A DNA stretch of 64,000 nucleotides from Auriscalpium vulgare (taxonomy: Eukaryota; Basidiomycota; Agaricomycetes; Russulales; Auriscalpiaceae), in NCBI GenBank assembly GCA_019915015.1, contig JAHBBC010000018.1, positions 620,001 to 684,000 of the forward strand. The letters are read 5' to 3'. Shown here one piece after another: positions 1 through 64,000 of this stretch. A program made the translations under genes and the position numbers. The notes beneath the pieces were generated by a model that saw only the letters and a program-made list of their open reading frames with translations, had not been told where the DNA came from and did no database searches. The first letter of the stretch is position 1; every line of letters begins with the position of its first letter.

Positions 1-1035
1 ATGCGATCACGCTTCGCTAATACACTTCATAAACGCATGTCGTTGGGTTTCGTTGTTTGACTTGTCGCACTTACGTCTCGCTTTTCTCATCACAATGGAC
101 CTGTCGTAATGGGAACAATAGAGGAGACATCAGAGGTACTGGATGGAGGGCGGACATAACACCGTGTTCACGAGTATTCAATTGTCGACCCACTTGTGGC
201 TTTGTGCTCTGCAACTTGCCTTCAGTCCCTCCGAGGACTTTCGACTTGGACCGTGCGGGCTGCATATCCTCACTCCCCTGAGGATCGTCTGACCTCAAAC
301 CCTAGCACTATGTCGAACGTTTTCACACACCCGACCTCAGACATTTCTTGGACTTGTTTTCGTCGTACGTGGCTCATCTCCGACAGTCGTTTTCGGCGAT
401 ACTCAACAATTCCGAACGGCGTGCTCTGATGCCACCCAGGAAGGGACCTTCGCCCGACCCTCGCGCCACATCGACGGCCCTTAAGGGCAGAAAGTTGGCT
501 ATAAGATTCCTAATGTGCGCGGAGGACGACCCTCACAGAAACTGGACGAGGGACGTGGACCCTCCTCGGTTGGATAACGGTTCACGCACGTCTGTCGGCG
601 TGGCGCGAGGTCGGCTCAGCGGCTACCCCCAGCTATGGAACTTGGCGGCGCATCGACCTCGGAGACGCTGGGGCGCAGGAGATGCGGCACGATCACAGTC
701 GCCGCGCTCCTCATGTTCCCAAATTCGGACTCTCTGCTCCTCGTCGGCGCTGATCTCATAAGTCGATTACTTCGACCGCGTCAAGGAACCGACGTCGGGG
801 GTCGTGGGACGATGGCGATTATATGCTGGGTCGTTCTCCTGTTCTGCCAGATCCCAGCCGAATAAATCACATTGTACGTGGATGATGAACCCCAAGTGAT
901 CCCGGCCTAATTTCCTTGGGCGGAGTCGCTCACCGTTGCGCGATCTGTCCATGTGTGGGCTTTATTTTGAGCTATGGACATCTCGAAGCGCTTCACGGTC
1001 TCCGACATCTGGAAGTCCGTGTTCCCCGGGGAAAC
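1..1035. other. Stretch without a recognisable intact gene
   Basis: No intact reading frame here resembles a protein I recognise. Several frames are open for 60-137 codons, but none shows a domain or a clean splice structure. The segment lies directly 5' of the decayed F-box-like gene that follows, so it may hold its eroded N-terminal exons; I cannot demonstrate that. Confidence 0.3.
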
Positions 1036-1971
1036 TGAGGGGTTCTGCAACGACCAATCCTCGGGGCCTGCAGGCATGGACTACCTGGAGTCCTCAAATT
1101 TTCACAGTTTTCCCCCTCCACGATGCACATTCCTGGCGATGACGCGCTGGCGCACCTGCGAACACTGGTCGCTCTACCGAATCTTGGGTACCTCGACTCA
1201 CCGTGCCCCCCCCCCCCCTGGATGACGCGTTGCGCCCATGTGCCCTAAATCATCTCCTTCTCCCTCCCGATGCAAGTCTCTTCGTCACGATCGCACGGAC
1301 ATGCCCCACGTGGGCCAGTCGGCAGGGAGCGGGTCCTGCCCATGTGAGGCCCCTCGCCAGCAATCTGGCTGAAGAATGCGACATAGACGACGACTGATGG
1401 GGATAACTAGGTTTAGCCGCAAGCCACGGGCCCCCAAGAGTGTATACTTTGCAGCCTTCAAGACAGTGGCCACAACTGGCATGAGTCCTCGATGTTGATA
1501 CACGTGGAGAACATCGTGACAGTGCATCCCCCTTTCTTGCGCGCGATAAACGCAGCAGTGCCGTGGGAGATTGTCACCAAACTTTGGTTGGCTTTCCCCC
1601 TTAGCCACGGCGATGTGTCGACTATCTTCCCTCGCGTTGCCAAACTCTGCCACCTCGCTCTGTACGAGTCGGAGACTGCAGCGCCCGTGCTCGGATTCAT
1701 GGCAACAAGGGATGCGTGCCACATTTCCGATACCGGCGAACAGCACGACCTTCTTCCCCAGCTTCTGAGCATCAGGATGGTGGATGTCGACTTCGACCAG
1801 GCGCAGCTCGCGAACGTGACTGCCTGGTGCAAACGACGCGTCTTGGCAGGAAAGGGATTGTCGGATCTTTTCCTCACCGACTGCTGCCACCAAGAACCAC
1901 TCTTGGCGTTGAGGGATATCGGCCCCTTGAACGTGACCATTTGTTCAACCACCACCGTTACTAGTACTTGA
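1036..1971 (+). pseudogene. Decayed F-box/LRR-type protein gene (C-terminal part)
   Basis: Two same-frame blocks look like the leucine-rich C-terminal half of a basidiomycete F-box-type protein. The first (about 1081-1207) contains DDALAHLRTLVALPNLGYLD, a typical 'L..L..LPNL..L' repeat. The second (1492-1971) contains LLSIRMVDVDF and ends in an LNVTI strand before its stop codon at about 1969. Between them lie a run of C residues (about 1207-1218), in-frame stop codons and no obvious intron, and no F-box is visible upstream. I infer a degraded gene. The assignment rests on repeat style only. An intact gene with a distant start and introns I could not place is possible but less likely. Confidence 0.4.
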
Positions 1972-2154
1972 TTATTCCCGATGCGTGTTTCTGTGTTTAC
2001 ATGTACTTCACATGAATGTTAATCATAGCAATTTGAATCTCTTGGGATGAAGAACAACACAGCTACTACTTAGTGGGAAGCTTAGTTCTACACATTCGCT
2101 TTACAACGGGCACGATGAGGTGTACCCGCGAAGACAAACCGTCTTGCGTCGTGG

Positions 2155-2698
2155 CTACTGCGTGACCGCCAACGTCAGGTTCTTGATCTCGAGCATGATA
2201 TACGGGCCCGCCTAAGACAAAACGCGTCAACTCGCGACTCGCTGATTGAAGAAAACGCTTCAACTCACCCCGACGAGCGCCAGATGCGTAATGGCCAGCT
2301 GCACCGGCCCACTCGTGAGCGTCGCAGGCACAGCGACCGTGAAATTCTGCTGGGGCTGGTCCGTCGGCGTGCGGTTCGACGGAAACTGTGGGTCGAAGCC
2401 GCCGCTGTAGAGCGTCGTGCCGAGCTGGCTGGCGGGGTCGGTGCACGAGCCCGTGCAGGCGAGGAGCGAGATTACGAGGGATACTTCTTGTGATGCCGTG
2501 AGGGAGTCCTGAGTTGCTTGTCAAGGAGGGCAGATGGAGGGACTCGGCGACGATGGAACGTACCGGGCGGAGGACTTGGATGGTTATATTGGTACCGGGC
2601 GTTAGAACGTCGCCATCGGCGGGCGTACCAATGGTGATGCTCTGAGAGTAGGCCATAGCGAGAAGGTATGCAAGAACAGTGAACAGAGCGAGTTTCAT
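2155..2698 (-). CDS. Small secreted protein, 143 aa, three exons
   Basis: Exons 2698-2564, 2508-2269 and 2211-2155 join in phase 0 at both introns (55 and 57 nt, GT-AG). The product starts MKLALFTVLAYLLAMAYSQS, a classic signal peptide with likely cleavage after the A/S-rich segment near residues 16-18. The mature part opens with SITIGTPADGD and a T/N-rich beta-type segment. It has two cysteines close together (LLACTGSC) and N-glycosylation-type sites (TNITI, QNFTV, KNLTL), and it ends in LEIKNLTLAVTQ. This matches the general form of the small secreted proteins common in wood-decay basidiomycetes, whose function is unknown. A TATA-like element lies about 95 bp upstream of the start codon. 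A continuous frame through the introns also exists, but it loses the conserved beta segments, so the spliced model is preferred. Confidence 0.8.
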
Positions 2699-2792
2699 GA
2701 TCACTGGAGATATGTGGTGCGGTGGGAGGTGTAAGATCGTGGCTTCGCGAGGAAGACGGGACAATGCAGCTTCAGGCGCGTTCAGAGCAGAG

Positions 2793-2799
2793 CTTATAT
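2793..2799 (-). promoter_or_regulatory. TATA-like box of the small secreted protein gene
   Basis: On the minus strand the sequence reads CATATAAGC, about 95 bp upstream of the start codon at 2698. The spacing suits a core promoter with a short leader. Predicted by position and consensus only. Confidence 0.45.
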
Positions 2800-3437
2800 G
2801 GGCGAAGATGTGGTGCGTAAGCATATTGAAGGGGAGCTTCGAGAGGCCATGGTTGTGCACGGGGCCAATGAAGAAGACAGCAATGGGGTCTGTGGCTCCT
2901 GGACCCGATGACGAGATGCACGGCCTTGACGGCGCATAGTCCGGCTTGGGAGAAGTGCATCTCAACTGCACAGCGTCATCGTACTTACTTCCATTACAGC
3001 GAACGAAGGGTGACCTCTTCCGATGACCGGACGAAGGACTACAGCGCACGTGTCGCGCTGCCCACCGACTCCACACGAAGCACTGTAGCCGGCGAAGATA
3101 CGGAACAAAACATATATGTGAGCTTCTCGAAAGTACTGACGGTGGGTCGTACGCCGCTGCTCTATCTTTCGACATTTCTCTCCTCGGCAAGCGCCGACTC
3201 GACACATGACAGTGTCCGCGCGCCTTCCTTCCAGAGGCCATCCTCCGTGCAATTGCAGTGCGGTGTACAAGGCGCGAGAAACAACGAGTCGGCGTATGAA
3301 TGGATTGAGTGGAACCAGAATTGATGAACGGAGGTTAGTCGTGGGTTTGATGATGACAGTCGTCGGAGGAGTGGGTCAACGAGATAAGGGCAAGGAAGAT
3401 GATGACAACCAGTACGACGACTCGGAGGACAAGGCAT
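2800..3437. other. Intergenic region between two minus-strand genes
   Basis: Contains the upstream region of the secreted protein gene and the 3' flank of the MYND gene. Only short open frames are present, none with recognisable features. Confidence 0.4.
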
Positions 3438-5585
3438 CTAGCAGATGGCAGTGTGGCCAGGTACAATTGACGATATTGCCGTTGAGGGCGCTGGATCTGA
3501 TGGGAATGAATAACCCCGATCGCTCACATAAGCCACAGCTGTGTCCACAATTCGGAAGTCTGACTCGCGCCGGCTCGTGTGCCCCCGGTCGGGCCAAACG
3601 GCCGGCGCAACCAGCGTTAAGAATATGGCCGTCTTCTCACCCAGGCTTGCCCAGCTCTCAATGAGCGTGGTGCGCCCCCGCCGCCTCGGATGGCTCGCCT
3701 TCGCCACGATGCTTTCCAACCGCGATCCTACGGCCTGTTTGATCTTGTCATCCTGACCGACGTGGCAATCACTGAGCCGGTAGAGACCAAGCTTGGGCAA
3801 GCCGGGACCGTTGAAGATAGTGTAGTTCACGAGGATACCAAGGTCTTCCAGAGCGATGTTAGGGTGGGGGCTCTCGCGCGCGCTCTCCAGTAGCGCGCTG
3901 AGGTGCCGTTGAACGTCGGAAATGACAAGCTGCAAATGAAAACGCCGATCCGGGGTAGCCAGTTCTTGCGGAATAGTCGACCACTCTGTCAGAAGGCCGG
4001 TCAGATCGACGAAGTGCAGACGCGTTGCATTCGACCTGCCTGTGTGGCGCGTGCATTCATGTTTGTGCAGCGAGTCCCATTCATGTCTCTGGCACGCTTC
4101 CGAGCAGTACGCGACGGAGCGACATCTGGCACAGCGCTTCAGCTTAGACCAGGGATAACGTGCCCGCACTGCATTTACGCAATCAATTTGCATACAAAGA
4201 CGGGAGCCTCTGAAACTACTCACGCAGTCGCAGTATCCAATATCTTGTGAGCCGTTACGTTGGCGGCGCTTGAGCGTCGAATACCGCAGCACGATCGTTG
4301 AAGTGTCCTTGAGAAGGGACCCAAGCTGCGACATTGGGGGACCATTCAGGAGGTTCTGCATACTTGGCTGGCGCATAGCACGAGCGACCGGCATGATGAC
4401 TGAGGAGTAGACATAGTATCGGGGGAGCATGTCGCGGACGATATCGATCATGGCCATCTGTGAGCCTTTCGGAATCCGATGAAAGACAGGGCTGAGGATG
4501 GTGAAGACATCGAGAAGACCGCCTTGAATGGCAGCCCGAATCCAGCAGGTGCCGGCACCAGTCTCGAGGACTTTGTGAAGGAATGTAAGGCAGAGGTTGG
4601 TCCTCACTGTGGCCCCGTTTAGGATTGCGTCGTCTGGATCGAAGAAGTACTTTGTGACGGAGATGGCGTTTCGGATGACAGCCCTGATGGCACCTCTGCG
4701 CAGCAGAGCGTCTCGAAGGATCGGCGACTTTTGGAAGGCGACCATGAGGACGACGTGACAATTGAAGAAAAGCATGTCGGTCTCGACCTCTGGGTCCGCG
4801 GGGGGTGGCTCTTCGAACGGACCAACCACGCGTGCTGCTATCTTGTCTGCGTCCTCCGAGCGTTCCAGACCGCCCACGCAGGCGACGAAGCGATCGATGA
4901 CGGTGTCGTCGTCGACACTCAGTACGGCGGCAAGGACAGACGCGCAAGCGGGCCGACGTCCTGGTTGCTTGGAGGGATCATCCTTCATCCAGAAGGACGT
5001 GAGGAGTTTCACCGACCCCGGCGAGTCGAGCACCAGCTTCCAGCCAGGAGTGTCCTTGAGAACCGGCCAAAGTGCCTGGCCAAGCATGGAGAAGAAGTCG
5101 TCCCGAAGATGGAGCTCTTCAGGTGCAGAGGAATGGAATTCCTCGAAAAAGAGGAACCATGCCCAGGTGATGGGCCATAACGCGGAAACATATTGCTCAC
5201 GACTGGATGGTGTCCCCATCGCGAAAACATAGAGATAGCAGGCAATGCCAAGGGACAGAAATGCCCGGTTGATGATCGATGTGAGGGCAACGGTAAGGGG
5301 GAGGGAGATAGGCAGCGAAGGGATGAGGGATGGACTGAGGTTGGACCACAGGAGGTCAGATACATCTCTAGTATGCTGGGCGGTTATCACGTCGCCATTC
5401 AAGGAGATTGCTTCGAGCATCTCGAGGGACCCTTCCTTGGCCATCTTCAAAGCCTGTGGGCCACCATCGGCGGTGCTTGTCAGCGTGTCGTCTCGATGCC
5501 ACCAGGCTGAGCGACGCACCTTGGCCGGCTTCGTGCGCAGAATCTTCTCCGCATGGGCGAGTGCTTCCTTCGGTGTTTTGAACAT
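3438..5585 (-). CDS. MYND-type zinc-finger protein, 715 aa
   Basis: A long uninterrupted frame. Residues 1-440 are alpha-helical and hydrophobic, without an enzyme motif I recognise. A MYND zinc finger sits at about residues 464-511: CMQIDC, then KLKRCARCRSVAYCSEACQR, then HEWDSLHKHEC, giving the C-C...C-C...C-C...H-C ligand set. MYND fingers are protein-interaction modules. Large families of about 600-700-aa proteins with one C-terminal-third MYND finger and an otherwise uncharacterised helical body are widespread in agaricomycetes, and their role is unknown. The start codon is the first ATG of the frame and opens MFKTPKEALAHAEKIL, a plausible N-terminus. A short stretch near residue 454 (YCDCVSSFRG) could hide a tiny intron, but the frame is open without one. 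Confidence 0.85.
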   Translation of the reverse strand: MFKTPKEALAHAEKILRTKPAKVRRSAWWHRDDTLTSTADGGPQALKMAKEGSLEMLEAISLNGDVITAQHTRDVSDLLWSNLSPSLIPSLPISLPLTVALTSIINRAFLSLGIACYLYVFAMGTPSSREQYVSALWPITWAWFLFFEEFHSSAPEELHLRDDFFSMLGQALWPVLKDTPGWKLVLDSPGSVKLLTSFWMKDDPSKQPGRRPACASVLAAVLSVDDDTVIDRFVACVGGLERSEDADKIAARVVGPFEEPPPADPEVETDMLFFNCHVVLMVAFQKSPILRDALLRRGAIRAVIRNAISVTKYFFDPDDAILNGATVRTNLCLTFLHKVLETGAGTCWIRAAIQGGLLDVFTILSPVFHRIPKGSQMAMIDIVRDMLPRYYVYSSVIMPVARAMRQPSMQNLLNGPPMSQLGSLLKDTSTIVLRYSTLKRRQRNGSQDIGYCDCVSSFRGSRLCMQIDCVNAVRARYPWSKLKRCARCRSVAYCSEACQRHEWDSLHKHECTRHTGRSNATRLHFVDLTGLLTEWSTIPQELATPDRRFHLQLVISDVQRHLSALLESARESPHPNIALEDLGILVNYTIFNGPGLPKLGLYRLSDCHVGQDDKIKQAVGSRLESIVAKASHPRRRGRTTLIESWASLGEKTAIFLTLVAPAVWPDRGHTSRRESDFRIVDTAVAYVSDRGYSFPSDPAPSTAISSIVPGHTAIC

Positions 5586-5858
5586 GGACGTGGATGTGGA
5601 GAAAGGTCAAGGTGTACAGGATGAAGGTAGTGTCCTGGAAGCGGCGGTCGATGCAGTCGATGGCCCATTGATTGTCGATCCAAAGTGTTGAACAATGTTA
5701 TGAACAAAGGAAGACAATGGGCTGTACAGCAATCACGTGCGGCGGCAGTACTTCGCGGACAGTAAGTTACTGACAGCGTTTGCTCATGACTTCGCATCTT
5801 ACAATCACAGGCCAAAGTACATCCATATTCCATCCATCCATCCCTATACCAGTCAGAT

Positions 5859-6890
5859 TTACCAACCTATGTACGCGCACCACACCTCTATCAACACGAA
5901 CGCAAACACCTCATCGAACAGCTCCCCGAACTTCTCCTCCGTGCCCTTCTGGCAGTCGAACGAGTGCTCCTGGTCGGGCACGATGCGCGACCGTGCATCC
6001 ACACCGCCTGCTCTAGCAGCGCATGCAGCACGCGCGCTTCCAGTGCACCAGCATCGTGCGCGGCCACCCGCGCAGTTGCGGAAACAGGTGCACGGCGTCC
6101 TCCGGCAGCGCGGCGTGCAGCTGCCCGTGGCCACGGGGCGCCCCGACCTCGCTCTCGCTGCCGGCGGGCAGCAGCGCGCGTAGGCGGTCCGAGAGCGATG
6201 CGCGTGCGCGCCGGTGCAGTAGTCGAGGAACATGCCCTGCTGGAGGTACACGCGCGGGAGCGGCATGCGCGGGTTCGACGGGAGGCCGGACGTCAAGGAG
6301 CCCGGTGCGTAGGCGAGCCACCGAGCGCGGGCAGCTGCGCGCTCGTGGGGTGCAGGAACACGGCGAACGGTGCGAGCGGGAGGATCTCGCGCCCGAGGAA
6401 GAGAGTCTTTGGCGTCAGGAAGTACGGAGTCTGCAAGTCCGCAACAATGCACCGTCAGGCCAGTCTGTCCGAGCGGGGAAGATAGAGTGGCGTGCGTACA
6501 GGAAAATCTCCGTCAAGCCCGTAGAGCGAGAGCACGGCCCTGGGCTTGAGCGCGGCGTGCGCGGCCGCGAGGAACGTGCACAGTCCGCCCGCACTCGTCC
6601 CCGCAGCAGCGAGCCGCGCGGCGTCGACGTGGTGTGTGGCGCCGTGCGCGGCGAGGAAGGCGAGGATGTCGACGACGTCGGCGTGGATGGTGTGGCCCGT
6701 CGCGGGCGGGAGGAGCGGGAGGAGGCTGGAGTCTGCGGAGACGAGCGCGATGCCGGACGCCCGCGCCCGCGCTGCGAGACGAATAAGTCAGCGAGATGAG
6801 GATAAGTTTGGTGATCTCACTTGCAAGCCAGCTTGGGAACCAGCTCGTGCTGTCGCCCACCGTCGCGAGCGCGCGCGTGTATTGATGTAA
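5859..6890 (-). pseudogene. Alpha/beta-hydrolase (esterase-like) pseudogene with frameshifts
   Basis: Pieces of one alpha/beta-hydrolase lie in order on the minus strand in different frames. The 5' piece (about 6890-6821) reads TVGDSTSWFPSWLA. After a 49-nt intron (6820-6772) come ASGIALVSAD and then AAGTSAGGLCTFLAA, the GxSxGG nucleophile elbow near 6595. Further pieces are YFLTPKTLFLGREIL, PRVYLQQGMFLDY, SLSDRLRALLPAG and SRIVPDQEHSFD, the last containing the presumed catalytic histidine region. A stop follows the nucleophile exon, and the frame shifts at least twice after FLDYCTGA and again before VPDQEHS. The oxyanion-hole HGGG segment expected near the N-terminus is not seen. I infer a dead copy of a hydrolase-fold-3-like esterase. 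Extra introns could repair one break but hardly all. Confidence 0.65.
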
Positions 6891-7329
6891 GTATGGCAGC
6901 CTTGTATGCCTTTATCCTGTAGAGCTCGTTACCTTTCTCCTTGAAGCGAACCGCTTCAGAGGCTTGAGACATCATACAATGCGCTCGAGCAGCGATGGAG
7001 GATGTGGAAAGCGCTCGGAAACACTGCAGAACGAGGCAGAACGCCGCCGCGGTTTCAGAGCGCGAGCGCTAGTTCACACTGGCAGCTGGGCGAAGGATGG
7101 ATATGCCAGAGGCTACACTGCGTCAAACCTAGCGCATGTCTCTGTAAGCCGTGAAAAGCTAGTGTTACATAGAAGAAAGGAACAAGTAAGATGGGTTTGG
7201 TGTCGGGGAGCCTGCCAGCGCCTGTCCCGGTCCGCTGATATAAATTTCTCACGAGCATGACCGCGAGAGAATTCAGCGATCGCGCGCTCGACAACTCACC
7301 CTCCTCCCTTTCGTTGAGACAGCCTTGAA
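6891..7329. other. Intergenic region upstream of the F-box gene
   Basis: No gene, RNA or repeat recognised. It presumably includes the promoter of the plus-strand F-box gene, but no clear TATA element is seen. Confidence 0.4.
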
Positions 7330-8849
7330 ATGCCTCTGAATATACCCTTTGATATTCTTGTCACGATCATCGAGCAGTTGAATTTAGACAAGACCACGCT
7401 GGCTTCATGTGCCCGAGTCAGCCAGACGTTCTGCGACGCCGCGGTGCGCAGTTTATACCGGGAAATCCTGGTAACACACATAGACAACGGACACGAGGTG
7501 CGAGTCGACTCTCTGAATCATGCCACCGTGCTTGCCGCTATCCGCTGACTCCATTGTAGATTATCATTCGTCGCGGAGCGCTTGACGCGCTGGAGGCAAA
7601 CCCCGAGCTGCGGGTACATGTGCGCACAGTCGACCACGAGCGTGCGTAAATGAAGCCCTCGTGCTCGCTCATTCCTCTGTCCCGCTAATTGGATGTAGTT
7701 TTTGTAATGATGGTCCCGAACGAACACCCATCTGCCGACGCACTGGCATGGGCTGCGCTCCTCCCCCTACTGCCTAATCTGGAGTCGTATACCCTAAGGT
7801 TAACACGAGACAGCGCAGAGCTCCCATTACACCTTCTACAGCCTCTCTCAACTTCTCTGTTGCGATGTCCGAACCTATCCCAGGCTCGATGGATGTTCAT
7901 CATCCATCCGTTGGCGCTCCCCGTCGTCATGCAGGTCAAAAACCTGCGCAGGGTACATTTCGGCCAGTTGGCCGTGCGCTCCATGTCGCTCGTCGGTCAA
8001 TATCTCAAGGAGATGTCAAATCTTGAGGAGGTGCATATCGACGTACGTGTTTCCTGTTCATATAGCCTGACCAAAACCTGACCCAGCCCGTTCGTTAGGT
8101 CGCACTTAGCCTGAACGCGGTCACAGTGCCGAAACTGGTCGGCACTGGCAACTTAGCAGCATTGAAGACGTTGACTATTGGGCGACGGCATAGTCTTTCC
8201 CCGGAAGGACTACTGTACCTCTTCCACGGCACGCCAAACCTCCAAGCCTTGGATATCTTCTATGACAAGTCCTCCACTCAGAGTCCTGTGAGCCGGTCAT
8301 CGATCTTCTCTCTCAACTGCCTCATGTGGGATCGGACACCTGCAGGACTCGACATCTAGCCTCCCGTTCGAAGGCTTGCGCTCCCTCCGGCACCTCACAG
8401 TGCGCCATCGCGGCGTCTTCCTCCGCGCGCACTACACCGAGGCGTTCAAATGGATAGCTAAGGTCGTCCCGGCTCCTACGCTGCAAACGCTAAGCATATA
8501 CGCTATGGACCGTCGCGGCACACTCCCAGAGAACGGCTTTGTCGAGATGGCCGCGCGATTCCCGCGCCTGCGCTCGCTCGTCGCGCCCAATGTCAGGCTG
8601 CTTCTGAGTCAGTTCCAGGCAGTCCAGGCGCGCTGTCCGCAACTTGAATATATGTCGTTCTTCGTGGACAAGGAGGCCGTTGTCGTACGTGCCTTTACTT
8701 TTGCAGAGCGACTTGGTTAGTTGACGCCATTTTGTCATCGATAGTGGTTCCGCAAGGAGGCGAATGAGCTTACTTTCGGTGCAGGAGGATACTTAAATGT
8801 ACCGGAGGTTTTGGACGCGGGCGTTGTCGTGCGATATCGACGGACGTGA
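7330..8849 (+). CDS. F-box protein with LRR-like body, 408 aa, six exons
   Basis: Exons 7330-7497, 7560-7641, 7699-8042, 8099-8287, 8346-8684 and 8745-8849 join in frame through five GT-AG introns of 56-62 nt. Residues 3-48 form an F-box: PFDILVTIIEQLNLDKTTLA, then CARVSQTFCDAAVRSLYREI. The rest has irregular leucine-rich segments (LLPLLPNLESYTLRL, NLRRVHFGQL, LRSLRHLTV, PTLQTLSIYAM, RFPRLRSLVAP) as in the expanded agaricomycete F-box families. The protein ends GVVVRYRRT. F-box proteins usually link substrates to SCF ubiquitin ligases through Skp1; the substrate here cannot be guessed. It is the last single-copy gene before the tandem array and shows no damage. Confidence 0.85.
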
Positions 8850-9664
8850 ATCAATGACGAACGGTCGTATCGCCTGTATTCACACAGAACGCTTGTCAAA
8901 TCACGCAAGGCCACAAACATCACGTCCCGTTCTCCGTTAACCACTAATGGACCGCCGCCTTCCTCTCCCGCGCTGGCGGCACACCTCTCACGATAGGTAT
9001 ACCCTACAATTTCTCTGCCTCTGCTTTTACCCCTAGCCCTTCCGACCTTGCTTTTGTTGGCGCCAATCTCGCGCGGGCGGATATGCGTCAGCCTTAGCGC
9101 ACCACTCTTCCTCACCTCGGAATCAGCACACTCACCGACCTCTCCTCGTCCATTGCCTCCGGAACGGCCTGCTTGGCGGTGCAGCGGGGGCACTGACGCT
9201 ATCCAATATGTACACAGATCAGAGACAAGATGTTGTACTCCTTCTTTTGTTGGTAGCCTCCTGCATGATTTGACCGATTTGTCTTGAGCCCGCCGTGTCA
9301 GTCACCAATTATATGGCCAATAAAAAATCGACTCTCAGGCCGTTCATAGATCAAGAGCACCTTTTTTCTTTCCCGCCGCTTTAGCGGAGATAGCGTCTTT
9401 GTCTTGAACCGCCACTCGAAGTCGTTTCCTGACACGATCGCTATCCGACTCGGTATCGAAAGAGCTCGCTTCGAGTTTTTGCTGCAAGATGGCGACTTCT
9501 TTTTCTCGCCCTTTAGATAAATAATATTGGTTCTAATATTCTTGATACAAACGGAACAGTACATGGGACTCGGGATAGCGCTACCGCAAGGCGATGAATA
9601 GAAATGAGTATGTCTAAAGCTGCCTACAGACAGTAATGGACCACATGTCGCACGAAACGAGCAC
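8850..9664. other. Intergenic region between the F-box gene and the first FunK1 gene
   Basis: The 3' flanks of two convergent genes. No convincing coding frame, RNA or repeat. It is unique in the window, so it marks the outer edge of the tandem array. Confidence 0.4.
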
Positions 9665-11947
9665 CTATATGGGGTGGCCTTCCGGCAACGAGTGCAGCGA
9701 ATGAACCAGGGAATTGCCATGGCTGGACTGGATGAGCCTGCGCCGCTTGCTCGAGTGGGAGCCTGTATCCGATGGCGTGTCCGAAGCGTCCGAGATGTAA
9801 GAGCTCGTGCGCTTGGTTCGCGGCTGCCAAGATTCGATCTCAACAGGCTCGCAACCATCGTCGGTGGGCCATCCGTCCTTGGCAAGCCATTGTCCGAATA
9901 TCTTCAGCAAAGCGTCGGATGATTGAAGGGCTTTACGGGCCGCAGCAATTACTTCTTTGCCAACCTTCTTCTCGTCGCGATAAAGAGGAGAAAAAAGTTC
10001 TCTGAGGTCGCGCACAATGTTGGCGCAGGGATCAGGAAGGGCTTCCCGGAATATCTTGTCGGGCAGATTACCGTCTAGGAAAAACGCCATCTTGCCCTTG
10101 CCTCCGACAATGGCTTTGTCTTTTGCGCGAACACTGTAGCCTTCGAAGACCGTGCGCACGTCTTCAGAAACGCCGTCGTTTTCCATGGGGCGATATAGAA
10201 CGAGATTGTACGTCAGGACGTGGACGAAAGATTCCAGGTCGTCGGAGAGTGTGTGCGGCTTGGCTGGGTTGGCGAGCCGCAATCCCGACATAAACTGCCA
10301 TGTCCCCTGTAGTGGCATGAGACATGGCGGCCAAGCAAAGCAGATGATCACTCACAGTGCGCCAGTCTTGTCGCCGACTCTCCTTCTCCCTCTTCCGGAT
10401 GAACTTGCACAAATCCCAGTCGATTAAAATGCCTCTGATGACACCGTCCGCGGTCTTGTAGAAGAGAATGTTCCCCGCGCTGATGTCCCGGTGCAAAACT
10501 TCCGCGAGTTCGTAAGCCTGTGCGTGCGCTGTCATCGGACTTCAGATAGCATATTCAGAGAAGATTCCGAAAGCAATCATACCTTCGACAGCGTCCCTTA
10601 TCGCAGCGCACAGATCGCGGGTGCAACTGAACCTTTTCAGCGCGGTCCCAACGATGCCCAAAACAATCCGATAATGCACATGCGGCAGAAGAGTCTTGGT
10701 GTGGCAAGCCCACCACGCGGTCCTGTACTCGTCTGCCCTTGTACGCTGCGGCAGGTTGTCGCTCAGCACGTCGCCCGCGCATACCAGCGGCGCGAGGTGG
10801 GGGACGCCCTTCTCGTGGAGCAGACGATAGATGTCGCCTTCCTTTTCCAGATCCTCCAGGGCAAGACGCCACGAGTCCTTGAGGTAGACGCACGCACTCG
10901 TCTGCACGTCGTAGGCGATGTACCCAGCGGTAGCGCGGCCGGTGAGCACACGGCTGTGGGTCACGGCGCTGGGAGCGACGAAGAACATGTCGACATTTTG
11001 CACGTCGTCGTGGACGAGGAACTTGTGAAGGACATCCGGCACGCCATCGGGGAAGTGGCCGGAGGCCGTGAGGACGGCGCGAGCGGCCGCGACTTCGGCG
11101 GATGTGGGCACGGTGACAGTCGGATCGCGGCCGCGCTGGGTGGGAGTCATGTGGTTGAAACGCCAGAGGAACTCTGCGAAAAGAGGATTGCCCCGCCACT
11201 CGAATATCTCGGTGACGAAGACACCGCCGCGTTCCCATCGCATGAGGCGCGCTTCGCCCGCGCTGAGGAAGACCGAAAAGGAGCAGGTCCGGAATTGGGA
11301 AGCGTTCTGTGCCAGCGCGTACGAAATCATCTGGCCTCTGGTGCTCGCAGCCAGTTTAGACTTGCCCTCGAAGATACACTCTTTTCGCTCGTCACCAGTA
11401 ACGTCGTCCTTCGGATCCACGAAGGGATCTCCCTTGGCCGGCTTCACTTCGAAGAACAGCTCGACGTCGCGATAGTCGGCTCTGTCCCTGGTCACTTGAG
11501 GCTCGCCAGGCTGAGGACGGATGAAGGCCGAGATGTCAGGCTTTCGAACCTCCTCGTAGTTTTTGTCTCCCTTCGAGGTCGTGTTGACGAAGACCAGGTT
11601 GGGGCAGATTTCACTGGCGTGAACCGCGGCGATCTTACGTGCGTCAGCGGCTGTTGGATGGATGAAGATGGAGCGCTCACAAATTTATTCTCGTAGTCTC
11701 TGCCTTCCATGGCCATGTCGATGGAATTCGCAGGGCGCACACCCGGCGCCGACGGCACGAAATCTTCCAGGAACTGAGCCAAGGGGACTGGTCCGACGAA
11801 CATGTACTGCATGTCGGCGTCGGCCTGTTGATACTTGTGGCCTGCGTCTCCTGTGTTCGGATTGGTAGAGAATGGCTCTGATCCGGAGCGGCCGTGTTTA
11901 ACGGGAGTGCTTTCAGTTGCTTCCTTCAAGTAGGAGAAAGAGGGCAT
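9665..11947 (-). CDS. FunK1-type protein kinase, copy A, 710 aa, four exons
   Basis: Exons 11947-11681, 11633-10583, 10528-10356 and 10306-9665 join in frame; the introns are 47, 54 and 49 nt. FunK1 kinases are a family expanded in multicellular basidiomycetes and are presumed serine/threonine kinases of mostly unknown targets. Visible kinase elements are YLKDSWR at about residues 340-346 (lysine region of the N-lobe), the catalytic loop HRDISAGNIL at 452-461 and IDWDLCK at 475-481, where DWD replaces DFG. Then come GTWQFMSGL (activation-loop/APE-like region) and the FunK1-type block HTLSDDLESFVHVLTYNLVLY. A charged Ser-rich tail with SSKRRRL precedes the end. The first 330 residues are the usual long FunK1 N-terminal extension. 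The tail SLHSLPEGHPI is unique to this copy, because it crosses the array edge at 9691. Confidence 0.88.
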
Positions 11948-12544
11948 GTTGAGCGCAAGCAGATTGAAAGAAGATGGGGGGAAGAGACGGACCTACGCAG
12001 GCTCTCGAGACAGGCTTTTAAGCAGGATTTCCGGCCACAGACCTGGAGGGTGTGGCCGTGCAGGACAATGGAGGTCGGGACTACGGACCCGCGTGCCAAG
12101 CTGAACCGTGAACGCGTGCCAGATTTGCATCACGTGTCCGTCACTGCACACGGCCCGCCCCGCCGTCACGGCAACTCAAGTCTTCATCGTCGCGCTCGAC
12201 GTTGACGTCAACGGCGACTCTATGTCACTCGCTCCTCCGACTCTCATTCCGCGCCCGCTGCTCTTCCCCGCCGCGTTGTTTGGCTCGCGGACGGGCGACA
12301 AACACCGCACACGGCGCGTCCAATCACAGCGCGCGCTGCTGTCGCGTCCAGCAATAAATCGACGTGTATTCTCGTTGCTACAGCCCGCAGGGCCGCAAGC
12401 ACGCCCCCGCACCAAGCCGCGCGCATACAACCCAAGTCCCATGGCCCCCACGCCTTGCCTTCCTCGCCGTCGCGCACTCCCGCTCCCTCGTCTCTGCCCG
12501 CATCGACGCACTGACCGGTGGTCCTGCTCCTCGCCGAAGAATCG

Positions 12545-13640
12545 CCTGTCAACAAGCTGGCTGCCTGTCGATGCCGCCCACCGCCGCTCTCGACGAAGCG
12601 CACCCCCATCTGCGCAGCGCCGTCGTCCCCGTCCTGCACAAGCGTCCCCTGCGCATCAGATGGCACGGTGCCGACGGGAACGTGTGAGCACGACGCATAT
12701 CCCTATCCATGGCCGAAAAAACTCATCTCCCGTCCGATAGCAGTTGCGCCCGCGCCGTCATCAACTTGCCTGTCGATGCCTCTCGACGAAAGACGCCGCC
12801 ATTGCGCAGCGCCGTCGGCCGCCGGCGCGCTCGCATGAATCGGCCGGTGCCCTCTCGACGCGCCGCCCTCCGTCTTGCGCGCGCAACAACTTCCTGTGCA
12901 ACGTCGGCACGCGACCTCGACACGCATGATGATGGCTTACCTCGCACGGCACAACGACGCGCTGCGTGCCGCCCGCAGACCCCGCTGTCGCTCGCGTTCG
13001 CACCCTGCGAGACAAGACGACGTGTGCGACGCGTGCGACGCGGCCTGGGTCCCTCTCGACACGAACAGCGCTGTGCGCGGCACGCCCTGCAGCGTCCACT
13101 TCAACGTCAGCATTCGAGCCCGACGGCTGCGATAATGACTCACCACAAATCCGCGTGGTATGCGGCGCCGACCCGCTCTATTCGCACGCAGCCGACCGCC
13201 TTCAACACGACGCAGCTGCGCCCGGGCCGACGGTTACCGTCGTCAAGATGGCTGCCTGTCGATGCAGCGCACCTCTCGACGAGGCACATCGCCATCTGCA
13301 CAGCGCCGCGCCGTCCTGCACAAGCTCACCACGGCGTCAGCTCACCTCAGAAGCACGCCGACGACAAACGGACATACCTCACGCGCGCGCACCCGTCCCC
13401 GTGACGAACACGCTGCACCGCCGACCGCGTCATCTCCATTCCCCGGACGGCGCAGTGGGCTTGACCGAGAGCAGCGGAGCCGCCCGTTTCTTGGCCGCCG
13501 CAGGCTCGCACAGCCCTTCTCGACGAAGAGCGCCGTCCGTGCTCCGCGCTGCGTGCCGCTGCTTGCAACCAGCATCCTGTCCAACGTCAGCTCTCGACTC
13601 GACAACTACGACAAGAGCTTACCTCACAAGGAAGTCCGCT
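12545..13640 (-). repeat. Degenerate exon-intron repeats within S1 (about five units)
   Basis: On the minus strand a motif of the type GACGGCGCTGCGCAGATGG, followed by TTCGTCGAGAGG and often CATCGACAGGCA, recurs after acceptor-like sites at 12634, 12894, 13099, 13316 and 13577. Introns ending at three of these sites close with related sequences (GCCGACGTTGCACAG, GCTGACGTTGAAG, GCTGACGTTGGACAG). Spacing is roughly 200-260 bp. The same array is present in the other spacers from about 30,488, 48,415 and 61,000. Confidence 0.45.
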
Positions 13641-15648
13641 CGATATGCAACGCGCTCGCCCGGCGTCCAGCGCCTCGCGCTGACCCTGCCGGCCTCGCAC
13701 GCTGCGAGGGAAGACGAGGCGCGCCAACACCCGCGCATCTCGTGCACCGTCGGACCACACGACGTCCTGGGGACCGGATCAGTGAGTACTTGCATGTGTA
13801 CTGCTTTCACCGTGCTTGACTGACCGCAGCGTCCGCAGCGATCCTGCGCCCTGGCATGAAAGTTCCGTCAGCATCGGCCCTCGCGCAGCAAGCTGAGGAC
13901 GTCCCTACCTGAAGCAGCACGACGCGCATACTCAAGCCTCGGGTCCTTGAGCTAAACAGTGAGTACTCACCCATATGTTCTTCGACAATGCCCGTTACTC
14001 ACGGCGCCCGCGCGTGCCAGCGTCCTGCTCAAAACCACGACGACATCAGATTCACGGCCTCAAGAAGGACCAGGACGAGATGCGTACCTTATGCAGACGC
14101 AAGCCCTGCGCCAGGAAGAACATCGAGCACCCAGCGCGGCACGCACCGTCGACGCTGGAACGGCACGCTGGCGTGTTGTTGACGAGCTGCGCGACCATGA
14201 GCGGGATCCGCACAGTGAAGGGTTCGACCGGGCCTGGACAATGCGCACATCGAGCCCATGGAGTCTGGGCAAAGTAGGTAGAGTCATAATGTCTCCTTGT
14301 GCGAAATATAGCAACGACGTACCGCCGTCTTCGTGCAGAGCGAGCGAGTGCGCATGGCGCTGTCGAATCCTGGATGAAAATGCGAAGGCTCATGAGTAAG
14401 GCGCCGGTCTAGCGCATGGGCATTCCTGCACGCGCAGCCCACTCACCTTTGTCCGCGTGTATGGCTCACGTTATGGCTACAGACAGAACATCAAAGCCAA
14501 TTCCCGACAAGCAAGAAAGCAAACGTACCTCTCAGCTGTAGCCTCGATACGGAACGATGGAACATGCAAGCGAGTGCCTCCGCCATCTGCGCCCGGCCAA
14601 CAGCTCATCAGCAGACTATCTGGCATGAAGATCGTGCTGGACGGACCTCACCCTCGACGGACGCATTGTCAACGCCGCACAACGAGCACGCCTGGCGCAG
14701 CAACGCCGGGCCGAGCGCTGGGCACGGATCCTCTCGATACGACGCAGCCTGGACGGGCGGCTGTGAGCGACGTGAGCGCGGGAGAGCAGTGGAACCGACG
14801 CGCCTGTTGCCGGTGATATGTGCGCTGGGGCTCCTGTACGACATCGCACGTCGAGCGGTGGCTCGCGTAGCCACAGAGTCTAGTCAGAACGGTCAGCCCG
14901 ACGTATTTTAAAAATACAGGAGCGACCCACTGATGCACAGCGCTGGTAGTTCATGAGTGCGGCCTGCCCATGACGCCAGCTTACCCACGTCCGCAGCGCA
15001 CCTACCTCAATGGCGGTCCTTGCGCAACAAACGCGCCGTCGTCCTGAGAGGCACGAGCGGCCTAGTCAGCTCTCTAGGATGTGTCGAGAAGACAAAGACA
15101 TACCGGAGTCGGCCGCAGCGAGCCGCGGCGCATCCTAATGCTGCTGGCCAAACAGTTATGCAACGGATTGCACGGGACAATGACGCCGGTGCGCGCCAGC
15201 ATCACCACGCAAACAACTCACCTGTGACCACTGATGACATGTGCCGAGACCTCCAAAGAGGTTCGTCGCCCGTTAGAACATGTCTGAAGAGCTTTCGTCC
15301 ATCAGCAAACCCTCAAGTACGGCGCCACAGCGTCCACGCACCGTCAGCGGTCGAGGGCAGCCTCCCCAGCACACGCCGGTGCGAGGCAACGCCGTCCACG
15401 GGGGTGTCTGACAGCACGATACAGTCAGCCGGTGCGCTGCTCACCGCAGATATAATACGAATTGACGTACCGGGTGCGGTCTTGCGGCAGCGAGCTGGCA
15501 ACAAATAACGCCGCCTGGTCAGCGAGAGACGGCGGAGAAACCAACCCATCTACGTTGTGCGGCGGACATGGCGAACGGGACCTGGTGAACAATTGATACG
15601 AACGTGTCGCGGCGAACGGCAACAACTGCGCACCAACATTGGACCATG
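12545..15648 (-). CDS. S1 in spacer 1: candidate intron-rich minus-strand gene, function unknown
   Basis: At least 13 GT-AG intron candidates of 42-78 nt lie on the minus strand, among them 15470-15408, 15221-15144, 15103-15062, 14528-14477, 14322-14265, 14087-14025, 13622-13577, 13377-13316, 13143-13099 and 12940-12894. Several have a CTGAC branch-like motif close to the acceptor. The proposed start (ATG at 15648, reading MVQCWCAVVAVRRD) lies about 95 bp below TATAAATA and a CT-rich tract, a common fungal promoter layout. The 177-nt exon 14264-14088 is open in phase (PFTVRIPLMVAQLVNNTP). The 3' part consists of a degenerate repeated exon. I could not join all exons in one frame and recognise no domain. 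GC-rich DNA gives some such signals by chance, so this is a hypothesis; it could also be non-coding or decayed. Confidence 0.3.
14557..14766 (+). pseudogene. Short plus-strand coding remnant with internal TGA
   Basis: A 70-codon frame starts MEHASECLRHLRPANSSS, meets TGA at 14626 and continues as DGRIVNAAQRARLAQQRRAE and RWARILSIRRSLDGRL to a stop. The helical, Arg/Gln-rich second half is protein-like. It overlaps the S1 locus on the other strand, so at most one of the two is real coding sequence. Repeated at about 32,500 and 50,420 and at about 63,011. Confidence 0.25.
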
Positions 15649-15742
15649 CCGTCGTCGAGAGCAGCGCGTGGGAGAGGGAGTGGGGAGATGAGGGAGGCAG
15701 AGAGTTCGCGCGGGCGCGTGAGGAAGACGTCGCCCGGGGCAG

Positions 15743-15750
15743 TATTTATA
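15743..15750 (-). promoter_or_regulatory. TATA box candidate upstream of S1
   Basis: TATAAATA on the minus strand, followed in the minus direction by a CT-rich tract and then an ATG at 15648. The same element occurs at about 33,686-33,693 and 51,605-51,612 in the next two spacers. Confidence 0.35.
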
Positions 15751-17031
15751 CATCGTGCGGCGTGCGCACGGGCCCCGCACTTCGTACAATGAGTCAGTCC
15801 GGCCTTCGCGCGACGGTCAGGAGCGGCCGCCGAAGGTGACAGGAAGCGTGCTAGATGAATATCATTCAATTAGTGTGGACGCAAGCGTCGCAAAGGCGGT
15901 GTGACAGGGCGGAGGGTGCGAGGCACGCGGATGCCGGGTGACGGGGATGTTGGCCACAGGAATTGCGCGGTGCGTTCTCCTGGAGAGAGAGCTCAGCGCA
16001 GGATGTGCCCGAGCAGCGAGCGGCGGTGGGCCGTCGGTCGAACAGGACAGAAAGAGAGGATGAGCAACGGCACAGAGGGATCGACCTGCGCAGCGGCCGA
16101 GGCGATGTCTCGACTGCTGAAGGACACTAAAATAAACGGGGAAGCGGCGGCGGAGACAGCTATTTTCAAAGGCGGCAAAGACAGCGTTCCCCGCCGCCCA
16201 TACGTACCGCGCGCACAAGACTGTGCTCGAACAAAATATTCTGCTCAGAAATGCCAGGACCGAGCGCTGTTGAAGACGCATGCCTCGATAGGCAGCGCAG
16301 GTCGAGCGTGTCGTACCTTTACCTGTCGCCGTCGCGAAAAGCGTCTGTCCAGCTTCCCGGGACGGCAGTTCAATGATGTCGTGAGCCGGTCGCAAGAAGG
16401 ATGATCGAGCAGAAGTGGCGACGCGTACCCGCGAGTCAGCACGCGAGATGTTTCGTCTTGGCAGCCGGCGCTGGATCCGAGCATTGATAGAACAAAGACG
16501 GCAGCGCGTCCAGCCTGCCTCCAGTCGTGTACATTGTGAGTCCGAACGAGCTGGAAATTACAAGTCAACAAAGCCCGGAGGCATGCAGCACACAGCGGAG
16601 GAACTTGGGTCACTTGCATGTCTTGCGGCGGAATTGGTTCGCGTACATCGTAATTCAATTCAAGTAGTTGTCAGGGACGCGAGCGAGCAAAAATGACAGC
16701 GACAGGCCGAAAGTCGGTGGCCGTGATCACGCCGACTGTGTGGGCTGCTGCTGCTCAGCGCGAATCACTCCGTGTGGGATCGCGCCGTCTTCCCACAAAA
16801 TACAGCAACGAGTTCCATTGCTCAACTTGAAAGTGCTACACAAGGGCTTGTGTGTACTACAGAGACTGTAGATCGAGTCTGGAAAAAATGATGCTGAGCT
16901 GAGAGGCGAGCGTATGGCCAAAGCAAGCGAGATTGCACGATCGTCGCGGGAGAGCCATATGGAGGGAGCAAGACGCCGCGCCGATTGCGCCTCGTGCACA
17001 CAGCCCGCCGCCCAAGGTTCAAGTTGAACAG

Positions 17032-17791
17032 CTGCCGCCTATCCGTCGTTCGTCCCCGAAGTGCACGAGCTCCTGAGCCCTCGAGAGCAGAAATGGCTTC
17101 AACACATAGAGGTAGGGTTCTCACAGACGCAACGTGAAGCCTGCCTGACCAGTGGGAGCAGATGATGTTGCCGCGGCGAGCACACAGCGGGGCTACGTCA
17201 AGCAACGCAGCAAGTTGAGGAAGATCATGATAGACCAGATCCGTGAGTGCGAGGCCGCATTCAGAGTCTATGTTCTGACCGCGCGGGCTAGGCGAGGTCT
17301 CAGGAATCTCGACCGCGCGTCCGAGCTGGAAGCCAGACGGGTACATACGCAACGTCGTCGAGAGGTACAGCGTGACGATCGTCGGCTGGCCGTGGTGGAT
17401 CATACCCTTCCGCAATCTGAGCGACCTCGGCAGCGCGCAGGACACGTTCAACACGCTGCTGCTCGGCTGGCGGGAGGGCTCGATCCGTTTCGTCCGTCTC
17501 TCCCCAGATGAGGCAAAGGACGAAGCGGAGCGCCTCCGCGCACAGCTAGCAGCAGTGGGCCATGTGCCTGCGGTGCGTGCAAAACGGTCGGACGCCGGGT
17601 TCTTGAGGCTCGAAGGGAAGAGGGTGAAGGGACGCCGGGTCAAGACGTTCCGAGCGACGCGGGCGCACGAGATGGTGGAGTCTGACGAGGAGGCTGAGCG
17701 CAGAGATGGGAAGCGAGAGGTGATGCGGCCGCGCAATGTGGAGGAGGCCATCTCCGGGATGAAGCTCCTGGTTCGTAGTGTAGATCTGTGA
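17032..17791 (+). CDS. S2 in spacer 1: multi-exon gene of unknown family (5' end not placed)
   Basis: Exons 17032-17111, 17188-17242 and 17304-17791 join in frame. They read SFVPEVHELLSPREQKWLQH, then GYVKQRSKLRKIMIDQI, then PSWKPDGYIRNVVERYSV, TIVGWPWWIIPFRNLSDLGS and FNTLLLGWREGSIRFVRLSP. A basic, acidic-patched tail follows (AKRSDAGF, RRVKTF, ESDEEAERRD), and the stop is at 17789. The order of an aromatic GWPWWIIPF core and an acidic/basic tail is strongly protein-like. I have the impression of similar uncharacterised agaricomycete proteins but cannot confirm it here. A nearer acceptor at 17152 would give WEQMMLPRRAHSG and then hit a stop, so an alternative reading is a frameshifted pseudogene. 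An upstream acceptor at about 17031 implies further 5' exons. Confidence 0.5.
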
Positions 17792-18193
17792 GCATGCGGA
17801 ATGAGCGACCAGAGCAACGTCTGAGACTCACCGGATGTTTGAGCCTGGACGAACGGAACGCGGGCGGTTTTGGCGGCAGTGCGAGACTCAATGAAGAATG
17901 CCGGGGCCCGTGCTACAGGATAGCACGATAGTCGAGTGGTTATGCACGCGCGGGCTTGCGGGGGCGAGCGGGGGCGAGCGGATGGGTGGTTCAAGACAGA
18001 GGAGAGGCGAATGATGGCAGGATGGCAGCTGGGCGAGCGGCAGCTGTCCGAGTGCCGATCTTCGTGTGTCGTGTCGCAATTTCACAGCAAAGCGCTGTGA
18101 CGTCGCAGGGATATATATTGCCTGGCGAGGGAGGGTTGCGGTGTCGGGCGAGTGGGCGTTGTCGAGCAAGTGGGCAGGTCGCGATGGAGGTGG

Positions 18194-18241
18194 TGAACAG
18201 AGTCAGAGTCGACGCGGCGAACAGAGTCAGAGTCAACGCGG
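18194..18241 (+). repeat. Two tandem 24-bp direct repeats
   Basis: The core GAACAGAGTCAGAGTC occurs twice in tandem with two mismatches over 24 bp. Present in every full spacer (also about 36,137 and 54,055). Confidence 0.7.
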
Positions 18242-18786
18242 CGGCGCGTCGAGGCAAAATTCTCACCGTGACATTGACAAGCCACTCGCGCCGCAGAGTC
18301 GTCTGGCTCCCTCTCTGCGCACGCATGTCATCCCGCCATGTATACAGGGATGAAGGAGCTCACCTGAGCCATAGCTACGGCTGCTGAATATCTCCCTCGT
18401 AGATCTCGCATGGCGGCAAAACCGGGTCCGTAATCACGCGCTGCACCCTTGATGGAATATTCGCTTGCTGTAAGTGTTTCACAGTAAGGAAAATTTATTG
18501 TGCTTGGTGAAGAGGATAGCCGACGCCAGTTCAGTGCCTTGAACTGTCATCGGCAATCCCCTTCCCCAAGCACAGTTCAGTCACTGACCTTGACTAGTCT
18601 TGCCGACGCACCCCAGAAAATTGGGTGTCAACTCTTCTTTCCTCCCACCACCATCGTCGTCGAATGCACCGTCGGCGTCCTCAACACCTTCCCCATTATC
18701 TGGTGACCGATATCTGTGAGTCAATATATTCTTGGACAAGCTGAAAACACCTAGCTGATTCAAGAGCTGATTTCTCTGATTTTCAG

Positions 18787-20243
18787 AATTTCATTGCGTG
18801 TTTGCAAGCCTCGTCGTCGTCGGTCGACGTCTTTGACAACACTCAGCGCCGCATTGGGCAAGAGTTCCCACCGTGGCGGGCGCGCCAACCCCGACCATCA
18901 CCATCACCATCGTCGCAACGGCTGCTCATGCAGCTTGGTGAGTATTGCTTGCCTGAACTTGCTCAATCATCCAGCTGACACTGCATGCTCTCATTTGCAT
19001 AGTTGTCCGAACCAACGCCGCGCGCAGCGCCGGGCGGTCTTCCGCGCCTGTGTCCATCCGGCCGGCGCGTCCGCCTCGATTACGACCGACACCTCCTCCA
19101 TCGACTGCAAGCGCCGGGCAAGAAAACGTCCCATTGCAAGTCAACTCTGCGGCCAACTGAGCGACCGCACGAAGTCGAGCGCCGGCTAGCACGTGGCTGG
19201 TGCATCTGTCCGGTGAGTTCTGTCTGCGTCGCTGGCGCTCTGGTTTTGCTCATATTCTTGTTCATAGTGCTCAAGATGACGTACCGGACGCTTTTCGCGG
19301 GCACGCGCGTCGAAAACAGCCGGTGCTGAAAACGAGTCCCGGAGATGCCCAGGTATACATTCTTTTAAACTTCGCAGGTTGCAGACATTGACGTGTCGCC
19401 ACAGCCATTTTCCAGACCTCCCAGCACGAGCTTTTGTGGCCCACGTCTCGCGGCCGAGGTTTCCCAAGCGGCGTCCAGGTCATCAACATCTCAGTCGATC
19501 GCGACAGGTCGGCAGGTGAGCACCGCGCTAGCCTCTCGCGTCCTGCGATTGGCTCACCTCATCACCTCCTAGGTCACGCAGCGCCGGCACGCTCTTCGTT
19601 AAGCGTCACGGCTCGCGCCTCTGGGCATCACTGCGCTGGAGCGCGCGACAGACACACGGCGACTCTGCGGCCGGTCCAGATATTAAGCCGTTTTCCGGCG
19701 CCAAGAGTCTCGCGGCCGAGGGTTTCAAGCGGCGATCGGCAGGTCAGCAATGCGCTATGCAGTCCCTTGCGTTGGAATCTGATGATTGATTTTCCAGCCT
19801 CCTCCGACCCGCGATGTGGGCCGCGATGCAGCCATTCCAGGACGATGTGGACAGCGTGAGGGAGCGCGCCAGGCGATGCCTCGCAGCACAGACGAGAGAA
19901 GCTGACATTATCCTGCGAAGACGTCGACTATCCAGGATGCCCGCCACCGTGCATGTTTTGAGCTATGGCGCGGGCGGTGGACGCGGTCTACCATTTTTCA
20001 GCACGGGCGGCGGCGAGGCGACGAAGATAGCCCCACCCTGTGGCTGCGATCTGCCTGGTACACCCGTTGTGAGTTGCATCTTGCGTGCACAGCTAGGCAG
20101 ACACTCAACTCTTGCAGGATCTGGCGCATGTCGACTCTGGACACCGCGCAGCATCTCCGGAGGTCGCCGCCGAGACGTCTGCGGGGATCGTCGTCCGTCG
20201 TGCTATGGCTTTCCCGCCGCAAGCCAACCTCGTCAAAATGTGA
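18787..20243 (+). pseudogene. S3 in spacer 1: decayed plus-strand multi-exon gene
   Basis: Seven exon-like blocks (18787-18937, 19003-19212, 19268-19352, 19405-19515, 19573-19742, 19798-20068, 20118-20243) are separated by regular GT-AG introns of 49-65 nt. Three junctions join in frame: LLMQL to VVRTNAARSAG; TSPGDAQ to PFSRPPSTSF; GTPV to DLAHVDSGHRAAS. The last two blocks make a 126-aa open frame from the ATG at 19814 (MWAAMQPFQDDVDSVRERAR) to the stop at 20241. Other junctions do not keep phase, and an in-frame TGA sits at 19158. Two blocks share a related segment (LAAEVSQAASR and LAAEGFKRRSA), suggesting an internal exon duplication. No domain recognised. Confidence 0.4.
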
Positions 20244-22000
20244 TTGGACACACACCACCAGCGGCATCCTGACAGCCTCGTCGTGTAGCTGTTGCAATTT
20301 GCGTCAGCTGCGCGATACGGCCCGTATTTGCGCGAATAGCAGACTGTATCGTACGTCATAGAACATTCCTTCCTCCCATGGTCAGTATACTGATGTTTCC
20401 AAAGGTGCTGGGTCCACAATGGGCGCGAACACGGCAGTGCGGGCGGACAAGATGCGATTGCGGCGCGGGGCGCCGTCAGCTATGATTACGGGAAGACGAT
20501 GCGGCCCATCTGCACGTCTGCGCAAATAGTGCAATGAACGGTATGTCAACATTACCTTCCCTCGCACGGTCAGCGTTCTTATTTGGCTGCGTTCCATGCA
20601 GCAGGCGCGTTTCGTCCGGGTAGCGCTGTTTCTCAGCGGCGACCTTGCTCACGCTGCGCGGCGCGGCGTCGCAATTGCAAGCAGAACTACACGACCCCTT
20701 GCGGTGCGGGCCGCACACCTTTTGATACCACACGAGGCTCTGGCTATCGATTCCACGGTCGCGCGCGGATTGAACGACCATGCAAAAGTTCCCCGGACGA
20801 TGGTCCTGCACAGGACAGGGTGCTTGGGTGGGGGTGGATGCGTCCTACCGTGCTACGGGGGCACACTGCGAGGCGAAGCGAGGCGGACAATCGTGCGCAG
20901 TCATCGAGCGTGAGTCGCGCGCAACTTCTCAGACAAGAACGAGGCTCATGTCATATGCTCAAGCCGACGCATGATTGCCTCTGGACGTCACGGCTGTCCT
21001 TGCGCCTGGACTTGCCTTCTCGAAACCGACCTCACCGCAATCTGACGCACACGGCAACCAAGCTGGACGACCCGATGGCACGACACTCGGCGTCATGCAG
21101 TCGGCCCTCAATATCTGCGCGGTGAAAACGCGCGTGCCAGCCTGACGGAGACGTGTCAGCCTGAGATTGCGGGGTACGTCATCGTCTCTTTCTCGCGTGG
21201 CTGGTATCCTGATCACAAGGTTAGCAGAGGGTGCTGCAGGCGCCGACGCGCCGTCGTACTGTGAGCTCAGCATCGCGCATCGACGAGGCAATGGACACAG
21301 GAAAGCACAGGTATCGCAGCCCACCGACGCCGCGTCCCCGCTCGCCAAGAATACACGCCATCGGCACCGTTCTGCTTCACATCACGGCCCGCGTCGTCGT
21401 CGTGTGGCGGTCGCTCCTCGACATCTCCGCCGTGCAAACGCCTGATGAAGGCGCGAGTCTGCACGGTTCGTCATCCTTTCCTTGTCCCATGCTCGGTGTC
21501 CTGACCATAAGCTTAGCACAGGTGCAGGTGCCGTGTCGCGCGCGCGCAGACTTCACTTGGTGTCCGCAGGTTGACGGGACGACGGACTCGGGAAGACACG
21601 GGAAGGCCAACGTCGCGTGAACCCAATCACTGACGCCGCGTCCCTCATGATCACCCTTCCTCCATGACGAGCGCGCCGCCAGCGGACGTCTTATGGCGCA
21701 GGAACGGGCGGACGGCGGGCGCAAGCGAGCTAGGCGAGGCACCATGTCGTCGGTGCTGCTCGTGTACCGGTACGTTCAGGTCGTCTCGAGCTGCGGCAAC
21801 GTACTGACCGCGCCGTCAGATGCGGTTGCAGCGACAAAAACGAGGCCAAATACGCCAGCAAGACACCGAGTGCGCGGCCAGCCCGACGAGCAGAAAGCGC
21901 GGAATTTCCGTCACGTCGCACATTGGCAACATCGGCGGGCGAGTCGTAGGGGGAAAATGGTGCAATCTCGTCGAACGAGCGGCGTGTCTCTACGGTGTCC

Positions 22001-22168
22001 AACTAGTAGTCGAATGGTCACGCTTTGCAATAGCGTCTGTGCGAATAGCGTCAGACTCAGTAGTAGAATACTGTCGGACTGAGTAGAAGAGTAGCATCCG
22101 TAAAAAGGCTTCGGCGTGTAATAAGAGTGTCCGTTGGCACTAGTAGTAGAATAGCATCAGACTACTCG
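22001..22168 (+). repeat. Degenerate short-repeat cluster at the end of spacer 1
   Basis: Irregular repeats of tagtagaata, gcgaatagcgtcagact and atagcatcagact lie within 170 bp and end about 130 bp before the unit junction at 22296. Confidence 0.6.
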
Positions 22169-22284
22169 AAAAATCGCTGGTTGCCCGCACATCTAACCGT
22201 TCGCAAACCCATTGTATTGCAAGCACGCTACGTACATCGCACTATCTACGCGCCGCATGCCTGCGCTCGCCAACTCAGTCCGCG

Positions 22285-24552
22285 TCAACGAGAATAGTGC
22301 AGCGAATGAACCAGGGAATTGCCATGGCTGGACTGGATGAGCCTGCGCCGCTTGCTCGAGTGGGAGCCTGTATCCGATGGCGTGTCCGAAGCGTCCGAGA
22401 TGTAAGAGCTCGTGCGCTTGGTTCGCGGCTGCCAAGATTCGATCTCAACAGGCTCGCAACCATCGTCGGTGGGCCATCCGTCCTTGGCAAGCCATTGTCC
22501 GAATATCTTCAGCAAAGCGTCGGATGATTGAAGGGCTTTACGGGCCGCAGCAATTACTTCTTTGCCAACCTTCTTCTCGTCGCGATAAAGAGGAGAAAAA
22601 AGTTCTCTGAGGTCGCGCACAATGTTGGCGCAGGGATCAGGAAGGGCTTCCCGGAATATCTTGTCGGGCAGATTACCGTCTAGGAAAAACGCCATCTTGC
22701 CCTTGCCTCCGACAATGGCTTTGTCTTTTGCGCGAACACTGTAGCCTTCGAAGACCGTGCGCACGTCTTCAGAAACGCCGTCGTTTTCCATGGGGCGATA
22801 TAGAACGAGATTGTACGTCAGGACGTGGACGAAAGATTCCAGGTCGTCGGAGAGTGTGTGCGGCTTGGCTGGGTTGGCGAGCCGCAATCCCGACATAAAC
22901 TGCCATGTCCCCTGTAGTGGCATGAGACATGGCGGCCAAGCAAAGCAGATGATCACTCACAGTGCGCCAGTCTTGTCGCCGACTCTCCTTCTCCCTCTTC
23001 CGGATGAACTTGCACAAATCCCAGTCGATTAAAATGCCTCTGATGACACCGTCCGCGGTCTTGTAGAAGAGAATGTTCCCCGCGCTGATGTCCCGGTGCA
23101 AAACTTCCGCGAGTTCGTAAGCCTGTGCGTGCGCTGTCATCGGACTTCAGATAGCATATTCAGAGAAGATTCCGAAAGCAATCATACCTTCGACAGCGTC
23201 CCTTATCGCAGCGCACAGATCGCGGGTGCAACTGAACCTTTTCAGCGCGGTCCCAACGATGCCCAAAACAATCCGATAATGCACATGCGGCAGAAGAGTC
23301 TTGGTGTGGCAAGCCCACCACGCGGTCCTGTACTCGTCTGCCCTTGTACGCTGCGGCAGGTTGTCGCTCAGCACGTCGCCCGCGCATACCAGCGGCGCGA
23401 GGTGGGGGACGCCCTTCTCGTGGAGCAGACGATAGATGTCGCCTTCCTTTTCCAGATCCTCCAGGGCAAGACGCCACGAGTCCTTGAGGTAGACGCACGC
23501 ACTCGTCTGCACGTCGTAGGCGATGTACCCAGCGGTAGCGCGGCCGGTGAGCACACGGCTGTGGGTCACGGCGCTGGGAGCGACGAAGAACATGTCGACA
23601 TTTTGCACGTCGTCGTGGACGAGGAACTTGTGAAGGACATCCGGCACGCCATCGGGGAAGTGGCCGGAGGCCGTGAGGACGGCGCGAGCGGCCGCGACTT
23701 CGGCGGATGTGGGCACGGTGACAGTCGGATCGCGGCCGCGCTGGGTGGGAGTCATGTGGTTGAAACGCCAGAGGAACTCTGCGAAAAGAGGATTGCCCCG
23801 CCACTCGAATATCTCGGTGACGAAGACACCGCCGCGTTCCCATCGCATGAGGCGCGCTTCGCCCGCGCTGAGGAAGACCGAAAAGGAGCAGGTCCGGAAT
23901 TGGGAAGCGTTCTGTGCCAGCGCGTACGAAATCATCTGGCCTCTGGTGCTCGCAGCCAGTTTAGACTTGCCCTCGAAGATACACTCTTTTCGCTCGTCAC
24001 CAGTAACGTCGTCCTTCGGATCCACGAAGGGATCTCCCTTGGCCGGCTTCACTTCGAAGAACAGCTCGACGTCGCGATAGTCGGCTCTGTCCCTGGTCAC
24101 TTGAGGCTCGCCAGGCTGAGGACGGATGAAGGCCGAGATGTCAGGCTTTCGAACCTCCTCGTAGTTTTTGTCTCCCTTCGAGGTCGTGTTGACGAAGACC
24201 AGGTTGGGGCAGATTTCACTGGCGTGAACCGCGGCGATCTTACGTGCGTCAGCGGCTGTTGGATGGATGAAGATGGAGCGCTCACAAATTTATTCTCGTA
24301 GTCTCTGCCTTCCATGGCCATGTCGATGGAATTCGCAGGGCGCACACCCGGCGCCGACGGCACGAAATCTTCCAGGAACTGAGCCAAGGGGACTGGTCCG
24401 ACGAACATGTACTGCATGTCGGCGTCGGCCTGTTGATACTTGTGGCCTGCGTCTCCTGTGTTCGGATTGGTAGAGAATGGCTCTGATCCGGAGCGGCCGT
24501 GTTTAACGGGAGTGCTTTCAGTTGCTTCCTTCAAGTAGGAGAAAGAGGGCAT
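22285..24552 (-). CDS. FunK1-type protein kinase, copy B, 705 aa
   Basis: Exons 24552-24286, 24238-23188, 23133-22961 and 22911-22285. The protein is the same as copy A as far as I can read, except that the last residues SLPEGHPI are replaced by YSR and a stop taken from the end of spacer 1. The kinase core is intact. A hAT element begins 216 bp upstream of the start codon, in the same transcriptional orientation. Confidence 0.88.
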
Positions 24553-24759
24553 GTTGAGCGCAAGCAGATTGAAAGAAGATGGGGGGAAGAGACGGACCTA
24601 CGCAGGCTCTCGAGACAGGCTTTTAAGCAGGATTTCCGGCCACAGACCTGGAGGGTGTGGCCGTGCAGGACAATGGAGGTCGGGACTACGGACCCGCGTG
24701 CCAAGCTGAACCGTGAACGCGTGCCAGATTTGCATCACGTGTCCGTCACTGCACACGGC
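24553..24759. promoter_or_regulatory. FunK1 upstream region, copy B (hAT target zone)
   Basis: About 200 bp upstream of the kinase start codon that hAT has entered in units 2 and 3. No clear TATA box is visible. The homologous zones are 11948-12159, 42494-42689 and 60412-60611. Confidence 0.35.
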
Positions 24760-24767
24760 CCGCCCCG
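24760..24767. repeat. Left target-site duplication of unit 2 hAT
   Basis: CCGCCCCG directly before the TIR. Confidence 0.95.
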
Positions 24768-24787
24768 TAGTGTTGCGGGAAAAACCT
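24768..24787 (+). repeat. Left terminal inverted repeat, unit 2 hAT
   Basis: Twenty bases pair with the right end at 30078-30097 with one mismatch at position 4. Confidence 0.95.
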
Positions 24788-24805
24788 CTGGCCAGTATCC
24801 CCCCG

Positions 24806-24858
24806 GTAAGGTACCGGTGGCGCTCCTAGCCGGGGAGGTATCAAACCGGTACCGTACC
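24806..24858. repeat. Left subterminal GGTACCGG-type motifs of hAT (unit 2)
   Basis: GGTACCGGT and CCGGTACCGTACC occur within 90 bp of the left end. Similar motifs lie near the right end (TGTACCGGG at about 29,984 and GGTACCGGTAC at 30022-30032). Subterminal repeats in hAT elements often bind the transposase; that role is inferred here. Confidence 0.55.
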
Positions 24859-25146
24859 AGGGAAATAGTCACGTGATGTTTAGTTCCCACGCAGTAGCAG
24901 CTCGATTTTCGCGTACACACGAGGATTTGGAATGGTTTCAATGCATCAGATGAAGATTTAGCAGTGTATGTATCCATAGCCAAATTGCCAGAGCTTAGCC
25001 GTAGGTGCCCCGACCTGTACGAATTCGCTGCTGCCTGCTACACAAGTGTCATGATTTGTCAGCAGACGCGGCTTTTGCAAGGCTGCCGCAGCACTCGAGC
25101 GTACATTGTAACAACGCGTACAATACATACTGAAACCTCGGGAGGC

Positions 25147-28100
25147 TTATTGAAACAAGGCATCTGTGCTGAAATCATTGTCCTCTTCATCAGAATCTGG
25201 TATGCTCTCGTCCCTAGCCTGACCTGCACTGACTCCGACAGCAGGGTTCCGACGTGCAGGAAGCTGAGCTTCCTCCGCGAGGACATCAGATAAAATTGCA
25301 GACCTCAGGTTGATGTGAGGCATCTTGATGAAAGCATTGGCAGGTTCGTACGGTTCTGCCAGGTCTTCACCTTGAACGTCATTGTCGTCATTGTCGTCTT
25401 CTTCGTCCGACATCGGTGCGGGTGCGTTTTCTGAAGAGGGGAATACCTTCTTTTCGATGTTGTAGAACTTGACCGAAGGGAATTGATTAGTGTGCGCGCG
25501 CACCTGCTCGAATGGTTGGAACACTGTGTACTTCAATAAAGAACGGAGGTTGCTTACCTTGCTCTTAGACATGTGGTACTGTCGGACTTGAGTCATTGCA
25601 GACATGTTATGCACGGATAGCCGATTCCTATGCTTTGGAGTAAGCCATGTGAATGTAGAGCCAGTCCGTTCATCGGGCATGGAGTTGACTCGGACGGAAT
25701 ACAGTTTGATAGCGAGATGCTATTCATGACAGCATCAGTCGGCAGCGCTCGGTGAATCATACGGACACGAACACGTACCGGAAGGATGTGCACATTATCA
25801 GAGCCAACACGGCCCTTCCACCACTTAAGGACCGCCTGCGGAACCGTATCGTCGAGCGGATGATCGAATGGGAACTGGTGTCGAGCATAGGCTAGAGTTT
25901 CCCTGTGAAGTTGGGCTGTAAATGATTTCCCTTTTTTTGCCCACTTCAAGAATGCCTTCTTATGGCCATGAACGATCTCTTTCTCTCCGATGTTGGCTAA
26001 GAAGCGGACAACGGACTCGAAAATTGATGGATGCCGAACACCAATGAGTGTCACCTTCTCGCCTTCCGGTAGCCACAGGTCCGACGTGATAAGATCTGAT
26101 TGATGCACACATAAGACAGCGACGAGATGCAAGCAAAAGAATGGCTCTAACCAGGGTTCAGATATGCTGCAGCAAGGTATGCATTATTAGCTATGTTGCC
26201 ATCCAGAAAGAGTTGGCGATGTCGCGCATTGAGGATGCCGCGGATGGCGTTCGCGACCTCAGCGTCAAAATACAGCCTAGGATTTTGAAAGGCGTCCTCT
26301 GTTGCACGAATAACAGCATGCCAGAATATATAGACGTCGGCAGCAGTTGCCTCCAGAGCCTCCAGGCAGGCTAATGCCTTTGTTGCAGGCAAAGTGGCCG
26401 CGATGAACTGGGAGAGACCAGACTCGAACTTGAATGTCTGGTGATCATCCGGTGCAGGCTGAAAATACTCAGCAATTTCCTGCGAATGTTGTCAGCAAGT
26501 CATTTCGTCTAGTCGATCCATCAATTGTACCTCATAAAGTCCGTTAGGCGATTCACGGATGACTTTCTTGATCGCAGCTGAGGACCGATGGACAGAGCGA
26601 GCAGAGAGCGGGATTGTTGCGAATCTCGTCTTTCCGATAGCCTCCAGGCCGCGTCCTGTCTTTAGTTTTTCACGAGCTTTCTTGAGGGCTGCATGTCCAG
26701 CGTGCGAGGTATGAAATAATGTTATTGTCTGCCGCACCACACGGATGATCTGGTTGCGGATTAGATCTGATTAATGCTGGTAGTGTGGACGTTTGCGCAC
26801 CGGTTTGAAAACATCAATGAGATTAATCTCAAGGATTGTGCGATTCAAGTGATGGCAAACATCCGCAAGATTGAGCGCAGTGGGCATGAGGGCCAGAATT
26901 GCAATGGAACGCGAGGCTCGCGTGTTACCCGTGCTATCACATGTCAGGCCGGAAAACCTGGACGGACCGATGGCATTGACAATCTGCGCGAAGTTGTTAG
27001 AAATTGCTGAAGTAGTTAAGTTCCAATGCCCACGCACCGGACTTGCGACATTCTCAACGATCCAAGGTGCAGTGTGCGACTCGGAAGTTGCCTCCCGTGT
27101 GTCCATCAAGTATACTTCACGGTCTGAGGTCGAGACGTGTACAGTCCAGTAGGACTCACGACCTGTCGAAGTTCCGCCGTCATAGGAGAGAGTGAGGTCT
27201 TCCTGACCTTGCAGATACTTGAGTTGCTCCCGGCGGACCCACGATGCTTCGTTTACGATGCCTTCATATTCGAGCTTGTCTCTGGTTGAAGGTGCATATG
27301 ATGGTAAGGCAATCTCAAGCATCTCCTTCCACTCCGGGCGCGAGACGATATATGTTGGCAAACCCGCGACGCATATGAGTTTAAGAATGGCAAGGTCGAG
27401 CTTTCTGTGACGCTCGAGCTTCCCAAGCGCCTTTGCTTGCCGAAAGAACGCATGTGTCGCGGCGCCTGCATCTTGCTTCTCCCCATCTTGTCCAATTCCA
27501 TCTTGAGCTCCTAGTTCCTTCGCAACCATCATGGATCCTTTCGAATTGGTGAGCTCCTGGACCTGCGCAGACAGTGCCTTTCCAGCTGAATGTATGTGCA
27601 CTTTCTCCCGCAGCTCTGAGGACAGCTTGGGGCAGTCCTTTGCATGACGAACGACTCGGATCAACGCTCGATGTCGGAAAGTATGATGGCAAGGGTTATC
27701 AGGACCTCCGACACAGCGCCAGAGCAGCGTAGTTGGATTGTCGCGGCGATAGCAAGCCTCGGTGAGAGCGTCCATCAGAGGATCCGGCGGCCGTCCTCCC
27801 CGGCGCGCATCCTTCTTCGGCTGCACCCATTTGACAAGGTCACCAGGGTTAAGCTCAATCTCCATGTCGCTCCCATCTTCTTCCCCCATCTCGTTCACAT
27901 ACGGAGCTGCGCCGTCCGCAACTCCTTCGGCATCTGATTTCTGTTCATCGAGCTGCTGGTCTTGCAGTACCGGTGAACTACTAGGCTGCTTGTGCGTAGC
28001 GACTGTGTTTCCGCCCGAACGCTTTGCAACCTGTAAGCAAAGCTTCTGTTACTTACTGCTGTCGCGCGCTGACAACCTCTTTGGGCACTTACAGTTGACG

Positions 28101-29664
28101 TTCCAGCAATATGCAGATTCAACGGCGCCGGTTTGAAGACCTCGTCCCACTGCTGCTTGCTCCCCGCATTGCCGGAACTCTCCGCCGGTTCCTTTCCTTT
28201 CGAAGCGGCATTTTTCTTCGTGCGTTTGGCTGGCACGGTGAGTGGCGTGACATTGGTGGCTACACTCAGTCGCCTCTTAACGACGCCTTCTAGACTCAAT
28301 AACTGCGGCTTCGTGAACGCCGATGTGTGCGCACTTGCCCGTATAAGCATGCCAGGCGCTAGCATATTGGACTTGTATTTGAGACTGTCCTGCACTGTCG
28401 GTGAGTCGAGTCCGCAAGTAAGTGAAGCTGAGCGCGCACTGACCATGTCACGTAGGTAACACATTATGTCAGCAAGGTGTCGAATGCGTTGCACGACACA
28501 GTCTGTATCCGAGAGGAGATGGATGTCGTCGGGGATGAGATGGTGAGCAAGAGAATTGTGGCTGAGGACAGAGCAGGAGAAGCTGTCGAGCTGTGGGGTG
28601 CATGGTAACACGTTGAGTGAAAGCGGCCCAGTCGCTCCGTGTTGTCCTAACCACCATTCTATCATCTCCAACAGCTCGCGGGGCGGCTTCCGTCCAAGAG
28701 AATCAGCATAGAAAGCCGTGTGTGGCTCTACGCTGATCGCAACGGACACCCAGTGATTTGTCTCGTGTACGGCTGCTGGCAAGAGCACATCCGCGCCATC
28801 GATCCGCACCCCGATCGTCATTCCAACCTCCTTGAGTGATCCATCTTGCAGCTGCGAGCCAGCCAATCGTAGGGGAGTGATGCCGCGCATTGATTGGTAA
28901 GATGTTCCGCTAGCATTGAGTCGTGCGCGGTTGCGGTACGTGTCAATGAGCTTGACTGATGCCGCACTCGGCAGTATACATGCCGGCTTGCCTTGTCTTT
29001 GCAGACGATGACCTAGCAGCATCCCCAGCTGATCCATATGCTCCGCCGCCAGCCAACGCCGACCACAGTACGATGTAAGCGTCTTTGGATCGACGCCCAT
29101 CGTCGTTGGGAGGGGTACGTCCCATGGCCAGTCGTCGAGGAGTGCTGACGTGTCTGCAGCAAGGGACTTCACCTCGTCGTTGAGCAAGCCCTCGGTCCAA
29201 GTCTTCAACCACGCAGTGGCCAGAGAAAGGCGCGCCTTGGCAGCGAGTATGCGCCGGACCTCGTACCAGTAGGTGAGAACCCACATCGGGGTTTTGAGTG
29301 TTTGTTGAGTGACCGACTCTTGAACAGGATAGCCCAGGCAAGCATAGCCTGTCTCTAGGGCGGGGATGACGCGGTTTTGCAGGATTTCCAACACCTCGGT
29401 GTGCGGCGGCATCGGCCTAGAGAGCAGGACCATTGCATTTGCGGCCGTTATGAAGCTTTGGCCCTTCGAGAAGAGTGTGCTCTGCTGGAGCAGAGACGGC
29501 GCGTTCGCCTCCGGTGGGACAGGGAAATTTTGGATATCGGCATTGCGCAGGGCTGGTGTGGGTAGTAGGACATGTTTAATGTCGTCGGGAATGGGTATTC
29601 TTTTGAGGATATCACCCAGAGTTTGAAATGAGTCGATGTCGTGGATGACCTCGTCGTCCGCCAT
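25147..29664 (-). CDS. Ulp1-protease/hAT transposase fusion, about 1,394 aa (unit 2 copy)
   Basis: Exons 29664-28093, 28030-26801, 26749-26531, 26479-26152, 26095-25779, 25719-25558 and 25503-25147 keep one frame through introns of 51-62 nt. Residues 1-524 hold a Ulp1/C48-type cysteine-protease domain: RRWLAAEHMDQLGMLLGHR, ETNHWVSVAI (H304), FYADSLG (D321) and CTPQLDSFSCSVLSHN (Q358, C364). Exon 2 adds a linker, a BED-like finger (WRCVGGPDNPCHHTFRHRAL, then HAKDC) and the hAT core (LTLSYDGGTS, LTCDSTGNTR, LADVCHHLNR). Later exons carry LACLEALEATAADVYIFWHA, then NARHRQLFLDGN and AAYLNP. The hAT dimerisation-type C-terminus reads LAIKLYSVRVNSMPDERTGS, then TFTWLTPKHRNRLSV. An acidic tail (MSDEEDDNDDN) follows. 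The last intron (54 nt) may be retained, giving 1,412 aa. hAT transposases excise and integrate DNA; the protease might remove SUMO from host or self proteins (inference). Confidence 0.85.
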
Positions 29665-30066
29665 TTGACAGTTTTGAGGGTTGGCAAAATGTGCTAGGCC
29701 AGTGTCGAAGGTGAAGATTGCGCCCTCATTTAGTCACTCACTACGGAGTGTAAATGTCGATCACAGCAACGGGTCGATCATACACACGTTGCTGCATACA
29801 ACACTCTTGCAACTATCCCATGCCGAGGCGGGATGTGTCTAATACCTCCTTAAACATCCGCGTAGCATTGCACAACCACCTTACGACTGCCGGCCATGTC
29901 TGCGTGCGAGGCTGCGAGCCTCATGGCTCATGGGCCGGCGCCGGGCGCCGGAGGGGCCGACACACATCACGTGCTGGAGGTATTGTACCGGGTATATTGG
30001 GGCCCAGGGCAGGGCAGGTATGGTACCGGTACTATACAGGTACATTACCGGGGAAAAACGTTTTCG

Positions 30067-30088
30067 GGGAAAAACTCAGGTTTTTCCC
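30067..30088. repeat. Hairpin at the right end of hAT (unit 2)
   Basis: GGGAAAAAC and GTTTTTCCC are separated by 4 nt. The inner arm lies partly in the TIR, so the right end can form a local hairpin with a TIR-like sequence. Same structure at 47987-48008 in unit 3. Confidence 0.6.
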
Positions 30089-30097
30089 GCAACGCTA
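30078..30097 (-). repeat. Right terminal inverted repeat, unit 2 hAT
   Basis: Partner of the left end. The equivalent pair in unit 3 is 42698-42717 and 47998-48017. Confidence 0.95.
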
Positions 30098-30105
30098 CCG
30101 CCCCG
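30098..30105. repeat. Right target-site duplication of unit 2 hAT
   Basis: CCGCCCCG directly after the TIR; occurs once at the empty sites in units 1 and 4. Confidence 0.95.
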
Positions 30106-30487
30106 CCGTCACGGCAACTCAAGTCTTCATCGTCGCGCTCGACGTTGACGTCAACGGCGACTCTATGTCACTCGCTCCTCCGACTCTCATTCCGCGCCCG
30201 CTGCTCTTCCCCGCCGCGTTGTTTGGCTCGCGGACGGGCGACAAACACCGCACACGGCGCGTCCAATCACAGCGCGCGCTGCTGTCGCGTCCAGCAATAA
30301 ATCGACGTGTATTCTCGTTGCTACAGCCCGCAGGGCCGCAAGCACGCCCCCGCACCAAGCCGCGCGCATACAACCCAAGTCCCATGGCCCCCACGCCTTG
30401 CCTTCCTCGCCGTCGCGCACTCCCGCTCCCTCGTCTCTGCCCGCATCGACGCACTGACCGGTGGTCCTGCTCCTCGCCGAAGAATCG

Positions 30488-33400
30488 CCTGTCAACAAGC
30501 TGGCTGCCTGTCGATGCCGCCCACCGCCGCTCTCGACGAAGCGCACCCCCATCTGCGCAGCGCCGTCGTCCCCGTCCTGCACAAGCGTCCCCTGCGCATC
30601 AGATGGCACGGTGCCGACGGGAACGTGTGAGCACGACGCATATCCCTATCCATGGCCGAAAAAACTCATCTCCCGTCCGATAGCAGTTGCGCCCGCGCCG
30701 TCATCAACTTGCCTGTCGATGCCTCTCGACGAAAGACGCCGCCATTGCGCAGCGCCGTCGGCCGCCGGCGCGCTCGCACGAATCGGCCGGTGCCCTCTCG
30801 ACGCGCCGCCCTCCGTCTTGCGCGCGCAACAACTTCCTGTGCAACGTCGGCACGCGACCTCGACACGCATGATGATGGCTTACCTCGCACGGCACAACGA
30901 CGCGCTGCGTGCCGCCCGCAGACCCCGCTGTCGCTCGCGTTCGCACCCTGCGAGACAAGACGACGTGTGCGACGCGTGCGACGCGGCCTGGGTCCCTCTC
31001 GACACGAACAGCGCTGTGCGCGGCACGCCCTGCAGCGTCCACTTCAACGTCAGCATTCGAGCCCGACGGCTGCGATAATGACTCACCACAAATCCGCGTG
31101 GTATGCGGCGCCGACCCGCTCTATTCGCACGCAGCCGACCGCCTTCAACACGACGCAGCTGCGCCCGGGCCGACGGTTACCGTCGTCAAGATGGCTGCCT
31201 GTCGATGCAGCGCACCTCTCGACGAGGCACATCGCCATCTGCACAGCGCCGCGCCGTCCTGCACAAGCTCACCACGGCGTCAGCTCACCTCAGAAGCACG
31301 CCGACGACAAACGGACATACCTCACGCGCGCGCACCCGTCCCCGTGACGAACACGCTGCACCGCCGACCGCGTCATCTCCATTCCCCGGACGGCGCAGTG
31401 GGCTTGACCGAGAGCAGCGGAGCCGCCCGTTTCTTGGCCGCCGCAGGCTCGCACAGCCCTTCTCGACGAAGAGCGCCGTCCGTGCTCCGCGCTGCGTGCC
31501 GCTGCTTGCAACCAGCATCCTGTCCAACGTCAGCTCTCGACTCGACAACTACGACAAGAGCTTACCTCACAAGGAAGTCCGCTCGATATGCAACGCGCTC
31601 GCCCGGCGTCCAGCGCCTCGCGCTGACCCTGCCGGCCTCGCACGCTGCGAGGGAAGACGAGGCGCGCCAACACCCGCGCATCTCGTGCACCGTCGGACCA
31701 CACGACGTCCTGGGGACCGGATCAGTGAGTACTTGCATGTGTACTGCTTTCACCGTGCTTGACTGACCGCAGCGTCCGCAGCGATCCTGCGCCCTGGCAT
31801 GAAAGTTCCGTCAGCATCGGCCCTCGCGCAGCAAGCTGAGGACGTCCCTACCTGAAGCAGCACGACGCGCATACTCAAGCCTCGGGTCCTTGAGCTAAAC
31901 AGTGAGTACTCACCCATATGTTCTTCGACAATGCCCGTTACTCACGGCGCCCGCGCGTGCCAGCGTCCTGCTCAAAACCACGACGACATCAGATTCACGG
32001 CCTCAAGAAGGACCAGGACGAGATGCGTACCTTATGCAGACGCAAGCCCTGCGCCAGGAAGAACATCGAGCACCCAGCGCGGCACGCACCGTCGACGCTG
32101 GAACGGCACGCTGGCGTGTTGTTGACGAGCTGCGCGACCATGAGCGGGATCCGCACAGTGAAGGGTTCGACCGGGCCTGGACAATGCGCACATCGAGCCC
32201 ATGGAGTCTGGGCAAAGTAGGTAGAGTCATAATGTCTCCTTGTGCGAAATATAGCAACGACGTACCGCCGTCTTCGTGCAGAGCGAGCGAGTGCGCATGG
32301 CGCTGTCGAATCCTGGATGAAAATGCGAAGGCTCATGAGTAAGGCGCCGGTCTAGCGCATGGGCATTCCTGCACGCGCAGCCCACTCACCTTTGTCCGCG
32401 TGTATGGCTCACGTTATGGCTACAGACAGAACATCAAAGCCAATTCCCGACAAGCAAGAAAGCAAACGTACCTCTCAGCTGTAGCCTCGATACGGAACGA
32501 TGGAACATGCAAGCGAGTGCCTCCGCCATCTGCGCCCGGCCAACAGCTCATCAGCAGACTATCTGGCATGAAGATCGTGCTGGACGGACCTCACCCTCGA
32601 CGGACGCATTGTCAACGCCGCACAACGAGCACGCCTGGCGCAGCAACGCCGGGCCGAGCGCTGGGCACGGATCCTCTCGATACGACGCAGCCTGGACGGG
32701 CGGCTGTGAGCGACGTGAGCGCGGGAGAGCAGTGGAACCGACGCGCCTGTTGCCGGTGATATGTGCGCTGGGGCTCCTGTACGACATCGCACGTCGAGCG
32801 GTGGCTCGCGTAGCCACAGAGTCTAGTCAGAACGGTCAGCCCGACGTATTTTAAAAATACAGGAGCGACCCACTGATGCACAGCGCTGGTAGTTCATGAG
32901 TGCGGCCTGCCCATGACGCCAGCTTACCCACGTCCGCAGCGCACCTACCTCAATGGCGGTCCTTGCGCAACAAACGCGCCGTCGTCCTGAGAGGCACGAG
33001 CGGCCTAGTCAGCTCTCTAGGATGTGTCGAGAAGACAAAGACATACCGGAGTCGGCCGCAGCGAGCCGCGGCGCATCCTAATGCTGCTGGCCAAACAGTT
33101 ATGCAACGGATTGCACGGGACAATGACGCCGGTGCGCGCCAGCATCACCACGCAAACAACTCACCTGTGACCACTGATGACATGTGCCGAGACCTCCAAA
33201 GAGGTTCGTCGCCCGTTAGAACATGTCTGAAGAGCTTTCGTCCATCAGCAAACCCTCAAGTACGGCGCCACAGCGTCCACGCACCGTCAGCGGTCGAGGG
33301 CAGCCTCCCCAGCACACGCCGGTGCGAGGCAACGCCGTCCACGGGGGTGTCTGACAGCACGATACAGTCAGCCGGTGCGCTGCTCACCGCAGATATAATA

Positions 33401-33591
33401 CGAATTGACGTACCGGGTGCGGTCTTGCGGCAGCGAGCTGGCAACAAATAACGCCGCCTGGTCAGCGAGAGACGGCGGAGAAACCAACCCATCTACGTTG
33501 TGCGGCGGACATGGCGAACGGGACCTGGTGAACAATTGATACGAACGTGTCGCGGCGAACGGCAACAACTGCGCACCAACATTGGACCATG
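30488..33591 (-). CDS. S1 in spacer 2: second copy of the candidate intron-rich gene
   Basis: Same exon-intron signals at an offset of 17,943 bp, with no additional damage visible. Near-identity between units gives no independent evidence for coding. Confidence 0.3.
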
Positions 33592-34974
33592 CCGTCGTCG
33601 AGAGCAGCGCGTGGGAGAGGGAGTGGGGAGATGAGGGAGGCAGAGAGTTCGCGCGGGCGCGTGAGGAAGACGTCGCCCGGGGCAGTATTTATACATCGTG
33701 CGGCGTGCGCACGGGCCCCGCACTTCGTACAATGAGTCAGTCCGGCCTTCGCGCGACGGTCAGGAGCGGCCGCCGAAGGTGACAGGAAGCGTGCTAGATG
33801 AATATCATTCAATTAGTGTGGACGCAAGCGTCGCAAAGGCGGTGTGACAGGGCGGAGGGTGCGAGGCACGCGGATGCCGGGTGACGGGGATGTTGGCCAC
33901 AGGAATTGCGCGGTGCGTTCTCCTGGAGAGAGAGCTCAGCGCAGGATGTGCCCGAGCAGCGAGCGGCGGTGGGCCGTCGGTCGAACAGGACAGAAAGAGA
34001 GGATGAGCAACGGCACAGAGGGATCGACCTGCGCAGCGGCCGAGGCGATGTCTCGACTGCTGAAGGACACTAAAATAAACGGGGAAGCGGCGGCGGAGAC
34101 AGCTATTTTCAAAGGCGGCAAAGACAGCGTTCCCCGCCGCCCATACGTACCGCGCGCACAAGACTGTGCTCGAACAAAATATTCTGCTCAGAAATGCCAG
34201 GACCGAGCGCTGTTGAAGACGCATGCCTCGATAGGCAGCGCAGGTCGAGCGTGTCGTACCTTTACCTGTCGCCGTCGCGAAAAGCGTCTGTCCAGCTTCC
34301 CGGGACGGCAGTTCAATGATGTCGTGAGCCGGTCGCAAGAAGGATGATCGAGCAGAAGTGGCGACGCGTACCCGCGAGTCAGCACGCGAGATGTTTCGTC
34401 TTGGCAGCCGGCGCTGGATCCGAGCATTGATAGAACAAAGACGGCAGCGCGTCCAGCCTGCCTCCAGTCGTGTACATTGTGAGTCCGAACGAGCTGGAAA
34501 TTACAAGTCAACAAAGCCCGGAGGCATGCAGCACACAGCGGAGGAACTTGGGTCACTTGCATGTCTTGCGGCGGAATTGGTTCGCGTACATCGTAATTCA
34601 ATTCAAGTAGTTGTCAGGGACGCGAGCGAGCAAAAATGACAGCGACAGGCCGAAAGTCGGTGGCCGTGATCACGCCGACTGTGTGGGCTGCTGCTGCTCA
34701 GCGCGAATCACTCCGTGTGGGATCGCGCCGTCTTCCCACAAAATACAGCAACGAGTTCCATTGCTCAACTTGAAAGTGCTACACAAGGGCTTGTGTGTAC
34801 TACAGAGACTGTAGATCGAGTCTGGAAAAAATGATGCTGAGCTGAGAGGCGAGCGTATGGCCAAAGCAAGCGAGATTGCACGATCGTCGCGGGAGAGCCA
34901 TATGGAGGGAGCAAGACGCCGCGCCGATTGCGCCTCGTGCACACAGCCCGCCGCCCAAGGTTCAAGTTGAACAG

Positions 34975-35734
34975 CTGCCGCCTATCCGTCGTTCGTCCCC
35001 GAAGTGCACGAGCTCCTGAGCCCTCGAGAGCAGAAATGGCTTCAACACATAGAGGTAGGGTTCTCACAGACGCAACGTGAAGCCTGCCTGACCAGTGGGA
35101 GCAGATGATGTTGCCGCGGCGAGCACACAGCGGGGCTACGTCAAGCAACGCAGCAAGTTGAGGAAGATCATGATAGACCAGATCCGTGAGTGCGAGGCCG
35201 CATTCAGAGTCTATGTTCTGACCGCGCGGGCTAGGCGAGGTCTCAGGAATCTCGACCGCGCGTCCGAGCTGGAAGCCAGACGGGTACATACGCAACGTCG
35301 TCGAGAGGTACAGCGTGACGATCGTCGGCTGGCCGTGGTGGATCATACCCTTCCGCAATCTGAGCGACCTCGGCAGCGCGCAGGACACGTTCAACACGCT
35401 GCTGCTCGGCTGGCGGGAGGGCTCGATCCGTTTCGTCCGTCTCTCCCCAGATGAGGCAAAGGACGAAGCGGAGCGCCTCCGCGCACAGCTAGCAGCAGTG
35501 GGCCATGTGCCTGCGGTGCGTGCAAAACGGTCGGACGCCGGGTTCTTGAGGCTCGAAGGGAAGAGGGTGAAGGGACGCCGGGTCAAGACGTTCCGAGCGA
35601 CGCGGGCGCACGAGATGGTGGAGTCTGACGAGGAGGCTGAGCGCAGAGATGGGAAGCGAGAGGTGATGCGGCCGCGCAATGTGGAGGAGGCCATCTCCGG
35701 GATGAAGCTCCTGGTTCGTAGTGTAGATCTGTGA
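34975..35734 (+). CDS. S2 in spacer 2: second copy
   Basis: Exons 34975-35054, 35131-35185 and 35247-35734, with the same splice sites and reading frame as in spacer 1. Confidence 0.5.
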
Positions 35735-36729
35735 GCATGCGGAATGAGCGACCAGAGCAACGTCTGAGACTCACCGGATGTTTGAGCCTGGACGAACGGA
35801 ACGCGGGCGGTTTTGGCGGCAGTGCGAGACTCAATGAAGAATGCCGGGGCCCGTGCTACAGGATAGCACGATAGTCGAGTGGTTATGCACGCGCGGGCTT
35901 GCGGGGGCGAGCGGGGGCGAGCGGATGGGTGGTTCAAGACAGAGGAGAGGCGAATGATGGCAGGATGGCAGCTGGGCGAGCGGCAGCTGTCCGAGTGCCG
36001 ATCTTCGTGTGTCGTGTCGCAATTTCACAGCAAAGCGCTGTGACGTCGCAGGGATATATATTGCCTGGCGAGGGAGGGTTGCGGTGTCGGGCGAGTGGGC
36101 GTTGTCGAGCAAGTGGGCAGGTCGCGATGGAGGTGGTGAACAGAGTCAGAGTCGACGCGGCGAACAGAGTCAGAGTCAACGCGGCGGCGCGTCGAGGCAA
36201 AATTCTCACCGTGACATTGACAAGCCACTCGCGCCGCAGAGTCGTCTGGCTCCCTCTCTGCGCACGCATGTCATCCCGCCATGTATACAGGGATGAAGGA
36301 GCTCACCTGAGCCATAGCTACGGCTGCTGAATATCTCCCTCGTAGATCTCGCATGGCGGCAAAACCGGGTCCGTAATCACGCGCTGCACCCTTGATGGAA
36401 TATTCGCTTGCTGTAAGTGTTTCACAGTAAGGAAAATTTATTGTGCTTGGTGAAGAGGATAGCCGACGCCAGTTCAGTGCCTTGAACTGTCATCGGCAAT
36501 CCCCTTCCCCAAGCACAGTTCAGTCACTGACCTTGACTAGTCTTGCCGACGCACCCCAGAAAATTGGGTGTCAACTCTTCTTTCCTCCCACCACCATCGT
36601 CGTCGAATGCACCGTCGGCGTCCTCAACACCTTCCCCATTATCTGGTGACCGATATCTGTGAGTCAATATATTCTTGGACAAGCTGAAAACACCTAGCTG
36701 ATTCAAGAGCTGATTTCTCTGATTTTCAG

Positions 36730-38186
36730 AATTTCATTGCGTGTTTGCAAGCCTCGTCGTCGTCGGTCGACGTCTTTGACAACACTCAGCGCCGCATTGG
36801 GCAAGAGTTCCCACCGTGGCGGGCGCGCCAACCCCGACCATCACCATCACCATCGTCGCAACGGCTGCTCATGCAGCTTGGTGAGTATTGCTTGCCTGAA
36901 CTTGCTCAATCATCCAGCTGACACTGCATGCTCTCATTTGCATAGTTGTCCGAACCAACGCCGCGCGCAGCGCCGGGCGGTCTTCCGCGCCTGTGTCCAT
37001 CCGGCCGGCGCGTCCGCCTCGATTACGACCGACACCTCCTCCATCGACTGCAAGCGCCGGGCAAGAAAACGTCCCATTGCAAGTCAACTCTGCGGCCAAC
37101 TGAGCGACCGCACGAAGTCGAGCGCCGGCTAGCACGTGGCTGGTGCATCTGTCCGGTGAGTTCTGTCTGCGTCGCTGGCGCTCTGGTTTTGCTCATATTC
37201 TTGTTCATAGTGCTCAAGATGACGTACCGGACGCTTTTCGCGGGCACGCGCGTCGAAAACAGCCGGTGCTGAAAACGAGTCCCGGAGATGCCCAGGTATA
37301 CATTCTTTTAAACTTCGCAGGTTGCAGACATTGACGTGTCGCCACAGCCATTTTCCAGACCTCCCAGCACGAGCTTTTGTGGCCCACGTCTCGCGGCCGA
37401 GGTTTCCCAAGCGGCGTCCAGGTCATCAACATCTCAGTCGATCGCGACAGGTCGGCAGGTGAGCACCGCGCTAGCCTCTCGCGTCCTGCGATTGGCTCAC
37501 CTCATCACCTCCTAGGTCACGCAGCGCCGGCACGCTCTTCGTTAAGCGTCACGGCTCGCGCCTCTGGGCATCACTGCGCTGGAGCGCGCGACAGACACAC
37601 GGCGACTCTGCGGCCGGTCCAGATATTAAGCCGTTTTCCGGCGCCAAGAGTCTCGCGGCCGAGGGTTTCAAGCGGCGATCGGCAGGTCAGCAATGCGCTA
37701 TGCAGTCCCTTGCGTTGGAATCTGATGATTGATTTTCCAGCCTCCTCCGACCCGCGATGTGGGCCGCGATGCAGCCATTCCAGGACGATGTGGACAGCGT
37801 GAGGGAGCGCGCCAGGCGATGCCTCGCAGCACAGACGAGAGAAGCTGACATTATCCTGCGAAGACGTCGACTATCCAGGATGCCCGCCACCGTGCATGTT
37901 TTGAGCTATGGCGCGGGCGGTGGACGCGGTCTACCATTTTTCAGCACGGGCGGCGGCGAGGCGACGAAGATAGCCCCACCCTGTGGCTGCGATCTGCCTG
38001 GTACACCCGTTGTGAGTTGCATCTTGCGTGCACAGCTAGGCAGACACTCAACTCTTGCAGGATCTGGCGCATGTCGACTCTGGACACCGCGCAGCATCTC
38101 CGGAGGTCGCCGCCGAGACGTCTGCGGGGATCGTCGTCCGTCGTGCTATGGCTTTCCCGCCGCAAGCCAACCTCGTCAAAATGTGA
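36730..38186 (+). pseudogene. S3 in spacer 2
   Basis: Same block and intron order, same in-frame TGA, same terminal 126-aa frame (37757-38186). Confidence 0.4.
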
Positions 38187-39941
38187 TTGGACACACACCA
38201 CCAGCGGCATCCTGACAGCCTCGTCGTGTAGCTGTTGCAATTTGCGTCAGCTGCGCGATACGGCCCGTATTTGCGCGAATAGCAGACTGTATCGTACGTC
38301 ATAGAACATTCCTTCCTCCCATGGTCAGTATACTGATGTTTCCAAAGGTGCTGGGTCCACAATGGGCGCGAACACGGCAGTGCGGGCGGACAAGATGCGA
38401 TTGCGGCGCGGGGCGCCGTCAGCTATGATTACGGGAAGACGATGCGGCCCATCTGCACGTCTGCGCAAATAGTGCAATGAACGGTATGTCAACATTACCT
38501 TCCCTCGCACGGTCAGCGTTCTTATTTGGCTGCGTTCCATGCAGCAGGCGCGTTTCGTCCGGGTAGCGCTGTTTCTCAGCGGCGACCTTGCTCACGCTGC
38601 GCGGCGCGGCGTCGCAATTGCAAGCAGAACTACACGACCCCTTGCGGTGCGGGCCGCACACCTTTTGATACCACACGAGGCTCTGGCTATCGATTCCACG
38701 GTCGCGCGCGGATTGAACGACCATGCAAAAGTTCCCCGGACGATGGTCCTGCACAGGACAGGGTGCTTGGGTGGGGGTGGATGCGTCCTACCGTGCTACG
38801 GGGGCACACTGCGAGGCGAAGCGAGGCGGACAATCGTGCGCAGTCATCGAGCGTGAGTCGCGCGCAACTTCTCAGACAAGAACGAGGCTCATGTCATATG
38901 CTCAAGCCGACGCATGATTGCCTCTGGACGTCACGGCTGTCCTTGCGCCTGGACTTGCCTTCTCGAAACCGACCTCACCGCAATCTGACGCACACGGCAA
39001 CCAAGCTGGACGACCCGATGGCACGACACTCGGCGTCATGCAGTCGGCCCTCAATATCTGCGCGGTGAAAACGCGCGTGCCAGCCTGACGGAGACGTGTC
39101 AGCCTGAGATTGCGGGGTACGTCATCGTCTCTTTCTCGCGTGGCTGGTATCCTGATCACAAGGTTAGCAGAGGGTGCTGCAGGCGCCGACGCGCCGTCGT
39201 ACTGTGAGCTCAGCATCGCGCATCGACGAGGCAATGGACACAGGAAAGCACAGGTATCGCAGCCCACCGACGCCGCGTCCCCGCTCGCCAAGAATACACG
39301 CCATCGGCACCGTTCTGCTTCACATCACGGCCCGCGTCGTCGTCGTGTGGCGGTCGCTCCTCGACATCTCCGCCGTGCAAACGCCTGATGAAGGCGCGAG
39401 TCTGCACGGTTCGTCATCCTTTCCTTGTCCCATGCTCGGTGTCCTGACCATAAGCTTAGCACAGGTGCAGGTGCCGTGTCGCGCGCGCAGACTTCACTTG
39501 GTGTCCGCAGGTTGACGGGACGACGGACTCGGGAAGACACGGGAAGGCCAACGTCGCGTGAACCCAATCACTGACGCCGCGTCCCTCATGATCACCCTTC
39601 CTCCATGACGAGCGCGCCGCCAGCGGACGTCTTATGGCGCAGGAACGGGCGGACGGCGGGCGCAAGCGAGCTAGGCGAGGCACCATGTCGTCGGTGCTGC
39701 TCGTGTACCGGTACGTTCAGGTCGTCTCGAGCTGCGGCAACGTACTGACCGCGCCGTCAGATGCGGTTGCAGCGACAAAAACGAGGCCAAATACGCCAGC
39801 AAGACACCGAGTGCGCGGCCAGCCCGACGAGCAGAAAGCGCGGAATTTCCGTCACGTCGCACATTGGCAACATCGGCGGGCGAGTCGTAGGGGGAAAATG
39901 GTGCAATCTCGTCGAACGAGCGGCGTGTCTCTACGGTGTCC

Positions 39942-40109
39942 AACTAGTAGTCGAATGGTCACGCTTTGCAATAGCGTCTGTGCGAATAGCGTCAGACTCA
40001 GTAGTAGAATACTGTCGGACTGAGTAGTAGAGTAGCATCCGTAAAAAGGCTTCGGCGTGTAATAAGAGCGTCCGTTGGCACTAGTAGTAGAATAGCATCA
40101 GACTACTCG
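39942..40109 (+). repeat. Degenerate short-repeat cluster at the end of spacer 2
   Basis: Same cluster, with GAGTAGTAGAG where spacer 1 has GAGTAGAAGAG. Confidence 0.6.
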
Positions 40110-40225
40110 AAAAATCGCTGGTTGCCCGCACATCTAACCGTTCGCAAACCCATTGTATTGCAAGCACGCTACGTACATCGCACTATCTACGCGCCGCATG
40201 CCTGCGCTCGCCAACTCAGTCCGCG

Positions 40226-42493
40226 TCAACGAGAATAGTGCAGCGAATGAACCAGGGAATTGCCATGGCTGGACTGGATGAGCCTGCGCCGCTTGCTCGA
40301 GTGGGAGCCTGTATCCGATGGCGTGTCCGAAGCGTCCGAGATGTAAGAGCTCGTGCGCTTGGTTCGCGGCTGCCAAGATTCGATCTCAACAGGCTCGCAA
40401 CCATCGTCGGTGGGCCATCCGTCCTTGGCAAGCCATTGTCCGAATATCTTCAGCAAAGCGTCGGATGATTGAAGGGCTTTACGGGCCGCAGCAATTACTT
40501 CTTTGCCAACCTTCTTCTCGTCGCGATAAAGAGGAGAAAAAAGTTCTCTGAGGTCGCGCACAATGTTGGCGCAGGGATCAGGAAGGGCTTCCCGGAATAT
40601 CTTGTCGGGCAGATTACCGTCTAGGAAAAACGCCATCTTGCCCTTGCCTCCGACAATGGCTTTGTCTTTTGCGCGAACACTGTAGCCTTCGAAGACCGTG
40701 CGCACGTCTTCAGAAACGCCGTCGTTTTCCATGGGGCGATATAGAACGAGATTGTACGTCAGGACGTGGACGAAAGATTCCAGGTCGTCGGAGAGTGTGT
40801 GCGGCTTGGCTGGGTTGGCGAGCCGCAATCCCGACATAAACTGCCATGTCCCCTGTAGTGGCATGAGACATGGCGGCCAAGCAAAGCAGATGATCACTCA
40901 CAGTGCGCCAGTCTTGTCGCCGACTCTCCTTCTCCCTCTTCCGGATGAACTTGCACAAATCCCAATCGATTAAAATGCCTCTGATGACACCGTCCGCGGT
41001 CTTGTAGAAGAGAATGTTCCCCGCGCTGATGTCCCGGTGCAAAACTTCCGCGAGTTCGTAAGCCTGTGCATGCGCTGTCATCGGACTTCAGATAGCATAT
41101 TCAGAGAAGATTCCGAAAGCAATCATACCTTCGACAGCGTCCCTTATCGCAGCGCACAGATCGCGGGTGCAACTGAACCTTTTCAGCGCGGTCCCAACGA
41201 TGCCCAAAACAATCCGATAATGCACATGCGGCAGAAGAGTCTTGGTGTGGCAAGCCCACCACGCGGTCCTGTACCCGTCTGCCCTTGTACGCTGCGGCAG
41301 GTTGTCGCTCAGCACGTCGCCCGCGCATACCAGCGGCGCGAGGTGGGGGACGCCCTTCTCGTGGAGCAGACGATAGATGTCGCCTTCCTTTTCCAGATCC
41401 TCCAGGGCAAGACGCCACGAGTCCTTGAGGTAGACGCACGCACTCGTCTGCACGTCGTAGGCGATGTACCCAGCGGTAGCGCGGCCGGTGAGCACACGGC
41501 TGTGGGTCACGGCGCTGGGAGCGACGAAGAACATGTCGACATTTTGCACGTCGTCGTGGACGAGGAACTTGTGAAGGACATCCGGCACGCCATCGGGGAA
41601 GTGGCCGGAGGCCGTGAGGACGGCGCGAGCGGCCGCGACTTCGGCGGATGTGGGCACGGTGACAGTCGGATCGCGGCCGCGCTGGGTGGGAGTCATGTGG
41701 TTGAAACGCCAGAGGAACTCTGCGAAAAGAGGATTGCCCCGCCACTCGAATATCTCGGTGACAAAGACACCGCCGCGTTCCCATCGCATGAGGCGCGCTT
41801 CGCCCGCGCTGAGGAAGACCGAAAAGGAGCAGGTCCGGAATTGGGAAGCGTTCTGTGCCAGCGCGTACGAAATCATCTGGCCTCTGGTGCTCGCAGCCAA
41901 TTTAGACTTTCCCTCGAAGATACACTCTTTTCGCTCGTCAACAGTAACGTCGGCCTTTGGATCCACGAAGGGATCTCCCTTGGCCGGCTTCACTTCGAAG
42001 AACAGCTCGACGTCGCGATAGTCGGCGTTGTCCCTGGTCACTTGAGGCTCGCCAGGCTGAGGACGGATGAAGGCCGAGATGTCAGGCTTTCGAACCTCCT
42101 CGTAGTTTTTGTCTCCCTTCGAGGTCGTGTTGACGAAGACAAGGTTGGGGCAGATTTCACTGGCGTGAACCGCGGCGATCTTACATGCGTCAGCGGCTGT
42201 TGGATAGATGAAGATGGAGTGCTCACAAATTTATTCTCGTAGTCTCTGCCTTCCATGGCCATGTCGATGGAATTCGCAGGGCGCACACCCGGCGCCGACG
42301 GCACGAAATCTTCCAGGAACTGAGCCAAGGGGACTGGTCCGACGAACATGTACTGCATGTCGGCGTCGGCCTGCTGATACTTGTGGCCTGCGTCTCCTGT
42401 GTTCGGATTGGTAGAGAAAGGCTCTGATCCGGAGCGGCCGTGTTTAACGGGAGTGCTTTCAGTTGCTTCCTTCAAGTAGGAGAAAGAGGGCAT
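40226..42493 (-). CDS. FunK1-type protein kinase, copy C, 705 aa, divergent 5' half
   Basis: Exons 42493-42227, 42179-41129, 41074-40902 and 40852-40226. Against copies A, B and D it has the substitutions R140N, D165A, G169V and E391G. Several silent and intronic differences concentrate in the upstream half (about 41,900-42,660). Catalytic-loop and DWD residues are unchanged, and all splice sites keep GT-AG. The hAT insertion begins 205 bp upstream of the start codon. The protein ends YSR as in copy B. Confidence 0.88.
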
Positions 42494-42689
42494 GTTGAGC
42501 GCAAGCAGATTGAAAGAAGATGGGGGGAAGAGACGGACCTACGCAGGCTCTCGAGACAGGCTTTTAAGCAGGATTTCCGGCCACAGACCTGGAGGGTGTG
42601 GCCGTGCAGGACAATGGAGGTCGGGATTAAGGACCCGCGTGCCAAGCTCAACCGTGAACGCGTGCCAGATTTGCATCACGTGTCCGTCA

Positions 42690-42697
42690 CTGCACAG
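42690..42697. repeat. Left target-site duplication of unit 3 hAT
   Basis: CTGCACAG directly before the TIR. Confidence 0.95.
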
Positions 42698-45600
42698 TAG
42701 TGTTGCGGGAAAAACCTCTGGCCAGTATCCCCCCGGTAAGGTACCGGTGGCGCTCCTAGCCGGGGAGGTATCAAACCGGTACCGTACCAGGGAAATAGTC
42801 ACGTGATGTTTAGTTCCCACGCAGTAGCAGCTCGATTTTCGCGTACACACGAGGATTTGGAATGGTTTCAATGCATCAGATGAAGATTTAGCAGTGTATG
42901 TATCCATAGCCAAATTGCCAGAGCTTAGCCGTAGGTGCCCCGACCTGTACGAATTCGCTGCTGCCTGCTACACAAGTGTCATGATTTGTCAGCAGACGCG
43001 GCTTTTGCAAGGCTGCCGCAGCACTCGAGCGTACATTGTAACAACGCGTACAATACATACTGAAACCTCGGGAGGCTTATTGAAACAAGGCATCTGTGCT
43101 GAAATCATTGTCCTCTTCATCAGAATCTGGTATGCTCTCGTCCCTAGCCTGACCTGCACTGACTCCGACAGCAGGGTTCCGACGTGCAGGAAGCTGAGCT
43201 TCCTCCGCGAGGACATCAGATAAAATTGCAGACCTCAGGTTGATGTGAGGCATCTTGATGAAAGCATTGGCAGGTTCGTACGGTTCTGCCAGGTCTTCAC
43301 CTTGAACGTCATTGTCGTCTTCTTCGTCCGACATCGGTGCGGGTGCGTTTTCTGAAGAGGGGAATACCTTCTTTTCGATGTTGTAGAACTTGACCGAAGG
43401 GAATTGATTAGTGTGCGCGCACACCTGCTCGAATGGTTGGAACACTGTGTACTTCAATAAAGAACGGAGGTTGCTTACCTTGCTCTTAGACATGTGGTAC
43501 TGTCGGACTTGAGTCATTGCAGACATGTTATGCACGGATAGCCGATTCCTATGCTTTGGAGTAAGCCATGTGAATGTAGAGCCAGTCCGTTCATCGGGCA
43601 TGGAGTTGACTCGGACGGAATACAGTTTGATAGCGAGATGCTATTCATGACAGCATCAGTCGGCAGCGCTCGGTGAATCATACGGACACGAACACGTACC
43701 GGAAGGATGTGCACATTATCAGAGCCAACACGGCCCTTCCACCACTTAAGGACCGCCTGCGGAACCGTATCGTCGAGCGGATGATCGAATGGGAACTGGT
43801 GTCGAGCATAGGCTAGAGTTTCCCTGTGAAGTTGGGCTGTAAATGATTTCCCTTTTTTTGCCCACTTCAAGAATGCCTTCTTATGGCCATGAACGATCTC
43901 TTTCTCTCCGATGTTGGCTAAGAAGCGGACAACGGACTCGAAAATTGATGGATGCCGAACACCAATGAGTGTCACCTTCTCGCCTTCCGGTAGCCACAGG
44001 TCCGACGTGATAAGATCTGATTGATGCACACATAAGACAGCGACGAGATGCAAGCAAAAGAATGGCTCTAACCAGGGTTCAGATATGCTGCAGCAAGGTA
44101 TGCATTATTAGCTATGTTGCCATCCAGAAAGAGTTGGCGATGTCGCGCATTGAGGATGCCGCGGATGGCGTTCGCGACCTCAGCGTCAAAATACAGCCTA
44201 GGATTTTGAAAGGCGTCCTCTGTTGCACGAATAACAGCATGCCAGAATATATAGACGTCGGCAGCAGTTGCCTCCAGAGCCTCCAGGCAGGCTAATGCCT
44301 TTGTTGCAGGCAAAGTGGCCGCGATGAACTGGGAGAGACCAGACTCGAACTTGAATGTCTGGTGATCATCCGGTGCAGGCTGAAAATACTCAGCAATTTC
44401 CTGCGAATGTTGTCAGCAAGTCATTTCGTCTAGTCGATCCATCAATTGTACCTCATAAAGTCCGTTAGGCGATTCACGGATGACTTTCTTGATCGCAGCT
44501 GAGGACCGATGGACAGAGCGAGCAGAGAGCGGGATTGTTGCGAATCTCGTCTTTCCGATAGCCTCCAGGCCGCGTCCTGTCTTTAGTTTTTCACGAGCTT
44601 TCTTGAGGGCTGCATGTCCAGCGTGCGAGGTATGAAATAATGTTATTGTCTGCCGCACCACACGGATGATCTGGTTGCGGATTAGATCTGATTAATGCTG
44701 GTAGTGTGGACGTTTGCGCACCGGTTTGAAAACATCAATGAGATTAATCTCAAGGATTGTGCGATTCAAGTGATGGCAAACATCCGCAAGATTGAGCGCA
44801 GTGGGCATGAGGGCCAGAATTGCAATGGAACGCGAGGCTCGCGTGTTACCCGTGCTATCACATGTCAGGCCGGAAAACCTGGACGGACCGATGGCATTGA
44901 CAATCTGCGCGAAGTTGTTAGAAATCGCTGAAGTAGTTAAGTTCCAATGCCCACGTACCGGACTTGCGACATTCTCAACGATCCAAGGTGCAGTGTGCGA
45001 CTCGGAAGTTGCCTCCCGTGTGTCCATCAAGTATACTTCACGGTCTGAGGTCGAGACGTGTACAGTCCAGTAGGACTCACGACCTGTCGAAGTTCCGCCG
45101 TCATAGGAGAGAGTGAGGTCTTCCTGACCTTGCAGATACTTGAGTTGCTCCCGGCGGACCCACGATGCTTCGTTTACGATGCCTTCATATTCGAGCTTGT
45201 CTCTGGTTGAAGGTGCATATGATGGTAAGGCAATCTCAAGCATCTCCTTCCACTCCGGGCGCGAGACGATATATGTTGGCAAACCCGCGACGCATATGAG
45301 TTTAAGAATGGCAAGGTCGAGCTTTCTGTGACGCTCGAGCTTCCCAAGCGCCTTTGCTTGCCGAAAGAACGCATGTGTCGCGGCGCCTGCATCTTGCTTC
45401 TCCCCATCTTGTCCAATTCCATCTTGAGCTCCTAGTTCCTTCGCAACCATCATGGATCCTTTCGAATTGGTGAGCTCCTGGACCTGCGCAGACAGTGCCT
45501 TTCCAGCTGAATGTATGTGCACTTTCTCCCGCAGCTCTGAGGACAGCTTGGGGCAGTCCTTTGCATGACGAACGACTCGGATCAACGCTCGATGTCGGAA

Positions 45601-48017
45601 AGTATGATGGCAAGGGTTATCAGGACCTCCGACACAGCGCCAGAGCAGCGTAGTTGGATTGTCGCGGCGATAGCAAGCCTCGGTGAGAGCGTCCATCAGA
45701 GGATCCGGCGGCCGTCCTCCCCGGCGCGCATCCTTCTTCGGCTGCACCCATTTGACAAGGTCACCAGGGTTAAGCTCAATCTCCATGTCGCTCCCATCTT
45801 CTTCCCCCATCTCGTTCACATACGGAGCTGCGCCGTCCGCAACTCCTTCGGCATCTGATTTCTGTTCATCGAGCTGCTGGTCTTGCAGTACCGGTGAACT
45901 ACTAGGCTGCTTGTGCGTAGCGACTGTGTTTCCGCCCGAACGCTTTGCAACCTGTAAGCAAAGCTTCTGTTACTTACTGCTGTCGCGCGCTGACAACCTC
46001 TTTGGGCACTTACAGTTGACGTTCCAGCAATATGCAGATTCAACGACGCCGGTTTGAAGACCTCGTCCCACTGCTGCTTGCTCCCCGCATTGCCGGAACT
46101 CTCCGCCGGTTCCTTTCCTTTCGAAGCGGCATTTTTCTTCGTGCGTTTGGCTGGCACGGTGAGTGGCGTGACATTGGTGGCTACACTCAGTCGCCTCTTA
46201 ACGACGCCTTCTAGACTCAATAACTGCGGCTTCGTGAACGCCGATGTGTGCGCACTTGCCCGTATAAGCATGCCAGGCGCTAGCATATTGGACTTGTATT
46301 TGAGACTGTCCTGCACTGTCGGTGAGTCGAGTCCGCAAGTAAGTGAAGCTGAGCGCGCACTGACCATGTCACGTAGGTAACACATTATGTCAGCAAGGTG
46401 TCGAATGCGTTGCACGACACAGTCTGTATCCGAGAGGAGATGGATGTCGTCGGGGATGAGATGGTGAGCAAGAGAATTGTGGCTGAGGACAGAGCAGGAG
46501 AAGCTGTCGAGCTGTGGGGTGCATGGTAACACGTTGAGTGAAAGCGGCCCAGTCGCTCCGTGTTGTCCTAACCACCATTCTATCATCTCCAACAGCTCGC
46601 GGGGCGGCTTCCGTCCAAGAGAATCAGCATAGAAAGCCGTGTGTGGCTCTACGCTGACCGCAATGGACACCCAGTGATTTGTCTCGTGTACGGCTGCTGG
46701 CAAGAGCACATCCGCGCCATCGATCCGCACCCCGATCGTCATTCCAACCTCCTTGAGTGATCCATCTTGCAGCTGCGAGCCAGCCAATCGTAGGGGAGTG
46801 ATGCCGCGCATTGATTGGTAAGATGTTCCGCTAGCATTGAGTCGTGCGCGGTTGCGGTACGTGTCAATGAGCTTGACTGATGCCGCACTCGGCAGTATAC
46901 ATGCCGGCTTGCCTTGTCTTTGCAGACGATGACCTAGCAGCATCCCCAGCTGATCCATATGCTCCGCCGCCAGCCAACGCCGACCACAGTACGATGTAAG
47001 CGTCTTTGGATCGACGCCCATCGTCGTTGGGAGGGGTACGTCCCATGGCCAGTCGTCGAGGAGTGCTGACGTGTCTGCAGCAAGGGACTTCACCTCGTCG
47101 TTGAGCAAGCCCTCGGTCCAAGTCTTCAACCACGCAGTGGCCAGAGAAAGGCGCGCCTTGGCAGCGAGTATGCGCCGGACCTCGTACCAGTAGGTGAGAA
47201 CCCACATCGGGGTTTTGAGTGTTTGTTGAGTGACCGACTCTTGAACAGGATAGCCCAGGCAAGCATAGCCTGTCTCTAGGGCGGGGTTGACGCGGTTTTG
47301 CAGGATTTCCAACACCTCGGTGTGCGGCGGCATCGGCCTAGAGAGCAGGACCATTGCATTTGCGGCCGTTATGAAGCTTTGGCCCTTCGAGAAGAGTGTG
47401 CTCTGCTGGAGCAGAGACGGCGCGTTCGCCTCCGGTGGGACAGGGAAATCTTGGATATCGGCATTGCGCAGGGCTGGTGTGGGTAGTAGGACATGTTTAA
47501 TGTCGTCGGGAATGGGTATTCTTTTGAGGATATCACCCAGAGTTTGAAATGAGTCGATGTCGTGGATGACCTCGTCGTCCGCCATTTGACAGTTTTGAGG
47601 GTTGGCAAAATGTGCTAGGCCAGTGTCGAAGGTGAAGATTGCGCCCTCATTTAGTCACTCACTACGGAGTGTAAATGTCGATCACAGCAACGGGTCGATC
47701 ATACACACGTTGCTGCATACAACACTCTTGCAACTATCCCATGCCGAGGCGGATGTGTCTAATACCTCCTTAAACATCCGCGTAGCATTGCACAACCACC
47801 TTACGACTGCCGGCCATGTCTGCGTGCGAGGCTGCGAGCCTCATGGCTCATGGGCCGGCGCCGGGCGCCGGAGGGGCCGACACACATCACGTGCTGGAGG
47901 TATTGTACCGGGTATATTGGGGCCCAGGGCAGGGCAGGTATGGTACCGGTACTATACAGGTACATTACCGGGGAAAAACTTTTTCGGGGAAAAACTCAGG
48001 TTTTTCCCGCAACGCTA
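42698..48017 (-). mobile_element. hAT-superfamily DNA transposon, unit 3 copy, 5,320 bp
   Basis: Same terminal repeats, but flanked by a different 8-bp duplication, CTGCACAG. It differs from the unit 2 copy by a 9-bp in-frame deletion in the last exon, a 1-bp deletion near 47,750 outside the gene, and scattered substitutions. Confidence 0.95.
43077..47585 (-). CDS. Ulp1-protease/hAT transposase fusion (unit 3 copy)
   Basis: Same exon plan and no stop or frameshift. Visible amino-acid differences from the unit 2 copy are N46D, I100N, V308I, I310V and a Pro-to-Ser change in the linker. A three-residue in-frame loss shortens the acidic tail repeat. H304, D321, Q358, C364 and the hAT motifs are unchanged. 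An independent insertion with an intact gene argues that the fusion is functional rather than a chance read-through. Confidence 0.85.
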
Positions 48018-48025
48018 CTGCACAG
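48018..48025. repeat. Right target-site duplication of unit 3 hAT
   Basis: CTGCACAG directly after the TIR, followed by TGCACACGGCC, which resumes the spacer. Confidence 0.95.
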
Positions 48026-48414
48026 TGCACACGGCCCCCCGCCGTCACGGCAACTCAAGTCTTCATCGACGTTGACGTCAACGCGACTCTATGTCACTCG
48101 CTCCTCCGACTCTCATTCCGCGCCCGCTGCTCTTCCCCGCCGCGTTGTTTGGCTCGCGGACGGGCGACAAACACCGCACGCGGCGCGTCCAATCACAGCG
48201 CGCGCTGCTGTCGCGTCCAGCAATAAATCGACGTGTATTCTCGTTGCTACAGCCCGCAGGGCCGCAAGCACGCCCCCGCACCAAGCCGCGCGCATACAAC
48301 CCAAGTCCATGGCCCCCACCCCTTGCCTTCCTCGCCGTCGCGCACTCCCGCTCTCTCGTCTCTGCCGCGCATCGACGCACTGACCGGTGGTCCTGCTCCT
48401 CGCCGAAAGAATCG

Positions 48415-51400
48415 CCTGTCAACAAGCTGGCTGCCTGTCGATGCCGCCCACCGCCGCTCTCGACGAAGCGCACCCCCATCTGCGCAGCGCCGTCGTCCCC
48501 GTCCTGCACAAGCGTCCCCTGCGCATCAGATGGCACGGTGCCGACGGGAACGTGTGAGCACGACGCATATCCCTATCCATGGCCGAAAAAACTCATCTCT
48601 CGTCCGATAGCAGTTGCGCCCGCGCCGTCATCAACTTGCCTGTCGATGCCTCTCGACGAAGACGCCGCCATTGCGCAGCGCCGTCGGCCGCCGGCGCGCT
48701 CGCACGAATCGCCGGTGCCCTCTCGACGCGCCGCCCTCCGTCTTGCGCGCGCAACAACTTCCTGTGCAACGTCGGCACGCGACCTCGACACGCATGATGA
48801 TGGCTTACCTCGCACGGCACAACGACGCGCTGCGTGCCGCCCGCAGACCCCGCTGTCGCTCGCGTTCGCACCCTGCAAGACAAGACGACGTGTGCGACGC
48901 GTGCGACGCGGCCTGGTTCCCTCTCGACACGAACAGCGCTGTGCGCGGCACGCCCTGCAGCGTCCACTTCAACGTCAGCATTCGAGCCCGACGGCTGCGA
49001 TAATGACTCACCACAAGTCCGCGTGGTATGCGGGCGCCGACACCGCTCTATTCGCACGCAGCCGACCGCCTTCAACACGACGCAGCTGCGCCCGGGCCGA
49101 CGGTTACCGTCGTCAAGATGGCTGCCTGTCGATGCAGCGCACCTCTCGACGAGGCACATCGCCATCTGCACAGCGCCGCGCCGTCCTGCACAAGCTCACC
49201 ACGGCGTCAGCTCACCTCAGAAGCACGCCGACGACAAACGGACATACCTCACGCGCGCGCACCCGTCCCCGTGACGAACACGCTGCACCGCCGACCGCGT
49301 CATCTCCATTCCCCGGACGGCGCAGTGGGCTTGACCGAGAGCAGCGGAGCCGCCGTTTCTTGGCCGCCGCAGGCTCGCACAGCCCTTCTCGACGAAGAGC
49401 GCCGTCCGTGCTCCGCGCTGCGTGCCGCTGCTTGCAACCAGCATCCTGTCCAACGTCAGCTCTCGACTCGACAACTACGACAAGAGCTTACCTCACAAGG
49501 AAGTCCGCTCGATATGCAACGCGCTCGCCGGCGTCCCAGCGCCTCGCGCTGACCCTGCCGGCCTCGCACGCTGCGAGGGAAGACGAGGCGCGCCAACACC
49601 CGCGCATCTCGTGCACCGTCGGACCACACGACGTCCTGGGGACCGGATCAGTGAGTACTGCATGTGTACTGCTTTCACCGTGCTTGACTGACCGCAGCGT
49701 CCGCAGCGATCCTGCGCCCTGGCATGAAAGTTCCGTCAGCATCGGCCCTCGCGCAGCAAGCTGAGGACGTCCCTACCTGAAGCAGCACGACGCGCATACT
49801 CAAGCTCGGGTCCTTGAGCTAAACAGTGAGTACTCACCCATATGTTCTTCGACAATGCCCGTACTCACGGCGCCCGCGCGTGCCAGCGTCCTGCTCAAAA
49901 CCACGACGACATCAGATTCACGGCCTCAAGAAGGACCAGGACGAGATGCGTACCTTATGCAGACGCAAGCCCTGCGCCAGGAAGAACATCGAGCACCCAG
50001 CGCGGCACGCACCGTCGACGCTGGAACGGCACGCTGGCGTGTTGTTGACGAGCTGCGCGACCATGAGCGGGATCCGCACAGTGAAGGGTTCGACCGGGCC
50101 TGGACAATGCGCACATCGAGCCCATGGAGTCTGGGCAAAGTAGTAGAGTCATATGTCTCCTTGTGCGAAATATAGCAACGACGTACCGCCGTCTTCGTGC
50201 AGAGCGAGCGAGTGCGCATGGCGCTGTCGAATCCTGGATGAAAATGCGAAGGCTCATGAGTAAGGCGCCGGTCTAGCGCATGGGCATTCCTGCACGCGCA
50301 GCCCACTCACCTTTGTCCGCGTGTATGGCTCACGTTATGGCTACAGACAGAACATCAAAGCCAATTCCCGACAAGCAAGAAGCAAACGTACCTCTCAGCT
50401 GTAGCCTCGATACGGAACGATGGAACATGCAAGCGAGTGCCTCCGCCATCTGCGCCCGGCCAACAGCTCATCAGCAGACTATCTGGCATGAAGATCGTGC
50501 TGGACGGACCTCACCCTCGACGGACGCATTGTCAACGCCGCACAACGAGCACGCCTGGCGCAGCAACGCCGGGCCGAGCGCTGGGCACGGATCCTCTCGA
50601 TACGACGCAGCCTGGACGGGCGGCTGTGAGCGACGTGAGCGCGGGAGAGCAGTGGAACCGACGCGCCTGTTGCCGGTGATATGTGCGCTGGGGCTCTGTA
50701 CGACATCGCACGTCGAGCGGTGGCTCGCGTAGCCACAGAGTCTAGTCAGAACGGTCAGCCCGACGTATTTTAAAAATACAGGAGCGACCCACTGATGCAC
50801 AGCGCTGGTAGTTCATGAGTGCGGCCTGCCCATGACGCCAGCTTACCCACGTCCGCAGCGCACCTACCTCAATGGCGGTCCTTGCGCAACAAACGCGCCG
50901 TCGTCCTGAGAGGCACGAGCGGCCTAGTCAGCTCTCTAGGATGTGTCGAGAAGACAAAGACATACCGGAGTCGGCCGCAGCGAGCCGCGGCGCATCCTAA
51001 TGCTGCTGGCCAAACAGTTATGCAACGGATTGCACGGGACAATGACGCCGGTGCGCGCCAGCATCACCACGCAAACAACTCACCTGTGACCACTGATGAC
51101 ATGTGCCGAGACCTCCAAAGAGGTTCGTCGCCCGTTAGAACATGTCTGAAGAGCTTTCGTCCATCAGCAAACCCTCAAGTACGGCGCCACAGCGTCCACG
51201 CACCGTCAGCGGTCGAGGGCAGCCTCCCCAGCACACGCCGGTGCGAGGCAACGCCGTCCACGGGGGTGTCTGACAGCACGATACAGTCAGCCGGTGCGCT
51301 GCTCACCGCAGATATAATACGAATTGACGTACCGGGTGCGGTCTTGCGGCAGCGAGCTGGCAACAAATAACGCCGCCTGGTCAGCGAGAGACGGCGGAGA

Positions 51401-51510
51401 AACCAACCCATCTACGTTGTGCGGCGGACATGGCGAACGGGACCTGGTGAACAATTGATACGAACGTGTCGCGGCGAACGGCAACAACTGCGCACCAACA
51501 TTGGACCATG
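48415..51510 (-). pseudogene. S1 in spacer 3: copy with many single-base indels
   Basis: Single-base differences from the other copies fall in proposed exons and introns alike, for example at about 49,351, 49,530, 49,658, 49,805, 49,862, 50,142 and 50,697. If the locus codes, this copy is broken, unless the indels are sequencing errors. Confidence 0.3.
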
Positions 51511-52893
51511 CCGTCGTCGAGAGCAGCGCGTGGGAGAGGGAGTGGGGAGATGAGGGAGGCAGAGAGTTCGCGCGGGCGCGTGAGGAAGACGTCGCCCGGG
51601 GCAGTATTTATACATCGTGCGGCGTGCGCACGGGCCCCGCACTTCGTACAATGAGTCAGTCCGGCCTTCGCGCGACGGTCAGGAGCGGCCGCCGAAGGTG
51701 ACAGGAAGCGTGCTAGATGAATATCATTCAATTAGTGTGGACGCAAGCGTCGCAAAGGCGGTGTGACAGGGCGGAGGGTGCGAGGCACGCGGATGCCGGG
51801 TGACGGGGATGTTGGCCACAGGAATTGCGCGGTGCGTTCTCCTGGAGAGAGAGCTCAGCGCAGGATGTGCCCGAGCAGCGAGCGGCGGTGGGCCGTCGGT
51901 CGAACAGGACAGAAAGAGAGGATGAGCAACGGCACAGAGGGATCGACCTGCGCAGCGGCCGAGGCGATGTCTCGACTGCTGAAGGACACTAAAATAAACG
52001 GGGAAGCGGCGGCGGAGACAGCTATTTTCAAAGGCGGCAAAGACAGCGTTCCCCGCCGCCCATACGTACCGCGCGCACAAGACTGTGCTCGAACAAAATA
52101 TTCTGCTCAGAAATGCCAGGACCGAGCGCTGTTGAAGACGCATGCCTCGATAGGCAGCGCAGGTCGAGCGTGTCGTACCTTTACCTGTCGCCGTCGCGAA
52201 AAGCGTCTGTCCAGCTTCCCGGGACGGCAGTTCAATGATGTCGTGAGCCGGTCGCAAGAAGGATGATCGAGCAGAAGTGGCGACGCGTACCCGCGAGTCA
52301 GCACGCGAGATGTTTCGTCTTGGCAGCCGGCGCTGGATCCGAGCATTGATAGAACAAAGACGGCAGCGCGTCCAGCCTGCCTCCAGTCGTGTACATTGTG
52401 AGTCCGAACGAGCTGGAAATTACAAGTCAACAAAGCCCGGAGGCATGCAGCACACAGCGGAGGAACTTGGGTCACTTGCATGTCTTGCGGCGGAATTGGT
52501 TCGCGTACATCGTAATTCAATTCAAGTAGTTGTCAGGGACGCGAGCGAGCAAAAATGACAGCGACAGGCCGAAAGTCGGTGGCCGTGATCACGCCGACTG
52601 TGTGGGCTGCTGCTGCTCAGCGCGAATCACTCCGTGTGGGATCGCGCCGTCTTCCCACAAAATACAGCAACGAGTTCCATTGCTCAACTTGAAAGTGCTA
52701 CACAAGGGCTTGTGTGTACTACAGAGACTGTAGATCGAGTCTGGAAAAAATGATGCTGAGCTGAGAGGCGAGCGTATGGCCAAAGCAAGCGAGATTGCAC
52801 GATCGTCGCGGGAGAGCCATATGGAGGGAGCAAGACGCCGCGCCGATTGCGCCTCGTGCACACAGCCCGCCGCCCAAGGTTCAAGTTGAACAG

Positions 52894-53652
52894 CTGCCGC
52901 CTATCCGTCGTTCGTCCCCGAAGTGCACGAGCTCCTGAGCCCTCGAGAGCAGAAATGGCTTCAACACATAGAGGTAGGGTTCTCACAGACGCAACGTGAA
53001 GCCTGCCTGACCAGTGGGAGCAGATGATGTTGCCGCGGCGAGCACACAGCGGGGCTACGTCAAGCAACGCAGCAAGTTGAGGAAGATCATGATAGACCAG
53101 ATCCGTGAGTGCGAGGCCGCATTCAGAGTCTATGTTCTGACCGCGCGGGCTAGGCGAGGTCTCAGGAATCTCGACCGCGCGTCCGAGCTGGAAGCCAGAC
53201 GGGTACATACGCAACGTCGTCGAGAGGTACAGCGTGACGATCGTCGGCTGGCCGTGGTGGATCATACCCTTCCGCAATCTGAGCGACCTCGGCAGCGCGC
53301 AGGACACGTTCAACACGCTGCTGCTCGGCTGGCGGGAGGGCTCGATCCGTTTCGTCCGTCTCTCCCCAGATGAGGCAAAGGACGAAGCGGAGCGCCTCCG
53401 CGCACAGCTAGCAGCAGTGGGCCATGTGCCTGCGGTGCGTGCAAAACGGTCGGACGCCGGGTTCTTGAGGCTCGAAGGGAAGAGGTGAAGGGACGCCGGG
53501 TCAAGACGTTCCGAGCGACGCGGGCGCACGAGATGGTGGAGTCTGACGAGGAGGCTGAGCGCAGAGATGGGAAGCGAGAGGTGATGCGGCCGCGCAATGT
53601 GGAGGAGGCCATCTCCGGGATGAAGCTCCTGGTTCGTAGTGTAGATCTGTGA
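52894..53652 (+). pseudogene. S2 in spacer 3: copy frameshifted near its 3' end
   Basis: One G is missing at about 53,485 (GAAGAGGTGAAG against GAAGAGGGTGAAG). The last exon therefore stops right after RLEGKR instead of running to the basic tail. The single-base loss in a G run may be a sequence error. Confidence 0.5.
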
Positions 53653-54647
53653 GCATGCGGAATGAGCGACCAGAGCAACGTCTGAGACTCACCGGATGTT
53701 TGAGCCTGGACGAACGGAACGCGGGCGGTTTTGGCGGCAGTGCGAGACTCAATGAAGAATGCCGGGGCCCGTGCTACAGGATAGCACGATAGTCGAGTGG
53801 TTATGCACGCGCGGGCTTGCGGGGGCGAGCGGGGGCGAGCGGATGGGTGGTTCAAGACAGAGGAGAGGCGAATGATGGCAGGATGGCAGCTGGGCGAGCG
53901 GCAGCTGTCCGAGTGCCGATCTTCGTGTGTCGTGTCGCAATTTCACAGCAAAGCGCTGTGACGTCGCAGGGATATATATTGCCTGGCGAGGGAGGGTTGC
54001 GGTGTCGGGCGAGTGGGCGTTGTCGAGCAAGTGGGCAGGTCGCGATGGAGGTGGTGAACAGAGTCAGAGTCGACGCGGCGAACAGAGTCAGAGTCAACGC
54101 GGCGGCGCGTCGAGGCAAAATTCTCACCGTGACATTGACAAGCCACTCGCGCCGCAGAGTCGTCTGGCTCCCTCTCTGCGCACGCATGTCATCCCGCCAT
54201 GTATACAGGGATGAAGGAGCTCACCTGAGCCATAGCTACGGCTGCTGAATATCTCCCTCGTAGATCTCGCATGGCGGCAAAACCGGGTCCGTAATCACGC
54301 GCTGCACCCTTGATGGAATATTCGCTTGCTGTAAGTGTTTCACAGTAAGGAAAATTTATTGTGCTTGGTGAAGAGGATAGCCGACGCCAGTTCAGTGCCT
54401 TGAACTGTCATCGGCAATCCCCTTCCCCAAGCACAGTTCAGTCACTGACCTTGACTAGTCTTGCCGACGCACCCCAGAAAATTGGGTGTCAACTCTTCTT
54501 TCCTCCCACCACCATCGTCGTCGAATGCACCGTCGGCGTCCTCAACACCTTCCCCATTATCTGGTGACCGATATCTGTGAGTCAATATATTCTTGGACAA
54601 GCTGAAAACACCTAGCTGATTCAAGAGCTGATTTCTCTGATTTTCAG

Positions 54648-56104
54648 AATTTCATTGCGTGTTTGCAAGCCTCGTCGTCGTCGGTCGACGTCTTTGACAA
54701 CACTCAGCGCCGCATTGGGCAAGAGTTCCCACCGTGGCGGGCGCGCCAACCCCGACCATCACCATCACCATCGTCGCAACGGCTGCTCATGCAGCTTGGT
54801 GAGTATTGCTTGCCTGAACTTGCTCAATCATCCAGCTGACACTGCATGCTCTCATTTGCATAGTTGTCCGAACCAACGCCGCGCGCAGCGCCGGGCGGTC
54901 TTCCGCGCCTGTGTCCATCCGGCCGGCGCGTCCGCCTCGATTACGACCGACACCTCCTCCATCGACTGCAAGCGCCGGGCAAGAAAACGTCCCATTGCAA
55001 GTCAACTCTGCGGCCAACTGAGCGACCGCACGAAGTCGAGCGCCGGCTAGCACGTGGCTGGTGCATCTGTCCGGTGAGTTCTGTCTGCGTCGCTGGCGCT
55101 CTGGTTTTGCTCATATTCTTGTTCATAGTGCTCAAGATGACGTACCGGACGCTTTTCGCGGGCACGCGCGTCGAAAACAGCCGGTGCTGAAAACGAGTCC
55201 CGGAGATGCCCAGGTATACATTCTTTTAAACTTCGCAGGTTGCAGACATTGACGTGTCGCCACAGCCATTTTCCAGACCTCCCAGCACGAGCTTTTGTGG
55301 CCCACGTCTCGCGGCCGAGGTTTCCCAAGCGGCGTCCAGGTCATCAACATCTCAGTCGATCGCGACAGGTCGGCAGGTGAGCACCGCGCTAGCCTCTCGC
55401 GTCCTGCGATTGGCTCACCTCATCACCTCCTAGGTCACGCAGCGCCGGCACGCTCTTCGTTAAGCGTCACGGCTCGCGCCTCTGGGCATCACTGCGCTGG
55501 AGCGCGCGACAGACACACGGCGACTCTGCGGCCGGTCCAGATATTAAGCCGTTTTCCGGCGCCAAGAGTCTCGCGGCCGAGGGTTTCAAGCGGCGATCGG
55601 CAGGTCAGCAATGCGCTATGCAGTCCCTTGCGTTGGAATCTGATGATTGATTTTCCAGCCTCCTCCGACCCGCGATGTGGGCCGCGATGCAGCCATTCCA
55701 GGACGATGTGGACAGCGTGAGGGAGCGCGCCAGGCGATGCCTCGCAGCACAGACGAGAGAAGCTGACATTATCCTGCGAAGACGTCGACTATCCAGGATG
55801 CCCGCCACCGTGCATGTTTTGAGCTATGGCGCGGGCGGTGGACGCGGTCTACCATTTTTCAGCACGGGCGGCGGCGAGGCGACGAAGATAGCCCCACCCT
55901 GTGGCTGCGATCTGCCTGGTACACCCGTTGTGAGTTGCATCTTGCGTGCACAGCTAGGCAGACACTCAACTCTTGCAGGATCTGGCGCATGTCGACTCTG
56001 GACACCGCGCAGCATCTCCGGAGGTCGCCGCCGAGACGTCTGCGGGGATCGTCGTCCGTCGTGCTATGGCTTTCCCGCCGCAAGCCAACCTCGTCAAAAT
56101 GTGA
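54648..56104 (+). pseudogene. S3 in spacer 3
   Basis: Same order; the terminal frame is at 55675-56104. This part of spacer 3 is free of the indels seen further left. Confidence 0.4.
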
Positions 56105-57859
56105 TTGGACACACACCACCAGCGGCATCCTGACAGCCTCGTCGTGTAGCTGTTGCAATTTGCGTCAGCTGCGCGATACGGCCCGTATTTGCGCGAATAG
56201 CAGACTGTATCGTACGTCATAGAACATTCCTTCCTCCCATGGTCAGTATACTGATGTTTCCAAAGGTGCTGGGTCCACAATGGGCGCGAACACGGCAGTG
56301 CGGGCGGACAAGATGCGATTGCGGCGCGGGGCGCCGTCAGCTATGATTACGGGAAGACGATGCGGCCCATCTGCACGTCTGCGCAAATAGTGCAATGAAC
56401 GGTATGTCAACATTACCTTCCCTCGCACGGTCAGCGTTCTTATTTGGCTGCGTTCCATGCAGCAGGCGCGTTTCGTCCGGGTAGCGCTGTTTCTCAGCGG
56501 CGACCTTGCTCACGCTGCGCGGCGCGGCGTCGCAATTGCAAGCAGAACTACACGACCCCTTGCGGTGCGGGCCGCACACCTTTTGATACCACACGAGGCT
56601 CTGGCTATCGATTCCACGGTCGCGCGCGGATTGAACGACCATGCAAAAGTTCCCCGGACGATGGTCCTGCACAGGACAGGGTGCTTGGGTGGGGGTGGAT
56701 GCGTCCTACCGTGCTACGGGGGCACACTGCGAGGCGAAGCGAGGCGGACAATCGTGCGCAGTCATCGAGCGTGAGTCGCGCGCAACTTCTCAGACAAGAA
56801 CGAGGCTCATGTCATATGCTCAAGCCGACGCATGATTGCCTCTGGACGTCACGGCTGTCCTTGCGCCTGGACTTGCCTTCTCGAAACCGACCTCACCGCA
56901 ATCTGACGCACACGGCAACCAAGCTGGACGACCCGATGGCACGACACTCGGCGTCATGCAGTCGGCCCTCAATATCTGCGCGGTGAAAACGCGCGTGCCA
57001 GCCTGACGGAGACGTGTCAGCCTGAGATTGCGGGGTACGTCATCGTCTCTTTCTCGCGTGGCTGGTATCCTGATCACAAGGTTAGCAGAGGGTGCTGCAG
57101 GCGCCGACGCGCCGTCGTACTGTGAGCTCAGCATCGCGCATCGACGAGGCAATGGACACAGGAAAGCACAGGTATCGCAGCCCACCGACGCCGCGTCCCC
57201 GCTCGCCAAGAATACACGCCATCGGCACCGTTCTGCTTCACATCACGGCCCGCGTCGTCGTCGTGTGGCGGTCGCTCCTCGACATCTCCGCCGTGCAAAC
57301 GCCTGATGAAGGCGCGAGTCTGCACGGTTCGTCATCCTTTCCTTGTCCCATGCTCGGTGTCCTGACCATAAGCTTAGCACAGGTGCAGGTGCCGTGTCGC
57401 GCGCGCGCAGACTTCACTTGGTGTCCGCAGGTTGACGGGACGACGGACTCGGGAAGACACGGGAAGGCCAACGTCGCGTGAACCCAATCACTGACGCCGC
57501 GTCCCTCATGATCACCCTTCCTCCATGACGAGCGCGCCGCCCCAGCGGACTTATGGCGCAGGAACGGGCGGACGGCGGGCGCAAGCGAGCTAGGCGAGGC
57601 ACCATGTCGTCGGTGCTGCTCGTGTACCGGTACGTTCAGGTCGTCTCGAGCTGCGGCAACGTACTGACCGCGCCGTCAGATGCGGTTGCAGCGACAAAAA
57701 CGAGGCCAAATACGCCAGCAAGACACCGAGTGCGCGGCCAGCCCGACGAGCAGAAAGCGCGGAATTTCCGTCACGTCGCACATTGGCAACATCGGCGGGC
57801 GAGTCGTAGGGGGAAAATGGTGCAATCTCGTCGAACGAGCGGCGTGTCTCTACGGTGTC

Positions 57860-58027
57860 CAACTAGTAGTCGAATGGTCACGCTTTGCAATAGCGTCTGT
57901 GCGAATAGCGTCAGACTCAGTAGTAGAATACTGTCGGACTGAGTAGAAGAGTAGCATCCGTAAAAGGCTTCGGCGTGTAATAAGAGTGTCCGTTGGCACT
58001 AGTAGTAGAATAGCATCAGACTACTCG
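57860..58027 (+). repeat. Degenerate short-repeat cluster at the end of spacer 3
   Basis: Same cluster, one A shorter in the following A run. Confidence 0.6.
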
Positions 58028-58143
58028 AAAAATCGCTGGTTGCCCGCACATCTAACCGTTCGCAAACCCATTGTATTGCAAGCACGCTACGTACATCGCA
58101 CTATCTACGCGCCGCATGCCTGCGCTCGCCAACTCAGTCCGCG

Positions 58144-60411
58144 TCAACGAGAATAGTGCAGCGAATGAACCAGGGAATTGCCATGGCTGGACTGGATGAG
58201 CCTGCGCCGCTTGCTCGAGTGGGAGCCTGTATCCGATGGCGTGTCCGAAGCGTCCGAGATGTAAGAGCTCGTGCGCTTGGTTCGCGGCTGCCAAGATTCG
58301 ATCTCAACAGGCTCGCAACCATCGTCGGTGGGCCATCCGTCCTTGGCAAGCCATTGTCCGAATATCTTCAGCAAAGCGTCGGATGATTGAAGGGCTTTAC
58401 GGGCCGCAGCAATTACTTCTTTGCCAACCTTCTTCTCGTCGCGATAAAGAGGAGAAAAAAGTTCTCTGAGGTCGCGCACAATGTTGGCGCAGGGATCAGG
58501 AAGGGCTTCCCGGAATATCTTGTCGGGCAGATTACCGTCTAGGAAAAACGCCATCTTGCCCTTGCCTCCGACAATGGCTTTGTCTTTTGCGCGAACACTG
58601 TAGCCTTCGAAGACCGTGCGCACGTCTTCAGAAACGCCGTCGTTTTCCATGGGGCGATATAGAACGAGATTGTACGTCAGGACGTGGACGAAAGATTCCA
58701 GGTCGTCGGAGAGTGTGTGCGGCTTGGCTGGGTTGGCGAGCCGCAATCCCGACATAAACTGCCATGTCCCCTGTAGTGGCATGAGACATGGCGGCCAAGC
58801 AAAGCAGATGATCACTCACAGTGCGCCAGTCTTGTCGCCGACTCTCCTTCTCCCTCTTCCGGATGAACTTGCACAAATCCCAGTCGATTAAAATGCCTCT
58901 GATGACACCGTCCGCGGTCTTGTAGAAGAGAATGTTCCCCGCGCTGATGTCCCGGTGCAAAACTTCCGCGAGTTCGTAAGCCTGTGCGTGCGCTGTCATC
59001 GGACTTCAGATAGCATATTCAGAGAAGATTCCGAAAGCAATCATACCTTCGACAGCGTCCCTTATCGCAGCGCACAGATCGCGGGTGCAACTGAACCTTT
59101 TCAGCGCGGTCCCAACGATGCCCAAAACAATCCGATAATGCACATGCGGCAGAAGAGTCTTGGTGTGGCAAGCCCACCACGCGGTCCTGTACTCGTCTGC
59201 CCTTGTACGCTGCGGCAGGTTGTCGCTCAGCACGTCGCCCGCGCATACCAGCGGCGCGAGGTGGGGGACGCCCTTCTCGTGGAGCAGACGATAGATGTCG
59301 CCTTCCTTTTCCAGATCCTCCAGGGCAAGACGCCACGAGTCCTTGAGGTAGACGCACGCACTCGTCTGCACGTCGTAGGCGATGTACCCAGCGGTAGCGC
59401 GGCCGGTGAGCACACGGCTGTGGGTCACGGCGCTGGGAGCGACGAAGAACATGTCGACATTTTGCACGTCGTCGTGGACGAGGAACTTGTGAAGGACATC
59501 CGGCACGCCATCGGGGAAGTGGCCGGAGGCCGTGAGGACGGCGCGAGCGGCCGCGACTTCGGCGGATGTGGGCACGGTGACAGTCGGATCGCGGCCGCGC
59601 TGGGTGGGAGTCATGTGGTTGAAACGCCAGAGGAACTCTGCGAAAAGAGGATTGCCCCGCCACTCGAATATCTCGGTGACGAAGACACCGCCGCGTTCCC
59701 ATCGCATGAGGCGCGCTTCGCCCGCGCTGAGGAAGACCGAAAAGGAGCAGGTCCGGAATTGGGAAGCGTTCTGTGCCAGCGCGTACGAAATCATCTGGCC
59801 TCTGGTGCTCGCAGCCAGTTTAGACTTGCCCTCGAAGATACACTCTTTTCGCTCGTCACCAGTAACGTCGTCCTTCGGATCCACGAAGGGATCTCCCTTG
59901 GCCGGCTTCACTTCGAAGAACAGCTCGACGTCGCGATAGTCGGCTCTGTCCCTGGTCACTTGAGGCTCGCCAGGCTGAGGACGGATGAAGGCCGAGATGT
60001 CAGGCTTTCGAACCTCCTCGTAGTTTTTGTCTCCCTTCGAGGTCGTGTTGACGAAGACCAGGTTGGGGCAGATTTCACTGGCGTGAACCGCGGCGATCTT
60101 ACGTGCGTCAGCGGCTGTTGGATGGATGAAGATGGAGCGCTCACAAATTTATTCTCGTAGTCTCTGCCTTCCATGGCCATGTCGATGGAATTCGCAGGGC
60201 GCACACCCGGCGCCGACGGCACGAAATCTTCCAGGAACTGAGCCAAGGGGACTGGTCCGACGAACATGTACTGCATGTCGGCGTCGGCCTGTTGATACTT
60301 GTGGCCTGCGTCTCCTGTGTTCGGATTGGTAGAGAATGGCTCTGATCCGGAGCGGCCGTGTTTAACGGGAGTGCTTTCAGTTGCTTCCTTCAAGTAGGAG
60401 AAAGAGGGCAT
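58144..60411 (-). CDS. FunK1-type protein kinase, copy D, 705 aa
   Basis: Exons 60411-60145, 60097-59047, 58992-58820 and 58770-58144. Identical to copy B in protein as far as I can read. There is no transposon upstream: the sequence runs straight into the spacer, giving with copy A the empty-site reference for the two hAT insertions. Confidence 0.88.
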
Positions 60412-60611
60412 GTTGAGCGCAAGCAGATTGAAAGAAGATGGGGGGAAGAGACGGACCTACGCAGGCTCTCGAGACAGGCTTTTAAGCAGGATTTCCGGCC
60501 ACAGACCTGGAGGGTGTGGCCGTGCAGGACAATGGAGGTCGGGACTACGGACGCGCGTGCCAAGCTGAACCGTGAACGCGTGCCAGATTTGCATCACGTG
60601 TCCGTCACTGC

Positions 60612-63600
60612 ACACGGCCCGCCCCGCCGTCACGGCAACTCAAGTCTTCATCGACGTTAACGTCAACGGCGACTCTATGTCACTCGCTCCTCCGACTCTC
60701 ATTCCGCGCCCGCTGCTCTTCCCCGCCGCGTTGTTTGGCTCGCGGACGGGCGACAAACACCGCACGCGGCGCGTCCAATCACAGCGCGCGCTGCTGTCGC
60801 GTCCAGCAATAAATCGACGTGTATTCTCGTTGCTACAGCCCGCAGGGCCGCAAGCACGCCCCCGCACCAAGCCGCGCGCATACAACCCAAGTCCCATGGC
60901 CCCCACGCCTTGCCTTCCTCGCCGTCGCGCACTCCCGCTCCCTCGTCTCTGCCCGCATCGACGCACTGACCGGTGGTCCTGCTCCTCGCCGAAGAATCGC
61001 CTGTCAACAAGCTGGCTGCCTGTCGATGCCGCCCACCGCCGCTCTCGACGAAGCGCACCCCCATCTGCGCAGCGCCGTCGTCCCCGTCCTGCACAAGCGT
61101 CCCCTGCGCATCAGATGGCACGGTGCCGACGGGAACGTGTGAGCACGACGCATATCCCTATCCATGGCCGAAAAAACTCATCTCCCGTCCGATAGCAGTT
61201 GCGCCCGCGCCGTCATCAACTTGCCTGTCGATGCCTCTCGACGAAAGACGCCGCCATTGCGCAGCGCCGTCGGCCGCCGGCGCGCTCGCACGAATCGGCC
61301 GGTGCCCTCTCGACGCGCCGCCCTCCGTCTTGCGCGCGCAACAACTTCCTGTGCAACGTCGGCACGCGACCTCGACACGCATGATGATGGCTTACCTCGC
61401 ACGGCACAACGACGCGCTGCGTGCCGCCCGCAGACCCCGCTGTCGCTCGCGTTCGCACCCTGCGAGACAAGACGACGTGTGCGACGCGTGCGACGCGGCC
61501 TGGGTCCCTCTCGACACGAACAGCGCTGTGCGCGGCACGCCCTGCAGCGTCCACTTCAACGTCAGCATTCGAGCCCGACGGCTGCGATAATGACTCACCA
61601 CAAATCCGCGTGGTATGCGGCGCCGACCCGCTCTATTCGCACGCAGCCGACCGCCTTCAACACGACGCAGCTGCGCCCGGGCCGACGGTTACCGTCGTCA
61701 AGATGGCTGCCTGTCGATGCAGCGCACCTCTCGACGAGGCACATCGCCATCTGCACAGCGCCGCGCCGTCCTGCACAAGCTCACCACGGCGTCAGCTCAC
61801 CTCAGAAGCACGCCGACGACAAACGGACATACCTCACGCGCGCGCACCCGTCCCCGTGACGAACACGCTGCACCGCCGACCGCGTCATCTCCATTCCCCG
61901 GACGGCGCAGTGGGCTTGACCGAGAGCAGCGGAGCCGCCCGTTTCTTGGCCGCCGCAGGCTCGCACAGCCCTTCTCGACGAAGAGCGCCGTCCGTGCTCC
62001 GCGCTGCGTGCCGCTGCTTGCAACCAGCATCCTGTCCAACGTCAGCTCTCGACTCGACAACTACGACAAGAGCTTACCTCACAAGGAAGTCCGCTCGATA
62101 TGCAACGCGCTCGCCCGGCGTCCAGCGCCTCGCGCTGACCCTGCCGGCCTCGCACGCTGCGAGGGAAGACGAGGCGCGCCAACACCCGCGCATCTCGTGC
62201 ACCGTCGGACCACACGACGTCCTGGGGACCGGATCAGTGAGTACTTGCATGTGTACTGCTTTCACCGTGCTTGACTGACCGCAGCGTCCGCAGCGATCCT
62301 GCGCCCTGGCATGAAAGTTCCGTCAGCATCGGCCCTCGCGCAGCAAGCTGAGGACGTCCCTACCTGAAGCAGCACGACGCGCATACTCAAGCCTCGGGTC
62401 CTTGAGCTAAACAGTGAGTACTCACCCATATGTTCTTCGACAATGCCCGTTACTCACGGCGCCCGCGCGTGCCAGCGTCCTGCTCAAAACCACGACGACA
62501 TCAGATTCACGGCCTCAAGAAGGACCAGGACGAGATGCGTACCTTATGCAGACGCAAGCCCTGCGCCAGGAAGAACATCGAGCACCCAGCGCGGCACGCA
62601 CCGTCGACGCTGGAACGGCACGCTGGCGTGTTGTTGACGAGCTGCGCGACCATGAGCGGGATCCGCACAGTGAAGGGTTCGACCGGGCCTGGACAATGCG
62701 CACATCGAGCCCATGGAGTCTGGGCAAAGTAGGTAGAGTCATAATGTCTCCTTGTGCGAAATATAGCAACGACGTACCGCCGTCTTCGTGCAGAGCGAGC
62801 GAGTGCGCATGGCGCTGTCGAATCCTGGATGAAATGCGAAGGCTCATGAGTAAGGCGCCGGTCTAGCGCATGGGCATTCCTGCACGCGCAGCCCACTCAC
62901 CTTTGTCCGCGTGTATGGCTCACGTTATGGCTACAGACAGAACATCAAAGCCAATTCCCGACAAGCAAGAAAGCAAACGTACCTCTCAGCTGTAGCCTCG
63001 ATACGGAACGATGGAACATGCAAGCGAGTGCCTCCGCCATCTGCGCCCGGCCAACAGCTCATCAGCAGACTATCTGGCATGAAGATCGTGCTGGACGGAC
63101 CTCACCCTCGACGGACGCATTGTCAACGCCGCACAACGAGCACGCCTGGCGCAGCAACGCCGGGCCGAGCGCTGGGCACGGATCCTCTCGATACGACGCA
63201 GCCTGGACGGGCGGCTGTGAGCGACGTGAGCGCGGGAGAGCAGTGGAACCGACGCGCCTGTTGCCGGTGATATGTGCGCTGGGGCTCCTGTACGACATCG
63301 CACGTCGAGCGGTGGCTCGCGTAGCCACAGAGTCTAGTCAGAACGGTCAGCCCGACGTATTTTAAAAATACAGGAGCGACCCACTGATGCACAGCGCTGG
63401 TAGTTCATGAGTGCGGCCTGCCCATGACGCCAGCTTACCCACGTCCGCAGCGCACCTACCTCAATGGCGGTCCTTGCGCAACAAACGCGCCGTCGTCCTG
63501 AGAGGCACGAGCGGCCTAGTCAGCTCTCTAGGATGTGTCGAGAAGACAAAGACATACCGGAGTCGGCCGCAGCGAGCCGCGGCGCATCCTAATGCTGCTG

Positions 63601-64000
63601 GCCAAACAGTTATGCAACGGATTGCACGGGACAATGACGCCGGTGCGCGCCAGCATCACCACGCAAACAACTCACCTGTGACCACTGATGACATGTGCCG
63701 AGACCTCCAAAGAGGTTCGTCGCCCGTTAGAACATGTCTGAAGAGCTTTCGTCCATCAGCAAACCCTCAAGTACGGCGCCACAGCGTCCACGCACCGTCA
63801 GCGGTCGAGGGCAGCCTCCCCAGCACACGCCGGTGCGAGGCAACGCCGTCCACGGGGGTGTCTGACAGCACGATACAGTCAGCCGGTGCGCTGCTCACCG
63901 CAGATATAATACGAATTGACGTACCGGGTGCGGTCTTGCGGCAGCGAGCTGGCAACAAATAACGCCGCCTGGTCAGCGAGAGACGGCGGAGAAACCAACC
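60612..64000. other. Spacer 4 (first 3.4 kb)
   Basis: Matches the start of the other spacers. Like spacer 3 it lacks a 9-bp segment (cgcgctcga) near its beginning that spacers 1 and 2 carry. Truncated by the window end. Confidence 0.6.
61000..64000 (-). CDS. S1 in spacer 4: partial copy
   Basis: The 3' and middle parts of the same candidate locus. The proposed promoter and start lie beyond the window end. Confidence 0.28.

Follow-up and report, generated by a model that had tools for sequence, protein, structure and literature searches.

The hAT superfamily counts Ac, Tam3, hobo and Hermes among its members, and we know of no protease in ordinary elements of this kind. Ulp1-type protease domains have been described with DNA transposons of other transposase families, namely Ginger1, Mutator-like and CACTA elements; the Ginger1 domain lies inside the transposase, at its C-terminus, and that of some MULEs lies on the opposite strand (PMC2836005, PMC2528002). 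Oomycete Crypton elements, which move by a tyrosine recombinase, also carry a C48 peptidase (PMC3212892). Roles for these domains in mobile elements have been proposed, with no test reported in the available parts of these papers (PMC2836005, PMC2528002, PMC3212892). In cotton, the gene models of classes IX and XI, treated as Zf-BED genes and reported only in Gossypium, have the order Zf-BED-DUF-Dimer_Tnp_hAT-Peptidase_C48 (PMC9296551). The fungal hAT element MarorhAT-10 (3,396 bp), with DUF659 and hATC, is described in a paper whose accessible text does not contain the term "protease" (PMC9674265); other fungal hAT elements are listed with TET/JBP genes in a paper whose main text has no occurrence of "Ulp1", "SUMO" or "protease" (PMC12730594). 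A hAT-Ulp1 protein was not found in the accessible parts of further papers (PMC6416283, PMC12062965, PMC2868825, PMC10175614, PMC5240378, PMC5821449, PMC10138897), and the literature searched, seen in part, showed no paper recognised as describing an Ulp1-type protease in a fungal hAT element, which does not by itself prove absence.

Here we analyse a 64,000-nt stretch of the Auriscalpium vulgare genome (the window) that contains a hAT element whose single gene is predicted to encode an Ulp1-like protease followed by the transposase. The element resembles Ginger1, Mutator-like and CACTA elements in being a DNA transposon with an Ulp1-type protease, and Crypton in being mobile with a peptidase of this type, but its transposase is predicted to be of the DDE type and belongs to another family than theirs. 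It shares with the cotton models the presence of a hAT dimerisation domain and a protease in one gene model, whereas its protease is N-terminal. The original prediction knew of no hAT fusion of this kind, a statement that needs the cotton models, with their reverse order, as a qualifier; what is new is a lineage of hAT elements in which the protease is N-terminal, Ulp1-like domains in DNA transposons being already known.

The complete element spans 5,330 bp (24768–30097), with its gene on the minus strand. It is bounded by 20-bp terminal inverted repeats (TIRs; TAGTGTTGCGGGAAAAACCT at 24768–24787 and, on the minus strand, TAGCGTTGCGGGAAAAACCT at 30078–30097), which match at 19 of 20 bases and start with TAGTG and TAGCG, and by a perfect 8-bp target-site duplication (TSD; CCGCCCCG, left at 24760–24767 and right at 30098–30105). 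The superfamily consensus is a short TIR starting TA(A/G)NG, which both ends fit, and the 8-bp duplication is likewise that of a hAT; to these likenesses the element adds a hATC region and, presumably, the D and E positions discussed below. Unoccupied target sites are present in an adjacent repeat unit (12155–12162) and at 60619–60626. No Rfam match was found within the window.

A second copy of 5,320 bp, 99.6% identical to the first, lies on the same strand (42698–48017) between its own duplication (CTGCACAG, left at 42690–42697 and right at 48018–48025); apart from 10 substitutions, it has lost 9 nt in frame within the acidic tail and shows a 1-nt gap upstream of the ATG. Tandem amplification alone was considered as its origin and rejected, because its TSD is not the one of the first copy and is offset from it by 11 bp. 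Across the genome, the TIR pattern gave 74+74 matches against 0 for the control, and 28 element copies over query 1–5326 were scored out of 87 candidates. Of the 20 copies fetched, 18 share one identical sequence, and 19 (all except L032) are flanked by a perfect 8-bp duplication, so the element, a cut-and-paste transposon of the hAT superfamily, moved recently. Many rows of two genome searches break the reading frame. We rejected the existence of "frameshifted subfamilies", assembly error being the simpler reading: a single G missing from a run of G is all that separates L051 and L054 from the common sequence, and L048 departs from it by 8 single-base gaps and no mismatch. L047 and L049 have 14 mismatches each plus many gaps, differences that may partly be real decay.

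The predicted gene has 8 exons and 7 introns and encodes 1,376 residues without an internal stop, all on the minus strand. Exon 1 (28093–29664, residues 1–524) is an uninterrupted ORF of 524 codons that comprises an N-terminal helical region, the Ulp1-like protease and the first part of a linker. Intron 1 (28031–28092, 62 nt, GTAAGT...ACAG) bridges it to exon 2 (27038–28030, residues 525–855), which holds the remaining linker, a GGR motif, a BED-like finger and the start of the transposase core. Once this canonical intron is removed, the protease ORF continues exactly in frame into the transposase, as the original prediction had it, and the model stays open to the stop at 25147. There follow exon 3 (26801–26983, residues 856–916, with the second Asp region CDSTGNT and VCHHLN), exon 4 (26531–26749, residues 917–989), exon 5 (26152–26479, residues 990–1099, codon 1099 being split by the intron), exon 6 (25779–26095, up to residue 1204), exon 7 (25558–25719, residues 1205–1258) and exon 8 (25147–25503, residues 1259–1376 and the stop), which encodes an acidic tail. 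Introns 2–7 are at 27037–26984, 26800–26750, 26530–26480, 26151–26096, 25778–25720 and 25557–25504. Four introns beyond the first, plus a possible one, had been claimed, one or two fewer than the six found; the in-phase course to the stop stands. In the genome, a transposase lies downstream on the same strand at 72 of 73 clustered protease loci (exactly 62 nt away in 58 of the 72), a figure that drew on 86/86 and 107/108 rows of the two genome searches and that counts mostly copies of one element, not independent cases. We consider it almost certain that the element carries one predicted spliced gene for an N-terminal Ulp1-like protease and a transposase.

Relatives of this gene were found in two places. 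Besides the window element, this genome has a second family, represented by L050, which is 36–67% identical to the window gene by exon and has one premature stop; in its model, the third exon begins 3 nt past an AG, at a cost of one residue and no frame. The exact 14-mer inverted-repeat scan found no TIRs for L050. Its bridging intron lies at another point than intron 1 of the window gene, and the segment GNAGSKxxWDxVF is joined to the protease in the window family and to the transposase in L050; the fusion thus does not rest on one intron. The protein database searches, the first two of which scored about 8,000 candidates each, returned two relatives in all, both from Schizophyllum commune; at this depth, and with an uncertain share of eukaryotes in the database, absence elsewhere means little. 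These proteins, P0001 (1,257 aa; "ribonuclease H-like domain-containing protein" at NCBI) and P0002 (1,091 aa; "hypothetical protein"), are colinear with the window protein over both halves, with the same domain order end to end and the same four protease residues. Both are database gene predictions compared as proteins alone; the transposase part of P0001 is 37% identical to that of the window, and P0002 is without about 70 residues of its transposase. The expected fungal proteins with the same domain order were therefore found, and the single predicted proteins of S. commune and L050 argue against the contrary possibility, that homologues always have the halves as separate genes. As judged from predicted proteins, the protease-first order is conserved in this hAT lineage across two fungal genomes.

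Several features of the transposase half resemble those of a hAT. The Asp of YDGGT (D808), the Asp of (C/A)D(S/N)TGNT and the Glu of MP(D/E)E(R/H)T are aligned in all four proteins (window, L050, P0001 and P0002), and we take them to be the DDE catalytic positions. The C-terminal dimerisation region (PF05699; residues 1184–1251, 25579–25841, minus strand) spans intron 6 and is borderline, scoring 21.0 bits in the full protein, 0.4 bit short of the cut-off of 21.4, and 22.1 in the transposase fragment. The pattern C..C..H..C of the finger is kept in 4/4 proteins; no zf-BED Pfam match was found for it, and the transposase profile A5, built on three of the four relatives, matched no solved structure at E<=10.

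The Ulp1-like catalytic region (residues 200–407; 28444–29067, minus strand) retains His304 (28753–28755, aligned with Ulp1), Asp321 (28702–28704), Gln358 (28591–28593) and Cys364 (28573–28575), of which Gln358 presumably forms the oxyanion hole. The original prediction named these residues, and they prove identical in all four aligned proteins. Profile A4, which covers mostly the catalytic region, matched 27 sequences of solved structures, with SENP2 first (7.9e-5) and yeast Ulp1 second (8.8e-5); the top 21 of the 27 are named SENP, Ulp1, XopD, Dub or membrane thiol protease, and Ulp1 (1euv) is aligned through all four catalytic residues. Only profiles gave such matches, phmmer with exon 1 alone finding 0 against solved structures at E<=1. 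PF02902 scores 14.0–15.7 bits in the window protein against a Pfam cut-off of 20.7, and we therefore call the domain Ulp1-like and do not file it, by its own score, as C48; the relatives L050 (30.3 bits) and P0001 (26.3 bits) are above the cut-off, and P0002 had no match at E<=1. The Gly that follows the catalytic Cys in Ulp1 is Ser in the window protein and L050. Structure prediction, proposed as a check of the protease part, failed: AlphaFold2 models from 3-sequence alignments had mean pLDDT of 34.0 (window exon 1) and 33.9 (P0002), and the former shows, at this low confidence, the order strand-strand-helix-strand-Cys-helix. The domain is probably an active protease for a ubiquitin-like protein (Ubl).

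Our main reading, to which we give an even chance, is that a recently mobile hAT with one predicted spliced fusion gene uses this protease to remove SUMO or a related tag and so favours its own transposition. Its substrates would likely be the transposase itself or host proteins present at the ends of the element, kept near the protease by the transposase, and tag removal would lift silencing or inhibition. We put this anti-inhibition role somewhat below an even chance. Of the original prediction, the fusion of protease and transposase in one predicted gene is supported, whereas SUMO as the substrate and escape from SUMO-dependent silencing stand as proposals. The alternatives overlap in part, so that their probabilities and that of the main reading are not shares of a whole. 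One that itself overlaps the main reading takes the domain for a CE-clan protease directed at ubiquitin, NEDD8 or another tag rather than SUMO. The broader profile A3 points this way, placing Dub-type proteases ahead of Ulp1 (the deubiquitinase/deneddylase Dub1 at 0.0029 vs Ulp1 at 0.011), but A4 places SENP2 and Ulp1 first, and sequence does not settle specificity; we regard another tag as unlikely, though a serious contender.

Somewhat less probable is a role in which the protease would target host DNA-repair factors while the element is excised and the gap repaired, and not silencing or the transposase. Excision of hAT elements leaves flanking breaks, and a footprint-like CTGCACA-G-TGCACAC adjoins the second copy; the footprint is, however, of the ordinary hAT kind, and the sequence gives no hint of repair proteins. 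A repair role has been proposed for transposase domains of the Ulp1 and OTU types (PMC2836005).

That the protease is instead an inactive or dispensable passenger would agree with the low PF02902 score of the window protein and with 1.35-kb relatives in the genome, which have the same termini and are too short for both genes, the protease included; one of them is flanked by an 8-bp duplication, so that DNA lacking the protease gene is capable of moving, whichever transposase is responsible. We nonetheless consider a passenger improbable: the His-Asp-Gln-Cys residues are kept in 4/4 proteins at 27–38% identity to the window protein, and the protease occurs in both families of the host genome and in S. 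commune. Moreover, changes between the window and L050 fall by codon position as 174/146/249 over 379 protease codons (pN 0.44, pS 0.69), a third-position excess seen likewise in the transposase, although dS is saturated and this test of constraint is qualitative only.

We give still less credence to a self-cutting polyprotein, in which the protease would cleave at Gly-Gly between the halves and free the transposase. CE-clan proteases do cut after Gly-Gly, and GGR before the finger is kept in 4/4 proteins (RRGGR in the window and L050, KKGGR and SKGGR in S. commune) though the linker upstream hardly aligns among them; RGGRP, however, also resembles an AT-hook-like DNA-binding motif ahead of the finger, which would explain the conservation. 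Least probable of all are separate protease and transposase messages from one element: with intron 1 unspliced the frame stays open to 27895, so that intron retention could make a 589-aa protease-only protein, but the exact in-frame join, the displaced intron of L050 and the colinear S. commune proteins argue for one gene.

In its boldest form, which we consider less likely than not, the main reading describes a mushroom hAT lineage in which every transposase molecule would be a tethered deSUMOylase, bringing a tag remover along to the ends of the element and to the target and so lifting SUMO-based silencing or inhibition at the very places that it cuts. The module would be obligate in the lineage and would help to account for a recent burst across the genome. 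Ulp1-type domains turn up repeatedly with mobile elements that are unrelated to one another (Mutator, CACTA, Ginger1 and Crypton). Here protease and transposase form a single predicted protein, and the element that encodes it is compact and has well-defined ends, many identical copies and empty sites, so that a single mutation of the catalytic Cys could show whether transposition involves tag removal.

The element is a complete transposon (24768-30097) delimited by inverted repeats and a flanking duplication, with its gene on the minus strand (25147-29664). Its termini form 20-bp inverted repeats with one mismatch, TAGTGTTGCGGGAAAAACCT and TAGCGTTGCGGGAAAAACCT, and CCGCCCCG is present at both flanks. 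The surrounding sequence is a tandem repeat with a 12.6-kb unit (9691-64000, contig C18), in which the target region can be seen four times, twice occupied and twice empty (flanks from 12128 and 60592), the empty sites providing a view of the locus without the element. The second element copy (42698-48017) has its own duplication, CTGCACAG. The exact target flank occurs six times genome-wide, always on C18, and a fungal-type kinase domain (Pkinase_fungal, PF17667, 45.5 bits) adjoins the insertion site within the array. Outside the array, a 722-aa ORF with a MYND finger (PF01753, 34.3 bits) lies at 3441-5606.

The gene model has eight exons; its seven introns, all GT-AG, measure 51-62 nt, and the 1,376-aa product has no internal stop. 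The original prediction gave the bridging intron (intron 1), four others and a possible sixth, one or two fewer than in the model. That protease and transposase are joined in one predicted gene is supported beyond the bridging intron by genomic linkage, by a second, diverged family (L050) and by proteins of Schizophyllum commune (Agaricales). When protease and transposase matches from the genome searches were clustered separately, each gave 73 loci; the transposase lies downstream on the same strand at 72 of the 73 protease loci, with a spacing of exactly 62 nt in 58 of these 72. As the loci are mostly copies of one element, this indicates that the two parts travel together and does not imply a repeated joint origin. 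The sole listed transposase locus lacking a partner, on contig C24, bears its own diverged protease and constitutes L050, a separate family with exon-wise identities to the window of about 36% (protease) and about 38-67% (transposase) and one premature stop (one exon of its model starts 3 nt past the nearest AG, leaving the frame unaffected). Compared by eye, introns 2-6 of L050 coincide or almost coincide in position with those of the window, and its protease-transposase intron (3089-3137) immediately follows the protease domain. The motif GNAGSKxxWDxVF is upstream of intron 1 and continuous with the protease in the window, whereas in L050 it is downstream of the intron and continuous with the transposase, so that the two families bridge both halves from either side. 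P0001 and P0002, the S. commune proteins, are single database entries (gene predictions) colinear over both halves, with identities to the window of 29% and 27% in the protease half and 37% and 37-39% in the transposase half, respectively. These relatives, together with the fungal-type kinase beside the element, suggest that the host is a basidiomycete. If intron 1 were retained (27895-28092), the frame would remain open to 27895 and yield a protease-only protein of 589 aa; retention is a possible switch to such a product.

PF05699 matches residues 1184-1251 with 21.0 bits in the full protein and 22.1 in the fragment (cut-off 21.4), and DUF659 matches P0001 and P0002 below its cut-off. All four proteins (window, L050, P0001, P0002) conserve the Asp of YDGGT, that of (C/A)D(S/N)TGNT and the MP(D/E)E(R/H)T Glu, residues whose putative roles are those of their counterparts in Hermes. 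These features, the 8-bp duplications and the TAGNG ends identify the element as a hAT.

In the protease, PF02902 scores 14.0-15.7 bits on the window protein, under the Pfam cut-off of 20.7, exceeds it in L050 (30.3 bits) and P0001 (26.3 bits), and has no match in P0002 at E<=1; His304, Asp321, Gln358 and Cys364 are identical in all four proteins. A profile (A4) built from the catalytic regions of the window and L050 plus the P0001 and P0002 protease halves matched SENP2 (7.9e-5) and yeast Ulp1 (1euv, 8.8e-5) among solved structures, the Ulp1 alignment passing through all four residues. Its 27 matches at E<=1 comprise 21 top sequences named SENP, Ulp1, XopD, Dub or membrane thiol protease, a "conserved membrane protein" in 22nd place and five last ones with unrelated names. 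All 13 matches of a broader profile (A3) are named Ulp1, SENP2, XopD, Dub or membrane thiol protease. Between the window and L050 proteases, changes by codon position number 174, 146 and 249 over 379 codons, with synonymous change saturated, and these counts suggest selection on the protein. The host has separate PF02902 loci on contigs C12 and C3, which read to us like ordinary Ulp1 and Ulp2; outside these and L050, a weak match (25.5 bits) occurs at L046 (C11:91658-91768). About two dozen further loci carry a distantly related protease. In one, L055 (553-3288), a protease 20-26% identical over the longer matches precedes a long linker and a finger-like CxxC-H-C motif, and nothing there matches the element's hAT transposase; the protease may have passed between element types.

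The assembly (51.6 Mb, 96 contigs) contains at least 28 copies spanning query bases 1-5326 in a DNA search (28 scored among 87 candidates). Among 20 examined copies (L021-L040), 18 are mutually identical; relative to these, the window's own (L021) carries two changes and L040 shows one further difference. Perfect 8-bp duplications, all different in sequence, flank 19 of the 20, L032 being the only one with none. The terminal pattern TAGNGTTGCGGGAAAAACC has 74 matches per strand genome-wide and its backward control 0. Such identical, dispersed copies, their duplications intact, show that transposition was recent. Three loci (L048, L051, L054) differ from the common sequence solely by single missing bases, within G runs in L051 and L054; these are likely assembly errors that give the copies a broken look.

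The same element was inserted twice independently, 11 bp apart, in different array units (24760 and 42690). The second copy is flanked by CTGCACAG/TGCACAC where empty units have CTGCACAC. Ordinary hAT excision runs via a hairpin route, and CTGCACA-G-TGCACAC is the residue expected had an insert with duplication CTGCACAC departed in this way. From this one site, we infer that an insert had been excised there before, and the footprint-like sequence and the paired insertions possibly mark a local insertion hotspot.

Ulp1 domains are reported in plant Mutator and CACTA elements (PMC2528002) and the Ginger1 transposase (PMC2836005). Cryptons are described with a C48 peptidase (PMC3212892), and in some cotton gene classes Peptidase_C48 comes after Dimer_Tnp_hAT (PMC9296551). 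We recognised no description of a fungal hAT with a Ulp1-type domain in the literature searched. The element is set apart by its protease-first order, its hAT class, its demonstrated structure and recent movement, and its conservation in S. commune.

Among rival readings, the protease might act on repair proteins, a role proposed for Ginger1 and others (PMC2836005). It might remove a tag other than SUMO, as A3 places Dub1 (0.0029) before Ulp1 (0.011). Less likely, the protein would cut itself at a conserved GGR, or the protease would be a passenger domain. Two 1.35-kb elements (L052, L053) share the same 19-bp termini (TAGTG/TAGGG) and resemble the element only at their ends (84-89% similar); L053 has an 8-bp duplication, GCCTGCCC, and none was seen at the flanks of L052. 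Being too short for both genes, they show that DNA without the protease gene can bear such termini. This agrees with a trans-acting protein and favours none of the functional readings.

Transposases of the hAT superfamily bind element ends, cut and reinsert, and that of the element would do so at its own ends. Predicted on the same chain, the protease would travel with it to both the ends and the target. Its most likely role there would be to strip SUMO or a similar tag, whether from the transposase itself or from chromatin proteins nearby, and so to remove what would otherwise leave the element immobile.
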